This document shows, piece by piece, positions 1-45,353 of a stretch of 45,353 nucleotides of DNA. The translations under genes were made by a program, and so were the position numbers. The stretch comes from Ignavibacterium sp. (GTDB taxonomy: Bacteria; Bacteroidota; Ignavibacteria; Ignavibacteriales; Ignavibacteriaceae), in contig CP070637.1 of the NCBI GenBank assembly GCA_020354005.1, positions 2,042,615 through 2,087,967 on the forward strand, given 5' to 3'. The notes beneath the pieces are model-generated. The model saw only the letters and a list, made by a program, of their open reading frames with translations. It was not told the origin of the DNA and searched no databases. Numbering within the stretch: position 1 is the stretch's first letter; the number at the start of each line of letters is the position of its first letter.

Positions 1-694
1 TCATTATAAAATTTTTTATACCCAATGACTTATCAAAGATTAAACTATGGATAAGTCTATTGAGATAATCACAATATATAGTCCAATATTGTACCATATT
101 ACATTTAAACACAGCTTCGCCACGTAAGTTACAAGAACTTTAGTAGAAAAAATGAGGTTGAAAATGCCCTCTTCATTAAAAAGAAAGAAATAATGGAATT
201 AAGATAACCTATTATTCAAAAAAATTCATAAATACATTTCTTTGATTGTCAGACCACTTTGAATTCGTGAATGACTCGTTTCGTTATTTTTTGTAATAAT
301 AGAATGGACTGACTCTAACTTTAAACATGCACCCAATCAATCCCCTGAATAATATCAAAGCTCATATCCAATATTTCAGATCATTTAACTCACAAAATTA
401 CAATAGTTTAGCTATAGTGACTTAAAAAATTCTTAAACAAATCTATAAAAACATTTGATTAAAATGAATATAGTAGATTTAATAATTGATTTGATGTAGT
501 AAAAATAATTTATAAATTTATTTTTATTGTTTAATTGAATTAATATTATTAACGAGTCCCGATAAATCGGGACGAGTTCCATCTGGCAAAAACAAGAAAT
601 TATAATCAGATGAAACGAGCATGAAAAAACATTACAAACAAGAGAATGATTAAAATGCGAGTTGCATGTGACCTTAATTTAAAATTATAATCAT
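1..694. other. Gene-free AT-rich stretch before the SLBB gene
   Basis: No reading frame of credible length or family is visible on either strand in these 694 bases, which are very AT-rich and full of stop codons. The only clear structure is the palindrome at 556-573 listed separately. The stretch probably holds the promoter of the SLBB/kinase pair, but no box could be assigned with confidence. A decayed gene is possible; no recognisable protein fragment was found. Confidence 0.6.
556..573. repeat. Perfect palindrome GTCCCGAT-AA-ATCGGGAC
   Basis: GTCCCGAT (556-563) is followed by AA and then its exact reverse complement ATCGGGAC (566-573). As RNA it would form a six-base-pair GC-rich stem with a six-base loop, in otherwise very AT-rich DNA. 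No T-run follows on either strand, so a simple intrinsic terminator is unlikely. It may be a dispersed REP-like palindrome or a protein-binding site. No second copy was seen in this window. Confidence 0.6.
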
Positions 695-1213
695 ATGAAA
701 TACAATTACTTCTTCTTATTCACATTAGTGTTTCTATTTTCCTCCCATTTGTTAGCCCAGGACGAAGACTACCAAATTGGATTGAATCCAAATTTCAGGG
801 GACAAGCTCAAGGTGGTTATTATGATTACTCCGATCCGGATGGGCTTAATATAAAAGTAGCGGTTTGGGGTTATGTTAAATATCCAGGCAGATATGTAAT
901 TCCTATTCGAAGTGATATTAATAGCTTGATCTCTTATGCAGGTGGTATAAATGATAATGCATTTCTAGATGATTTAAGAATTTACAGAGTTAAAAAAGAC
1001 TCGACTCAGGTAATGATCGGTTTTAATTATGAGGATCTATGGTGGAACGAAAGTTTATCAAAAGATCTCGATCTATCCAGATTGCATGCGGGTGATGTTT
1101 TAATAATACCGGGAAGACCAAGACTTTACTGGGAAAATTATTTAACTTTAACCCTTGCAACATTGGGATTTTTTATCTCTCTTGCTACGTTAATAATAAC
1201 GGCATCAAAATAG
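695..1213 (+). CDS. SLBB-domain envelope protein, likely exopolysaccharide export accessory
   Basis: A 172-residue protein with an N-terminal signal peptide (hydrophobic residues 5-20, cleavage likely after LLAQ). A beta-grasp SLBB-like region follows at about 52-98 (VWGYVKYPGRYVI, then a hydrophobic AGGI turn), and one membrane helix lies near the C-terminus (about 148-168). SLBB domains occur in Wza-type polysaccharide export proteins, but the Poly_export domain is absent and the protein is much shorter than Wza. The stop lies 12 bases before the Wzc-type kinase gene, so the two are almost certainly cotranscribed and probably cooperate at the periplasmic face. There is no clear Shine-Dalgarno; the leader is A/T only. 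The domain call is good; the exact role is inferred. Confidence 0.75.
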   Translation: MKYNYFFLFTLVFLFSSHLLAQDEDYQIGLNPNFRGQAQGGYYDYSDPDGLNIKVAVWGYVKYPGRYVIPIRSDINSLISYAGGINDNAFLDDLRIYRVKKDSTQVMIGFNYEDLWWNESLSKDLDLSRLHAGDVLIIPGRPRLYWENYLTLTLATLGFFISLATLIITASK

Positions 1214-1225
1214 CGGAATAAGAAT

Positions 1226-3457
1226 TTGGATAACGGAAAACAGAACGATCTATACAGCACGACTGATTCGAATACACTAAAAGATTATATCAGATTAATC
1301 AGGAACCACTGGGTTCCGGTTTTATTAATCAGTATAACCGGGCTTGTGGTTGCTATTGTGTATGCTGCAAACACAACCGATATTTATAAGTCTACTACAT
1401 CATTAAGAATATCTAAAACAAAGGGTGACGTTTTAACCTCGCCTCTTATGCCCGAATTTACAGACTGGGGAAATGACAGGTTTATAGCAAATGAGATTGA
1501 AGTGATGACTTCCTATACTACCCGGGAGAAGGTAGCCACTGCATTAATTGATAGTTACTATGTGAATCCTACACCTTCGCTTTACTCGGTCATATTGAAT
1601 GGTGATGTAGATTTATTTGATACACCGAGTTCACCAAAAACTGTTCCCAGTCTAACAAATTCATTGGGAGGAATTTCTATTGATCAAAAAAGGGGATTAG
1701 ATATAGTTGAAATAAGTGCTGAATCTCCCTCACCATATGAAGCCGGTTTGATTGCCAACACATATGCAGAGCAATATACCTTTATCAATTTAGATATGAA
1801 CAGGAACCAACTCCATCTTGTAACTGATTTTTTAAAAGAACAGAGAATAGAAAAGCAGCAAGAACTGAATGATGCTGAGGAAACGTTAAAGGACTTCCAG
1901 GAAAAAGGTGGTTTAATTGCATTGGATAAGAGAGCATCAACTCTTATAGATCTTCTTGCAGAATTTGAAGCAAAGAAGAGTGCAACACAGGTTGACCTAA
2001 TGGCTTCTAATAAAGTATTAGAAAATCTCAGGCTGGAACTTGAGAGCCAAAATCCCAAAATGGCAGATTATTTAAAGAGTCTCTCTTCGCAGACTTACAT
2101 AACTGCTATTCAGGATCAGATAGTTAAAATGGAAATTAACAGGGAAGTAGCACTATCAAAAAATGAGAACAGCAATGGTAATGCAGCGATAATAAAGGAA
2201 TATGATAGAAAAATTTCAGAACTGCAACAGGAGCTTGATAAAGAATTACAAGTATTAAAAGCCGGAATATTCGCAAGCAGTCCGCAGGAAGTAAAAGAAC
2301 TAACTCAGAAAATAATTGAAGAGGAAGTAAGGAACCAGGCACTACAAACCTCAATAAATGAACTGGATGGTATAGTAAAGAGTTACGAAGCCCGATTTAT
2401 GAAACTTCCAAAAAATACATTGGAACTTGCTAGATTAGAACGAAACTCTCAAGCATTAGAAAAATTGTATATTTTATTGGAGCAGCGTTACCAGGAGGCA
2501 TTGATTAATGTACAATCACAACCTGGCAATGTTATTATAATAGATAAGGCCAGAATACCTAAGAGTCCATCCAAACCGAATCGAACTTTGATAGTATTAA
2601 TTGGATTGGTTTTAGGAACTGGATTGGCAGTTGCTTATGTTTTCATAAAAAATTATTTCGACGATACAGTTAAAACACCTGAAGATATTCAGCATAAAAA
2701 TGTTAATGTATTAGCCTGGATTCCAAAAATCGAGGGTCTTGGTCTAAATGGTAAAAGTGATTTTCAATTCATTGTTGGTAAGAGTCCTGAATCAATTCCC
2801 AGCGAAGCATTCAGAGCCTTAAGAACCAGAGTTCTGTTTTCAAGAATAGAGAAAGAAACTCTTAAAACTATTCTCGTTACTTCCGCAGCACCAAAGGAAG
2901 GAAAGACTACCATTAGTATAAATCTAGCAGGTAGTTTTGCATTAACAAATAAAAAAACATTGTTGTTAGATTGCGATTTAAGAAAACCTCAGATTCATAG
3001 TATTTTCAAATCGCGCAGATCGCCAGGATTGATAGATTATTTATTTGGCGATGTTCTCTTAGATGAAATAGTTAAGACAACAGATGTTGATAATTTACAT
3101 TACATTACAACCGGTACAATTCCTCCAAATCCTGCTGAGATGCTGGATTCAGATCAAATGAGAAATTTGTTGGCTAAATTCCGCAATGAATATGATATGG
3201 TAATAATTGATTCCCCACCAATTATAGCCGTAACGGATTCTGAAATCTTATCTAATCTTGTCGACGGGACCTTGATAGTTGTTTCCGCCGATACAACCGA
3301 AATAGACCTGATGGAAAGGGCAGTTGAACTGATTAAAAGAGAAAATTCTCAATTCCTTGGTACTGTCCTTAACAATTTTAGTTACAAGAGTGGATATGGA
3401 TCCTACTATAAATACTACTATTATTACTCCAGTCCTGAATCGAAAAAGAAAGTTTAA
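1226..3457 (+). CDS. Polysaccharide co-polymerase and tyrosine autokinase (Wzc/BY-kinase type)
   Basis: A 743-residue protein combining a Wzz chain-length domain with a cytoplasmic bacterial tyrosine kinase. A first membrane helix (about 33-53) is followed by a long periplasmic coiled coil (about 200-430), a proline-rich segment (PKSPSKPNR) and a second helix (about 455-475). The kinase domain shows Walker A (APKEGKTT, about 553-562), Walker A' (LLLDCDLRKP, about 579) and Walker B (MVIIDSPP, about 657). The C-terminus is a tyrosine cluster (YGSYYKYYYYY), the usual autophosphorylation tail. The family controls polymer length and export of capsule or exopolysaccharide through phosphorylation cycles. 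It starts at TTG just after the SLBB gene. No Wza, Wzx, Wzy or glycosyltransferase gene is present in the window. Confidence 0.93.
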   Translation: MDNGKQNDLYSTTDSNTLKDYIRLIRNHWVPVLLISITGLVVAIVYAANTTDIYKSTTSLRISKTKGDVLTSPLMPEFTDWGNDRFIANEIEVMTSYTTREKVATALIDSYYVNPTPSLYSVILNGDVDLFDTPSSPKTVPSLTNSLGGISIDQKRGLDIVEISAESPSPYEAGLIANTYAEQYTFINLDMNRNQLHLVTDFLKEQRIEKQQELNDAEETLKDFQEKGGLIALDKRASTLIDLLAEFEAKKSATQVDLMASNKVLENLRLELESQNPKMADYLKSLSSQTYITAIQDQIVKMEINREVALSKNENSNGNAAIIKEYDRKISELQQELDKELQVLKAGIFASSPQEVKELTQKIIEEEVRNQALQTSINELDGIVKSYEARFMKLPKNTLELARLERNSQALEKLYILLEQRYQEALINVQSQPGNVIIIDKARIPKSPSKPNRTLIVLIGLVLGTGLAVAYVFIKNYFDDTVKTPEDIQHKNVNVLAWIPKIEGLGLNGKSDFQFIVGKSPESIPSEAFRALRTRVLFSRIEKETLKTILVTSAAPKEGKTTISINLAGSFALTNKKTLLLDCDLRKPQIHSIFKSRRSPGLIDYLFGDVLLDEIVKTTDVDNLHYITTGTIPPNPAEMLDSDQMRNLLAKFRNEYDMVIIDSPPIIAVTDSEILSNLVDGTLIVVSADTTEIDLMERAVELIKRENSQFLGTVLNNFSYKSGYGSYYKYYYYYSSPESKKKV

Positions 3458-3474
3458 TAGTTTTTTTGTTTATG

Positions 3475-3484
3475 GTTCGTAGTT
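3475..3484 (+). repeat. Left arm of inverted repeat flanking the four-helix-bundle gene
   Basis: GTTCGTAGTT here is the exact reverse complement of AACTACGAAC at 3921-3930. The match extends imperfectly on both sides to about 20 bases (TTTATGGTTCGTAGTTCTTAG against TTTTTAGTTCGTAGTTGTTGC on the opposite strand, 16 identical positions by eye). The arms bracket one gene and its leader, about 450 bases in all. Confidence 0.65.
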
Positions 3485-3564
3485 CTTAGTTTTGATCATA
3501 CTTTCTGTGAGTAAAAGGTTTTTAACTCCCCATTATTTCATCAAAAACATCATGAGAGGTTACT

Positions 3565-3933
3565 ATGAAAATTGAAAAATTTGAAGACATCAAGTCCTGG
3601 AAAAAAGCCAGAGAACTAGTTAAACTGATTTATGGTATTACAAAAGATGGTATGTTCAGTAAGGATTTTGGTTTACGTGATCAAATCCAAAGGGCATCGG
3701 TTTCAATTATGTCAAACATTGCAGAAGGATTTGATAGTGGTACTCAAAAATCATTCATTAATTTTCTAAATTATTCCTATCGATCAACTTCTGAAGTTCA
3801 ATCTCTATTGTACGTTGCAAGTGATTTAAACTACATTACACAAGAACAATTTGTTGATTTATATAATCGTTCAAAAGAAATAAAAAAATTAATTGGTGGC
3901 TTCATACAATATTTGGCAACAACTACGAACTAA
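3565..3933 (+). CDS. Four-helix-bundle protein (S23 / 23S rRNA intervening-sequence protein family)
   Basis: A 122-residue, mostly helical protein with family hallmarks: the start FEDIKSWKKARELV, the central IQRASVSIMSNIAEGF and the end YNRSKEIKKLIGGF. Family members form a four-helix bundle and occur either inside 23S rRNA intervening sequences or as stand-alone genes; their biochemical role is unknown. Here it stands alone, with a Shine-Dalgarno (GAGAGG) about five bases before ATG. The gene is enclosed by inverted repeats at 3475-3484 and 3921-3930, the right arm encoding its last residues. This suggests a small mobile or dispersed cassette inserted between the polysaccharide genes and the decarboxylase operon. 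Family assignment is confident; function is not known. Confidence 0.9.
   Translation: MKIEKFEDIKSWKKARELVKLIYGITKDGMFSKDFGLRDQIQRASVSIMSNIAEGFDSGTQKSFINFLNYSYRSTSEVQSLLYVASDLNYITQEQFVDLYNRSKEIKKLIGGFIQYLATTTN
3921..3930 (-). repeat. Right arm of inverted repeat flanking the four-helix-bundle gene
   Basis: AACTACGAAC is the exact reverse complement of the left arm at 3475-3484. It forms the last sense codons of the four-helix-bundle gene, just before its TAA stop at 3931-3933, so the coding end and the repeat end coincide. Confidence 0.65.
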
Positions 3934-3987
3934 AAACAAAGCACGAAGAACTGAAGACTTTTATCCGTTGCGTTGGATCTGCATTCT

Positions 3988-4024
3988 CGAAAAACTTCAA
4001 ACCTTGGACATTCAACTTTGAAGT
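3988..4024 (-). terminator. Intrinsic terminator of the mutase/decarboxylase operon
   Basis: On the minus strand ACTTCAAA (4024-4017) pairs perfectly with TTTGAAGT (4001-3994) across a 15-base loop and is followed by a short T-run. It lies ten bases beyond the stop of the decarboxylase beta-subunit gene, where an operon terminator is expected. The stem is AT-rich and only eight pairs long, so efficiency may be modest. Confidence 0.55.
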
Positions 4025-4033
4025 AATAGCAGA

Positions 4034-5176
4034 TTATATATTAAGGAGGAACGCCATTAAAATACCAGCAGCAACAGCACTACCAATAACCCCAGAAACG
4101 TTTGGAGCCATTGCATGCATTAGCAGGTGATTGGAGGGATCATCCTTAAGTCCTAATGATTGCACAACCCTTGCGCTATCAGGAACAGCAGAAACTCCAG
4201 CTGCGCCTACCATCGGATTAATTTTATTTTCATCGCTTAAAAACTTATTCATAACTTTAGCGAATATTACACCGCCAGCTGTGGCTATTGCGAATGATAT
4301 TGCACCAAGTACAAATATCAATAGTGATTGAGGTGTTAAAAAGATCGTTGCTTGTGTAGAGGCACCAACGGTTAATCCTAAAAGAATTGTTACGATATCA
4401 ATCAAAGCGTTGCGAGCGGTATCGGCAAGACGTTTTGTAACTCCGGATTCCTTTAATAAATTTCCGAAGAATAGCATACCAAGCAGCGGTAGGGCACCCG
4501 GCGAAATGAAAGTTGTAAGAAGCAAACCAACTATTGGAAATATTATCTTTTCAATTTTTGAAACCGATCTTGGCGGTTTCATTCTCATTTTCCTCTCCGA
4601 AGGTGAGGTGAGCAATTTTATTATTGGTGGCTGAATGACAGGAACTAACGCCATATACGAATAAGCGGCAATAGCAATAGGTCCAATCAATTCAGGTGCA
4701 AGTCTGGATGATAAGAAAATGGCAGTGGGGCCATCAGCACCACCAATAATACCAATCGATGCGGCCTGCTGCTGTGTAAATCCAATTGCCAATGCACCGG
4801 CGAAGGTTATAAAAATTCCAACCTGAGCAGCGGCACCCAATAGCATAAGCTTCGGATTTGAAAGAAGCGCAGAAAAATCAGTCATCGCGCCAATACCAAG
4901 AAAAATAAGTGGGGGATAGATACCTTTAACTACTCCGTAGTAAAGATAATTCATTACACTGCCATCTTCGTAAATACCCAGCTTTAAACCAGCATCTTCT
5001 AAAAATGGAATGTTGCCAATCAGTATTCCAAATCCAATTGGTATGAGTAGAAGAGGTTCATATTCTTTTTTTATGGCCAGATAGATGAAAAGAATACCGA
5101 CCATTATCATAATTATATGGCCGGTGGTAAGATTGGCAAAACCTGTAAAATCAAAAAACTGCTTAATTCCTTCCAT
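4034..5176 (-). CDS. mmdB: Sodium-pumping decarboxylase beta subunit (OadB/MmdB family)
   Basis: A 380-residue polytopic membrane protein, the carboxybiotin decarboxylase subunit that couples release of CO2 from carboxybiotin to Na+ export. About nine to eleven hydrophobic segments are visible. The signature [10 protein letters not shown] lies at 145-154 with the conserved aspartate at 148, and the C-terminal part carries [18 protein letters not shown], typical of the family. It is the last gene of the operon, two bases after the biotin-carrier stop, and is followed by a terminator. Length is close to the shorter methylmalonyl- and glutaconyl-CoA decarboxylase beta subunits. The partner carboxyltransferase and epimerase indicate methylmalonyl-CoA rather than oxaloacetate as substrate. 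Confidence 0.93.
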
Positions 5177-5178
5177 TC

Positions 5179-5616
5179 TTACTTCGCAACCTCAACAAGT
5201 ACGTCTCCTTCAAGTACAGAATCCCCAACACTCACTTTTAGTGATTTTATCTTTCCGTTCTTGTCTGCATTAATGTTGTTCTCCATCTTCATTGCTTCCA
5301 TAATTAAGATTGTATCGCCGACTTTAACTTCATCGCCAACATTCTTTTTTATTTCCAGTATTGTTCCGGGTAACGGTGCTTTAATACCGGCAGCTGCAGC
5401 TTTATCGGAAGGTTTATGTGTTTTTGTAGTATCAGATTCAGGAGATGGTTCAACAGCCTTTCTAACAAGCTTTGGTGTTTTAGGTGTTTTTAATTCTTTA
5501 TGAATTTCAACCTGGTAAGGGGAACCGTTGACTTCAATTTCGGCAATATTATCCTCGATGTTTAGTATTTCTACTTCGTAGATGTTGCCCTGAATCGTAA
5601 ACTTAAATTTCTTCAT
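5179..5616 (-). CDS. mmdC: Biotin carrier protein of the methylmalonyl-CoA decarboxylase
   Basis: A 145-residue biotin carrier. Residues about 78-145 form a biotinyl domain with the EAMKMEN motif; the biotinylated lysine would be K110. Residues 1-42 form a small beta-rich region, and a Pro/Lys/Ala linker (about 43-77) gives the flexible arm needed to swing between the carboxyltransferase and the membrane subunit. The gene lies seven bases after the gamma/delta-type subunit and two bases before the beta subunit. Biotin would be attached by a BirA-type ligase not encoded here; a biotin importer (bioY) is at 38600. Confidence 0.92.
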
Positions 5617-5623
5617 CGCTTTA

Positions 5624-6064
5624 TTACCTTCTCTTTGGGTATTCTCTTAGCCCGTAAATTTTCGAGCTCCATGGTGAATATGTTTTCTGAACCTTCTTAA
5701 TGGTGAGCACTGTAGTTTCAAGATCGTGTATTTCTTCAAAGTGAAGATATAGTGCCATACTTATTGCAGCATTAACTTCACCTGTCATAGATAATTTCTC
5801 TTTCTGAAGATCGCTTTCTTTGCCAGCACCTTTTAATCTTTTTCTCTGTCTGAATATCAGGAAGCGAGTAAGATTACTGAAGATTATATAAAGCATTAAA
5901 AGTGCTAAGAACACAACCACATAACCAACAACAGAAATCAGCAGTCCATCGTTTTCTATTATATTATTTGGATTGAAACCAATTTCATGCAATGCCTGGC
6001 TTTGATTTCCCGCAGAAGATAATGTATCTGCTAAAACTTTTACGCTGTCAACAATTGGATTCAC
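5624..6064 (-). CDS. OadG-family small membrane subunit of the sodium-pumping decarboxylase
   Basis: A 146-residue protein with one strong membrane helix (about 42-66, VVGYVVVFLALLMLYIIF) and a charged cytoplasmic tail. The last segment (SPWSSKIYGLREYPKRR) resembles the conserved end of OadG/MmdD subunits. In this family the gamma/delta subunit stabilises the complex and bridges the carboxyltransferase to the membrane beta subunit. It starts at GTG eight bases after the carboxyltransferase stop. Sequence conservation in OadG proteins is low, so the call rests on the single-helix layout, the tail and its place between carboxyltransferase and biotin-carrier genes. Confidence 0.82.
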   Translation of the reverse strand: MNPIVDSVKVLADTLSSAGNQSQALHEIGFNPNNIIENDGLLISVVGYVVVFLALLMLYIIFSNLTRFLIFRQRKRLKGAGKESDLQKEKLSMTGEVNAAISMALYLHFEEIHDLETTVLTIKKVQKTYSPWSSKIYGLREYPKRR

Positions 6065-6072
6065 ATCAAAAC

Positions 6073-7632
6073 CTAAAGCGGAATGTTAGAGTGTTTTTTA
6101 GGAGGATTAATATCTTTTTTTGTTGCTAACATTTGTAGTGCTCTAATCACCCTGAATCTTGTATTTCTAGGTTCAATAACATCATCTATATAACCATATT
6201 TAGCTGCAACATAAGGTGTTGCAAACTTCTTTTTATATTCTTCTTCTTTTTCCCTCATAAATTTTATTCGTTCTTCAACATCTTCAATTGATTGAAGCTC
6301 CTTGTAATGAAGAATTTCGATTGCACCTTTTGGGCCCATCACAGCAATTTCAGCAGCAGGCCAGGAATAATTTATATCTCCCCGGAGATGCTTTGAGCTC
6401 ATTACATCATAGGCTCCACCGTATGCTTTCCTTAAAATAACAGTAATCTTCGGAACCGTGGCTTCACCATATGCAAACAACAGCTTTGCACCGTGTATAA
6501 TTATGCCGCTGTATTCCTGTGCAGTTCCTGGTAAAAAACCAGGCACATCAACCAAGGTTAAGATTGGTATATTAAATGAATCGCAGAACCTCACAAATCT
6601 TGCAGCTTTTCTTGAGGCGTTGATATCCAAAACTCCGGCTAGATAACTAGGCTGGTTTGCAACAATACCTGTGGACATCCCATTAAATTTTGAAAATCCC
6701 ACTACAATATTTGGTGCATATTGTCTCTGAACTTCAAGGAACTCACCATAGTCTGCAATGGCATGAATTATATCTTTTACGTTGTATGGTTTGTTTGGAT
6801 TTTCAGGAATGATTTCATTTAGTGAATCTTCTAATCTATCAATCGGATCATCGTTATTAGCCAGAGGTGGTTCTTCAAGATTGTTCTGTGGCAGGTAGGA
6901 GAGCAGTTTTCGAATCATTGATATTCCCTCATACTCATCAACAGACACAAAATGCGCTACACCTGATTTCGATGAATGAACATTTGATCCACCCAATTCA
7001 TTTTGAGTTACTTCCTCGCCTGTAACAGTTTTAACAACCTTCGGTCCTGTAACAAACATATAGCTGGTATCTTCACTCATTAGAATAAAATCGGTTAGGG
7101 CAGGTGAGTAAACAGCGCCACCAGCGCAGGGCCCAAACACTGCAGAGATCTGTGGTACTAATCCCGAAGCCATTATGTTTCTCTGAAATATATCTGCATA
7201 CCCACCTAAACTCTTTACGCCTTCCTGAATACGCGCGCCACCACTATCATTGATACCAATAATGGGAGCACCAACCTTCATCGCCTTATCCATAATCTTA
7301 CAGATCTTTTGCGCATACATTTCGGAGAGAGAACCGCCAAACACTGTAAAGTCCTGCGAAAAAATATAAATAAGTCTACCATCCACAGTACCATAACCGG
7401 TAACTACACCATCAGAAAGATATGCTTCTTTATCCAAGCCAAAATCAATACTTCGGTGAGAAACAAACATATCAAACTCTTCGAAGCTGCCTTCATCCAA
7501 TAGAAGATCTATTCTTTCGCGTGCTGTTAACTTTCCTTTCTTATGCTGTGCATCAATTCTTCTTTCACCACCACCGAGTCGTGCTTCGTTCCGAAGATCC
7601 ATTAACTCTTTTATCTTTTTTTGAATTGCCAT
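6073..7632 (-). CDS. mmdA: Methylmalonyl-CoA decarboxylase carboxyltransferase subunit (acyl-CoA carboxylase beta family)
   Basis: A 519-residue crotonase-fold carboxyltransferase of normal length (about 510-520). The N-terminal half has [13 protein letters not shown] and [17 protein letters not shown], and the C-terminal half has [34 protein letters not shown] and the PKGAIEIL region, all typical of propionyl/methylmalonyl-CoA carboxyltransferases. It moves the carboxyl group between methylmalonyl-CoA and biotin on the carrier protein. Alone it could also serve a propionyl-CoA carboxylase, but cotranscription with OadG-, biotin- and OadB-type subunits makes the Na+-pumping decarboxylase far more likely. 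A GAGAG site precedes ATG. Confidence 0.93.
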
Positions 7633-7673
7633 TTTTCTCTCAGTTATAAATTCATTTATATCTTAATAATAAA

Positions 7674-8075
7674 TTACTTCTCACAGAGTTCAGTTAACAC
7701 ACCGTAAGTTGATTTAGGATGAAGGAATGCAATATTTAATCCTTCGGCTCCAGCTCGCGGATTTTCATCAATCAATCTAATTCCACTTTCCTTTAAATCG
7801 TTTAACGATTTCTGGAGATCATTAGCGGCATATGCAATATGATGAATACCTTCACCTCTTTTCTCAATGAATTGTCCAATAGGTCCTTCCGGGTCGGTTG
7901 ATTCAAGTAATTCTATTTTTGTTTGCCCCACCATAAAAAACGCAGTTTTTACTTTTTGATCTTCAACTTCTTCAATTGCGTAACATTTTAATCCGAGTAC
8001 ATCCTCATAGTACTTTCTGGATTCTTCAATACTTTTTACAGCTATACCTATATGTTCGATGTGTGAGATATCCAT
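7674..8075 (-). CDS. mce: Methylmalonyl-CoA epimerase
   Basis: A 133-residue vicinal-oxygen-chelate protein with HIEHIGIAV at the start, GEGIHHIAY in the middle and the closing HPKSTYGVLTELCEK typical of methylmalonyl-CoA epimerases. It interconverts (R)- and (S)-methylmalonyl-CoA, linking the mutase to the decarboxylase. An in-frame ATG 42 bases upstream exists, but I chose the start at 8075 because GAGGG lies six bases before it and the protein then starts at MDISHIEH and has normal family length. It sits between the mutase and carboxyltransferase genes in the same operon. Confidence 0.93.
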   Translation of the reverse strand: MDISHIEHIGIAVKSIEESRKYYEDVLGLKCYAIEEVEDQKVKTAFFMVGQTKIELLESTDPEGPIGQFIEKRGEGIHHIAYAANDLQKSLNDLKESGIRLIDENPRAGAEGLNIAFLHPKSTYGVLTELCEK

Positions 8076-8127
8076 TACACCCTCAATTACTTTTTTCTTA
8101 ATTCTAAACGGTTTCAAAAACCAATGA

Positions 8128-9804
8128 TTAAATTACAACAGTTTCTTTGTATTCCCCAAAAACCTCGCGTAACGTATTACATACTTCTCCAACACTTGCA
8201 TAAGCTTTTACTGCATCAATAATAAAAGGCATCAGATTATCGTTGCCTTCAGCAGCAGTGCGCAATGCATTTAATTTATTCTCAACTTCTTTTTTGTCTC
8301 TTTTAGATTTAACCTTATTAAGAAATTTTATCTGTTCTTCCTGAACACTCATATCGATTTTCAGCAAGTCCTTTTTCTCCTGTTCCTCAATCACATATTT
8401 GTTTACACCTACAATTACTCTTTCATTCGCTTCAACTTCCATCTCAAACTTATACGCCGCTTTCTGGATTTCGGTCTGAACAAAACCGGAATCAATTGCT
8501 TCGGTCATCCCACCAATAGCATCTATTTTATTTATATAGTCTTCGGCTTCTTTCTCAATTCTATCAGTCATCGCTTCGATGTAATATGAACCAGCTAAAG
8601 GATCAATCGTATTTGCCACACCACTCTCTTCAGCAACTATTTGCTGCGTCTTTAATGCCACTCTCACCGAATCTTCCGTTGGAAGTGCCAAAGCTTCATC
8701 TTTTGAATTTGTGTGAAGACTTTGAGTACCACCCAATACTGCTGCAAGAGTCTGAACAGTTACTCGAACAATATTATTATCAACCTGTTGAGCGGTTAAG
8801 GTAGAACCTGCAGTTTGAGTATGAAATCTTAGCATCATCGACTTAGGACTCTTCGCATTGAATCTTTCCTTCATAATTTTTGCCCACAGCCTGCGGGCAG
8901 CCCTGAACTTAGCAACTTCCTCAAGTAAATCATTGTGCGAGTTAAAGAAGAATGATAGACGTTTTGCAAATGAGTCAACGTCTAATCCAGCATTTAAAGC
9001 TGCTGATACGTAGGCAATACCATTTGCCAGAGTGAATCCAACCTCTTGGGATGCAGTTGATCCAGCTTCACGAATATGATAACCCGAAATTGAAATTGTA
9101 TTCCATCTTGGAACTTCACGAGCACAAAAATCAAAAATATTAGTAATCAATCGCATAGATGGTTTGGGTGGATAAATATAAGTGCCACGTGCGATGTACT
9201 CTTTGAGTATATCATTTTGGATTGTTCCCATTATCTGATCTTTCTTAACTCCTTGCTTTTCAGCAACAACAATATACATTGCAAGTAAAACTGCAGCAGG
9301 AGCATTTATTGTCATGGATGTGGATACTTTATCCAATGGAATTTGATCAAATAGGATTTCAATATCTGCAAGCGTATCAATAGCAACTCCAACCTTTCCA
9401 ACTTCACCATAAGCTATTTCATCATCACTGTCGTACCCAATTTGCGTTGGCAGATCAAAAGCAACAGAAAGACCAGATTGACCTTGCTTAAGTAAATATC
9501 TATATCTGTTATTCGATTCCTTTGCCGTTCCAAATCCCGCGTACTGCCTCATTGTCCAGAATCTGCCACGGTACATTGTTGGCTGAATACCGCGTGTGAA
9601 TGGATACTCTCCTGGAAAACTAAGAGAATCATTATAATTCTCAGTTGTATCTAAAGGTGTGTATAAAGGATTAACCGGATGAAAGGATGCTGAAGTAAAT
9701 TCCTTTTGTCTCTCAGGTTTCTTTTGAATGAATTTTCCATAAAGGTTTTCTTCCCACTCTTTAGACCGTTCCGAAATTTCGTTTTCAGTTGTTAGATTTT
9801 CCAA
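8128..9804 (-). CDS. Methylmalonyl-CoA mutase, catalytic (large) subunit without B12-binding domain
   Basis: A 558-residue TIM-barrel catalytic subunit of an adenosylcobalamin mutase that rearranges succinyl-CoA and methylmalonyl-CoA. RQYAGF places Tyr88 and PPKPSMR places Arg218, matching the substrate-specifying Tyr/Arg pair of methylmalonyl-CoA mutase; isobutyryl-CoA mutase has Phe/Gln. [11 protein letters not shown] and [17 protein letters not shown] are also present. The protein ends after about 558 residues, so the C-terminal B12-binding domain (DxHxxG) is absent and must come from a separate small subunit that is not encoded in this window. Translation starts at TTG with GGAG about eight bases upstream. 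It is the first gene of the six-gene operon. Confidence 0.93.
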
Positions 9805-10066
9805 TGTAATCTCCTTTAAATCAAAATAATTTTCTAAACTAACCTATAAAAGTATTAAATAAATTTATCCCTCAATCATTTTAATAGCAAATCAGCATGG
9901 GACAAAGTATATGCCATCCAATAATTAAAAAAAATAATTTCTCTAAGTGATTTTATTGTCATTTTTATTGACTATAAGAAAAGTGCTTATTCATTATTGA
10001 GAAAAAGGAAATTAGAAATTCCTGCTTATGAGAATGAAATTTTATTGGCTAAAATTGGATAGAGAT

Positions 10067-10098
10067 CAAAATTAATTGACAAATTATTTGGCCTTCAA
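10067..10098 (-). promoter_or_regulatory. Candidate promoter of the mutase/decarboxylase operon
   Basis: Read on the minus strand, TTG (10098-10096) is separated by 21 bases from TAATTTTG (10074-10067), matching the Bacteroidota-type -33/-7 consensus TTG-N19..21-TAnnTTTG. It points toward the mutase gene about 260 bases away. This is a match by eye in AT-rich DNA, so chance is possible. Confidence 0.35.
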
Positions 10099-10123
10099 TC
10101 GAGCTCACAGATCTTTCCATTTC

Positions 10124-10154
10124 TTGCAATAAAAATCAGCTTTATCTATATTTA
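10124..10154 (+). promoter_or_regulatory. Candidate promoter of the tRNA-Leu/tRNA-Val unit
   Basis: TTG (10124-10126) is followed after 20 bases by TATATTTA (10147-10154), one base from the TAnnTTTG consensus. The box ends 23 bases before the mature tRNA-Leu 5' end, which is an ordinary distance for a short tRNA leader. Position and spacing both support it. Confidence 0.5.
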
Positions 10155-10177
10155 CACGCTAAAATTCAAAGATTTTT

Positions 10178-10263
10178 GCCGGGGTGGCGGAATTGGTAGA
10201 CGCACTGGACTTAAAATCCAGTGGGAATTTATTCCCGTGCCGGTTCGAGTCCGGCCCTCGGTA
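10178..10263 (+). tRNA. tRNA-Leu (anticodon UAA)
   Basis: An 86-base class II tRNA. The acceptor strand GCCGGGG (10178-10184) pairs with CCTCGGT (10256-10262, with G-U pairs) and the discriminator is A. The anticodon stem CTGGA/TCCAG encloses the loop CTTAAAA, giving anticodon TAA. A long variable arm follows (GGGAATTTATTCCC), and the T arm is GCCGG-TTCGAGT-CCGGC. CCA is not encoded. It decodes UUA and UUG, frequent codons in this AT-rich genome. Confidence 0.97.
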
Positions 10264-10332
10264 CGAGTGACGCTCAGAATTATTCTCCCAAGCACTCTTT
10301 CATTACTATTTGAGATTTGAATTTTAAATACA

Positions 10333-10406
10333 GGGCTCTTAGCTCAGTTGGTTAGAGTGTCTGCTTGACGTGCAGAAGGTCATAGGTTCGAATCCTATAG
10401 AGCCCA
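10333..10406 (+). tRNA. tRNA-Val (anticodon GAC)
   Basis: A 74-base tRNA. The acceptor GGGCTCT (10333-10339) pairs with AGAGCCC (10399-10405) and the discriminator is A. The anticodon stem TCTGC/GCAGA encloses TTGACGT, giving anticodon GAC, and the T arm is ATAGG-TTCGAAT-CCTAT. CCA is not encoded. It follows tRNA-Leu by 69 bases and precedes a strong terminator by three bases. Confidence 0.97.
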
Positions 10407-10409
10407 CAT

Positions 10410-10435
10410 ATCGGAGCTGTCTCCGATTTTTTTTT
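10410..10435 (+). terminator. Strong intrinsic terminator after tRNA-Val
   Basis: ATCGGAG (10410-10416), loop CTGT, and CTCCGAT (10421-10427) form a perfect seven-pair stem followed by an uninterrupted T-run to 10435. It ends the tRNA unit but leaves only 17 bases before the thrS start codon. Confidence 0.88.
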
Positions 10436-10452
10436 AGACTATACAAAACGAT

Positions 10453-12387
10453 ATGAAAAAAATAAACATAACATTTCCGGACGGAATCACTAAAGAATAT
10501 GATGAAGGTGTTACCGGTCTTGAGATTGCTCAGAGTATTTCACCAAAGATTGCAAAATTTGCTCTTGCTGTTAAAATTAATGGGACAGTAATTGACCTTC
10601 ACAGACCATTAACTAAGGATACATCTATCAAGTTTCTTTCATTTAATGATGAAGAAGGTCAGGAAGTATACTGGCACTCAACATCTCATTTAATGGCGCA
10701 CGCTGTACAGGAACTTTACCCCGAAGCAAAATTCGGTGTTGGCCCTGCAATAGACGCAGGCTTCTATTATGATATCGATATCAATTCTGTTCTACACGAA
10801 GATGATCTGGAAAAAATTGAAGATAAAATGATTGAGTTGAGTAAAAACAATGAACACTTTGAGAGAGTAGAGTTATCTAAGAACAAAGCAATCAACTTCT
10901 TCGAAGACAAAGGAGATGAGTATAAGCTGGAATTGCTTTCCGAAATGGATGAGAACAACGAGACAATCAGCATATATAATGAAGGATCGTTTACAGATCT
11001 CTGCCGTGGTCCTCATCTGCCTTCAACGGGAAAGATAAAATATATAAAGCTGCTGAATATTTCCGGTTCTTATTGGAGAGGTGATGAGCATAACAAACAG
11101 CTGCAAAGGATTTATGGAATATCTTTTCCGAAGAAGAGTATGCTCGATGAATACTTGCATACAATCGAAGAAGCAAAGAAACGTGATCATCGTAAACTTG
11201 GAAAACAATTAGACTTATTCAGCATTCACGAGGAAGCGGGAGCAGGTTTAATTTACTGGCATCCAAAAGGAGCACGGATTAGATCAGCAATTGAAGATTA
11301 TTGGCGTAAAGCGCATCAGGAAAACGGTTACGAGCTGCTATATTCACCACATCTTGGTAAAAGCTGGTTGTGGGAGAGAAGCGGACATCTTGATTTTTAT
11401 AAAGAAAGTATGTTTGCGGAGATGGATATCGATGAGCAAGATTATTATATCAAACCGATGAACTGTCCGTTTCATATTATGATTTATAAAACTAAACTAC
11501 ATTCTTACCGCGATTTACCTTTGCGTTGGGCAGAACTCGGAACAGTTTACCGTTATGAAAAGAGTGGAGTGCTTCATGGATTGCTGCGTGTGAGAGGTTT
11601 TACACAGGATGATGCTCATATATTTTGTACTTACGATCAGGTGGAATCCGAATTAATTGAGGTGATACGGTTCGCTAATATGATGATGAAAGCTTTTGGT
11701 TTTGAAGAATTGAAGTTTTATCTCTCCACAAAGCCGGAGAAAGCAGTTGGTTCAGATGAGCTGTGGCAAAAAGCCGAAGAATCATTAAAAATAGCCTTGG
11801 AAAATGAACAAATTGAATATGAAATAGATGAAGGCGCTGGAGTATTTTACGGGCCAAAGATAGATATTAAAATAAAAGATGCATTGAAACGTGAATGGCA
11901 AATGAGCACTATTCAATTCGACTTTAATCTGCCGGAAAGATTTGATATGTCTTACATTGGTGAGGATGGACGCGAACATCGTCCGTTTATGATTCACCGT
12001 GCATTACTCGGATCGATTGAAAGATTTTTTGGTGTTCTTGTAGAACACTTCGCAGGTGATTTCCCAACCTGGTTAGCACCTGTTCAGGTGGCAGTAATAC
12101 CTGTCTCTCAACACTTTTTTGAATACACAGAAAAAGTAGCACAAGAATTAAAGAAAAATAATCTGCGTGTTGAACTTGATAAAAGAAATGAGAAAATTGG
12201 TTACAAGATTCGTGATTGGGAAACGAACAAAGTCCCATATATGTTGATACTCGGTGAGAAAGAACAAACTGCAGATAATGTATCGGTCAGGAAGCATAAG
12301 GTAGGAGATACCGGTACTTTGGCTTTGAACGATTTTATTGATAATATTACAAGCGAAATTTTAAATAAAAATTTTACAATAAGTTAA
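10453..12387 (+). CDS. thrS: Threonyl-tRNA synthetase
   Basis: A 644-residue class II synthetase with the full four-part layout. A TGS domain (1-62) is followed by the editing domain with HSTSH and C184/H188 (DLCRGPH), the catalytic core, and a HGTP anticodon-binding domain (about 540-640). The three zinc ligands that recognise threonine are visible: C338 (MNCPF), H389 (DDAHIF) and H515 (MIHRA). Motif 2 is RYEKSG. Length matches E. coli ThrRS (642). It heads the classic thrS-infC-rpmI-rplT-pheST order. No Shine-Dalgarno is visible, and a strong terminator ends 17 bases upstream, so its own promoter must overlap that terminator or it depends on read-through. Confidence 0.97.
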   Translation: MKKINITFPDGITKEYDEGVTGLEIAQSISPKIAKFALAVKINGTVIDLHRPLTKDTSIKFLSFNDEEGQEVYWHSTSHLMAHAVQELYPEAKFGVGPAIDAGFYYDIDINSVLHEDDLEKIEDKMIELSKNNEHFERVELSKNKAINFFEDKGDEYKLELLSEMDENNETISIYNEGSFTDLCRGPHLPSTGKIKYIKLLNISGSYWRGDEHNKQLQRIYGISFPKKSMLDEYLHTIEEAKKRDHRKLGKQLDLFSIHEEAGAGLIYWHPKGARIRSAIEDYWRKAHQENGYELLYSPHLGKSWLWERSGHLDFYKESMFAEMDIDEQDYYIKPMNCPFHIMIYKTKLHSYRDLPLRWAELGTVYRYEKSGVLHGLLRVRGFTQDDAHIFCTYDQVESELIEVIRFANMMMKAFGFEELKFYLSTKPEKAVGSDELWQKAEESLKIALENEQIEYEIDEGAGVFYGPKIDIKIKDALKREWQMSTIQFDFNLPERFDMSYIGEDGREHRPFMIHRALLGSIERFFGVLVEHFAGDFPTWLAPVQVAVIPVSQHFFEYTEKVAQELKKNNLRVELDKRNEKIGYKIRDWETNKVPYMLILGEKEQTADNVSVRKHKVGDTGTLALNDFIDNITSEILNKNFTIS

Positions 12388-12398
12388 AGAGGTAATTC

Positions 12399-12938
12399 AT
12401 CGCAAAGAAAGAACTAGCCAAAGTAAACGATCAAATAACAGCAACGAAGGTTAGAGTAATTGACATCGATGGTAAGCAATTAGGAGTTTATTCAAGACAC
12501 GACGCATTAAGATTAGCAGGAGAAAGAGAAAGGGATTTAGTTGAAATTGCACCCCAAGCAGATCCACCTGTTTGTAAAATAATTGATTTTGGAAAATTCA
12601 GGTACGAGCAGCAGAAAAGAGAGAAACTGCAAAAGAAAAATCAGGCAGTATCAGTATTAAAAGAGATTAGATTTCATCCAAATACCGATGTTCATGATTT
12701 TGATTTTAAAACAAAGCATGCGATTAATTTTTTAACTGAAGGAAATAAGGTAAAAGCAACGGTGATGTTTAAAGGACGAGAAATGGCTTACACTGAACTT
12801 GGTGAAGAACTGTTAAAAAGATTTATAGAGCGGACTGAAGATATTGCCAAGGTTGAGTCTCCAATTAAGATGGAAGGCAGAAATATGAGTACAATATTGG
12901 TACCGCTATCAAAAAAAGGTAAGAAGAGCAAACAATAA
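12399..12938 (+). CDS. infC: Translation initiation factor IF-3, non-canonical AUC start
   Basis: A 179-residue IF-3 of normal length. The N-terminal domain has NDQITATKVRVIDIDGKQLG and the C-terminal domain has VSVLKEIRFHP, KATVMFKGREM and the final basic tail. IF-3 binds the 30S subunit and checks the start codon. A TAA stop lies in frame one codon before the ATC (12396-12398 is TTC), no ATG, GTG or TTG occurs nearby, and GAGG lies six bases upstream, so the start is ATC at 12399-12401. E. coli infC uses AUU, and IF-3 represses translation from such weak starts, giving autoregulation. The same logic is likely here. It lies 11 bases after thrS. Confidence 0.95.
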   Translation: MAKKELAKVNDQITATKVRVIDIDGKQLGVYSRHDALRLAGERERDLVEIAPQADPPVCKIIDFGKFRYEQQKREKLQKKNQAVSVLKEIRFHPNTDVHDFDFKTKHAINFLTEGNKVKATVMFKGREMAYTELGEELLKRFIERTEDIAKVESPIKMEGRNMSTILVPLSKKGKKSKQ

Positions 12939-12948
12939 GGATTAGAAA

Positions 12949-13140
12949 ATGCCAAAGATGAAAAGTAACAGAGGTGCTACAAAAACTTTTAAGAAAACAG
13001 CATCCGGAAAGTTTAAAAGAAAAAAATCTTTTAAACTGCATATATTAACTTCAAAATCGACAAAAAGAAAAAGAAATCTCCGGCAGCCAACTTTGGTTGC
13101 TAAATCGGAGCAGAAACGTGTAACAACAATGGTTCAATAA
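12949..13140 (+). CDS. rpmI: 50S ribosomal protein L35
   Basis: A 63-residue, very basic protein with the L35 signature [15 protein letters not shown] at the start and [11 protein letters not shown] in the middle. It is ten bases after infC and 18 before rplT, in the standard order. L35 binds 23S rRNA in the large subunit. Length is typical (about 63-66). Confidence 0.97.
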
Positions 13141-13158
13141 GGAAAAGGATATTTAGTA

Positions 13159-13506
13159 ATGCCAAAGACATCACATAGTGTTACTTCAAGAAAAAGAAGA
13201 AAAAAAGTATTAAAAGCAGCTAAAGGATACTGGGGTGCGAGAGGTAATGTATATACAATTGCGAAAGGTGCAGTTGAGAAAGGCCTTTTACATGCCTATC
13301 ATGACCGTAAGCTTAAAAAGAGAACATTCAGACAGTTGTGGATAGTAAGGATAAATGCCGCTGCAAGACAAAACGGTACAACTTATTCAAAGCTGATTAA
13401 CTCACTGAATAAAAAGGGTGTGATAATAAACAGAAAAATACTTGCAAGTCTAGCTGTAGATAATCCTGAAACTTTCACGAAAATAGTTAAGTTCGCTACA
13501 AAATAA
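13159..13506 (+). CDS. rplT: 50S ribosomal protein L20
   Basis: A 115-residue basic protein with RRKKVLKAAKGYWGARGN and the LWIVRINAAARQNG motif that define L20. L20 is needed early in 50S assembly and in many bacteria also represses its own operon by binding mRNA. No leader with an obvious rRNA-mimic fold was seen upstream of infC, which directly follows thrS. A strong hairpin follows the stop. Confidence 0.97.
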   Translation: MPKTSHSVTSRKRRKKVLKAAKGYWGARGNVYTIAKGAVEKGLLHAYHDRKLKKRTFRQLWIVRINAAARQNGTTYSKLINSLNKKGVIINRKILASLAVDNPETFTKIVKFATK

Positions 13507-13511
13507 TTTTT

Positions 13512-13557
13512 ACCCCCGACGGATTTGTTTAATATTTTCCGCCGGGGGTATTGTTTT
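13512..13557 (+). terminator. Intrinsic terminator after rplT
   Basis: ACCCCCGACGGA (13512-13523) pairs with TCCGCCGGGGGT (13538-13549), 12 positions with one mismatch, around an AT-rich 14-base loop and followed by ATTGTTTT. It separates the thrS-to-rplT unit from pheST. The interrupted T-run suggests it may be partial, allowing some read-through into pheS. Confidence 0.8.
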
Positions 13558-13577
13558 AAATAATCCGATATTCTGCT

Positions 13578-14591
13578 ATGCTTACTGATAACATTACTAG
13601 AGTTAAGAAAGATTTTTCAAAAGATATTGCTGATGTAAAAGACATTGGTGATCTGGAAGAAATCAGGATCAAATATTTGGGGAGGAATGGTATCATCTCC
13701 AAATTATTCGATCAATTAAAAGATGTACCAAAAGATGATAAGCCTGCTGTTGGCAAAGAATTAAACCTGCTTCGAATCAATGTAACCTCCCAATTCGAAA
13801 AATTACAAACCTCATTAGCTTCAGAAAAAGATGAAAAAGAAAGTAAAGTTGATCTCACATTACCGGGTAAAAAATATCAGATTGGCAGCAAGCATATTCT
13901 AACGCAAACTCTTGATGAAATGAAATCAATATTTAAAGGTATGGGATTTTCTATACACGAAGGACCAGAGCTTGAATCTGATTATTATAATTTTGAAGCA
14001 CTCAATTTTCCGCATGATCATCCCGCCCGAGATATGCAGGATACTTTTTTCATTAATGAAGATTTTCTCTTAAGAACTCATACATCTCCTGTTCAGATAA
14101 GATTAATGGAAAATATGAAACCACCGGTTAGAGCAATTATGCCCGGAAGAGTTTACAGGAACGAAGCAGTTAGTGCAAGAAGTTATTGTATGTTTCATCA
14201 GGTTGAAGGATTGTATGTTGATACAGATGTAACTTTTGCTGAGCTTAAAGGAACCCTTGTTGCATTTGCACATCAATATTATGGTAAAGATTTAAAGTAT
14301 AGATTCCGTCCAAGTTTTTTCCCTTTTACCGAACCGAGTGCCGAGATGGATATAACCTGTTTTATGTGCAAAGGAGAGGGATGTAACATTTGTAAATACA
14401 CCGGTTGGCTTGAGATACTGGGTTGCGGGATGGTACATCCGAATGTTTTTAAAAGTGTCAATTATGATTCAGAAAAATATACCGGGTACGCATTCGGAAT
14501 GGGTATTGAAAGAATAGCAATGTTGAAGTATGGTATAACAGATATTAGAATCTTCTTTGAAAATGATTTCCGATTTCTAAAGCAATTCTAA
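13578..14591 (+). CDS. pheS: Phenylalanyl-tRNA synthetase alpha subunit
   Basis: A 337-residue class II synthetase subunit with an N-terminal coiled coil that contacts tRNA (about 1-90) and a catalytic core. Motif 2 is seen in GRVYRNEAVSARSYCMFHQVEG and motif 3 in GFGMGIERIAMLKYG-like FGMGIERIAMLKYG. The FTEPSAEMDI segment is followed by a CFMCKGEGCNICKYTGW cysteine cluster found in a subset of PheS proteins, possibly a zinc knuckle. It forms an alpha2-beta2 enzyme with PheT, encoded 15 bases downstream. Confidence 0.96.
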   Translation: MLTDNITRVKKDFSKDIADVKDIGDLEEIRIKYLGRNGIISKLFDQLKDVPKDDKPAVGKELNLLRINVTSQFEKLQTSLASEKDEKESKVDLTLPGKKYQIGSKHILTQTLDEMKSIFKGMGFSIHEGPELESDYYNFEALNFPHDHPARDMQDTFFINEDFLLRTHTSPVQIRLMENMKPPVRAIMPGRVYRNEAVSARSYCMFHQVEGLYVDTDVTFAELKGTLVAFAHQYYGKDLKYRFRPSFFPFTEPSAEMDITCFMCKGEGCNICKYTGWLEILGCGMVHPNVFKSVNYDSEKYTGYAFGMGIERIAMLKYGITDIRIFFENDFRFLKQF

Positions 14592-14606
14592 TTTGGAGAA
14601 ATTGAT

Positions 14607-17015
14607 TTGAAAGTATCATTAAACTGGTTAAACGATTACGTCGATCTTAAAGACATAAGCACAGGCGAAATTGTTGATAGCCTGACTATGTCTGGCCTTG
14701 AGGTTGAGGATGTTGTTGACCAGAAGGAGATGTATAAAAATTTTATTGTAGGTTTTGTTGAGAAGAAAGAAAAACATCCAAATGCTGATAGACTATCTGT
14801 TTGTATAGTTGCCACAGGTAAAGAATCAGTTAGTGTAATTTGCGGTGCCCGAAATGTTGAAAGGGGACAGAAAGTTGTTTTTGCCCCGGTTGGTACAATA
14901 ATTCCCAAGGGTAACGTCGAATTAAAAAAAGCAAAGATAAGAGGGGTTGAATCATCAGGAATGATTTGCGCTGAAGATGAGCTTCTGTTAAGTGAGGACC
15001 ACAGCGGTATTATGGTGCTTGATCCCAAACTAAAAGAGGGAACACCAATAGTTGATGCACTAAATCTTGATGATGTTTTAATGGAAATCGCTATTACTCC
15101 AAACAGACCTGATGCTTTATCTCATCTGGGAGTTGCAAGAGACCTTTCGGCTATTTTCAAAAAGGATTTGCACTTACCAAAAATTAATCTCAAAGAAAGC
15201 AATATCGATATCAATGATACTGCAAGCATTGAAATAGCAGATGAGAAAAATTGTCCCCGTTATTCATCTCTTGTAGTATTAGATGTTAAAGTTGATGATT
15301 CACCTGACTGGCTGAAAAATAAAATATCCAGCATAGGCTTAAGACCAATTAATAATATTGTTGATATAACAAATTATGTTATGTATGAAACAGGACAGCC
15401 CCTTCACGCATTTGACCTTGACAGACTTAACGGTAAAAAAATAATTGTAAAGAGTACAAAAAGAAAATCTGAGTTTACAACACTTGATTCAAAAGAAAGA
15501 GAACTGCTGCGTGATACTTTGATGATATGTGATGCAGAAAAAGATGTTGCAATTGCGGGAGTTATGGGTGGAGAAAATTCTGAAATATATTATGATACAA
15601 AAAATGTATTGATTGAGAGCGCATACTTTGATCCTTCATCAATAAGAAAAACTTCCAAATACATGCAGTTAAGTACGGATGCTTCCTACAGGTTTGAAAG
15701 AGGTACTGATCCAAACAATACTTTGTTTGCCGCTGAGCGAACTGCTGCTCTGATTGGTGAGATTGCTGATGGTAAAATTGCCAAAGGTTCTATTGATGTT
15801 TATCCAAAAATGATTGAAGAGAGAATTGTAAAATTCAGATTGCGAAGATTAAACAAAATATTAGGCTTTAACGTGAGTGCGGAAGATTCAATTCAAATAT
15901 TTGAGAAATTAGGATTTGGAGTTAAGCAATTAGCAAATGAAGAGCTCAAAGTCACTGTTCCTACATATCGACCTGACATTGAACAGGAAGTTGATTTAAT
16001 AGAGGAGATAGCAAGGATTTCGGGTTATCATAATGTACCCACAATTCCAAGGATTAGTATTACACTCGATACAAAACACGACGAAACCGTACTCACAAAT
16101 AATGTTAGAGATTTTTCCAATGCCCTCGGATTATCTGAAATTATAAACAACCCGCTGCAGCCTGAGCTACTGGCAAAGTCAACCGGTGATGCCGTTAAAC
16201 TTTCCAATCCACTCAGTATGGATATGGCATATTTGAGAACTTCTCTTTTGCCTGGCGCTTTAAGTGTTGTTGCAAGAAATCTTAACAGGGGAGAAAAGAA
16301 TCTCTCGCTTTTTGAAATCGGAAATGTTTTTAATTTAAAAGAAGATAAAAGTGACATAAATTCGTTTGATGATTTTGATGAGGAAGAGAAAATTATATTT
16401 ATCTTATCCGGAAAGAAGGTTGAACGGGATTGGTTTTCAGACACTAAAGAATATGATTTTTACGATTTGAAAGGAATTGTAAATTCATTTTTATCTAAAA
16501 TTTCGCTTGACAATCTTTTAAATGATTCATATTATTCAATATATAATAACATTTACGAATTTTATTTAACAAAAAACTTTAAAGATAGAGAAGTTGGGCT
16601 TGGCGGAAAGATCAGATCAGATGTTCTTAAAAAGTTTGATATTGAGCAGAACGTTTACTGTTTTGAGTTTAATTTTAGTGAATTAAAGCAAATTCCTGTT
16701 ATTCAAAATAAATACAGCGAACCACTTAAATACCCAAAAGTATTCAGAGATTTTGCTTTTGTTTTTGATAAAACTGTATTGTTTGATGACGTTAGGAACT
16801 TTATCCAAGTAAAAAGTTCTAAGCTGTTAAAGAATGTAAATGTTTTTGATATATTTGAAAGTAAAGAACTTGGTCAGAATAAAAGAAGTATGGCATTCGA
16901 ATTGGAATATTTTGACATGGACAGAACATTAACAGAAGAGGAAGTTGAGAAAGATTTCGAAAAATTAATTAAATTAGTATCAAAACAATTTAATGCCAAG
17001 TTGCGAGGTAATTAA
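14607..17015 (+). CDS. pheT: Phenylalanyl-tRNA synthetase beta subunit
   Basis: An 802-residue subunit with the usual order: an OB-fold tRNA-binding domain (about 40-150), the B3/B4 editing domain (around 210-390), B5 (about 400-475), a catalytic-like domain and the C-terminal ferredoxin-fold anticodon-binding domain (about 710-802). It starts at TTG in the context GGAGAAATTGATTTG, where GGAG gives a Shine-Dalgarno. Its stop directly abuts the ATG of the coiled-coil gene, which suggests cotranslation with the cell-division genes that follow. Confidence 0.96.
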   Translation: MKVSLNWLNDYVDLKDISTGEIVDSLTMSGLEVEDVVDQKEMYKNFIVGFVEKKEKHPNADRLSVCIVATGKESVSVICGARNVERGQKVVFAPVGTIIPKGNVELKKAKIRGVESSGMICAEDELLLSEDHSGIMVLDPKLKEGTPIVDALNLDDVLMEIAITPNRPDALSHLGVARDLSAIFKKDLHLPKINLKESNIDINDTASIEIADEKNCPRYSSLVVLDVKVDDSPDWLKNKISSIGLRPINNIVDITNYVMYETGQPLHAFDLDRLNGKKIIVKSTKRKSEFTTLDSKERELLRDTLMICDAEKDVAIAGVMGGENSEIYYDTKNVLIESAYFDPSSIRKTSKYMQLSTDASYRFERGTDPNNTLFAAERTAALIGEIADGKIAKGSIDVYPKMIEERIVKFRLRRLNKILGFNVSAEDSIQIFEKLGFGVKQLANEELKVTVPTYRPDIEQEVDLIEEIARISGYHNVPTIPRISITLDTKHDETVLTNNVRDFSNALGLSEIINNPLQPELLAKSTGDAVKLSNPLSMDMAYLRTSLLPGALSVVARNLNRGEKNLSLFEIGNVFNLKEDKSDINSFDDFDEEEKIIFILSGKKVERDWFSDTKEYDFYDLKGIVNSFLSKISLDNLLNDSYYSIYNNIYEFYLTKNFKDREVGLGGKIRSDVLKKFDIEQNVYCFEFNFSELKQIPVIQNKYSEPLKYPKVFRDFAFVFDKTVLFDDVRNFIQVKSSKLLKNVNVFDIFESKELGQNKRSMAFELEYFDMDRTLTEEEVEKDFEKLIKLVSKQFNAKLRGN

Positions 17016-17336
17016 ATGGTAGACATGGCAAAATACGAAGCAATGATAAAAGATTTGAGCACGCTCGAATCACAAATCACTATCTTGAAAAACCAGTTCG
17101 AAGATACAATCAACCGGAACAAAGAACTGGAAGTAGCTCTTGAAAAATCAAAACAGGATAATACATCGTTGTACCAGAAAATTGCTGCTTTAGATAAAGA
17201 ATTAGCTGCTATCAACAAAAGAGCCGAAGAGGGGCTGAGTTTATTAAGTTTAGAAGACAGAGAATCCTTCAAAAATAAATTGCAGGATTTAGTTTCAAGA
17301 ATTAATTATCACATGTCTGCGGAAGGGCAGGCATAA
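17016..17336 (+). CDS. Small coiled-coil protein, ZapB-like
   Basis: A 106-residue protein, almost entirely a predicted parallel coiled coil (about 8-75, with heptads such as LSTLESQITILKNQF) and a short helical tail. It has no signal or membrane segment. It follows pheT with no gap and precedes zapA by 41 bases. E. coli ZapB is a short coiled coil that bridges ZapA, so the position makes a Z-ring partner role plausible. Coiled coils are easily matched by chance, so this is inference from shape and context. A second in-frame ATG at 17025 is possible. Confidence 0.6.
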   Translation: MVDMAKYEAMIKDLSTLESQITILKNQFEDTINRNKELEVALEKSKQDNTSLYQKIAALDKELAAINKRAEEGLSLLSLEDRESFKNKLQDLVSRINYHMSAEGQA

Positions 17337-17377
17337 GTTCTTATAAATAACTTGCTTGTAAGATGGCAAGGATGTGA

Positions 17378-17674
17378 ATGACTGACAAAAAGAAGCTGAA
17401 AATAAAAATCTTCGATAAAGAGTACTCTTTATTAGTTGAGAATGAAGAAATAGCAAAAGAACTTGCTATTTATGTTAATAAAGTTATGGAAGAAACCAAA
17501 GACGAACTTCCAGATCAACCTGCGCAAACTATTGCGATTATTGCTTGTTTAAATATTGCCTATGATTTGTTTATTGAAAAAAACAGAAACCGCGAGTTTG
17601 TTATACAGGCATCAGACAAAGTAAAAAAGCTAAAGCTTCTTTTAAACGTTCCCGAAACATCCGACCCATCTTAA
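17378..17674 (+). CDS. zapA: Cell division protein ZapA
   Basis: A 98-residue ZapA-family protein. The N-terminal part (KKLKIKIFDKEYSLLVENEE) is the beta-rich ZapA head, followed by VNKVMEETKDELPDQPAQTIAIIACLNIAYDLF and a helical tail. ZapA cross-links FtsZ filaments at the division site. AAGGA lies five bases before ATG. The gene is followed by the structured RNA at 17680 and then rny. Confidence 0.9.
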   Translation: MTDKKKLKIKIFDKEYSLLVENEEIAKELAIYVNKVMEETKDELPDQPAQTIAIIACLNIAYDLFIEKNRNREFVIQASDKVKKLKLLLNVPETSDPS

Positions 17675-17679
17675 GGTTT

Positions 17680-17880
17680 GCCGCGCTGCCGCTCCCTTAC
17701 GATATGAAAAACTAACAGCATCATATTAGGGAGTACAACTTCGGCGTGTAATACAGGCCTCATCTTCAAACTTGTGTTGAAGAATTGCATTCGCAGCAGT
17801 GGAAGTAAGAAACGTTCGAGTGTATTCCCACTGTGAATAGATAGGGTTTTTCCTATTTATTAATAGCGGTAGCTGCGGCT
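17680..17880 (+). ncRNA. Structured non-coding RNA between zapA and rny; 6S RNA candidate
   Basis: About 200 bases with no open frame are closed by a long GC-rich stem. GCCGCGCTGCCGCT (17680-17693) pairs with AGCGGTAGCTGCGGC (17865-17879), 14 pairs with one bulge and one G-U. Inside lie further hairpins: CCCT/AGGG plus ATATGA/TCATAT (17694-17731), TCTTCAA/TTGAAGA (17763-17783), CAGTGG/CCACTG (17797-17833) and ATAGG/CCTAT (17841-17856). In many bacteria 6S RNA, a 180-200 base RNA polymerase regulator, lies next to zapA. Length, closing stem and position fit, but the fold I can draw is more branched than the E. coli rod. A cis leader of rny is the main alternative. Confidence 0.6.
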
Positions 17881-17911
17881 CTTAAAAAATAATTCCCATT
17901 CTGGAGGAAAG

Positions 17912-19474
17912 ATGGATCCGATTATACAAATAGTGATTGTGTCTGGGTTAGTAGCTTTGTTTTTCTACTTGGGTTGGTTATTTAATTCCAAAATAGGAAA
18001 GAAAAGCCTAGTATCTGCCGAAGAGAGAGCAAAACAAATTCTTGCCGATGCTGATAAGGAAGCCAAAAATCTTAAGAGAGAAAAGCTGCTTGAAGTAAAA
18101 GATGAATGGTATAAAAAGAAAGTTGAATTTGATAACGAAGTAAATCAGAAAAGACAGAAGATAAGCAACGTTGAGAAACAAATTGCTACCCGTGAAGAAA
18201 ATGCGGAGAAAAAGTTAGACCTAGTTCTTCAAAAAGAAAGGGCGAACAAAAAAACCGAGAAAGAAATAACTGAGCTTAAAGCATCTCTTGAAGGTAAAAA
18301 ACAAAAGTTACACAACGCAGAACTTGAACAGAATCAACGGCTTGAGAAAATATCTGGTCTAACTTCCGAAGAAGCAAAGAACATGCTTATGGAAAATATG
18401 GTCAATCAGGCAAAGATTGACTCCAGCCAGATGATAAAAGAATTGCACGACAAAGCAAGAGTCGATGCTAAGAGAGAGGCACAGAAAATAATTATCCAAT
18501 CAATTCAAAGAACTGCTGCTGACCACTCTATTGAAACTACCGTTTCGGTCGTTCAAATCCAGAGCGATGAAATGAAGGGACGAATAATTGGAAAAGAAGG
18601 ACGCAACATTCGTGCATTTGAATCTTCTACAGGTGTTGATGTAATTGTTGACGACACACCGGAAGCGGTTATACTTTCATCGTTCGATCAGTTCCGCAGG
18701 GAAATTGCCAGAGTTTCGTTAGAAAAATTAATTGCAGATGGCAGAATTCATCCTGCACGAATTGAAGAGGTTGTAGAAAAAACAAAGCAGGAACTTGAAG
18801 AGGAGATGATAAGGGAAGGTGAAAACACAGTACTTCAGTTGGGCCTGCATAATATGCATAATGAACTGATAAAGCATGTTGGCAGAATGAAATACCGTTC
18901 AAGTTTTGGGCAGAACCTGCTTAATCATAGTGTTGAGGTCGCATATTTAACAGGCATTATGGCTGCTGAGCTTGGTATAGAAACAGGTCTTGCAAAAAGA
19001 GCCGGACTGCTTCATGATATTGGAAAGACAGTTGATAAAAGTGTTGAAGGACCGCATGCTCTGCTTGGTTATGATTTAACAAAACGCTATAAAGAAAATG
19101 CAATTGTAGTAAATGCTGTTGGTTCTCATCACGAAGATATTGCAATGGAGCATCCTATAGCTGCTTTAGTTCAGGCGGCAGATGCTGTTAGTGGTGCAAG
19201 ACCCGGGGCTCGTAGAGAGCCTTTGGAAAGTTATGTGAAACGATTAGAGAATCTTGAAACGCTCGCTAAGTCATTTGAGGGCGTTGCAAAAACTTACGCA
19301 ATACAAGCAGGCAGGGAAGTCAGGGTTGTTGTTGAACATGAAAAGATCGATGACCTCGTGGCTGATAAACTTGCAAGAGATATATCTTCGAAGATTGAAG
19401 AAGAAATGGACTATCCGGGACAGATTAAGGTTACTGTTATCCGCGAAGTTCGAAAAATCAGTTATGCTAAATAA
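17912..19474 (+). CDS. rny: Ribonuclease Y
   Basis: A 520-residue membrane-anchored endoribonuclease that starts mRNA decay. An N-terminal membrane helix (about 5-25) is followed by a long charged coiled coil (about 30-200), a KH RNA-binding domain (GRIIGKEGRNIRAFE, about 215-275) and an HD hydrolase domain with LLHDIGKTVD (about 366) and NAVGSHHED. Length matches the family (about 510-520). A good GGAGG site precedes ATG. The upstream structured RNA leaves about 30 bases before the start. Confidence 0.97.
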   Translation: MDPIIQIVIVSGLVALFFYLGWLFNSKIGKKSLVSAEERAKQILADADKEAKNLKREKLLEVKDEWYKKKVEFDNEVNQKRQKISNVEKQIATREENAEKKLDLVLQKERANKKTEKEITELKASLEGKKQKLHNAELEQNQRLEKISGLTSEEAKNMLMENMVNQAKIDSSQMIKELHDKARVDAKREAQKIIIQSIQRTAADHSIETTVSVVQIQSDEMKGRIIGKEGRNIRAFESSTGVDVIVDDTPEAVILSSFDQFRREIARVSLEKLIADGRIHPARIEEVVEKTKQELEEEMIREGENTVLQLGLHNMHNELIKHVGRMKYRSSFGQNLLNHSVEVAYLTGIMAAELGIETGLAKRAGLLHDIGKTVDKSVEGPHALLGYDLTKRYKENAIVVNAVGSHHEDIAMEHPIAALVQAADAVSGARPGARREPLESYVKRLENLETLAKSFEGVAKTYAIQAGREVRVVVEHEKIDDLVADKLARDISSKIEEEMDYPGQIKVTVIREVRKISYAK

Positions 19475-19509
19475 TTTACATTGTGATTAATGTTACTCTT
19501 CTCTGATTG

Positions 19510-20100
19510 ATGAGTACAATTAAAGTTGCGATAACGGGAAATATTGGTTCCGGTAAAAGCACGTTTGCTGATTATCTTAGCTCAAAGGGATACCCGGTTC
19601 TAAATGCAGACAGCATTTCTAAAGAGATTCTCTCAACCGATGAAGATGTAAAAGCTCAAGTGATCACTGAGTTTGGCACCGAATCATTTGCAGGTGGAAA
19701 ATTAAACAATAAATTTATTGCTGATAAAGTTTTTTCAGTTCCTGAAAATCTTGATAAACTCAATTCTATACTACACCCCAAAGTGCTTTATATTATCGAT
19801 TCACTTATTGAATCAAAATATAAAAGCAATGAAGTTATATTCGTAGAGGCAGCATTAATTTATGAAGTTGGAATTGAAAAAAGTTTCGATTACGTTGTTT
19901 TAATTATTGCAGATTATGAGATTAGATTACAGAGAAGCATAAGTGGGAATATTTTTACAGAAGAAGAGTTTGAAGCCAGAGACAGAAATCAAATACCGCA
20001 GGAAGAAAAAGAAAAACGTGCGGACTTTACATTCAGAAATAATGGCAGCGAAGAAGATTTATTTAATAAAGCTGATTTATTATTATTAATATTAAATTAA
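19510..20100 (+). CDS. coaE: Dephospho-CoA kinase
   Basis: A 196-residue P-loop kinase that phosphorylates dephospho-CoA in the last step of CoA synthesis. The P-loop is GNIGSGKST (10-18). The family segments LNADSISKEIL and the LNSILHPKV and FVEAALIYE regions follow. A TTG codon directly before the ATG could extend it by one residue; I chose the ATG at 19510. No Shine-Dalgarno is visible. It lies 35 bases after rny, so it could be read from the same transcript. Confidence 0.94.
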   Translation: MSTIKVAITGNIGSGKSTFADYLSSKGYPVLNADSISKEILSTDEDVKAQVITEFGTESFAGGKLNNKFIADKVFSVPENLDKLNSILHPKVLYIIDSLIESKYKSNEVIFVEAALIYEVGIEKSFDYVVLIIADYEIRLQRSISGNIFTEEEFEARDRNQIPQEEKEKRADFTFRNNGSEEDLFNKADLLLLILN

Positions 20101-20149
20101 TCTGTATAAATTTTAACCTTCATCTAACAAAAATATAGAGGAGTATTAG

Positions 20150-21052
20150 GTGTCTTTTATTAACAATATAATAGTATCGATGGTCAAGATGATGCCTAAA
20201 TCAACAGTACATTTTTTCTCACGAAAGTATATTGCCGGTGAAACACTTCAATCTGCAGTAAACTTGGTTAAGGATTTAAATTCAAAGGGGATATATGCAA
20301 CATTGGATTTATTGGGTGAAGCTGTTGATACTGAAGAAAAAGCTATTGCTGCCTTCAATAAAACAATGAAAAATTTTGATGCTCTTGTTGAACATAAATT
20401 ATTGGCAAACTTATCAATAAAACCAACTCAACTTGGATTAAGTTTCGATAAAGAGTTAGCTTACAACCATATATTACAGTTAGTAAAACGCGCACACGAA
20501 ATTGATAACTTTGTTAGAATAGATATGGAGGATTCACCCTATACAGATGATACAATAGATATATATAAAAGAATTTTTGAAGAGTATGATAACGTTGGTA
20601 TTGTTTTGCAATCATATCTAAAAAGAACATACAACGATACGATACAACTTAATAAAATTGGTACCGATTACAGATTGTGCAAAGGTATTTATGTTGAACC
20701 GGAATCAATCTCTTATAAGGATAAACAAACTATCAGGGATAACTTTGTAAAGGTTTTAGAGGCAATGCTCAAGAATGGAAACTATGTTGGAATCGCTACC
20801 CATGATAGTTACCTGATAAAATCAGCATACCGTTTGATTAATGAAAACAAAATACCAAAAGACAAGTTCGAGTTTCAAATGCTCTTAGGTGTTAGGGTAG
20901 ATTTACGAGACAAAATTGTTAAAGACGGGTACAAGATAAGAGTTTATGTTCCATTTGGTGAAGACTGGTATCCTTATTCAATCAGGAGACTTCAGGAAAA
21001 TCCACAGATAGCCGGTCATATTGCAAGAAATATTTTTTCTTTTGAGCAATGA
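20150..21052 (+). CDS. Proline dehydrogenase (monofunctional)
   Basis: A 300-residue FAD enzyme that oxidises proline to pyrroline-5-carboxylate, matching the size of single-domain proline dehydrogenases rather than bifunctional PutA. Family motifs are LCKGIYVEPE, IATHDSYLI, FEFQMLLGVR and YVPFGEDWYPYSIRRLQE, the last two holding flavin- and proline-binding arginines. It starts at GTG with GAGGAG six bases upstream. The pyrroline-5-carboxylate dehydrogenase needed to finish the pathway is not in the window. The stop overlaps the tsaD start by four bases. Confidence 0.92.
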   Translation: MSFINNIIVSMVKMMPKSTVHFFSRKYIAGETLQSAVNLVKDLNSKGIYATLDLLGEAVDTEEKAIAAFNKTMKNFDALVEHKLLANLSIKPTQLGLSFDKELAYNHILQLVKRAHEIDNFVRIDMEDSPYTDDTIDIYKRIFEEYDNVGIVLQSYLKRTYNDTIQLNKIGTDYRLCKGIYVEPESISYKDKQTIRDNFVKVLEAMLKNGNYVGIATHDSYLIKSAYRLINENKIPKDKFEFQMLLGVRVDLRDKIVKDGYKIRVYVPFGEDWYPYSIRRLQENPQIAGHIARNIFSFEQ

Positions 21053-22062
21053 ATGTTTTAGGTATTGAAACATCTTGTGATGAAACATCTGTTGCAATTC
21101 TTTCCAGCAATAAGTTAAAAGCAAATCTAATATCTTCACAGGAATTTCATTCGAATTATGGTGGAGTTGTACCAGAACTTTCCAGCAGGGCACATCTCCA
21201 ACTTATAAAGCCATTAGTTGATAAATCTTTAACTAAAGCTAATTTAAACCTTCCGGATTTGGATTTGATTACAGCCACTGCAGGCCCCGGATTAATCGGA
21301 GCATTGTTGGTTGGTTTAACTTATGCCAAAGGTTTGGCCTTCTCACTTAATGTTCCTTTCATTTCGGTCAATCACATTGAAGGACACATTTTTTCAGGTT
21401 TCCTGATGAACGAAAAACCTGAATTTCCTTTCCTTGCATTGGTTGTTTCTGGCGGACATACGTTACTCTTAATAGTAAAAAATTTTTCAAACATTATTCA
21501 ATTGGGTACAACTGTGGATGATGCTGCAGGCGAAGCTTTTGATAAGGTTTCAAAAATGTTGGGATTTGGATATCCGGGTGGACCTAAGATTCAGCAATCT
21601 GCATCCAAAGGTGATGAGCAACGGATTGACTTTCCAATTGCCAAGTTAAAAAACAAATACAACTTTTCGTTTAGTGGACTAAAAACTTCTGTTCTAAGAT
21701 ACATTCAGAAAAATTATTCTGATGAAACTAATATTCCGGAAGATGATATAAACGATATTGCTGCGTCATTTCAGAAGGCGGCCGTTGATGCGCTAATAAA
21801 AAACACTGAAACCGCCTTAAATAACAATGAAGTAAAATCTATTTCGTTAGTTGGCGGTGTGGCAGCAAATAAAAAACTTCGTGATGATATGACTAATCTC
21901 TCAAAAAAGTACAAGAAAAAGGTTGTAATTCCAGACCAAGAATTTTGTGGTGATAATGCAGCAATGATTGCTCTGCGAGGAAAACATTTATTTGATGGCG
22001 GAAGGAAAGATAAGTTAAACGTTAATCCATATCCTTCTTTGGGTGAAGATTATTTTCAGTAA
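21049..22062 (+). CDS. tsaD: tRNA N6-adenosine threonylcarbamoyltransferase TsaD
   Basis: A 337-residue ASKHA-fold enzyme that transfers the threonylcarbamoyl group to A37 of ANN-decoding tRNAs, with TsaB and TsaE. The start MNVLGIETSCDETSVA is canonical. The metal-binding HIEGH is at 109-113, and VVSGGHT, GEAFDKVSKML and LVGGVAANKKLR follow. The start overlaps the proline dehydrogenase stop as ATGA, so the two are translationally coupled although they are functionally unrelated. Confidence 0.97.
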   Translation: MNVLGIETSCDETSVAILSSNKLKANLISSQEFHSNYGGVVPELSSRAHLQLIKPLVDKSLTKANLNLPDLDLITATAGPGLIGALLVGLTYAKGLAFSLNVPFISVNHIEGHIFSGFLMNEKPEFPFLALVVSGGHTLLLIVKNFSNIIQLGTTVDDAAGEAFDKVSKMLGFGYPGGPKIQQSASKGDEQRIDFPIAKLKNKYNFSFSGLKTSVLRYIQKNYSDETNIPEDDINDIAASFQKAAVDALIKNTETALNNNEVKSISLVGGVAANKKLRDDMTNLSKKYKKKVVIPDQEFCGDNAAMIALRGKHLFDGGRKDKLNVNPYPSLGEDYFQ

Positions 22063-22075
22063 ACTTAATTAACCA

Positions 22076-22083
22076 TATCTTTG
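22076..22083 (+). promoter_or_regulatory. Candidate -7 box upstream of mltG
   Basis: TATCTTTG is an exact match to the Bacteroidota-type -7 box TAnnTTTG, about 90 bases before the mltG start in the only sizeable gap of this region. The expected -33 position shows TTT rather than TTG, so the promoter would be weak or the match fortuitous. Confidence 0.35.
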
Positions 22084-22172
22084 TAGTTTAATAATTGTCA
22101 TTGCTTTTATTCTTAAATTGAAATTAAAATACAAAACGGTAAACTGATAGCATTTATAAATTATAACTTTCC

Positions 22173-23219
22173 TTGAATCATCCTGAAATGAAACCAAAAC
22201 TAACTGAGCTGGTTAAACGTCCCGAGAGATTCCTTGTCCTGACCTTTTTCATTGCAGTTCTAGTGGTTTTACTCTACACCTTTTTTTCACCAAATTATTA
22301 TCAATCCACTGCTCCAATTCAGTTTGATATAAAAAAAGGCGAACCTTTCACAATAATTGTTGATAGGTTATATCAAAAGGGAATGATAGCCAGCAAGACC
22401 AACTTCCGTATAGCAGCGTTTATTTACGGTGCAGAAAAAAGAGTGCGAGCCGCAAGATTCTTTATTCCAAATGGATTAAGCTATATTAGTTTGCTTGATT
22501 TGTTCATTAGTGGTGATTGCAACTTCGCACGGGAAATTAATATATCCGGTGGAAATTCAATTCATTGGGTAGCATCTTTACTGCAATGGAAAGTATTTAT
22601 TGATTCTGCAAATTTTGTTGAGAGTGCAACCGATACTAATTTAATAAACGACCTTGGCTTAAATCAGAAATCATTAGAAGGTTATCTATTTGCTGATGGT
22701 ATTGAAATTTATGAACATAGTTCACCAGACGAAGCGGTAAGAATTCTGTATAATTCCTTCAAGAATTTTTATACGGATAGTTTAAAACAACGGGAAGCGG
22801 AAATTGGATATACAACACACGAGATTTTAACTTTAGCATCTATTGTCGAAGGTGAAACAAACATTGTTGAAGAGATGCCGCGTATAGCTGCTGTTTATCA
22901 CAACAGATTAAAACGCCGTATGAAGTTGCAGGCAGATCCAACTATTCAATATTTGATTCCCGGTAAGTGGCGAAGAGTACTATTCAAAGACCTTGAGATT
23001 GATTCGCCTTACAACACTTATAAATATCGCGGTCTTCCACCCGGTCCAATTAACAATCCTGGTAAACACGCAATACTTGCTGCACTTTATCCCGAAGAGA
23101 ATAATTTTTTGTACTTTGTTGCTGATGGAAAAGGTGGACATAAGTTTAGTAAAACATTTAATGAACATCTTAAAAAAGTAAGACTATATAGAAGATGGGT
23201 ACGTTCTCAAAAGAACTGA
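22173..23219 (+). CDS. mltG: Endolytic transglycosylase MltG (YceG family)
   Basis: A 348-residue inner-membrane protein that cleaves nascent glycan strands and sets their length. A membrane helix lies at about 21-38, a LysM-like region follows, and the catalytic glutamate is E226 in SIVEGETN. KLQADPTIQY, YNTYKYRGLPPGPI and the NFLYFVADGKGGH segment are all typical. The usual EGWLFPDTY motif appears as EGYLFADGIEIY, an unusual variant. The start is TTG at 22173 or ATG at 22188; neither has a clear Shine-Dalgarno. The gene overlaps the next one by 25 bases. Confidence 0.93.
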   Translation: MNHPEMKPKLTELVKRPERFLVLTFFIAVLVVLLYTFFSPNYYQSTAPIQFDIKKGEPFTIIVDRLYQKGMIASKTNFRIAAFIYGAEKRVRAARFFIPNGLSYISLLDLFISGDCNFAREINISGGNSIHWVASLLQWKVFIDSANFVESATDTNLINDLGLNQKSLEGYLFADGIEIYEHSSPDEAVRILYNSFKNFYTDSLKQREAEIGYTTHEILTLASIVEGETNIVEEMPRIAAVYHNRLKRRMKLQADPTIQYLIPGKWRRVLFKDLEIDSPYNTYKYRGLPPGPINNPGKHAILAALYPEENNFLYFVADGKGGHKFSKTFNEHLKKVRLYRRWVRSQKN

Positions 23220-24871
23220 TTGTACAGATTATCTTTCTGACTATTATCATTGGATGCGCAAGCCAGCTTCCTCCCGGTGGCGGTGATGTTGATAGAATAC
23301 CACCCGAAATAGTAGAGGTATATCCACTCAACGGCACTACCAATTACGATGATAATTATTTTGAAATCGAATTTTCCGAGTACATTGATAAACGAACGTT
23401 TAATGATGCCTTATTTATTTCACCCATTGTTGAAGGCAGACTTCAATTCGAATGGACGGGTACTTCAATAAGCGTTGAGTTTGTTGAAGGCTTAAAGAAG
23501 GACATTACTTACACAATAACAATTGGAACAGATGTAGTTGACCTTAATAATAAAAACAGGATGGTGAGTTCATATTCATTTTCTTTTTCAACCGGTAACA
23601 CGATAGATAGACGTGAAGTAGTTGGAAGGGTAGCTCAGCAAGAATCAGAAGGTGTATTAATCTTTGCTTATAAAATAGATGAAGATGTTGATACACTCCT
23701 AAAAAGAAAACCTGATTATGTTTCACAAACATCTTCTGATGGAAGATTTCATTTAAATGGAATGGGTGAATCAAAATACAGATTGTTTGCTGTGAAGGAT
23801 GAATTTCGCGACCTCATCTACGATATGAATCAAGATTTAATTGGCGTACCAAACAAAGATATCTCGTTGGTTGGATCAGATTCTTTATTCGTTGGGATGA
23901 AATTTAAACTGTTTAAAGCCGATACCACTGCACCGAGACTTCTCAAAGGAATAATGACAGACGAGAAACATATACTTGTTACACTATCGGAAGAACTTGA
24001 TAAAAGAAAAGTAGATAAGGATAATTTTTATTTAATTGATTCAACGTCCAATCAAACCTCAGCTATCATACAAGCTTTTAAAAGGTATGGAAAGAAAGAT
24101 GAAATTGTTCTTGTTCCTGAAGAAAATTTGAATGTGGAGAATACAGTATTTTTAATTGCTAAGATATTGAGCGATACACTTGGTAATGAGCATCCTGAAG
24201 ATTTTGTTAGTATAAGTATATCTGATAAACCTGATACAACAGCGCCAGATATAGTTGGTACCGAACCTTCAGGATTTAATTCAAGCATAGATTTTATTAA
24301 TCCGAAACTAAAATTTTATTTTAATGATGGAATTGAAAATGCAATTACACAAGAGAGTATTTCTTTTGAGGATACATCTGGGATAAATATTCCTTTTAAA
24401 TTTGATTTTGAGGATGATGCAACTTTAATTGTATATCCGGTTGAAGATCTAAATTCGGATAAGGATTATATTATCAAAATAGATTTAAATTCATTTGCTG
24501 ATGCATCAGGAAATAGTCGGGATTCTATTTATCAATTTAAATTTAAGACGATTGCTGGATTGGATTTTACAGGGATAACTGGAAAACTTCTAAACGTAAA
24601 CACCGGTATAAATCCAGTACTGATTCTTCAAAATGTTAATAACAAGAATAAAACTTACCAACAGAAGGTATCAGGGGATGATTTTAATTTTGAAAAAATT
24701 GAAGCAGGGAAGTATATGTTATGGTGCTATTTTGATGCTGATAGCAATTACAAGTTTAATTATGGTTGGCCCCAGCCAATTGAATATTCAGAACGATTTT
24801 CTGTTTATACTGATACGCTTAAGCTTAAAGAAAGATGGGTGATTACTGATATAATATTTGACTTAGAATAA
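23195..24871 (+). CDS. Lipoprotein with SbsA-type Ig-like domains
   Basis: A 558-residue predicted lipoprotein: a hydrophobic start and the lipobox IIIGCAS place the acylated cysteine near residue 22, followed by LPPGGGDVDRIPPEI, a common start of Bacteroidota Ig-like lipoproteins. The apparent order is an Ig-like domain (about 37-130), a carboxypeptidase-regulatory-like beta-sandwich (about 140-215), further Ig-like domains (about 240-345 and 350-455) and a second beta-sandwich at the end. It is probably a surface or periplasmic scaffold. Its ATG lies 25 bases inside the mltG 3' end in another frame, so the two are coupled, suggesting a cell-wall-related role. Confidence 0.8.
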   Translation: MGTFSKELIVQIIFLTIIIGCASQLPPGGGDVDRIPPEIVEVYPLNGTTNYDDNYFEIEFSEYIDKRTFNDALFISPIVEGRLQFEWTGTSISVEFVEGLKKDITYTITIGTDVVDLNNKNRMVSSYSFSFSTGNTIDRREVVGRVAQQESEGVLIFAYKIDEDVDTLLKRKPDYVSQTSSDGRFHLNGMGESKYRLFAVKDEFRDLIYDMNQDLIGVPNKDISLVGSDSLFVGMKFKLFKADTTAPRLLKGIMTDEKHILVTLSEELDKRKVDKDNFYLIDSTSNQTSAIIQAFKRYGKKDEIVLVPEENLNVENTVFLIAKILSDTLGNEHPEDFVSISISDKPDTTAPDIVGTEPSGFNSSIDFINPKLKFYFNDGIENAITQESISFEDTSGINIPFKFDFEDDATLIVYPVEDLNSDKDYIIKIDLNSFADASGNSRDSIYQFKFKTIAGLDFTGITGKLLNVNTGINPVLILQNVNNKNKTYQQKVSGDDFNFEKIEAGKYMLWCYFDADSNYKFNYGWPQPIEYSERFSVYTDTLKLKERWVITDIIFDLE

Positions 24872-24876
24872 TACTT

Positions 24877-26136
24877 TTAATTAAAACTTAATTCTGTTGA
24901 ATTATAAATAATATCACCGTTCTTCATTGTAATACAATTCAAATTTTTCCCGATATCGTAAACAATATTTGCATATTCCTGACAGTTAAATACTGAAAAG
25001 TCTGCTCTCTTTCCAATCTCAATACTTCCAACTTTATCATTCAAACATAAAACTTTTGCTGCGTTTATTGTAACAGCATTTATTGTTTCTTCGATAGACA
25101 TTTTCATTTTTAATGCTGCAAAGCTCATTATTAAGCTTAAACTTGATATATGAGAAGAGCCTGGATTAAAGTCTGTGGCTAAAGCAATAACTACATTATT
25201 ATCAATTAATTTTCTTGCTGGTGCATACTGATAATTCAAAAAGAATGAAACACCGGGTAGAAGAACAGCGACTGTATCTGAATTGGCAAGCTTTTTTATA
25301 TCATCTTCTTTTAATACTTCAAGATGATCAACACTAACGGCATTAAAACTCAATGCTGCATCTAAACCTCCAATAGCATTAAATTGCTCTGTATGTAATC
25401 TTAGTTTGAATCCATTAGCGTCTGCACTAGCAAATATGGTTTTTATTTCATCAGCAGAAAAAGCAGTAGCTTCACAGAAACCATCGCAAAATCTTGCAAG
25501 CCTTTGTTTAGCAATATGCGGCAGCATTTTATCTTTAATTATTTCAATGTATTCATCCTGGTTGTTAAAGTGTTCGGGCGGGTAAGTATGAGCACCTAAG
25601 AATGTTGGGATGATATCAATAGCATAAATTTCATTTAAGTAGTTAATAACCTGCAGCAATTTTATCTCGTTTTCAAAATCTAAACCATAACCACTTTTTA
25701 TTTCAAGTGTTGTAATCCCTTGAGCAATAAAATTATCAATTCTTGGTTTTACTTCATTTACAATTTCTTCAAAGGAAGATTTACGTACAGCTCTTACTGT
25801 TGAATTTATTCCTCCACCTGATTCAGCAATCTTCTCATAATCAATGCCATCCAGTTTCTGCCTGAATTCATCAGCTCTCGAACCTGTAAAAGCGGTATGA
25901 GTATGACATTCAATAAGGCCGGGCAAAACTATTTTGTCATCTAAATCAAGTACAACATCAAATGATTTTTTTTTTACCGAAGAGTTGGGGATGATGTCTT
26001 TTATAATATCATCTTCAATTACTATTGAGTGTTCATCGACTGCATTAACTTCTGAAAGATCTTTTCCCCTTTTTAGATTTTTACCTGATGTATTTATTGT
26101 AAGAATTTGGGAAGGAGTAGAAAGTAGTTTTATCAT
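24877..26136 (-). CDS. hutI: Imidazolonepropionase
   Basis: A 419-residue amidohydrolase that opens 4-imidazolone-5-propanoate in histidine breakdown. Metal-binding HTHTAF lies near residue 80, followed by DEFRQKLDGIDYEKIAESGGGI, EIKSGYGL, LRLHTEQFN and ATDFNPGS, all characteristic of HutI. No other hut gene (hutH, hutU) is near, so the rest of the pathway must be elsewhere. The start codon overlaps the stop of the SPOR lipoprotein gene by one base (TAATG). It converges with the Ig lipoprotein gene, with five bases between the two stops. Confidence 0.94.
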   Translation of the reverse strand: MIKLLSTPSQILTINTSGKNLKRGKDLSEVNAVDEHSIVIEDDIIKDIIPNSSVKKKSFDVVLDLDDKIVLPGLIECHTHTAFTGSRADEFRQKLDGIDYEKIAESGGGINSTVRAVRKSSFEEIVNEVKPRIDNFIAQGITTLEIKSGYGLDFENEIKLLQVINYLNEIYAIDIIPTFLGAHTYPPEHFNNQDEYIEIIKDKMLPHIAKQRLARFCDGFCEATAFSADEIKTIFASADANGFKLRLHTEQFNAIGGLDAALSFNAVSVDHLEVLKEDDIKKLANSDTVAVLLPGVSFFLNYQYAPARKLIDNNVVIALATDFNPGSSHISSLSLIMSFAALKMKMSIEETINAVTINAAKVLCLNDKVGSIEIGKRADFSVFNCQEYANIVYDIGKNLNCITMKNGDIIYNSTELSFN

Positions 26137-26669
26137 TATTCAAAAAGATTTACAGTTTCTTGAACAACTCTGGCATGGGTATAACCTAATTGGCTGAGTT
26201 TGAACTTTAAATCATTTGCTTCCGCAATGTTTGTAAAATCTCCAATCTTCACTTTATAAAAGGGGGGCTCAAAACTTATATATAATTCTCTGCGTGAAAT
26301 CCGGGAGCTGACTTCATCTCTGACTGAATTTGCTTCTTCCATATTATCGGTTACTAAAACCATTACTCTATAGCCATCAACTGTTCCAATTATTTTTCCG
26401 TTTACCCCTGAGATGCTATCATCTTGCAGAGATTCGTACTGATACCATACATCAGTAATTCCTTCTGATTCTGTATCTGAATCCTCAATTTCAATTTGAA
26501 TTCTATACGGTGTTATATCAAAATCTTCCTGAATTGTTGCAACAGTGTCCGTGGGTTCCACATCAGTATGGTCGTTTTCTGTTTCATACCTTGTATCAGT
26601 TGACGCGCTACATGCTTGCAGGAACAGAAGCAAATTAATTATCAAAAATGACAATACTAAATGTTTCAT
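26136..26669 (-). CDS. SPOR-domain lipoprotein
   Basis: A 177-residue predicted lipoprotein (hydrophobic 4-18, lipobox LLFLQACS with the cysteine at about 20). A low-complexity acidic/threonine linker follows, then a C-terminal SPOR-like domain (about 95-172, YRVMVLV...EEANSVRDEV and FYKVKIGDFTNIAEANDLKFKL). SPOR domains bind denuded peptidoglycan at division sites. It is the first gene of a two-gene unit with hutI, an odd partner, and is divergent from glgA. Confidence 0.82.
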   Translation of the reverse strand: MKHLVLSFLIINLLLFLQACSASTDTRYETENDHTDVEPTDTVATIQEDFDITPYRIQIEIEDSDTESEGITDVWYQYESLQDDSISGVNGKIIGTVDGYRVMVLVTDNMEEANSVRDEVSSRISRRELYISFEPPFYKVKIGDFTNIAEANDLKFKLSQLGYTHARVVQETVNLFE

Positions 26670-26808
26670 AAAGTAATAGTTAAATAGATATTTAATATTA
26701 AAATAAAATAATTTTAATTTTCATTAAAGCCTAAAATTAATTTACAATGAATAATTTAATTATCGGCAATAAGTATCAAACGTCTATTGACATCATAATG
26801 CTCTAATT

Positions 26809-26839
26809 TTGGCTTCAAGTTTTCATTTTAGTAGATTTG
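26809..26839 (+). promoter_or_regulatory. Candidate promoter of the glgA operon
   Basis: TTG (26809-26811) is followed after 20 bases by TAGATTTG (26832-26839), an exact match to TTG-N19..21-TAnnTTTG. It ends 28 bases before the glgA ATG, giving a short leader. It is the best-matching promoter seen on the plus strand. Confidence 0.6.
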
Positions 26840-26867
26840 TATACTTTTTTAAAAATATTTAGTAAAA

Positions 26868-28361
26868 ATGGCAGCAAAAAAGTATAAAATATTATTTGTA
26901 ACCTCAGAGGTTGTACCCTTCGTAAAAACAGGTGGGCTGGCAGATGTCTCCGCAGCACTTCCACAATCTTTAGCTGAACTTGGGCATGAAGTTAGAATTG
27001 TTGTACCAAAATATGGTGCTGTCGATGACAGAAAATATAAGATCCACGAAGTTGTACGACTCAAAGACTTAACTGTTCAAATTGGTAATAAAGAGGTAGT
27101 CTTTTCATTAAAATCATGTTTCCTTCCAGGTCAAAGAGTCAGGGTTCAAATCTATTTTCTTGATAATCAGGAGTACTTTGGCAGCAGAAATAGTTTATAT
27201 GTGGACCCGATGACTGGTAAAGATTATAAAGATAATGATGAAAGATTTATTCTTCTTAATCTATCCATAACAGAACTTATTCAAAAGTTGGGTTGGATTC
27301 CTGATATTATCCATTGCAATGATTGGCAATGTGGCTTGGTTCCCGCTTACCTTAAAGCTGCAGCAGAGGATAATGAATTATTCAACAACTTTAAAACTCT
27401 GTTTACTATTCACAACTTAGCATACCAGGGTATATTCCCGGTTACTACTTTCAAAAAAACTGGTTTACCTGAGCAATTGAATTCGAAAAAGGGCATCCAG
27501 CTGAATGGTAAAATTAATTTTATGAAAAGTGGTCTTATTCACTCAGATGTTATAAACACTGTTAGTAATACTTACGCCCACGAAATACGAACCAGTGAAG
27601 AATATGGCTCCGGATTAAAAGATGTCCTTTCAAAAAGAAAGAATGATCTTTATGGAATTATAAATGGTATAGATACAAAAGTATGGAATCCGGAAAAAGA
27701 TAAGCATCTGCCGAAGAAATATAATTTTAAATCTATTGAAGCGAAACAAGTAAATAAAGAAGCACTGACCAGTAGATTTGGATTGGAATATAAGAAAGAT
27801 GTTCCTGTATTTGGTATAATTTCAAGGTTGTATGATTCGAAAGGTTTGGATCTTATACAAAAGGTATTCCCCGATCTGATGAAACTGGATTTACAGCTCA
27901 TTGTTCTTGGTACAGGTGATAACAAGTATCACAAATTCCTTGATAAAATGAGTCACAAGTACAAGGGTATATTTGCTTGTTATCTGGGATTTAGTGATGA
28001 ACTGGCTCACCTGATTGAAGCAGGATCAGATATATTCCTTATGCCTTCGAGATATGAACCCTGCGGACTCAATCAAATGTACAGTCTTAAATATGGTACG
28101 ATTCCAATAGTTCATGAAACGGGTGGTCTAGCGGATACTGTAATCAGGTATAATGAAAAAACGGGTCAGGGAACAGGCTTTTCATTTAAAAAGTATGACT
28201 CAAAGGCATTTCTAAAAGAGATCAAACGTGCTTTAAAGATATTTAATGATAAAAAAGCATGGTTAAAAATTGTTAGAGCCGGTATGAAAACCGACTTTAC
28301 GTGGAACTCCTCCGCAAAAAAATATATTGATCTCTATAAGACTATTCTTTCAAACAATTAA
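26868..28361 (+). CDS. glgA: Glycogen (starch) synthase, GT5 family
   Basis: A 497-residue GT-B glycosyltransferase that adds glucose from ADP- or UDP-glucose to alpha-1,4-glucan. The substrate-binding KTGGLADVSAALP begins at K20. HNLAYQGIFP, NGIDTKVWNP, ISRLYDSKGLDL and the late PSRYEPCGLNQMYSLKYGTIP motif are all present. Length is normal for GlgA (about 480-500). It starts an operon whose next three genes each overlap the previous one by one to four bases. No glgB, glgC or glgP is in the window. Confidence 0.95.
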   Translation: MAAKKYKILFVTSEVVPFVKTGGLADVSAALPQSLAELGHEVRIVVPKYGAVDDRKYKIHEVVRLKDLTVQIGNKEVVFSLKSCFLPGQRVRVQIYFLDNQEYFGSRNSLYVDPMTGKDYKDNDERFILLNLSITELIQKLGWIPDIIHCNDWQCGLVPAYLKAAAEDNELFNNFKTLFTIHNLAYQGIFPVTTFKKTGLPEQLNSKKGIQLNGKINFMKSGLIHSDVINTVSNTYAHEIRTSEEYGSGLKDVLSKRKNDLYGIINGIDTKVWNPEKDKHLPKKYNFKSIEAKQVNKEALTSRFGLEYKKDVPVFGIISRLYDSKGLDLIQKVFPDLMKLDLQLIVLGTGDNKYHKFLDKMSHKYKGIFACYLGFSDELAHLIEAGSDIFLMPSRYEPCGLNQMYSLKYGTIPIVHETGGLADTVIRYNEKTGQGTGFSFKKYDSKAFLKEIKRALKIFNDKKAWLKIVRAGMKTDFTWNSSAKKYIDLYKTILSNN

Positions 28362-28939
28362 TGACCAATTCCGCAGTTTTTCTTGACCGTGACGGGACTT
28401 TAAATGAAGATACCGGTTACATAGGTGATCCTGAAATTGTGAAACTGTTCCCGGATGTTGGCGAAACTTTATTTCGTCTTAAAAAGAAATTAGATCTGCT
28501 TTTTATTGTTATATCAAATCAGTCGGGTATCGCAAGGGGATTAATTACCAAACAACAAGTGGAATCGGTTAATCAGAAAATTAATACTCTGCTTGAAGTC
28601 TTTAATGTAGAGATAGATGCATTTTATTATTGCCCATATCATCCAGATTATAACACTCTGGTAGAATCAAAATGCAGAAAACCATCCCCCGAAATGGTAT
28701 TAAAAGCTGCTAAAGATTTTAAGATCGAGCTTTCAAAATCATATTTTATTGGAGACTCAATCTCTGATATTGAATGTGGACTGAATGCATCGGTAAAAAC
28801 AATACTGGTAAAAACTGGAAAAGGAAGGGAAAGTCTTTCTATCTTGCATAACGAGAATAAAATGCCAAATTTTATTGCCGAAAATTTTTATGAAGCTGGT
28901 AATTTTATTATAAATGACTTGTACGGAGAAAATAAGTGA
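28361..28939 (+). CDS. HAD-IIIA phosphatase, GmhB/HisB-N type, with altered zinc site
   Basis: A 192-residue HAD phosphatase. The nucleophile motif is FLDRDGTLNED (D9, D11), followed by VISNQSGIARG and YFIGDSISDIECG. The closest families are GmhB (D-glycero-D-manno-heptose 1,7-bisphosphate phosphatase, LPS heptose synthesis) and the N-terminal phosphatase of HisB. GmhB normally binds zinc with CxH and CxC; here the matching residues read C91-P-Y93 and S103-K-C105, so two of four ligands are replaced and zinc binding is doubtful. The gene overlaps glgA by one base (TAATG). The exact substrate is uncertain. Confidence 0.85.
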   Translation: MTNSAVFLDRDGTLNEDTGYIGDPEIVKLFPDVGETLFRLKKKLDLLFIVISNQSGIARGLITKQQVESVNQKINTLLEVFNVEIDAFYYCPYHPDYNTLVESKCRKPSPEMVLKAAKDFKIELSKSYFIGDSISDIECGLNASVKTILVKTGKGRESLSILHNENKMPNFIAENFYEAGNFIINDLYGENK

Positions 28940-30117
28940 AACTTCCGCTTTCCCTATTGGCAATATGTATACTCTTATTAATTAACTTTATTGCATGCAC
29001 CGATGAACCATCATCTATTGGTGTAGATTTACTCGAGGGGGACTTTGTAATTGTTGCTACCTTTGATACTCAAGATGACTCAGTTTACCAATCATCTTCT
29101 GATTTTAAAGAAGTCATATCATTAGGATTTGCATCAAGAATACTAATTGGTAAAAGGGGTGATGTACATGCTTCCACTTTAATGAGATTTATCTTTGCGA
29201 TTACGGATACCCTTCGTCAGGATTTTTTAGATGGCAATATCCACGTAAATGAGTCCATCATTGATCTCGATCCAATTTATACATACAATGATACATTGGA
29301 AACCTATGATTTTACTGTTCACGAAATAACAAACGATTGGACGTCTGCTGGTTTTACCTCTGATAGTCTCCCAAGTCTCACTTATGAACCTATAGACTTA
29401 AGTTCAAACAAAAATTTTACTGACTCGCTTTACAGCTTTAATCTTGATAACGACCTGGTTCTTTCTTGGATAAAATTTTCAATTGAGTCAAGCCAGGGAA
29501 GTAATAAAGGTATTTACTACAAGCCAACAGAATCATCGGGAAAGGTGGTTGGATTTCAGGCACTTACTCTAACATCTACTACTGCTGCAAGACTAAATAT
29601 TGTAATTGAGAAAACAGGAAGCTGGATCGATACAATCAACGGATTTATATTTGAGGATGTTAGTGTGACTGAGTCAGATAATTCATCACTGCCCGAAGAA
29701 GTTGTAGGAATACAATCAAGTGTTACTTTTCAATCAAGATTATTTTTTGATGTTTCGGAGGCAGACAGCGATGTTGTAGTTAATAATGCAGAATTAATCC
29801 TCACCAGCGATTCACTAAATACAGTTACAGGTAGTCCGTTTAATAGTAATCTTACTGTATTCAGAATGACGGATAGTACTTCTAATGCTTTTGATGAATC
29901 ATTTAATGTAACATTATCGAAGGTAGGGAATCTATATATTGGTGATATAACATCATTTGTGAATTTCTGGCTTAACACCAGGGACAATCACGGGTTGTTA
30001 ATAAGATCTCAATCCTACACAGAAGGTCTTGAATTATTTGCCTTTAAGGGCAGCAGTTCTCCATTGCTATCTGAGAGACCTAGACTGAAAATAGTATTTA
30101 CAAGGTTACAAGACTAA
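28936..30117 (+). CDS. Envelope lipoprotein, DUF4270-like
   Basis: A 393-residue predicted lipoprotein with a long hydrophobic start and lipobox FIACTD (cysteine at about 21), then SSIGVDLL. The rest is beta-rich with a DNRD-type acidic tail. In Bacteroidota, DUF4270 lipoproteins begin with a similar Cys-acidic-SIG(L/V) pattern and are often encoded next to glgA, as here, so I regard this as a distant DUF4270 relative. Function is unknown. It starts at GTG overlapping the phosphatase stop by four bases (GTGA) and overlaps the next gene by one. Confidence 0.6.
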   Translation: MKLPLSLLAICILLLINFIACTDEPSSIGVDLLEGDFVIVATFDTQDDSVYQSSSDFKEVISLGFASRILIGKRGDVHASTLMRFIFAITDTLRQDFLDGNIHVNESIIDLDPIYTYNDTLETYDFTVHEITNDWTSAGFTSDSLPSLTYEPIDLSSNKNFTDSLYSFNLDNDLVLSWIKFSIESSQGSNKGIYYKPTESSGKVVGFQALTLTSTTAARLNIVIEKTGSWIDTINGFIFEDVSVTESDNSSLPEEVVGIQSSVTFQSRLFFDVSEADSDVVVNNAELILTSDSLNTVTGSPFNSNLTVFRMTDSTSNAFDESFNVTLSKVGNLYIGDITSFVNFWLNTRDNHGLLIRSQSYTEGLELFAFKGSSSPLLSERPRLKIVFTRLQD

Positions 30118-31364
30118 TGAAAATACTGAGAAATACATTCTTTATTGTTATTGTAAGTGCTTCAATAATTCACTCTCAAAGTAGTTCTACCTATACAAGA
30201 AATGGTATTGGTGATCTTAATTATACTTATTCAGCCCGGAGTTTAGGATTTGCCCATACGGGTGTGGCAATGTTTAATTCTGATTTTGTAGAGATACTGA
30301 ATCCTGCAAGCTGGGCGGAGTTAAAATTTACAAAAATTGAATTTAGCCTAGCATTAAATGGTGTGAGACTTTCAGATAGTAATGAATCAGGATTTTACAC
30401 TGATGCTGAATTTAAAGGATTTACCTTTTCTTTTCCCATTAGTCAGAAGTATAAAATTGGTTTTGCCGCTGGAATTGTACCCTACAGCAGGATAAGCTAC
30501 AAAGTCGTTGAAATGACAGAATCTACTGAATCAATTAAGAGCAATTATACCACAACATATGAGGGAGATGGTGGTTTATCAAAATTATTTATGGGAGCTA
30601 CTTATAAACTGCCTATTGGATTTACATTTGGCGCATCGGGTGAATTTTATTTTGGTAAACAAACATATTCTTCATTAGTTGAATTTACTAATTCATCGTT
30701 TGTTTCTGCCGAATATGAACTGGACTATCGAAGTACAGGTTTTGGCACTACAGTTGGAATAATAACTGATAATTTTTCAGGTTTGTTAAATTCTGAAACA
30801 ATTTCTAATTTAAATTTTGGTGTTTCAGTTAATGTTATTTCCGAACTGAGTACAGATACATCGTTAACTATTAATCCTTCTTCGGTGGCTGATACAATTA
30901 CATCAGGTGGAACAACTATGAAAATTCCAATCAGGGTAGTAGCCGGAATTTCATTGGTTCTTAATAATAAATATAATTTTAATTTGGACTATATTTATCA
31001 ACCCTGGAGTCAGTATACTTTCAGCGGTGTAAATACACCTAATTTAAGAGATGTTCATAGATTTGGGCTTGGATTTGAGCATGCTCTTGTTTATCAACCT
31101 GGCAGAACTACCTGGGAACAAATCAGGTGGCGATTGGGTTTAAGTTACGTAATGACACAGTATGTAATTAATGGAACCGATATCACTCAATTTGGAACTT
31201 ATGCTGGATTATCATTTCCACTTGGCGTTGGGAATACCTTTGATCTGGATTTTGAGTATTCATTTAGAGGTACAACGGATAATAATTTAGTGCAGGAAAA
31301 CTTTTTTAGAATTAATGTTGGAATCAGCTTTGGTGAAATCTGGTTCCAACGGGTACAAAAGTAA
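30117..31364 (+). CDS. Outer-membrane beta-barrel, FadL/PorV-like
   Basis: A 415-residue protein with a signal peptide (about 1-20, ending IHSQ) and alternating hydrophobic strands throughout. The segment ARSLGFAHTGVAMFNSDFVEILNPASWAEL resembles the N-terminal NPA region of FadL/PorV-type barrels, which transport hydrophobic compounds or act in type IX secretion. The last residues (NVGISFGEIWFQ) fit a barrel-terminal strand. It overlaps the preceding lipoprotein gene by one base (TAATG), suggesting the two gene products are made together. Transport substrate unknown. Confidence 0.7.
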   Translation: MKILRNTFFIVIVSASIIHSQSSSTYTRNGIGDLNYTYSARSLGFAHTGVAMFNSDFVEILNPASWAELKFTKIEFSLALNGVRLSDSNESGFYTDAEFKGFTFSFPISQKYKIGFAAGIVPYSRISYKVVEMTESTESIKSNYTTTYEGDGGLSKLFMGATYKLPIGFTFGASGEFYFGKQTYSSLVEFTNSSFVSAEYELDYRSTGFGTTVGIITDNFSGLLNSETISNLNFGVSVNVISELSTDTSLTINPSSVADTITSGGTTMKIPIRVVAGISLVLNNKYNFNLDYIYQPWSQYTFSGVNTPNLRDVHRFGLGFEHALVYQPGRTTWEQIRWRLGLSYVMTQYVINGTDITQFGTYAGLSFPLGVGNTFDLDFEYSFRGTTDNNLVQENFFRINVGISFGEIWFQRVQK

Positions 31365-31390
31365 ATTAATTAATAAATGAGGGAATTGTT

Positions 31391-32662
31391 TTGAAAACTT
31401 ATATTAAAATACATAGTCTAATAATCTTGATGACTATATTGTTTTCATCAAGCATTTTTTCGAACAACCTTCCGAATTATTTCGAGAAATCAGACTCACT
31501 GAAACTTTTAGAAAAGTACAGTCTCTTCTCTGAATATCACAAAAATAGAGATTTTGCAAGTGCTCTTCCTTATGGTTGGGAAGTGTTAGAAATGAATCCG
31601 GTAAAATTTAAAAAATGGATTTATTATAAAATGGAAGATTGCATCTGGTACCTGCATGATTCTACAGATGTTTCGCCAGAAAATGAGCAGGCTTATGAAG
31701 ATACAATTATTTATTTATATGATTTAGCTTTACAACATTTTCCGGAAGAAAAAGCTTACTTCGAATCTCATAAAGCTTTTATTATGGAAGGATGGATAGA
31801 TGCACCGGATGAAGATATTATAGCGGAATATGAATTAGCAATCGAATATGATCCAAATCTTTCTTCATACTATTATCATCGATTGGGTCAGCTATATGTA
31901 AAAAATCAATCGGATGAAAATGATTATAAAACCAAGGCACTCGATTTATATACTTATTTACAAAACCGGGAACCGGATAATCCACAATGGGCCCCAGAAC
32001 TAGAAAAGCTTGTTGAAAACATAGAAGAACTGGTTAAGCTCAGGAAGAAAATCTGGCTTGAAGATAAAGATAATTTAGCAAAAGCATTTAGCTTTGGATC
32101 GACTGCAATGAGTGCAGAAATGTATGCCGAAGCTATAGGAGGATTTGAATATTTGGTATCCAAAGAACCAGAAACTATTAACTATTGGAACCAGCTTCAA
32201 ACTGCTTATCAAAAGATAGAAGATTATAATAAAGCTGAAGATGCTCTTCTAAAATTAATTGAACTGGATCCTGAAGCAAAAGAACATTATTTAAACTTAG
32301 GCATTGTATACAACGAACAAGGTAGATCCGCTCAGGCAAGAAGGTATTATTTGAAAGCAAGCGATGTAGGGGGAGGATGTGGATTACCTATATTTTATGA
32401 GGGATATCTCTACGAGAAAGCGGCCGGTGGATGCGGGGAAGAATTTGATAAGAAATGTGTATATCAATTGGCGATCGATACATATAGAAAAGCAAACAGG
32501 ATGGATCCTACTCTACAGCAGGCAAAGGATAGAATAAGTGCTCTTTCTACATCGGTACCAACTCAGGAAGACTATTTCTTCAGGGGTTACAAATCCGGAT
32601 CCGTTATACCTATATCAGATACGTGCCCCGGTTGGATTGGAAAGAGCATAACCGTTCCGTAA
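31391..32662 (+). CDS. Secreted tetratricopeptide-repeat protein
   Basis: A 423-residue protein with a signal peptide (about 1-24, SSSIFSNN). Several TPR-like helix pairs are visible: YDLALQHFPEEKAY (about 110-125), then a clearer run at about 235-400 containing YAEAIGGFEYLVSKEPETI, YNKAEDALLKLIELDPEAK and YQLAIDTYRKANRMDP. A glycine/cysteine-rich loop interrupts the last repeats. TPRs mediate protein binding. It starts at TTG with GAGGG upstream, 26 bases after the barrel gene, and a terminator follows, so it closes the glgA operon. Likely a periplasmic adaptor for the upstream barrel; this is inference. Confidence 0.78.
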   Translation: MKTYIKIHSLIILMTILFSSSIFSNNLPNYFEKSDSLKLLEKYSLFSEYHKNRDFASALPYGWEVLEMNPVKFKKWIYYKMEDCIWYLHDSTDVSPENEQAYEDTIIYLYDLALQHFPEEKAYFESHKAFIMEGWIDAPDEDIIAEYELAIEYDPNLSSYYYHRLGQLYVKNQSDENDYKTKALDLYTYLQNREPDNPQWAPELEKLVENIEELVKLRKKIWLEDKDNLAKAFSFGSTAMSAEMYAEAIGGFEYLVSKEPETINYWNQLQTAYQKIEDYNKAEDALLKLIELDPEAKEHYLNLGIVYNEQGRSAQARRYYLKASDVGGGCGLPIFYEGYLYEKAAGGCGEEFDKKCVYQLAIDTYRKANRMDPTLQQAKDRISALSTSVPTQEDYFFRGYKSGSVIPISDTCPGWIGKSITVP

Positions 32663-32690
32663 AAAATTTACTGCATATTTATCAAAACGT

Positions 32691-32728
32691 AAAAGGTTCT
32701 TCAGTTTTATGAAGAACCTTTTCTTTAT
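32691..32728 (+). terminator. Intrinsic terminator of the glgA-to-TPR operon
   Basis: AAAAGGTTCTTCA (32691-32703) pairs perfectly with TGAAGAACCTTTT (32710-32722) across a six-base loop, giving 13 pairs with T-rich sequence following. The stem also carries the flanking A/T pairs of a bidirectional-type terminator. It lies 28 bases after the TPR stop and 35 before glyA. Confidence 0.88.
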
Positions 32729-32763
32729 ATTTACAATCCAAAATTTAAATTCGGAAAAACAAC

Positions 32764-34059
32764 ATGGAAAACTCGTTAAAAATTGATAAAGAAATTTATG
32801 ATGTGCTCCAAAAGGAAATAGAACGACAGCATAATAAGCTTGAAATGATAGCTTCTGAAAATTTTGTTAGTGATGCAATACTGGAGGCTGCCGGATCAGT
32901 TTTAACAAATAAATATGCGGAAGGCTATCCCGGAAAAAGATATTACGGAGGCTGTGAATTTGTTGATATGGCTGAGGACATTGCACGTGATAGATTGAAA
33001 GAAATATTCGGAGCTGAGTATGTAAATGTGCAGCCACACAGCGGCTCGCAAGCGAACTTAGCAGTTTTTATGACATTGTTAAAACCAGGTGAAAAATTTC
33101 TTGGATTGAACCTTGCACATGGTGGACATCTTACTCACGGATCGCCGGTAAACTTTTCAGGGAAGCTTTATCAGGCAGTTGGTTATGATGTAAATAAAGA
33201 AACAAGAAGGTTAGATTACGATATTATTGAAGACCTTGCGAAGAAAGAAAAACCTAAAATGATAATGGCAGGAGCAAGTGCATATCCTAGAGAGTGGGAT
33301 TATGAAAAGTTGAGACAAATTGCGGATGGAGCAGGTGCATTTTTAGTTTGTGATATGGCCCATCCGGCAGGATTAATTGCGAAGGGATTATTGGAAAATC
33401 CTCTTCCTCATTGTGATGTTGTTACATCTACAACACATAAAACATTACGAGGTCCACGTGGCGGCATCATATTGATGGGAAAAGACAGAGAAAATCCATT
33501 TGGCATTAAAGCACCTAAGAGTGGAAGAATAAAAATGATGTCGGAGTTATATGATAGTACTGTTATGCCCGGAGTGCAGGGCGGACCATTGATGCACATA
33601 ATTATGGCTAAGGCCGTTGCCTTTGGAGAAATATTAACGGACAATTTTGAAAAGTATGCAAAGCAAATAATAAAAAATGCTAAAGCTCTTTCTGCAAAGC
33701 TGATTGAATATGATTTTGATGTAACTACCGGCGGAACGGACAATCATCTTATGCTTATCGATCTTACTAACAAAGATATAACCGGAAAACAAGCTGAAAA
33801 ATCACTGGAATTAGCAGGCATAACCGTAAACAAAAATATGGTTCCATTTGATCAGCGCAGTCCTTTTATTACAAGTGGAATTAGAGTAGGAACACCTGCT
33901 CTTACCACACGTGGAATGAAAGAAGATGAGATGGAGAAAATTGCTGAGACCATCAATACTGCAATCCATTTCTTTGATGATGAAGACAGACTGCAGCAGC
34001 TAAAAGCTAACGTTAAAGAACTTGCATCCGGTTTCCCACTATTCGCTGAGACTAACTAA
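32764..34059 (+). CDS. glyA: Serine hydroxymethyltransferase
   Basis: A 431-residue PLP enzyme that interconverts serine and glycine while loading tetrahydrofolate. The signature [18 protein letters not shown], the [18 protein letters not shown] loop and [10 protein letters not shown] are at the N-terminus. The PLP lysine is K226 in [12 protein letters not shown]. Length is typical (about 415-430). No Shine-Dalgarno is evident; the leader is A-rich (GGAAAAACAAC). Confidence 0.97.
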
Positions 34060-34073
34060 CAGCAGATAGAATA

Positions 34074-34826
34074 TTGACGTCATCAGAAAAACAAGAAGAT
34101 GAATTCGTAGAAGAGGGTGGGGCAGAAATGTCATTCCTCGATCACCTTGAGGAAATGAGATGGCGTTTGATTTATGCAATTATTGGTGTTGTAATTGGAA
34201 CCATAGCAGCATGGATATTTATTGATCAGCTTGTTTATTTTATACTACTAAAACCTGCACGTGATGCAAATGCCAACCTTCAAAACTTAAAACCCTTCGG
34301 TCAGCTATTTTTATATGTTCAGGTTGCTATTATTGCCGGAATTGTTGTAAGCATTCCAAATATCTTTTACCAGTTCTGGAAATTTATATCTCCGGCACTT
34401 AAAAGAAGTGAGAAGAAATACATCCTCGCAATTGTCATTTTTTCATCAATATGTTTTTTATCCGGGCTGGTGTTCGCTTACTATGTTCTACTTCCATTAG
34501 CAATGAAGTTTGTAGCCGAGTTCGGTTCGGAAGATATTATGAATAACTTTGCCATAAATGAATATATGAGAATTATAATCAGCTTAATGTTAGGCTCTGC
34601 AATTGTATTTGAATTACCAATGCTTTCTTTTTTCCTTACAAAACTTGGAGTGCTAACACCTGCATTCATGAGAAAGTATAGAAAATATGCACTTGTAACA
34701 ATATTATTTTTTGCAGCTTTCCTTACACCGCCCGATCCTGTATCACAACTGATACTCGCAGTTCCATTGGTTCTCTTATACGAAATAAGTATATTTATTT
34801 CAAAAATATCCCTTAAGAAAGAGTGA
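34074..34826 (+). CDS. tatC: Sec-independent (twin-arginine) translocase subunit TatC
   Basis: A 250-residue protein with six membrane helices that forms the receptor for folded proteins with twin-arginine signals. The conserved start MSFLDHLEEMRWRL, the FVYVQVAIIAGIVVSIP-like LYVQVAIIAGIVVSIP and YQFWKFISPALKRSEKK are all present. The start given is TTG; it adds an 18-residue acidic segment before MSFLDH. An ATG at 34128, preceded by GAGGGTGGGG, would give the standard length. No TatA/B gene is nearby. The stop overlaps the next start as GTGA. Confidence 0.93.
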   Translation: MTSSEKQEDEFVEEGGAEMSFLDHLEEMRWRLIYAIIGVVIGTIAAWIFIDQLVYFILLKPARDANANLQNLKPFGQLFLYVQVAIIAGIVVSIPNIFYQFWKFISPALKRSEKKYILAIVIFSSICFLSGLVFAYYVLLPLAMKFVAEFGSEDIMNNFAINEYMRIIISLMLGSAIVFELPMLSFFLTKLGVLTPAFMRKYRKYALVTILFFAAFLTPPDPVSQLILAVPLVLLYEISIFISKISLKKE

Positions 34827-35803
34827 TTAAAGATCAGATATCCGAAATAAGCCAACCCATTAAATCTGAATTAGACATCTTCAATCAGCATTTTAAAGAA
34901 GCGATACGGTCTAAGGTTGGGCTTGTCGATCTTGTAGCACGATATATCATCAGGCAAAAAGGAAAGAAGGTAAGACCACTTCTTGTGCTACTTTCAGCAA
35001 AAATAACCGGCGGCATTACTGAACGCAGTTATCGGGGTGCTGTACTTGTAGAACTATTGCACACTGCAACTCTTGTTCATGATGATGTTGTTGATAATGC
35101 AAATAAGCGCCGAAATGTTTGGTCGATAAATGCCCTATTTAAAAATAAAGTTGCTGTGCTGATGGGGGATTATCTTTTATCACGTGGTTTGATGATAGCA
35201 GTCGATGGCAAGGATTATGATTTTCTGGGAGTTATTACAAACACTGTTAAACGCATGTCTGAAGGTGAGCTTCTTCAAATACAAAAAACAAGAAAGCTGG
35301 ATATTGATGAGGAAACTTACTTTAAAGTAATATCTGATAAAACCGCTTCACTCTTAGAAACTTGTTGCGAGATAGGCGCAATGAGTGCAACTGATAATGT
35401 AGAGTACCACAAAGCAATGGGAACATTTGGGCAATCAATTGGAATAGCTTTTCAGATAAGGGATGATATCCTGGATTATGAGGGTACTATGAAATTGATC
35501 GGTAAACCTGTTGGCGGAGACATAAAAGAAAAGAAGATAACACTACCTCTTATACATTCGCTTGAGAATGTCTCTAAAAAAGAAGCTGCATATATTAGGA
35601 ATATAATAAAGAACGGCAGTAACAGGGAAAAGGTTAAAGAGGTAACCGAATTTGTAAGAGACAATGGTGGAATTAAGTACGCGCTTGAAACAGCAAAACA
35701 ATATTCAGATAAAGCGAAGGAAGCAATTAAAGTATTACCCGATTCTCAGAGTAAGATAGCCCTTGAAGCTTTAGTTGATTTTGTAATCGATAGAAAGAAT
35801 TAA
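34823..35803 (+). CDS. Long-chain polyprenyl diphosphate synthase
   Basis: A 326-residue all-trans prenyltransferase that makes the side chain of a quinone, probably menaquinone. The first aspartate-rich motif is HDDVVDNANKRR and the second is IRDDILDYEG. KGKKVRPLLVLLSAK and the GEL..Q segment are typical. The fifth residue before the first DDxxD is alanine; in this family small residues there allow long products (C35-C45), so farnesyl diphosphate is unlikely to be the end product. It starts at GTG overlapping tatC by four bases. Exact chain length cannot be read from sequence. Confidence 0.9.
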   Translation: MIKDQISEISQPIKSELDIFNQHFKEAIRSKVGLVDLVARYIIRQKGKKVRPLLVLLSAKITGGITERSYRGAVLVELLHTATLVHDDVVDNANKRRNVWSINALFKNKVAVLMGDYLLSRGLMIAVDGKDYDFLGVITNTVKRMSEGELLQIQKTRKLDIDEETYFKVISDKTASLLETCCEIGAMSATDNVEYHKAMGTFGQSIGIAFQIRDDILDYEGTMKLIGKPVGGDIKEKKITLPLIHSLENVSKKEAAYIRNIIKNGSNREKVKEVTEFVRDNGGIKYALETAKQYSDKAKEAIKVLPDSQSKIALEALVDFVIDRKN

Positions 35804-35807
35804 ATTT

Positions 35808-36299
35808 TTATCTTTTCTCTTTTTTTATCTCGTCCTTAAAAGTAAATCCTTTTATAGGTTCCCTTAAAGTAAGCACAGGGCAGGGAGCTTTACGAACAAC
35901 TTTTTCTGCAGTACTGCCAAATAAGATATGTTCCATACCGGAATGGCCGTGAGTAGCAATAATAATTATATCCACATCTTCATCAGCAGCAGTTTCAATA
36001 ATTTCTAAAAAGGGTTTACCTGTTTTGATAACAGTCTGAACTTTAACAGCATCGGGAATTTCAGAAGAGGCAAGTTTGTCTAATTCTTCCTTGGCTTTTA
36101 TATCCCATTCGGCATTAACCGAGGGAATGGCAATTTGTCCCATACTAAAATCCGGCGGGTAAATTACCGGCTCAACAACATAGACTAAAAACATTTCAGC
36201 ACTAAATTTTTGTGCAAACTCAGTTGCGTATTTCAGGGCACTTTTAGAATAATCTGAAAAATCAATTGGGACAAGAATCTTTTTAATATCGGTACCCAT
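35808..36299 (-). CDS. Universal stress protein, UspA family
   Basis: A 163-residue single-domain Usp protein. It starts KKILVPIDFSDYSKSALKYA and carries the ATP-type loop ATHGHSGMEHILFGSTAE (the G-9x-GS spacing is intact), then VVRKAPCPVLTL. Usp proteins help cells survive starvation and other stresses and many bind ATP. It is the last gene of a three-gene minus-strand unit, 13 bases after the cyclic-nucleotide-binding gene, and converges on the polyprenyl synthase gene with a four-base gap. Confidence 0.93.
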   Translation of the reverse strand: MGTDIKKILVPIDFSDYSKSALKYATEFAQKFSAEMFLVYVVEPVIYPPDFSMGQIAIPSVNAEWDIKAKEELDKLASSEIPDAVKVQTVIKTGKPFLEIIETAADEDVDIIIIATHGHSGMEHILFGSTAEKVVRKAPCPVLTLREPIKGFTFKDEIKKEKR

Positions 36300-36312
36300 A
36301 AATTCCTCCTAA

Positions 36313-36843
36313 TTATTTATTACCTCTCTGTAACGAAAAGAACTCTTCGTTAAGAGATCTTAAACGGGTTGCAATAATATGCGATATTCCATTAAGAATT
36401 TTAATACCTTTTTTCGGATACTTCTCAATGAACTCATCTAAATCAGGTTTAAAGATTACTGCCGCTTTAACCTCTGTTTCTGCTATTGCTGATGCCGATC
36501 TTGTTTCACCATCCACTAATGCTAGCTCACCAAAGAAATCTCCCTTTGTAAAAGTTGCAAGATCAACCTTATTACCATTTTCATATTCATGTAATATTCT
36601 TACTTCGCCCTGTCTTAATATATATAACCCTATTCCGGGATCACCCTGATAAAAAATATATTCTCCGGGCAAGTAGCTCCGGTTATGCAAAAGATTTAAT
36701 ATTAGTGCAAGATCTTTTTTGCCGAGTGATTTAAATAGAGGAATCGATTGCAATGAAATCTGCAAATCGGTTTTCTCGGTTGAGTAGCTAAATATGTTCG
36801 ACCAAAAACTACTGTGAACAGTTTCGTTTTTTTCATTTGCCAT
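36313..36843 (-). CDS. Cyclic-nucleotide-binding domain protein without DNA-binding domain
   Basis: A 176-residue protein with a single cyclic-nucleotide-binding beta-roll (about 32-150). The phosphate-binding cassette reads FFGELALVDGETRSASAIA, keeping the Gly-Glu-Leu and Arg that contact cAMP-type ligands. After the domain only a short helix remains, with no helix-turn-helix, so it is not a CRP-type regulator. It may sense a nucleotide and act on partners. It lies 14 bases after the HisA-like gene and 13 before the Usp gene, which suggests shared regulation. Confidence 0.88.
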   Translation of the reverse strand: MANEKNETVHSSFWSNIFSYSTEKTDLQISLQSIPLFKSLGKKDLALILNLLHNRSYLPGEYIFYQGDPGIGLYILRQGEVRILHEYENGNKVDLATFTKGDFFGELALVDGETRSASAIAETEVKAAVIFKPDLDEFIEKYPKKGIKILNGISHIIATRLRSLNEEFFSLQRGNK

Positions 36844-36857
36844 AATTAACCTGTAAT

Positions 36858-37610
36858 TTAATTAAATAAGCCGGACTCAGCAACCCTCCATAACTTTTGA
36901 CAGGGGAACCTATTCTCGTAAAGTGCTCTTCCTATTATAACAGAGTCCACACCTGATGGCACCAGCCTTTGAAAATCTGCTAGTTCATCTTTGTTCCTTA
37001 TGCCGCCTGCGTGAGTTACCTTAGCACCGCTTATCTCTGCAATTCTTTTTGATAATTCTATATTTGGTCCTTCAAGCATACCGTTTCTGGCAATATCACA
37101 TACTAAAAATCTGTTAATTCCAATCTCCACCATTTCTTTTATAAAATCAAAACAAGAAATTCCCGAATCGGTGCTTCTTCCTCTGATGAATAAATTATCA
37201 TCTTTTATATCGAGAGAAACAACTATCTTTTGCGGACCGTATTTCTCAAACACCTTTAAAAACTCTTCTCTGTTTTCAATTGTCATTGTATTAACTGCAA
37301 GACGAGCAATTCCGGTTTGCATTATTAACTCTGCATCTTCATAATTTCTTATTCCGCCGGCAAACTCAACCGGTATTACAACCGAAGAACAAATCTCACT
37401 AACAAGCTCAAAGTTTCTTCTTGAATGGTCGTGTGCGCCATCAAAATCTACTATATGAATTAGCTTAGCATTCTCAGCACGCCATATTCTTGCCATATCT
37501 ACAGGATTATCACCATACTCTTCACAGTTCAATTCAGGTATACCCTGCACCACACGCACTGTTTTCCCATGCTTTATATCGATGGATGGGATTACAATAA
37601 GATTTTGCAT
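36858..37610 (-). CDS. HisA-like phosphoribosyl isomerase, isolated from other his genes
   Basis: A 250-residue TIM barrel of normal HisA length. Both catalytic aspartates are in place: D11 (IPSIDIKHGKTVRVVQG) and D134 (VVSLDIKDD). VEFAGGIRN and VIIGRALYE supply the phosphate-binding loops. HisA isomerises ProFAR in histidine synthesis. HisF is a close relative but normally starts with a Lys-rich AKRIIPCLDV, not seen here. No other his gene occurs nearby, and it heads a unit with a cyclic-nucleotide-binding and a stress protein. Ordinary HisA function is the default reading. Confidence 0.85.
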   Translation of the reverse strand: MQNLIVIPSIDIKHGKTVRVVQGIPELNCEEYGDNPVDMARIWRAENAKLIHIVDFDGAHDHSRRNFELVSEICSSVVIPVEFAGGIRNYEDAELIMQTGIARLAVNTMTIENREEFLKVFEKYGPQKIVVSLDIKDDNLFIRGRSTDSGISCFDFIKEMVEIGINRFLVCDIARNGMLEGPNIELSKRIAEISGAKVTHAGGIRNKDELADFQRLVPSGVDSVIIGRALYENRFPCQKLWRVAESGLFN

Positions 37611-37650
37611 AACAATATTAAATTCAATTACATACGAGTTTTGTTAGAGA

Positions 37651-37680
37651 CAAAATTAGAAAATATGATGACTAGTTCAA
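37651..37680 (-). promoter_or_regulatory. Candidate promoter of the HisA/cNMP/Usp unit
   Basis: On the minus strand TTG (37680-37678) is followed after 19 bases by TAATTTTG (37658-37651), an exact match to the TTG-N19..21-TAnnTTTG pattern. It ends 40 bases before the start of the HisA-like gene, a normal leader length. Confidence 0.55.
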
Positions 37681-37758
37681 ATGGTGGTAAGATTACTAAA
37701 GTTTAATTTCTGCTCAAATTCTTGACTTTTCATTCTTTAATAGGCATATTTCTTATCA

Positions 37759-38592
37759 ATGAGTGATAATTTTTTCCTTAATACTCAAAAAAACAATGTT
37801 CTTAACGTTACTGCCTATGGATTAGAGCTAATAAACAAGGCTCCGTGCTTGATTTTAGTGCACGGATTCAAGGGTTTTAAGGATTGGGGATTTTTCCCAT
37901 ATACAGGAGAATATTTTTCGAAAAACGGATTTTTTGTTCTTACATTTAATTTTTCACATAACGGTATTGGCGATAATTTAAATGAATTTACAGAGCTTGA
38001 TAAATTTGCCCAAAATACTTTGTCTCTTGAACTTTCTGAACTAAATGAAGTTATCACCGCTTACAAGAAAGGCTTTTTTGGAGAAATTGCAGATAAAGGA
38101 ATTGGACTAGTAGGACACAGCCGCGGAGGTGCAGTTGCTCTTTTAGTTTCAAGTAAACGTGATGATATTCACGCCGTTGCAACCTGGTCTGCAGTCTCGA
38201 ATTTTAATCGCTATCCAGAACGACAGAAGAATGAGTGGCGAAAAAATGGTTTCTTTGAGATAATAAACAGCAGAACTAAACAGGTAATGAAATTGAACGT
38301 TTCACTTTTAGAAGATATTGAATCGAATAGAGATAATAGTTTGAGTATTGAGAAAGCAGTAAAAAAATTGAACACGCCGCTGCTCATCGCACATGGAGAA
38401 ATCGATTTAACCGTTCCTATAAAAGAAGGAGAAGCCATATATCATTGGTCTGATAAAGAACAAACAGAATTGTTTATTGTAAAATCAGCCGGACACACAT
38501 TTGATATTGTACATCCTTTTGAAGGAAGCAATCAAAAATTAGATTCCGTCTTAAATAAAACAAAAGAATTTTTTAATACATATTTGAATTGA
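37759..38592 (+). CDS. Alpha/beta hydrolase
   Basis: A 277-residue alpha/beta-hydrolase-fold protein. The oxyanion region is LVHGFKGFKDWGF, the nucleophile elbow is GHSRGG, the acid is probably the aspartate of AHGEIDLTVP and the histidine is in SAGHTFD. These resemble the dienelactone-hydrolase/prolyl-oligopeptidase-like group of small esterases and peptidases. There is no signal peptide, so it is cytoplasmic. Substrate unknown. It is divergent from the HisA-like unit and lies seven bases before bioY. Confidence 0.87.
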   Translation: MSDNFFLNTQKNNVLNVTAYGLELINKAPCLILVHGFKGFKDWGFFPYTGEYFSKNGFFVLTFNFSHNGIGDNLNEFTELDKFAQNTLSLELSELNEVITAYKKGFFGEIADKGIGLVGHSRGGAVALLVSSKRDDIHAVATWSAVSNFNRYPERQKNEWRKNGFFEIINSRTKQVMKLNVSLLEDIESNRDNSLSIEKAVKKLNTPLLIAHGEIDLTVPIKEGEAIYHWSDKEQTELFIVKSAGHTFDIVHPFEGSNQKLDSVLNKTKEFFNTYLN

Positions 38593-38599
38593 GGAAAGT

Positions 38600-39175
38600 A
38601 TGACAACGAAATTAAACACAAAATCAAACGCTTTGATGAACCTGTTATCATTTCTTAGAACATCTCAGTTATTCTGGATTTTTTCATTTGCAGTTTTAAC
38701 AGTAATTGCTGCACAGATAACCATTCCTGTTAAACCGGTTCCGTTTACCTTACAAACAATGGTAGTGCTCTTAGCTGGTGCCTTGTTGGGAGCAAGGAAT
38801 GGTGCATACAGCCAGTTACTTTATATTGCTCTTGGTGCAGTGGGATTGCCCGTGTTTGCCTATGGTGCTTTTGGTCCTGCAGTTCTTTTTGGACCTACAG
38901 GTGGTTACTTACTCGCATTTCCCTTTGCAGCTTATCTTGTCGGCTACCTTGTTCAGAAGAACAAAAGTTATTTTGGTGTAGTTCTCTCGATGTTTGCAGC
39001 TAACATTTTTATAATCATTGTCGGAACATTATTTCTATACGCTTTTTATCTGCAAAACTTTTCTGAAGCCATTGCAGCAGGTGCGGCTATCTTTACTGTG
39101 TGGATGGTGATAAAAGTTTTTGCGGCTGCAACAATTTATTTTGGCATCTCAAAAAAGTATGAAACACTTCCTTAA
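38600..39175 (+). CDS. bioY: Biotin transporter substrate-binding membrane subunit BioY
   Basis: A 191-residue integral membrane protein with about six helices. Family hallmarks are ITIPVKPVPFTLQTM, LLAGALLGARNGAYSQLLYIALGAVGLPVFA and GPTGGYLLAFPFAAYLVG. BioY is the S-component of an ECF biotin importer and may also work alone. No EcfA/EcfT gene is adjacent. It could supply biotin to the biotin carrier at 5179. It lies seven bases after the hydrolase gene. Confidence 0.95.
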   Translation: MTTKLNTKSNALMNLLSFLRTSQLFWIFSFAVLTVIAAQITIPVKPVPFTLQTMVVLLAGALLGARNGAYSQLLYIALGAVGLPVFAYGAFGPAVLFGPTGGYLLAFPFAAYLVGYLVQKNKSYFGVVLSMFAANIFIIIVGTLFLYAFYLQNFSEAIAAGAAIFTVWMVIKVFAAATIYFGISKKYETLP

Positions 39176-39206
39176 AGATTTATAAAGGTACAATTTCCAG
39201 AAACAG

Positions 39207-41198
39207 ATGACCACACAAAATATCATCTTTATTATAGTTTTTGTTTTATCGTTTGCGCTGTTCTTCTATAGCTGCAGAAATCTTATCAAGTATATGCTTG
39301 TTGCAAAAAAGAAAGATGATAGGTTCAGTGGGTTTGGGGAGAGAATAAGTAGAGTTTTAAAAATTGTATTTGGTCAGTCAAAGCTTTTAAGAGAGCCGGT
39401 TGCTGGAATAATTCACTTCATAATCTTTTGGGGATTTGTAATATTTCTCTTCGCAGTTCTGGAAGCTATCGTTCAGGGATTTTATACTCCTTTCTCACTG
39501 GAATTTCTCGGACCGATTTACACACTAATTACTGCAGTAACAGATGTAATCGGAATACTCGTAATCATCTCAATTTTAATTGCTTTATTTAGAAGATTTG
39601 TTATAAAAATACCCCGTCTTCAATCAGATAGTTCATCCCAGGTTGATGCCGTAGTAATTTTACTGTTGATATTATTTATTGTAGTTTCAATGTATGGCCA
39701 AAATGCTGCAGCTATTGCGATGAGTGGTCTTCAGGAAAATGAGGTGAAACCAATATCTACTGCATTGAGTAACATATTCTTCGGTTCAAATCTATCTTCA
39801 TCAACTTCGTACTTTGTGTTTTGGTGGATTCACATACTCTTGATTTTTACTTTTCTTAACTATCTACCTTACTCAAAGCACTTGCACGTGCTGGCTTCAG
39901 TTCCAAATGTTTATTTTGCAAATCTTGATTCAATCCGAAATACGCTAAAACCGATTGATCTTGAAGATGAATCGATCGAATTTTATGGAGCAGCAGATAT
40001 TGAACATTTTTCCTGGAAACAAATTCTCGATGGATATTCCTGCACGGAATGCGGAAGATGTGATTCTGTCTGTCCTGCAAACACAGTTGGTAAAACTCTT
40101 TCGCCGCGAAACATTCTCATCAACATAAGAAAAAGAGCCGGAGATAAAGCACCACTATTAGTTGATGGCAAAACTGAAGGCGAGCAGTTTGAAAAAACGC
40201 TCGTTCACGATTACATAGAAGATAAAGTATTGTGGCAGTGCACTACCTGTATGGCTTGCATGGAGGAATGCCCGGTAATGATTGAGCATTTAGATTCGAT
40301 TGTAGATATGAGACGGGACCTTGTTTTAACCGAATCTGTTTTTCCTTCTAACCTGAATAACGTGTTTAAAAGTATCGAGACGAACTTCACACCATGGGCA
40401 TTTAATCAGGCCGATAGAGCCGATTGGGCTGAAGGATTAGGCATTAAAACTATGGCCGAAGATAAAAATGGAGAGATTTTATTCTGGGTTGGCTGTGCCG
40501 GCTCATTTGACGACCGCTATAAAAAAGTTTCCCAGGCACTTGCTAAATTGATGCAAAAAGCAAATATTGACTTAAGAATATTAGGAACTGAGGAAAAATG
40601 CAACGGTGACACCGCAAGACGACTCGGAAACGAATATTTAGCGCAGATGATGATGCAGGAAAATGTTGAAACTTTGAACAATTATGGTGTAAAAAAGATT
40701 GTTACTGCCTGTCCTCATTGTTATCATTCATTAAAGAATGAATACAAACAATATGGAGGAAATTACGTGGTTTTACATCACACTCAGTTAATTGATGAAA
40801 TTATGAAAGATGGCAGGATAACTTTACAGGATAACGTTGAAAAGGAAAAGCTAACGTATCACGATTCCTGCTACCTTGGCCGGTATAATGATATATACGA
40901 ATCACCACGAGAATCGCTGAAAAAAGTAAAAAGTTTTAATTATGTTGAAATGCCGAGAAATAAGAGCTTGGGATTTTGCTGCGGTGCCGGTGGCGGCAGG
41001 ATGTTTCTTGAAGATGAAGAAGGCGGCAAAATAAACAATGAAAGAGCAAAGGAAGCTTTAGATACTGGTGCTGATAATATAGCTTCTGCCTGTCCGTTTT
41101 GTATGACGATGTTATCGGACGGTGTTAAACATTTTGAAAAAGAAGACAAAATTAAAGTAAAAGACATTGCAGAAATCGTTCTGGAAAATTCTAACTAA
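39207..41198 (+). CDS. EtfD/HdrD-like membrane Fe-S oxidoreductase
   Basis: A 663-residue fusion. The N-terminal 250 residues are a NarI-like membrane domain with about five helices. Two 4Fe-4S motifs follow (CTECGRCDSVCP at about 279-290 and CTTCMACMEECP at about 344-355), then two CCG domains (GCAG about 428 with CPHC about 501; DSCY about 553 with FCCGAGGG about 590 and CPFC about 628). This layout matches the membrane partner of electron-transfer flavoprotein (EtfD/EMO type) and HdrD-like proteins, passing electrons from fatty-acid or other acyl-CoA oxidation to menaquinone. No etfAB gene is adjacent. Alternatives are GlpC-like or lactate-oxidation subunits. Confidence 0.88.
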   Translation: MTTQNIIFIIVFVLSFALFFYSCRNLIKYMLVAKKKDDRFSGFGERISRVLKIVFGQSKLLREPVAGIIHFIIFWGFVIFLFAVLEAIVQGFYTPFSLEFLGPIYTLITAVTDVIGILVIISILIALFRRFVIKIPRLQSDSSSQVDAVVILLLILFIVVSMYGQNAAAIAMSGLQENEVKPISTALSNIFFGSNLSSSTSYFVFWWIHILLIFTFLNYLPYSKHLHVLASVPNVYFANLDSIRNTLKPIDLEDESIEFYGAADIEHFSWKQILDGYSCTECGRCDSVCPANTVGKTLSPRNILINIRKRAGDKAPLLVDGKTEGEQFEKTLVHDYIEDKVLWQCTTCMACMEECPVMIEHLDSIVDMRRDLVLTESVFPSNLNNVFKSIETNFTPWAFNQADRADWAEGLGIKTMAEDKNGEILFWVGCAGSFDDRYKKVSQALAKLMQKANIDLRILGTEEKCNGDTARRLGNEYLAQMMMQENVETLNNYGVKKIVTACPHCYHSLKNEYKQYGGNYVVLHHTQLIDEIMKDGRITLQDNVEKEKLTYHDSCYLGRYNDIYESPRESLKKVKSFNYVEMPRNKSLGFCCGAGGGRMFLEDEEGGKINNERAKEALDTGADNIASACPFCMTMLSDGVKHFEKEDKIKVKDIAEIVLENSN

Positions 41199-41227
41199 CT
41201 TAATCATTAACCCAAAGGGAGGGAATT

Positions 41228-41428
41228 ATGGATAAATTCCAACAACTCGTTGACTTCGTAAACAGCCTTGAAACTGATTTTCATAAATTCTATGAAAAAG
41301 GTCAGGCAGCAGCAGGAACTCGTGTGAGAAAAGGTTTGAGCGAATTGAGAAAGATGTGCCAGGATGTAAGAAAAAATGTTCAGGATGTAAAAGCTGAAAG
41401 AAAGGCTGCAAAAAGCGGCGGAATGTAA
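41228..41428 (+). CDS. Histone H1-like protein (Hc1 type)
   Basis: A 66-residue, lysine- and arginine-rich helical protein (FHKFYEKGQAAAGTRVRKGL, then RKMCQDVRKNVQDVKAERK) typical of Bacteroidota/Chlorobi histone H1-like proteins, named after chlamydial Hc1. These are thought to bind DNA or RNA and help organise the nucleoid. The Shine-Dalgarno (GGGAGGG, four to five bases before ATG) is the strongest in the window, fitting an abundant protein. It is followed by a short hairpin at 41430-41446 and a terminator at 41455. Confidence 0.9.
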   Translation: MDKFQQLVDFVNSLETDFHKFYEKGQAAAGTRVRKGLSELRKMCQDVRKNVQDVKAERKAAKSGGM

Positions 41429-41429
41429 T

Positions 41430-41446
41430 ACAGTTGAAATAACTGT
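41430..41446 (+). terminator. Short hairpin after the histone-like gene
   Basis: ACAGTT (41430-41435) pairs with AACTGT (41441-41446) around GAAAT and is followed by TTTCT. It is weak alone but stands directly before the stronger terminator at 41455, making a tandem arrangement. Confidence 0.4.
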
Positions 41447-41454
41447 TTCTAATA

Positions 41455-41491
41455 AAGGCTGAATTAATTTTTTAGTTCAGCCTTATTTTTT
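41455..41491 (+). terminator. Intrinsic terminator whose T-run touches the capA start
   Basis: AAGGCTGAA (41455-41463) pairs perfectly with TTCAGCCTT (41476-41484) across a 12-base T-rich loop and is followed by A and six T. The ATG of the CapA-family gene begins at the next base (41492). Confidence 0.82.
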
Positions 41492-42718
41492 ATGAAAAGG
41501 ATTATTCAAATAGTTGTCCTTCTGATAGTTATTATTCCAGCTTATTTATACTACTCAGGACTAGCAACCAAAACTTCTATAATTGAAATTCAGGGAAAAA
41601 AGGATTCGATAATAACAATTTCTATTTCTTTTGTGGGGGATTTGATGTGTCATTCCACCCAGTTTAATTATGCTTATGTAGAAGAAGATAGTTTTGATTT
41701 TAATGGTGTGTTTAGTGAAGTGAAGAAATATTTTAATGTCTCAGATTTCACCATTGGAAATCTTGAAACTGTATTTGCAGGAAAAGAACTTGGTTACAGC
41801 GGTTATCCTTTTTTCAATGCTCCCGATGATTTTTTATTTGCACTCAAAGAAGCCGGTTTTGATTTTCTAATAACCGCAAATAACCATGCTTTAGACCAGG
41901 GAGAAAAGGGTGTTAGAAGAACCATTTATAAATTAGATGAATTGGAGATTAAACACACCGGTACATTTTTATCCGAAAAGGATCGAACCTCCTACAAAAA
42001 ATATTCTATTAACGGAATTGATGTAGCAATTATAGCTTACTCCTATGGAACAAATGATGTCCCGATACCAAAAGGGAAGAATTATCTAATTAATCTAATA
42101 GATACGATTTTTATTAAAGAAGATATATCCAATGTAAAAAAACTTAATCCGGATATTACATTAGTTTATTTTCATTTTGGAGAAGAGTATACCCGCTCGC
42201 CGGATTCTTTTCAGGAAGAAGTTGTTCAGAAAACAATTGAGTATGGTGCAGATATTATAATTGGAAGTCATCCGCATGTTATTCAGCCGGTTAATTATTT
42301 TAAAACTAACAATGGAAACATTGATACTGGTTTTGTTGCTTATTCATTAGGCAATTTCATATCGAACCAGAGATGGAGATATACGGATGTGGGTGTAATT
42401 TTAACAATGGATATTACAAAGAATTTTACAAAAGACTCTGTTTATATAAATGCAGTTAATATACTTCCTACATGGGTTTATAAAGGGGATACTAAAAAAG
42501 GCAAGGGATACATCATCTTACCTGCTTCAATTGAATCGGATCATCCTGTTATGAATTACCTAACTGAAGAGGATAAGTTTAAAATGCATCAAGCATTTTC
42601 TGATACAGATAGCATTCTTTCGAGAAAGTATAATGACATTCCAATTGTTATTCGAAACCATAAAGACAAACCCTATTCCGATTACAAAAGTCAATCCGCA
42701 TTGCAGCGACCTAAATGA
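41492..42718 (+). CDS. CapA-family (poly-gamma-glutamate synthesis) metallophosphatase-like protein
   Basis: A 408-residue protein with an N-terminal signal anchor (about 4-25). The PGA_cap domain shows SFVGDLMCH, FTIGNLETV, TANNHALDQG, YFHFGEEY and DIIIGSHPHVIQP, with YSLGNFISN near its end, all expected metal-site motifs of the CapA/PgsA calcineurin-like family. Members act in capsule or poly-glutamate synthesis, though many are uncharacterised. The ATG follows a terminator T-run with no Shine-Dalgarno, so how it is expressed is unclear. Its stop overlaps the transporter start by four bases (ATGA). Confidence 0.9.
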   Translation: MKRIIQIVVLLIVIIPAYLYYSGLATKTSIIEIQGKKDSIITISISFVGDLMCHSTQFNYAYVEEDSFDFNGVFSEVKKYFNVSDFTIGNLETVFAGKELGYSGYPFFNAPDDFLFALKEAGFDFLITANNHALDQGEKGVRRTIYKLDELEIKHTGTFLSEKDRTSYKKYSINGIDVAIIAYSYGTNDVPIPKGKNYLINLIDTIFIKEDISNVKKLNPDITLVYFHFGEEYTRSPDSFQEEVVQKTIEYGADIIIGSHPHVIQPVNYFKTNNGNIDTGFVAYSLGNFISNQRWRYTDVGVILTMDITKNFTKDSVYINAVNILPTWVYKGDTKKGKGYIILPASIESDHPVMNYLTEEDKFKMHQAFSDTDSILSRKYNDIPIVIRNHKDKPYSDYKSQSALQRPK

Positions 42719-43893
42719 GACAAAAATCAGCACTAACATTAATTTTCCTAACGGTATTTATCGATTTGCTCGGTTTTGGAATTTTAATCCCAATCCTTCC
42801 AGCATTTGCCAAAAAAGTATTATTAGTTGATGAAGCTGCAATAGGCGTTGCAATAGCCTCATACTCTTTTGTGCAGTTCCTGTTCAATCCGATTGCCGGA
42901 AGACTATCCGATAGATTTGGCAGACGACCAATAATAATTATATCACTTCTAATTAATGCGTCTGGCTATGTAGTCTTTGCATACACCACCAGCTATCTTA
43001 TGCTATTAGTTGCAAGAATAATAGCCGGTATTGGTGGAAGCACAATAGGTGCAGCACAGGCTTATATAGCCGATGTAACAACAAAAGAAAACCGTGCAAA
43101 AGGAATGGGTATGATTGGGGCGGCATTTGGTTTAGGATTTGTCTTTGGTCCTTTAATAGGTGGATTCCTTTCAACTTATGGTTATATAATCACTGGTTTA
43201 GCCGCAGCAGGATTCTCAGTGATTGCCTTTTTACTTACAGTCTTTTTTCTACCGGAAACTAATCTCCATAAAGGTAAAATAGATTCAGGTTCACACAAAT
43301 TATTTGATCATCATGCTCTAAAGGAAATATTTAAAAATAAAAAACTGGCTGTGTTTATTATTTTATTTTTCATATTAACATTCTCATTTGCAAATATTTA
43401 CGGCACTTTTGCACTTCTTGGAATCGAAGTATATGGTTTTTCAGACCTTGAAAATGGTTATATGTTTGGGATTGTAGGTTTAACTTCAGCGATTGTGCAG
43501 GGAGGCTTAATAGGAGTTTTAACAAAATTGTTAGGTAAGAGTAGGATAATGATAATTGGTTCATTTTTGATAACGGTTACATTAGCATTAATTCCTTATG
43601 CTGGCACATTTTCCGCGTTGGCTATTGTTGCAATATTTCTTGCAATGGGTAACGGGATACTTAATCCCACGTTGCTAAGTTTGATATCAGAAAATACAGC
43701 AGAAAATGTTCAGGGGATTACTCTGGGAATAAATCAATCGTTCTCTGCATTTGCCAGAGTGCTAGGACCACTTTGGGGAGGATTTGCATTTGAATACCTG
43801 GGATATCCATTTCCTTTTCTTACCGGTGCCTTTTTCACAATGCTGATTTTTCTTGCAATAGTGTTTTATCTACCAAAAAAAATAAAGGTTTAA
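42715..43893 (+). CDS. MFS transporter, TetA-like drug:H+ antiporter group
   Basis: A 392-residue, 12-helix major facilitator. The first helix reads IDLLGFGILIPILPAF and the loop 2-3 motif is GRLSDRFGRRPII. Motif C-like FGPLIGG follows in helix 5, marking an exporter of the DHA1 group that includes tetracycline and multidrug antiporters. Substrate cannot be deduced. Overlap with the CapA gene (ATGA) suggests coupled translation, so it may export something linked to envelope synthesis. Confidence 0.9.
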   Translation: MRQKSALTLIFLTVFIDLLGFGILIPILPAFAKKVLLVDEAAIGVAIASYSFVQFLFNPIAGRLSDRFGRRPIIIISLLINASGYVVFAYTTSYLMLLVARIIAGIGGSTIGAAQAYIADVTTKENRAKGMGMIGAAFGLGFVFGPLIGGFLSTYGYIITGLAAAGFSVIAFLLTVFFLPETNLHKGKIDSGSHKLFDHHALKEIFKNKKLAVFIILFFILTFSFANIYGTFALLGIEVYGFSDLENGYMFGIVGLTSAIVQGGLIGVLTKLLGKSRIMIIGSFLITVTLALIPYAGTFSALAIVAIFLAMGNGILNPTLLSLISENTAENVQGITLGINQSFSAFARVLGPLWGGFAFEYLGYPFPFLTGAFFTMLIFLAIVFYLPKKIKV

Positions 43894-43960
43894 TGTTTCT
43901 AAATACGATTAAAACCGTTTGGAATTATTTCTTACCCCAAAATGTTTTACTAAATCTCAT

Positions 43961-43968
43961 TATCTTTG
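43961..43968 (+). promoter_or_regulatory. Candidate -7 box upstream of the dihydrouridine synthase gene
   Basis: TATCTTTG matches TAnnTTTG exactly and ends 24 bases before the ATG at 43993, but no TTG lies at the expected -33 distance. The same octamer occurs before mltG at 22076. Confidence 0.4.
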
Positions 43969-43992
43969 TTCTAAAGAATAAATTTCCCGCAA

Positions 43993-44985
43993 ATGTTTAA
44001 AATTGGAAAAATAGAATTAGATAAAGCCGTTCTGCTAGCACCAATGGAAGATGTAACCGATATTTCTTTCAGGTTGGTTTGTAAAGAGCTTGGAGCAGAT
44101 TTGGTTTACACGGAATTTGTAAACTCGGAAGGATTGGTGCGTGCTTCGGAGAAGACTCATAAGAAATTAAAAATTATCGATGAAGAACGTCCCGTGGGTA
44201 TACAAATTTATGGTGCTAATATCGATTCGATGGTAGGTGCTGCTAAAATTGCCGAAGCTGAGAACCCTGACTTAATAGATATTAATGCTGGCTGCTGGGT
44301 AAAGAATGTAGTTGGCCAGGGTGCAGGTTCGGCATTGCTTAAAGATCCGCCTTATATGCAAAACTTAGTTAGAGCAGTTGTTGAGAGTACCGATCTTCCC
44401 GTAACAGTTAAAACAAGGTTAGGATGGGACCATAGCAGTATAAAAATTTTAGAAGTAGCAAAGAGAATGGAGGATGCTGGTGCGGTTGCACTTACCGTGC
44501 ACTGCAGAACAAGAAAAATGGGACACAAAGGTGATGCAGAGTGGGAATGGATTCCAAAAATAAAAGAGGTTGTAAGCATTCCTGTATTCTTAAATGGCAA
44601 TGTTCTTTCCGCTTATGATGTGAAAGCAGCTTTTAAACAAACTAATGCAGATGGAGTGATGATTGCTCGAGGTGCAATAGCAAATCCATGGATATTTCGT
44701 GAATCAAAGGAATTAATGAAGTCAGGTTCCATTAAAACCGTTGTTGATGAAGAAATGAGAATTAATACCTGCTTACGTCATTTGGAACTTGCCGTTAATA
44801 TCAAAGGTGAAAGACGTGCAGTACTTGAGCATAGAAAATTTTATTCTGGCTATTTGAAAGGATTGCACTCTACATCTAAAACAAGAAATGATTTAATGCA
44901 ATTCACAGAATATAATGGTGTTGAAGAGAGGTTGTTGAAGTATTTAGAATATTTGCAAAATTATAAATCTGAACTGATTGTATAA
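43993..44985 (+). CDS. dusB: tRNA-dihydrouridine synthase, DusB-like
   Basis: A 330-residue FMN-dependent TIM-barrel enzyme that reduces uridine in tRNA D-loops. It starts with LAPMEDVTDISFRLVCKELG. The catalytic cysteine is C101 in DINAGCWVKNV, where the common GCP motif is GCW. VKTRLGW, ALTVHCRTRKMG, LNGNVLSAYDV and VMIARGAIANPWIF complete the family pattern. The C-terminal helical domain binds tRNA. The exact Dus subfamily is less certain than the enzyme class. Confidence 0.9.
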   Translation: MFKIGKIELDKAVLLAPMEDVTDISFRLVCKELGADLVYTEFVNSEGLVRASEKTHKKLKIIDEERPVGIQIYGANIDSMVGAAKIAEAENPDLIDINAGCWVKNVVGQGAGSALLKDPPYMQNLVRAVVESTDLPVTVKTRLGWDHSSIKILEVAKRMEDAGAVALTVHCRTRKMGHKGDAEWEWIPKIKEVVSIPVFLNGNVLSAYDVKAAFKQTNADGVMIARGAIANPWIFRESKELMKSGSIKTVVDEEMRINTCLRHLELAVNIKGERRAVLEHRKFYSGYLKGLHSTSKTRNDLMQFTEYNGVEERLLKYLEYLQNYKSELIV

Positions 44986-45038
44986 GCTTAAATTATACTG
45001 CCTATAATTTTTCCATTATTAAACATTAAAAGTGGAAT

Positions 45039-45353
45039 TTGAATAAAGATAGAATTGCGCGAATTATTTCATTACTTTTTGTCCCGCCATCATTTACTTT
45101 AATTATCTTTTTAATATTTGCACTCTACTTGGAAACAGAGCAAATAAAAGCTATTGTTACAATATTAGTTGCGGCAGTCCTTGGTTTTGCTGCTCCAATT
45201 ATTCTCTTCTTAACATTCAGGGAAAAAGATTTAATAGTTGATATTGATGCCTCACTGAAAGAAGAGAGAACAGTTCCAATGTCGATTTCACTTACGTTTT
45301 TTTTACTTGGATTGATTATTCTAATAATATTCGGGATTAACATTATTTCAATA
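45039..45353 (+). CDS. Multi-helix membrane protein, possibly PAP2-related, cut by the window end
   Basis: The first 105 codons are present. Translation from TTG at 45039 (preceded by GTGGA) gives a basic start MNKDRIARII, hydrophobic segments at about 9-31, 39-58 and 86-105, and the cytoplasmic loop VDIDASLKEERTVP. A similar DxDxxxxxERxxP loop occurs in some PAP2/phosphatidate-phosphatase-like and UbiA-like proteins, which suggests but does not prove that family. No active-site motif lies within the visible part. It continues past the window end. Confidence 0.6.
   Translation, partial: MNKDRIARIISLLFVPPSFTLIIFLIFALYLETEQIKAIVTILVAAVLGFAAPIILFLTFREKDLIVDIDASLKEERTVPMSISLTFFLLGLIILIIFGINIISI

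Follow-up and report, generated by a model that had tools for sequence, protein, structure and literature searches.

The window, by which is meant the whole stretch of 45 353 nucleotides analysed (contig CP070637.1 of assembly GCA_020354005.1, Ignavibacterium sp.), carries near its start a gene for a four-helix-bundle protein of the S23 family, flanked by two inverted 10-mers, GTTCGTAGTT (3475–3484) and AACTACGAAC (3921–3930). These are part of a larger inverted pair of 23 nt with 87% identity (3465–3487 and 3918–3940), as the first-pass annotation of this DNA had described in reporting exact arms with an imperfect extension. It had also noticed that the right arm is made of the gene's own last codons, and this was confirmed: the right 10-mer lies within the reading frame and corresponds to its last three codons, and the 23-nt pair also covers the stop codon. 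A 7-nt periodicity in both arms had been missed (Table 1).

Table 1. Features of the S23 locus (positions in the window).
Feature	Position	Strand	Description	Basis
Upstream gene	1226–3457	+	co-directional, ends 12 nt before the left array; taken to encode a Wzc-like chain-length/tyrosine kinase	ORF list
Left degenerate 7-nt array	3470–3497	+	TTATGGT TCGTAGT TCTTAGT TTTGATC; holds the left 10-mer	lag-7 score against shuffles
S23/four-helix-bundle gene	3565–3933	+	122 aa, ATG start, TAA inside the right array	PF05635, TIGR02436, AlphaFold2, Foldseek
Right degenerate 7-nt array	3921–3959	+	ACTACGA ACTAAAA ACAAAGC ACGAAGA ACTGAAG ACT; inverted with respect to the left array, holds the right 10-mer	lag-7 and arm-pair shuffles
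Downstream gene	4034–5176	−	convergent; presumably decarboxylase beta-subunit-like	ORF list

Of 2000 dinucleotide shuffles, one reached the score of the window arm pair, as did one of the 444 window positions scanned with equal spacing; the lag-7 scores of the arrays were reached by 5 (left) and 8 (right) of 2000 shuffles. One neighbour of the S23 gene is co-directional and one convergent. S23 is the sole ORF between the arms, and the element has no recombinase gene of its own. An Rfam search of positions 3000–4400 gave no match and the neighbours are protein-coding, so the element does not lie inside a 23S rRNA gene. Promoter-like sites numbered 0 in the element, against 3.3 expected; expression of the S23 gene by read-through from the host operon is therefore likely. 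The decarboxylase-like gene had no match in the other five genomes of the genus, which leaves the window copy without an orthologous site for comparison.

The window protein scored 120.6 bits against PF05635 (cut-off 33.8, E 4e-35) and 114.5 bits against TIGR02436 (four helix bundle protein, cut-off 24); the match to the bAvd profile PF22296 was weak (25.4 bits, below the cut-off of 40). The AlphaFold2 model (pLDDT 94) predicts the S23 four-helix fold. Foldseek searches with the model returned 2gsc as the best match (TM up to 0.86), next 2rld (TM 0.69–0.80), and then bAvd of the reverse transcriptase particles of diversity-generating retroelements (DGR; 4dwl and 8ub7, TM about 0.75). Entries 2gsc and 2rld contain five chains each and are taken here to be pentamers; bAvd binds RNA. 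The S23 protein is without a recognised catalytic domain.

The expectation that the same arm of about 20 bases would recur at other loci failed. The exact window 10-mer occurs seven times in the 2.8-Mb genome, against nine occurrences of the reversed control, which is the chance level; five of the seven copies are unrelated single sites, and the 10-mer is absent at the other S23 genes of the genome. The arm sequence is therefore not a signature of the family. The architecture was conserved at other four-helix-bundle loci: each of the four PF05635 genes in the window's genome stands, as judged by eye, between inverted arrays of short period whose sequence is particular to the locus, with units GCTAAAT (L008), ACTGAGT (L009), ACTACGA (window) and a looser CCTAATT type (L011). 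The family is present in all six genomes of the genus (42 match rows, several truncated or with stops), and at some of these loci period 8 replaces period 7. Beside the S23 genes of L031 and L016, the right flank holds an extra, gene-less inverted array pair.

Arrays were scored by lag-7/lag-8 self-similarity in 200-nt flanks, and a locus was called positive if one or both flanks scored at least 10. Scanning one genome per species gave 582 confirmed places, of which the best 80 formed the named set (Bacteroidota, Acidobacteria, Nitrospirota, Planctomycetota, Verrucomicrobiota, Clostridia, Proteobacteria, Chloroflexota, candidate phyla and an archaeon). Among these best 80 of 582, 64 loci were positive and 16 fell below the threshold, against 8 of 72 positive control regions 1 kb away and 2 of 80 positive at the control lags 10/11. 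In a phylum sample consisting of the best S23 gene per genome, 22 of 30 loci were positive (control 1/30), and within the genus 17 of 26 (control 0/26), this count leaving out of the 30 genus loci the contig-cut L017 and L025 and the second parts of split genes, L032 and L036. The background in random stretches of the window's genome was 5 lag-7 segments at score 10 in 395 711 bases.

The left and right arms of a locus were also alike when one was inverted: their match exceeded the 95% level for swapped loci at 70 of the 80 named loci (best 80 of 582), 21 of 30 in the phylum sample and 19 of 29 in the genus (29 of 30 loci, with L017, L025 and L032 still included). The own partner arm ranked first in its row for 49 named loci (best 80 of 582), 17 of the phylum sample and 15 of the genus, about 1 being expected. 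Across 127 elements the median size between outer arm ends was 476 nt and the median arm 30 nt, or about four units; G exceeded C in the left arm of 105, C exceeded G in 14 and the two were equal in 8. G-rich arrays were also seen by eye in all five cyanobacterial plasmid copies inspected, out of 34 plasmid records matched. The repeat sequence is thus locus-specific, and what the loci share is their layout, with degenerate 7- or 8-nt arrays in inverted orientation. These data point to the minimal S23 cassette with such arrays as a real and general structure.

Unit length (7 versus 8) tracks the S23 protein tree, with 8 changes against 16.9 for shuffled labels and none of 500 shuffles as low; one clade of 11 contains nine octad loci and no heptad locus. 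The tree comprises 126 of 132 proteins and rests on a short alignment, so that many of its forks are weak. In 65 pairs of related S23 genes whose flanking genes are not homologous, arm similarity was 8.0 (left) and 8.5 (right), against 5.3 and 5.2 for far pairs, and an excess as large was reached in none of 1000 permutations on either side; the 40 nt just beyond the arms of the same pairs were slightly similar (17 and 7 of 1000 permutations). Over all pairs, arm similarity and S23 distance were weakly correlated (−0.048; 57 of 500 permutations as low), and the link between arms and protein is visible in close S23 pairs only. Three long-branch rows (L014, L027 and L033) are omitted from the arm-similarity comparisons. 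One of the related pairs at non-homologous sites is L129, from a betaproteobacterial MAG, and L161, from a Chitinophaga MAG, with near-identical units, for which mis-binning of a MAG is possible. The S23 gene and its arms behave as a single unit.

The simplest alternative, an ordinary operon gene inherited vertically with arms that arose by chance, we consider extremely improbable: several S23 loci are indeed kept between congeners, but the window arms themselves go beyond shuffles, and for the family the array statistics across the sets, together with the exchange of elements described below, exclude chance arms.

Evidence of exchange comes from junctions of paa genes. In one bacterial family a PaaJ homologue was present in 56 of the 92 genomes, and the inspection covered 30 loci. 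An S23 gene with arrays lies between an upstream thioesterase-like gene and paaJ at 12 of the 30, at one of them in broken frames. Gene-less inverted arrays occupy the junction, as judged by eye, at L188, L189, L190, L192, L193 and L196; some of the remaining junctions hold short single arrays (by eye), and L198 holds an S23 fragment on the opposite strand. Genomes G105 and G043 have PaaJ proteins that are 96% identical, yet their S23 proteins at the same junction are 56% identical and the arms differ; between G105 and G124, S23 is 79% and PaaJ 88% identical. At the next junction the S23 protein of G043 is 51–53% identical to those of G059 and G105 (themselves a 98% identical pair), with heptad versus octad arms and flanks that are 89–94% identical. 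Orthologous S23 loci between these congeners are often 87–100% identical, as expected from vertical inheritance, and since other S23 loci at homologous sites are so well kept, exchange is likelier at the paa junctions than fast evolution. Concerted evolution of the arms around one gene at paaI–paaJ had been considered and was dropped in favour of exchange once S23 and PaaJ identities were compared. Exchange of elements implies at least two independent arrivals at one junction. Much of the pattern at the paa site also fits a single old insertion followed by losses, which counts against mobility. In one genus, several junctions of one paa cluster hold separate S23 elements (L302, L306 and L307; L309 and L312).

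Elements were also found inside coding genes. At L056, L245 and L041 the S23 element interrupts a DNA methyltransferase gene within a short loop, and homologues without the element (L246/L251, L247/L250, L248 and L249) read straight through; the host frame is open through the element and differs from that of S23. Frame +2 was open across the element at 4 of 110 loci, namely the methyltransferase-like genes of L041, L056 and L064 and the intergenic L146, which was rejected as an in-gene insertion because, despite its open host frame, the site lies between argJ-like and argB-like genes. The methyltransferase-like ORF of L064 (frame 2) also encodes other SPLAIRHS-type peptide repeats in frame, which are translated heptad arrays without S23. 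The sites compared for target-site duplication were too diverged or already occupied; neither a duplication nor movement of an element was seen at any locus.

Of 138 loci examined for orientation, 122 had both neighbours classified (the genus loci L017 and L025 being mis-framed in this count): S23 was sense to both neighbours in 97, antisense to both in 5 and mixed in 20. At L240 an S23 gene lies antisense between ribonucleotide reductase subunit genes, and on an Anabaena plasmid (L241, 1501–1869) one is flanked by cas6 and cas4 in a type I-D CRISPR operon.

The strong bias towards sense orientation within operons would suit a fairly improbable alternative, in which pairing of the arms folds the transcript into a stem for RNase III to cleave, and the element is an RNA intervening sequence, a passenger excised from the transcript. 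It has a precedent in the 23S rRNA intervening sequence (IVS) of Coxiella, which, according to the available part of PMC4990558, has a 28-bp terminal stem, is excised by RNase III, and carries tandem GACAGAT heptamers, in strain-variable copy number, before the S23 start. In keeping with a stem, arms matched better unit by unit (20.8) than with their unit order shuffled (17.7), a comparison biased by the choice of arms for their match. Against it, the mismatches between arms, which were alignable in 132 of 143 loci, comprised 131 G–U and 147 A–C (p=0.37), with no wobble excess, and lone arrays without a partner occur. The absence of a G–U excess argues against retention of the arms as a stem in the sense RNA, and their complementarity more likely reflects one unit in inverted orientation at the DNA level.

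Arrays are not exclusive to S23 genes; gene-less and lone arrays rule this out. Gene-less arrays outnumber S23 loci in some genomes, where hairpins are frequent as well. Twenty GAGT-type arrays, one per genome, comprised one beside a decayed S23 gene, four gene-less inverted pairs and 15 single-sided arrays. Segments with lag 7/8 at score 12 numbered, per 200 kb, 0 in G070 and 11 in G034 (where control lags were raised too), both S23-rich, and 0 and 1 in two S23-free genomes. G137, G154 and G173 have 49–68 overlapping exact GAGT-type heptad matches each; these many exact arrays are most likely slippage-grown.

Such observations favour, to a degree, a different account, which we nonetheless regard as unlikely: the arrays would be independent repeats, either heptamers grown by slippage or hairpins at gene junctions, and S23, with a host function unrelated to mobility, would land or be retained there. 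Long perfect arrays do resemble slippage products, and the heptamers of Xanthomonas and Nostoc are described, in the available part of PMC4692102, with no mention of S23. The account is opposed by the tracking of S23 lineage by unit length, by arms that accompany a gene lineage to unrelated sites, and by the distribution of exact GAGT-type arrays in one bacterial family, where 53 of the 74 S23-bearing genomes have them and none of the 15 S23-free genomes does (Fisher 1.5e-7), the S23-free ones being mostly small and related. The reversed-pattern control for the GAGT type was invalid, since the reversal is a rotation of the identical repeat type, and forward/reverse counts were used.

The reading that we favour, and hold to be reasonably likely, is that the window gene and its arms together make up a single copy of a tiny mobile cassette consisting of an S23 gene of the Avd fold between inverted 7-/8-nt arrays. 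The best reading of its nature is a cassette of about 480 bp related to 23S rRNA intervening sequences. The annotation's idea of a tiny element that carries only this gene is supported in part: for the family it is backed by arms common to unrelated sites, by junctions with and without S23, by exchange and by in-gene insertions, and the test by a literally shared arm failed. Relatives show that the cassette is present in many phyla, that its arms accompany the gene to unrelated sites, that close relatives have probably exchanged cassettes at one operon junction, and that cassettes sit in sense orientation at gene junctions and even within coding genes whose frame remains open. From the tracking of protein lineage by unit length, the S23 protein would bind its own arrays; arms of four to five units would fit an S23 pentamer, and binding would promote copying or insertion at the DNA level and not via an RNA stem. 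Gene-less arrays may be non-autonomous derivatives or remnants. In short, the proposal makes the arrays the probable target of the Avd-like S23 protein encoded between them.

These data single out no helper enzyme, since a reverse transcriptase match is absent from the window's genome and a Y1 match from some genomes that bear S23. An RVT_1 search gave no match in the window's genome, and matches in two of the nine genomes searched; reverse transcriptase was rejected as a helper for want of a match in G000, G043, G059, G031, G123, G124 and G074. Y1 transposases have three matches in the window's genome, and were rejected as a requirement because G047 (eight S23 matches) and G129 (seven) are without a Y1 match. 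A tentative and rather doubtful extension makes S23 the core of a widespread mobile element that works without a classical transposase or a dedicated reverse transcriptase, in which an Avd-fold oligomer would hold the terminal 7-/8-nt arrays while both 3′ ends of a host break were extended with copies of a common repeat unit (telomere-like tailing), which would leave G-rich arms in inverted orientation, whether or not a gene lies between them. Were this true, bacterial heptameric repeats would largely be footprints of the S23 element.

The closest known relatives are the 23S IVS of Coxiella and Leptospira, which have the S23 protein family and inverted ends in common with the cassette. In Coxiella the IVS measures 428 nt and has heptamers just before the S23 start (available part of PMC4990558), a length close to the median of 476 nt between outer arm ends given above. 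Unlike the IVS, the elements described here occur in gene junctions and coding genes, in many copies per genome, with 7-/8-nt arrays on both sides and arms without an RNA wobble signature. Their position outside rRNA and the missing RNA-stem signature make the cassette a free-standing kin of the 23S IVS and not a member. Degenerate 7-nt arrays are also known as the Xanthomonas and Nostoc heptamers (PMC4692102) and the TAACTGA repeats (PMC4679880), the likeness being drawn from the published descriptions in the available parts of these papers. The available part of PMC4692102, which describes the heptamers GGGAATC (Xanthomonas) and GGGGA(C/T)T (Nostoc), gives counts of 186 and 183 arrays, mostly of four units, with 70 and 75 convergent inverted pairs, or 70–75 per Xanthomonas genome; it lacks the term 'S23' and states that little literature exists on heptameric repeats. 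S23 is likewise not mentioned in the available part of PMC4679880. A literature search, whose scope left out most subscription journals and bioRxiv, found no publication that links S23 and heptads beyond PMC4990558.

REP/BIME sequences with RAYT, MITEs and Rickettsia palindromic elements resemble the cassette as small inverted-repeat elements with gene-less copies, and the Rickettsia elements also in their in-frame insertion into coding genes (available part of PMC10969869). In contrast to REP/RAYT, MITEs and the Rickettsia elements, the gene here is S23 and not a transposase, and the termini are arrays of short degenerate units whose sequence differs per locus. With bAvd of DGR, S23 has the fold in common, together with the weak PF22296 match; unlike a DGR, the window's genome has no reverse transcriptase match, and the S23 bit score lies below the bAvd cut-off.

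Whether the IVS is a remnant of transposition or a mobile element is left unsettled in the available part of PMC4990558, and as far as the available parts of PMC4990558 and PMC4692102 go, the spread of S23 and the origin of bacterial heptameric repeats stand as separate open questions. If S23 and the inverted 7-/8-nt arrays are one element, both questions become testable using a single protein together with a single repeat. In that case a definable nucleic-acid substrate would be at hand for a cellular protein related to the DGR Avd, and the S23 cassette would be a possible source of the short repeats found in many bacterial genomes.

What the first reader, a model, noticed from the sequence alone, without database searches (positions are those of the whole stretch)
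17680..17880. Unannotated ~200-base structured RNA between zapA and rny
Directly visible: a 14-pair GC-rich closing stem and at least four inner hairpins fill the whole gap, in DNA that is otherwise AT-rich and unstructured. Known: 6S RNA (SsrS) is often next to zapA and is about this long, and Bacteroidota have divergent forms (6S-Flavo). Inferred: this is a divergent 6S RNA or a new RNA of the phylum. The drawn fold is more branched than the classic rod with a central bubble, so a novel class or an rny leader remains open.
Basis: partly seen in the sequence, partly recalled or inferred. Interest (0 to 1): 0.7.

Follow-up and report, generated by a model that had tools for sequence, protein, structure and literature searches.

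The report
Divergent 6S RNA between zapA and rny
The gap holds the gene for 6S RNA, a widespread bacterial RNA that imitates an open promoter and holds RNA polymerase in check; the public RNA library misses it only because its sequence has drifted.

Summary
The zapA–rny gap holds a ~200-nt structured RNA (core 17681-17878, + strand), the most stable stretch of its length in the window. It is a 6S RNA. Rfam's 6S model (RF00013) matches it over its full length at 34.8 bits, below the curated cut-off of 46.4, with E = 1.2e-5 for the 361-base stretch; it is the only 6S match in the 2.8-Mb genome. Three relatives with the RNA in the same place pass the cut-off. Comparative analysis (20, then 78 sequences) gives the 6S architecture: closing stem, large central bubble with an open 5' side and a small hairpin on the 3' side, and an interrupted apical arm. 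Of 35 pairs, 26 show compensatory changes. A model built from the relatives finds one copy in 124 of 149 genomes of the class. Every checked locus has it just upstream of rny. The separate Rfam family 6S-Flavo also sits upstream of rny in Flavobacteria (15 of 15 loci). Transcription, polymerase binding and pRNA synthesis are inferred. This is a new member of a known kind, useful mainly for annotation.

The parts
17681..17878 (+). 6S RNA (ssrS), core from closing stem to closing stem; true ends unknown to within a few nt (Rfam match spans 17675-17885)
   Evidence: RF00013 34.8 bits full length; model R1 192 bits; covariation
17680..17693 (+). closing stem, 5' strand
   Evidence: pairs with 17865-17879; 7 of the 11 pairs tested have compensatory changes in 20 sequences, all 11 in 78 sequences
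17694..17728 (+). 5' side of the central bubble, mostly unpaired; contains the conserved A-rich GAAAAACUAAC block
   Evidence: a local hairpin here is seen in some species only
17713..17716 (+). predicted start site for pRNA synthesis (counterpart of E. coli U44), template read towards 17700
   Evidence: E. coli U44 is RF00013 position 45; that position falls on 17715 here and on or near the same motif in L018, L027, L108. Low alignment confidence; inference
17729..17759 (+). apical arm, 5' strand (invariant GGG at 17729-17731; ACAGGCC at 17753-17759)
17760..17800 (+). variable apical hairpins
   Evidence: length and sequence vary between relatives, local hairpins recur
17801..17829 (+). apical arm, 3' strand (GGAAG at 17801-17805, CCC at 17827-17829)
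17830..17864 (+). 3' side of the central bubble
17836..17861 (+). small hairpin inside the 3' side of the bubble (AAUAGAUAGGG-UUUU-UCCUAUUUAUU)
   Evidence: 4-pair core kept in 88-89% of cells, 3 pairs with compensatory changes
17865..17879 (+). closing stem, 3' strand
   Evidence: as for the 5' strand
17378..17674 (+). zapA, upstream neighbour
   Evidence: Pfam PF05164
17912..19474 (+). rny (RNase Y), downstream neighbour; its ribosome-binding site GGAGG lies at 17903-17907, about 25 nt behind the RNA
   Evidence: Pfam PF12072, PF01966, PF00013

Best explanation
17681-17878 encodes the 6S RNA of this bacterium, a relative of the class Ignavibacteria. Shown: homology, conserved structure, a single copy per genome and conserved position. 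Inferred from 6S RNA in E. coli and B. subtilis: the folded rod with its open bubble imitates a melted promoter, occupies the active site of the housekeeping sigma-factor RNA polymerase when cells slow down, and is released when the polymerase copies a short pRNA from the 5' side of the bubble, here probably starting at 17713-17716 and reading GUUAGUUUUUC or AGUUUUUC. With a 3' bubble hairpin predicted in the free RNA and an open 5' side, it resembles the B. subtilis type more than the E. coli type. Because zapA ends 6 nt before the RNA and the rny ribosome-binding site starts about 25 nt behind it, the RNA is probably cut from, or shares, a zapA-6S-rny transcript.
For: RF00013 matches full length, 34.8 bits, E 1.2e-5, the only match in the genome. 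Relatives with the RNA in the same place pass the curated cut-off: L018 48.3, L108 47.7, L027 47.1 bits. RNAalifold, not told about 6S, returns closing stem, bubble, apical arm and 3'-bubble hairpin. Covariation: 94.3% of cells paired against 39-54% when slid; 61 compensatory cells against 19.8 shuffled; with 78 sequences 26 of 35 pairs and 364 cells against 103. Model R1 gives one copy in 124 of 149 genomes of the class, and on the phylum sample lands on the same places as all 24 RF00013 matches. rny is next door in all RF00013 loci checked, in all 80 rny loci of named relatives and in all 15 6S-Flavo loci tested. E. coli ssrS also directly follows zapA.
Against: The window's own score is below the RF00013 gathering score, as is that of most relatives. 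No expression data. The minimum-energy fold of the single sequence is 6.6 kcal/mol better than the consensus rod. R1 was built partly from sequences found with RF00013, so the two are not fully independent.
Confidence: 0.96

Rival explanations
1. It is a 5' leader of rny that regulates RNase Y in cis, for example by autoregulation, rather than a free RNA.
For: It is always upstream of rny with a short gap, median 33 nt over 76 loci; the window has no terminator between the RNA and rny.
Against: The conserved parts are those of 6S RNA, which in E. coli lies next to zapA without rny. No conserved pairing reaches the ribosome-binding site. In many divergent relatives a T-run follows the closing stem, as expected if transcription ends before rny. 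Both roles could coexist.
Confidence: 0.03
2. It is an Ms1-like RNA that binds core RNA polymerase without the sigma factor.
For: Ms1 is structurally related to 6S RNA and is also found by synteny (PMC9130861).
Against: Ms1 is reported from Actinobacteria with different neighbours (PMC9130861). The search of all Rfam families gave only 6S and one chance-level SAM-II match. Polymerase binding itself could not be tested.
Confidence: 0.01
3. It is a new structured RNA class with branched inner hairpins, as first drawn.
For: The minimum-energy fold of the single sequence is branched and 6.6 kcal/mol more stable.
Against: The branched fold uses the invariant GGG and CCC in other pairings; the consensus fold that keeps them together has strong covariation, and the local 5'-bubble hairpin is seen in some species only.
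Confidence: 0.01

Closest known systems
6S RNA / SsrS (Rfam RF00013), e.g. E. coli ssrS
   Same: Length, rod with central bubble, conserved blocks GGG...GCA(A/G)GCC...GGAAGC...CCCACC, position directly behind zapA.
   Different: Sequence too diverged for the Rfam cut-off; longer apical hairpins; rny instead of fau downstream; 3'-bubble hairpin predicted in the free RNA.
B. subtilis 6S-1 RNA (type)
   Same: 3'-bubble hairpin in the free RNA and an open 5' side of the bubble (PMC8876501).
   Different: No conserved central-bubble-collapse helix could be shown in the segment tested.
6S-Flavo (Rfam RF01685)
   Same: Next to rny in all 15 loci tested, and behind a zapA gene in the one locus read.
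   Different: No RF01685 match in this genome.
6S RNA of Bacteroides thetaiotaomicron
   Same: Same phylum in GTDB; expressed, with two classes of pRNA detected (PMC7366714).
   Different: Not compared directly here.

Membership tests
6S RNA (RF00013) | Covariance-model match | tested here: inconclusive
   34.8 bits, below the cut-off of 46.4 but full length and E 1.2e-5; three relatives with the RNA in the same place pass the cut-off
6S RNA (RF00013) | Rod of ~200 nt: closing stem, central bubble, apical arm | tested here: met
   RNAalifold consensus and covariation
6S RNA (RF00013) | Single-copy gene, often next to zapA | tested here: met
   E. coli comparison
6S RNA (RF00013) | Binds the housekeeping RNA polymerase holoenzyme | not testable with these tools
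   needs biochemistry
6S RNA (RF00013) | Template for pRNA from the 5' side of the bubble | not testable with these tools
   only the likely start site could be mapped
6S RNA (RF00013) | Discrete transcript that accumulates in stationary phase | not testable with these tools
   no RNA-seq held
6S-Flavo (RF01685) | Covariance-model match | tested here: not met
   no match in the genome; the model works in 21 of 198 genomes of the phylum
Ms1 RNA | Actinobacterial distribution and neighbours; binds core polymerase | tested here: not met
   neighbours are zapA and rny and the relatives are Ignavibacteria; core binding not testable

The most novel reading that the evidence does not exclude
The conserved 6S-rny linkage in Ignavibacteria, the RF00013-positive family f21 and Flavobacteria is functional: RNase Y matures or degrades the 6S RNA encoded just before it, or the 6S structure on the shared transcript controls rny, tying polymerase sequestration to RNA turnover.
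Probability: 0.2. Interest if true: 0.6.

Novelty: new member of a known kind. Interest (0 to 1): 0.3.

Why it matters
It gives the class Ignavibacteria a 6S RNA that standard annotation misses: of 116 genomes of the order only 1 passes the Rfam cut-off, whereas a lineage model finds it in 124 of 149 genomes of the class. It also shows that 6S and 6S-Flavo, two separate Rfam families, occupy the same place before rny, which argues that they are one gene by descent and makes the gap before rny a place to look for missing 6S RNAs in the phylum.

Tried and rejected
Rfam at gathering scores on the whole window: only two tRNAs. 6S-Flavo model on the genome: none. Sigma-70-type promoter scan: nothing above chance; no terminator behind the RNA in the window. 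A hairpin on the 5' side of the bubble: own flanks pair slightly better than mismatched flanks of other species (-2.3 against -1.2 kcal/mol), strong in a few species, absent in others; not a conserved element. Central-bubble-collapse helix: no better than mismatched partners in the segment tested (permutation p 0.998). The reference survey of 6S RNA (Wehner 2014, PMC4615782) is not held, so whether it lists this class could not be checked; no held paper has both '6S RNA' and 'Ignavibacteri'. Weak minus-strand R1 matches at the same places reflect the self-complementary rod and were left out of A3.

Full report
What is there. The gap between zapA (17378-17674) and rny (17912-19474) holds no open frame of 60 codons or more. 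It is strongly structured: z = -5.1 against dinucleotide shuffles, and the core 17681-17878 is more stable than every one of 457 tiles of its length in the window.

What it is. At curated thresholds Rfam finds nothing in the gap. With the E-value threshold on the 361-base stretch, the 6S model RF00013 aligns over its whole length, positions 1-187, to 17675-17885: 34.8 bits, E = 1.2e-5, cut-off 46.4. In the whole 2.8-Mb genome it is the only match. Named relatives are mostly MAGs labelled Ignavibacteria, Ignavibacteriales or Bacteroidetes. Three relatives with the RNA in the same place pass the cut-off: L018 (48.3 bits), L108 (47.7) and L027 (47.1). So the shortfall reflects sequence drift in this lineage.

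Structure. DNA searches and RF00013 gave 20 non-identical sequences including the window's own. RNAalifold on their alignment, without any 6S input, returns an 11-pair closing stem, a large bubble, an interrupted apical arm and a 4-pair hairpin on the 3' side of the bubble. This is the 6S plan as described for B. subtilis 6S-1 RNA (PMC8876501). Counting pairs on it: 94.3% of cells are standard pairs against 39-54% when the strands are slid; 18 of 35 pairs and 61 cells have compensatory changes, against 10.3 and 19.8 in shuffles. With 78 sequences fitted to the model, 26 pairs and 364 cells do, against 17.4 and 103; that alignment leans to the model.

Distribution and place. A covariance model built from the 20 sequences (R1) finds one copy in 124 of 149 genomes of the class and in 106 of 198 of the phylum, where its places coincide with all 24 RF00013 matches. 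R1 is not fully independent, since some of its members were found with RF00013. Among 80 named relatives fetched by their rny protein, all 80 have an R1 match on the same strand just upstream of rny. Over 76 measurable loci the RNA starts a median of 10 nt behind zapA and ends a median of 33 nt before rny. The more distant family f21, found by RF00013, also has it next to rny; zapA was not detected there by sequence. 6S-Flavo, a separate Rfam family described as having the function of a previously validated RNA class (PMC2864571), lies next to rny in 15 of 15 loci tested, and in the one locus read (L161) behind a zapA gene. In E. coli, ssrS also directly follows zapA; the link of 6S with zapA in beta- and gamma-proteobacteria is described in PMC7641849.

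How it works, by inference. 6S RNA imitates an open promoter, binds the housekeeping polymerase holoenzyme and is released when the polymerase copies a short pRNA from the 5' side of the bubble (PMC8876501). 6S RNA and pRNAs have been detected in Bacteroides thetaiotaomicron (PMC7366714). Here the most conserved unpaired stretch of the 5' side is the A-rich GAAAAACUAAC at 17706-17716. E. coli U44, the known pRNA start there (own knowledge), is RF00013 position 45, which falls on 17715 in the window and on or near the same motif in three relatives. I therefore predict pRNA synthesis from 17713-17716 towards 17700. The alignment is uncertain by a few bases.

Biogenesis. zapA ends 6 nt before the RNA, so a promoter of its own would lie inside zapA; the simple scan found none above chance. 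The window has no terminator between the RNA and rny. In many more distant relatives the closing stem is followed at once by a T-run, which suggests termination there. In the window's own lineage, processing from a shared zapA-6S-rny transcript is the likelier route. E. coli 6S is processed from an ssrS-fau transcript (PMC7641849). Whether RNase Y takes part is an open and testable question.

Verdict. A divergent member of a known RNA family in its expected place. The identification is firm; the function is inferred. Whether the published 6S survey (Wehner 2014) already lists this class could not be checked.

Noticed in passing
L107-L129, just behind the R1 match (e.g. L113:2461-2476, L125, L116): In many distant relatives the 6S closing stem is followed at once by a T-run (7-8 T in 8 nt), which would make the closing stem double as a terminator; the window lacks it and its nearest relatives have at most a weak one.
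   Followed up: partly
L161 (flavobacterial 6S-Flavo locus), 837-3107: Same gene order as the window: small coiled-coil-like protein, ZapA (Pfam hit), 6S-Flavo, rny. Suggests that RF00013-like and 6S-Flavo RNAs of this phylum are orthologous.
   Followed up: partly
window 17016-17336: 106-aa coiled-coil-like protein directly before zapA, no Pfam match; a similar-sized frame precedes zapA in L161. Possibly a ZapB-like partner.
   Followed up: no
whole genome G000: The assembly is one contig of 2.80 Mb with estimated completeness 80%, while the genus relatives have 3.4-4.1 Mb; either a reduced genome or an incomplete one.
   Followed up: no
window 10178-10263 and 10333-10406: Two tRNA genes (59.3 and 72.9 bits), the only Rfam matches of the window at gathering scores.
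   Followed up: no
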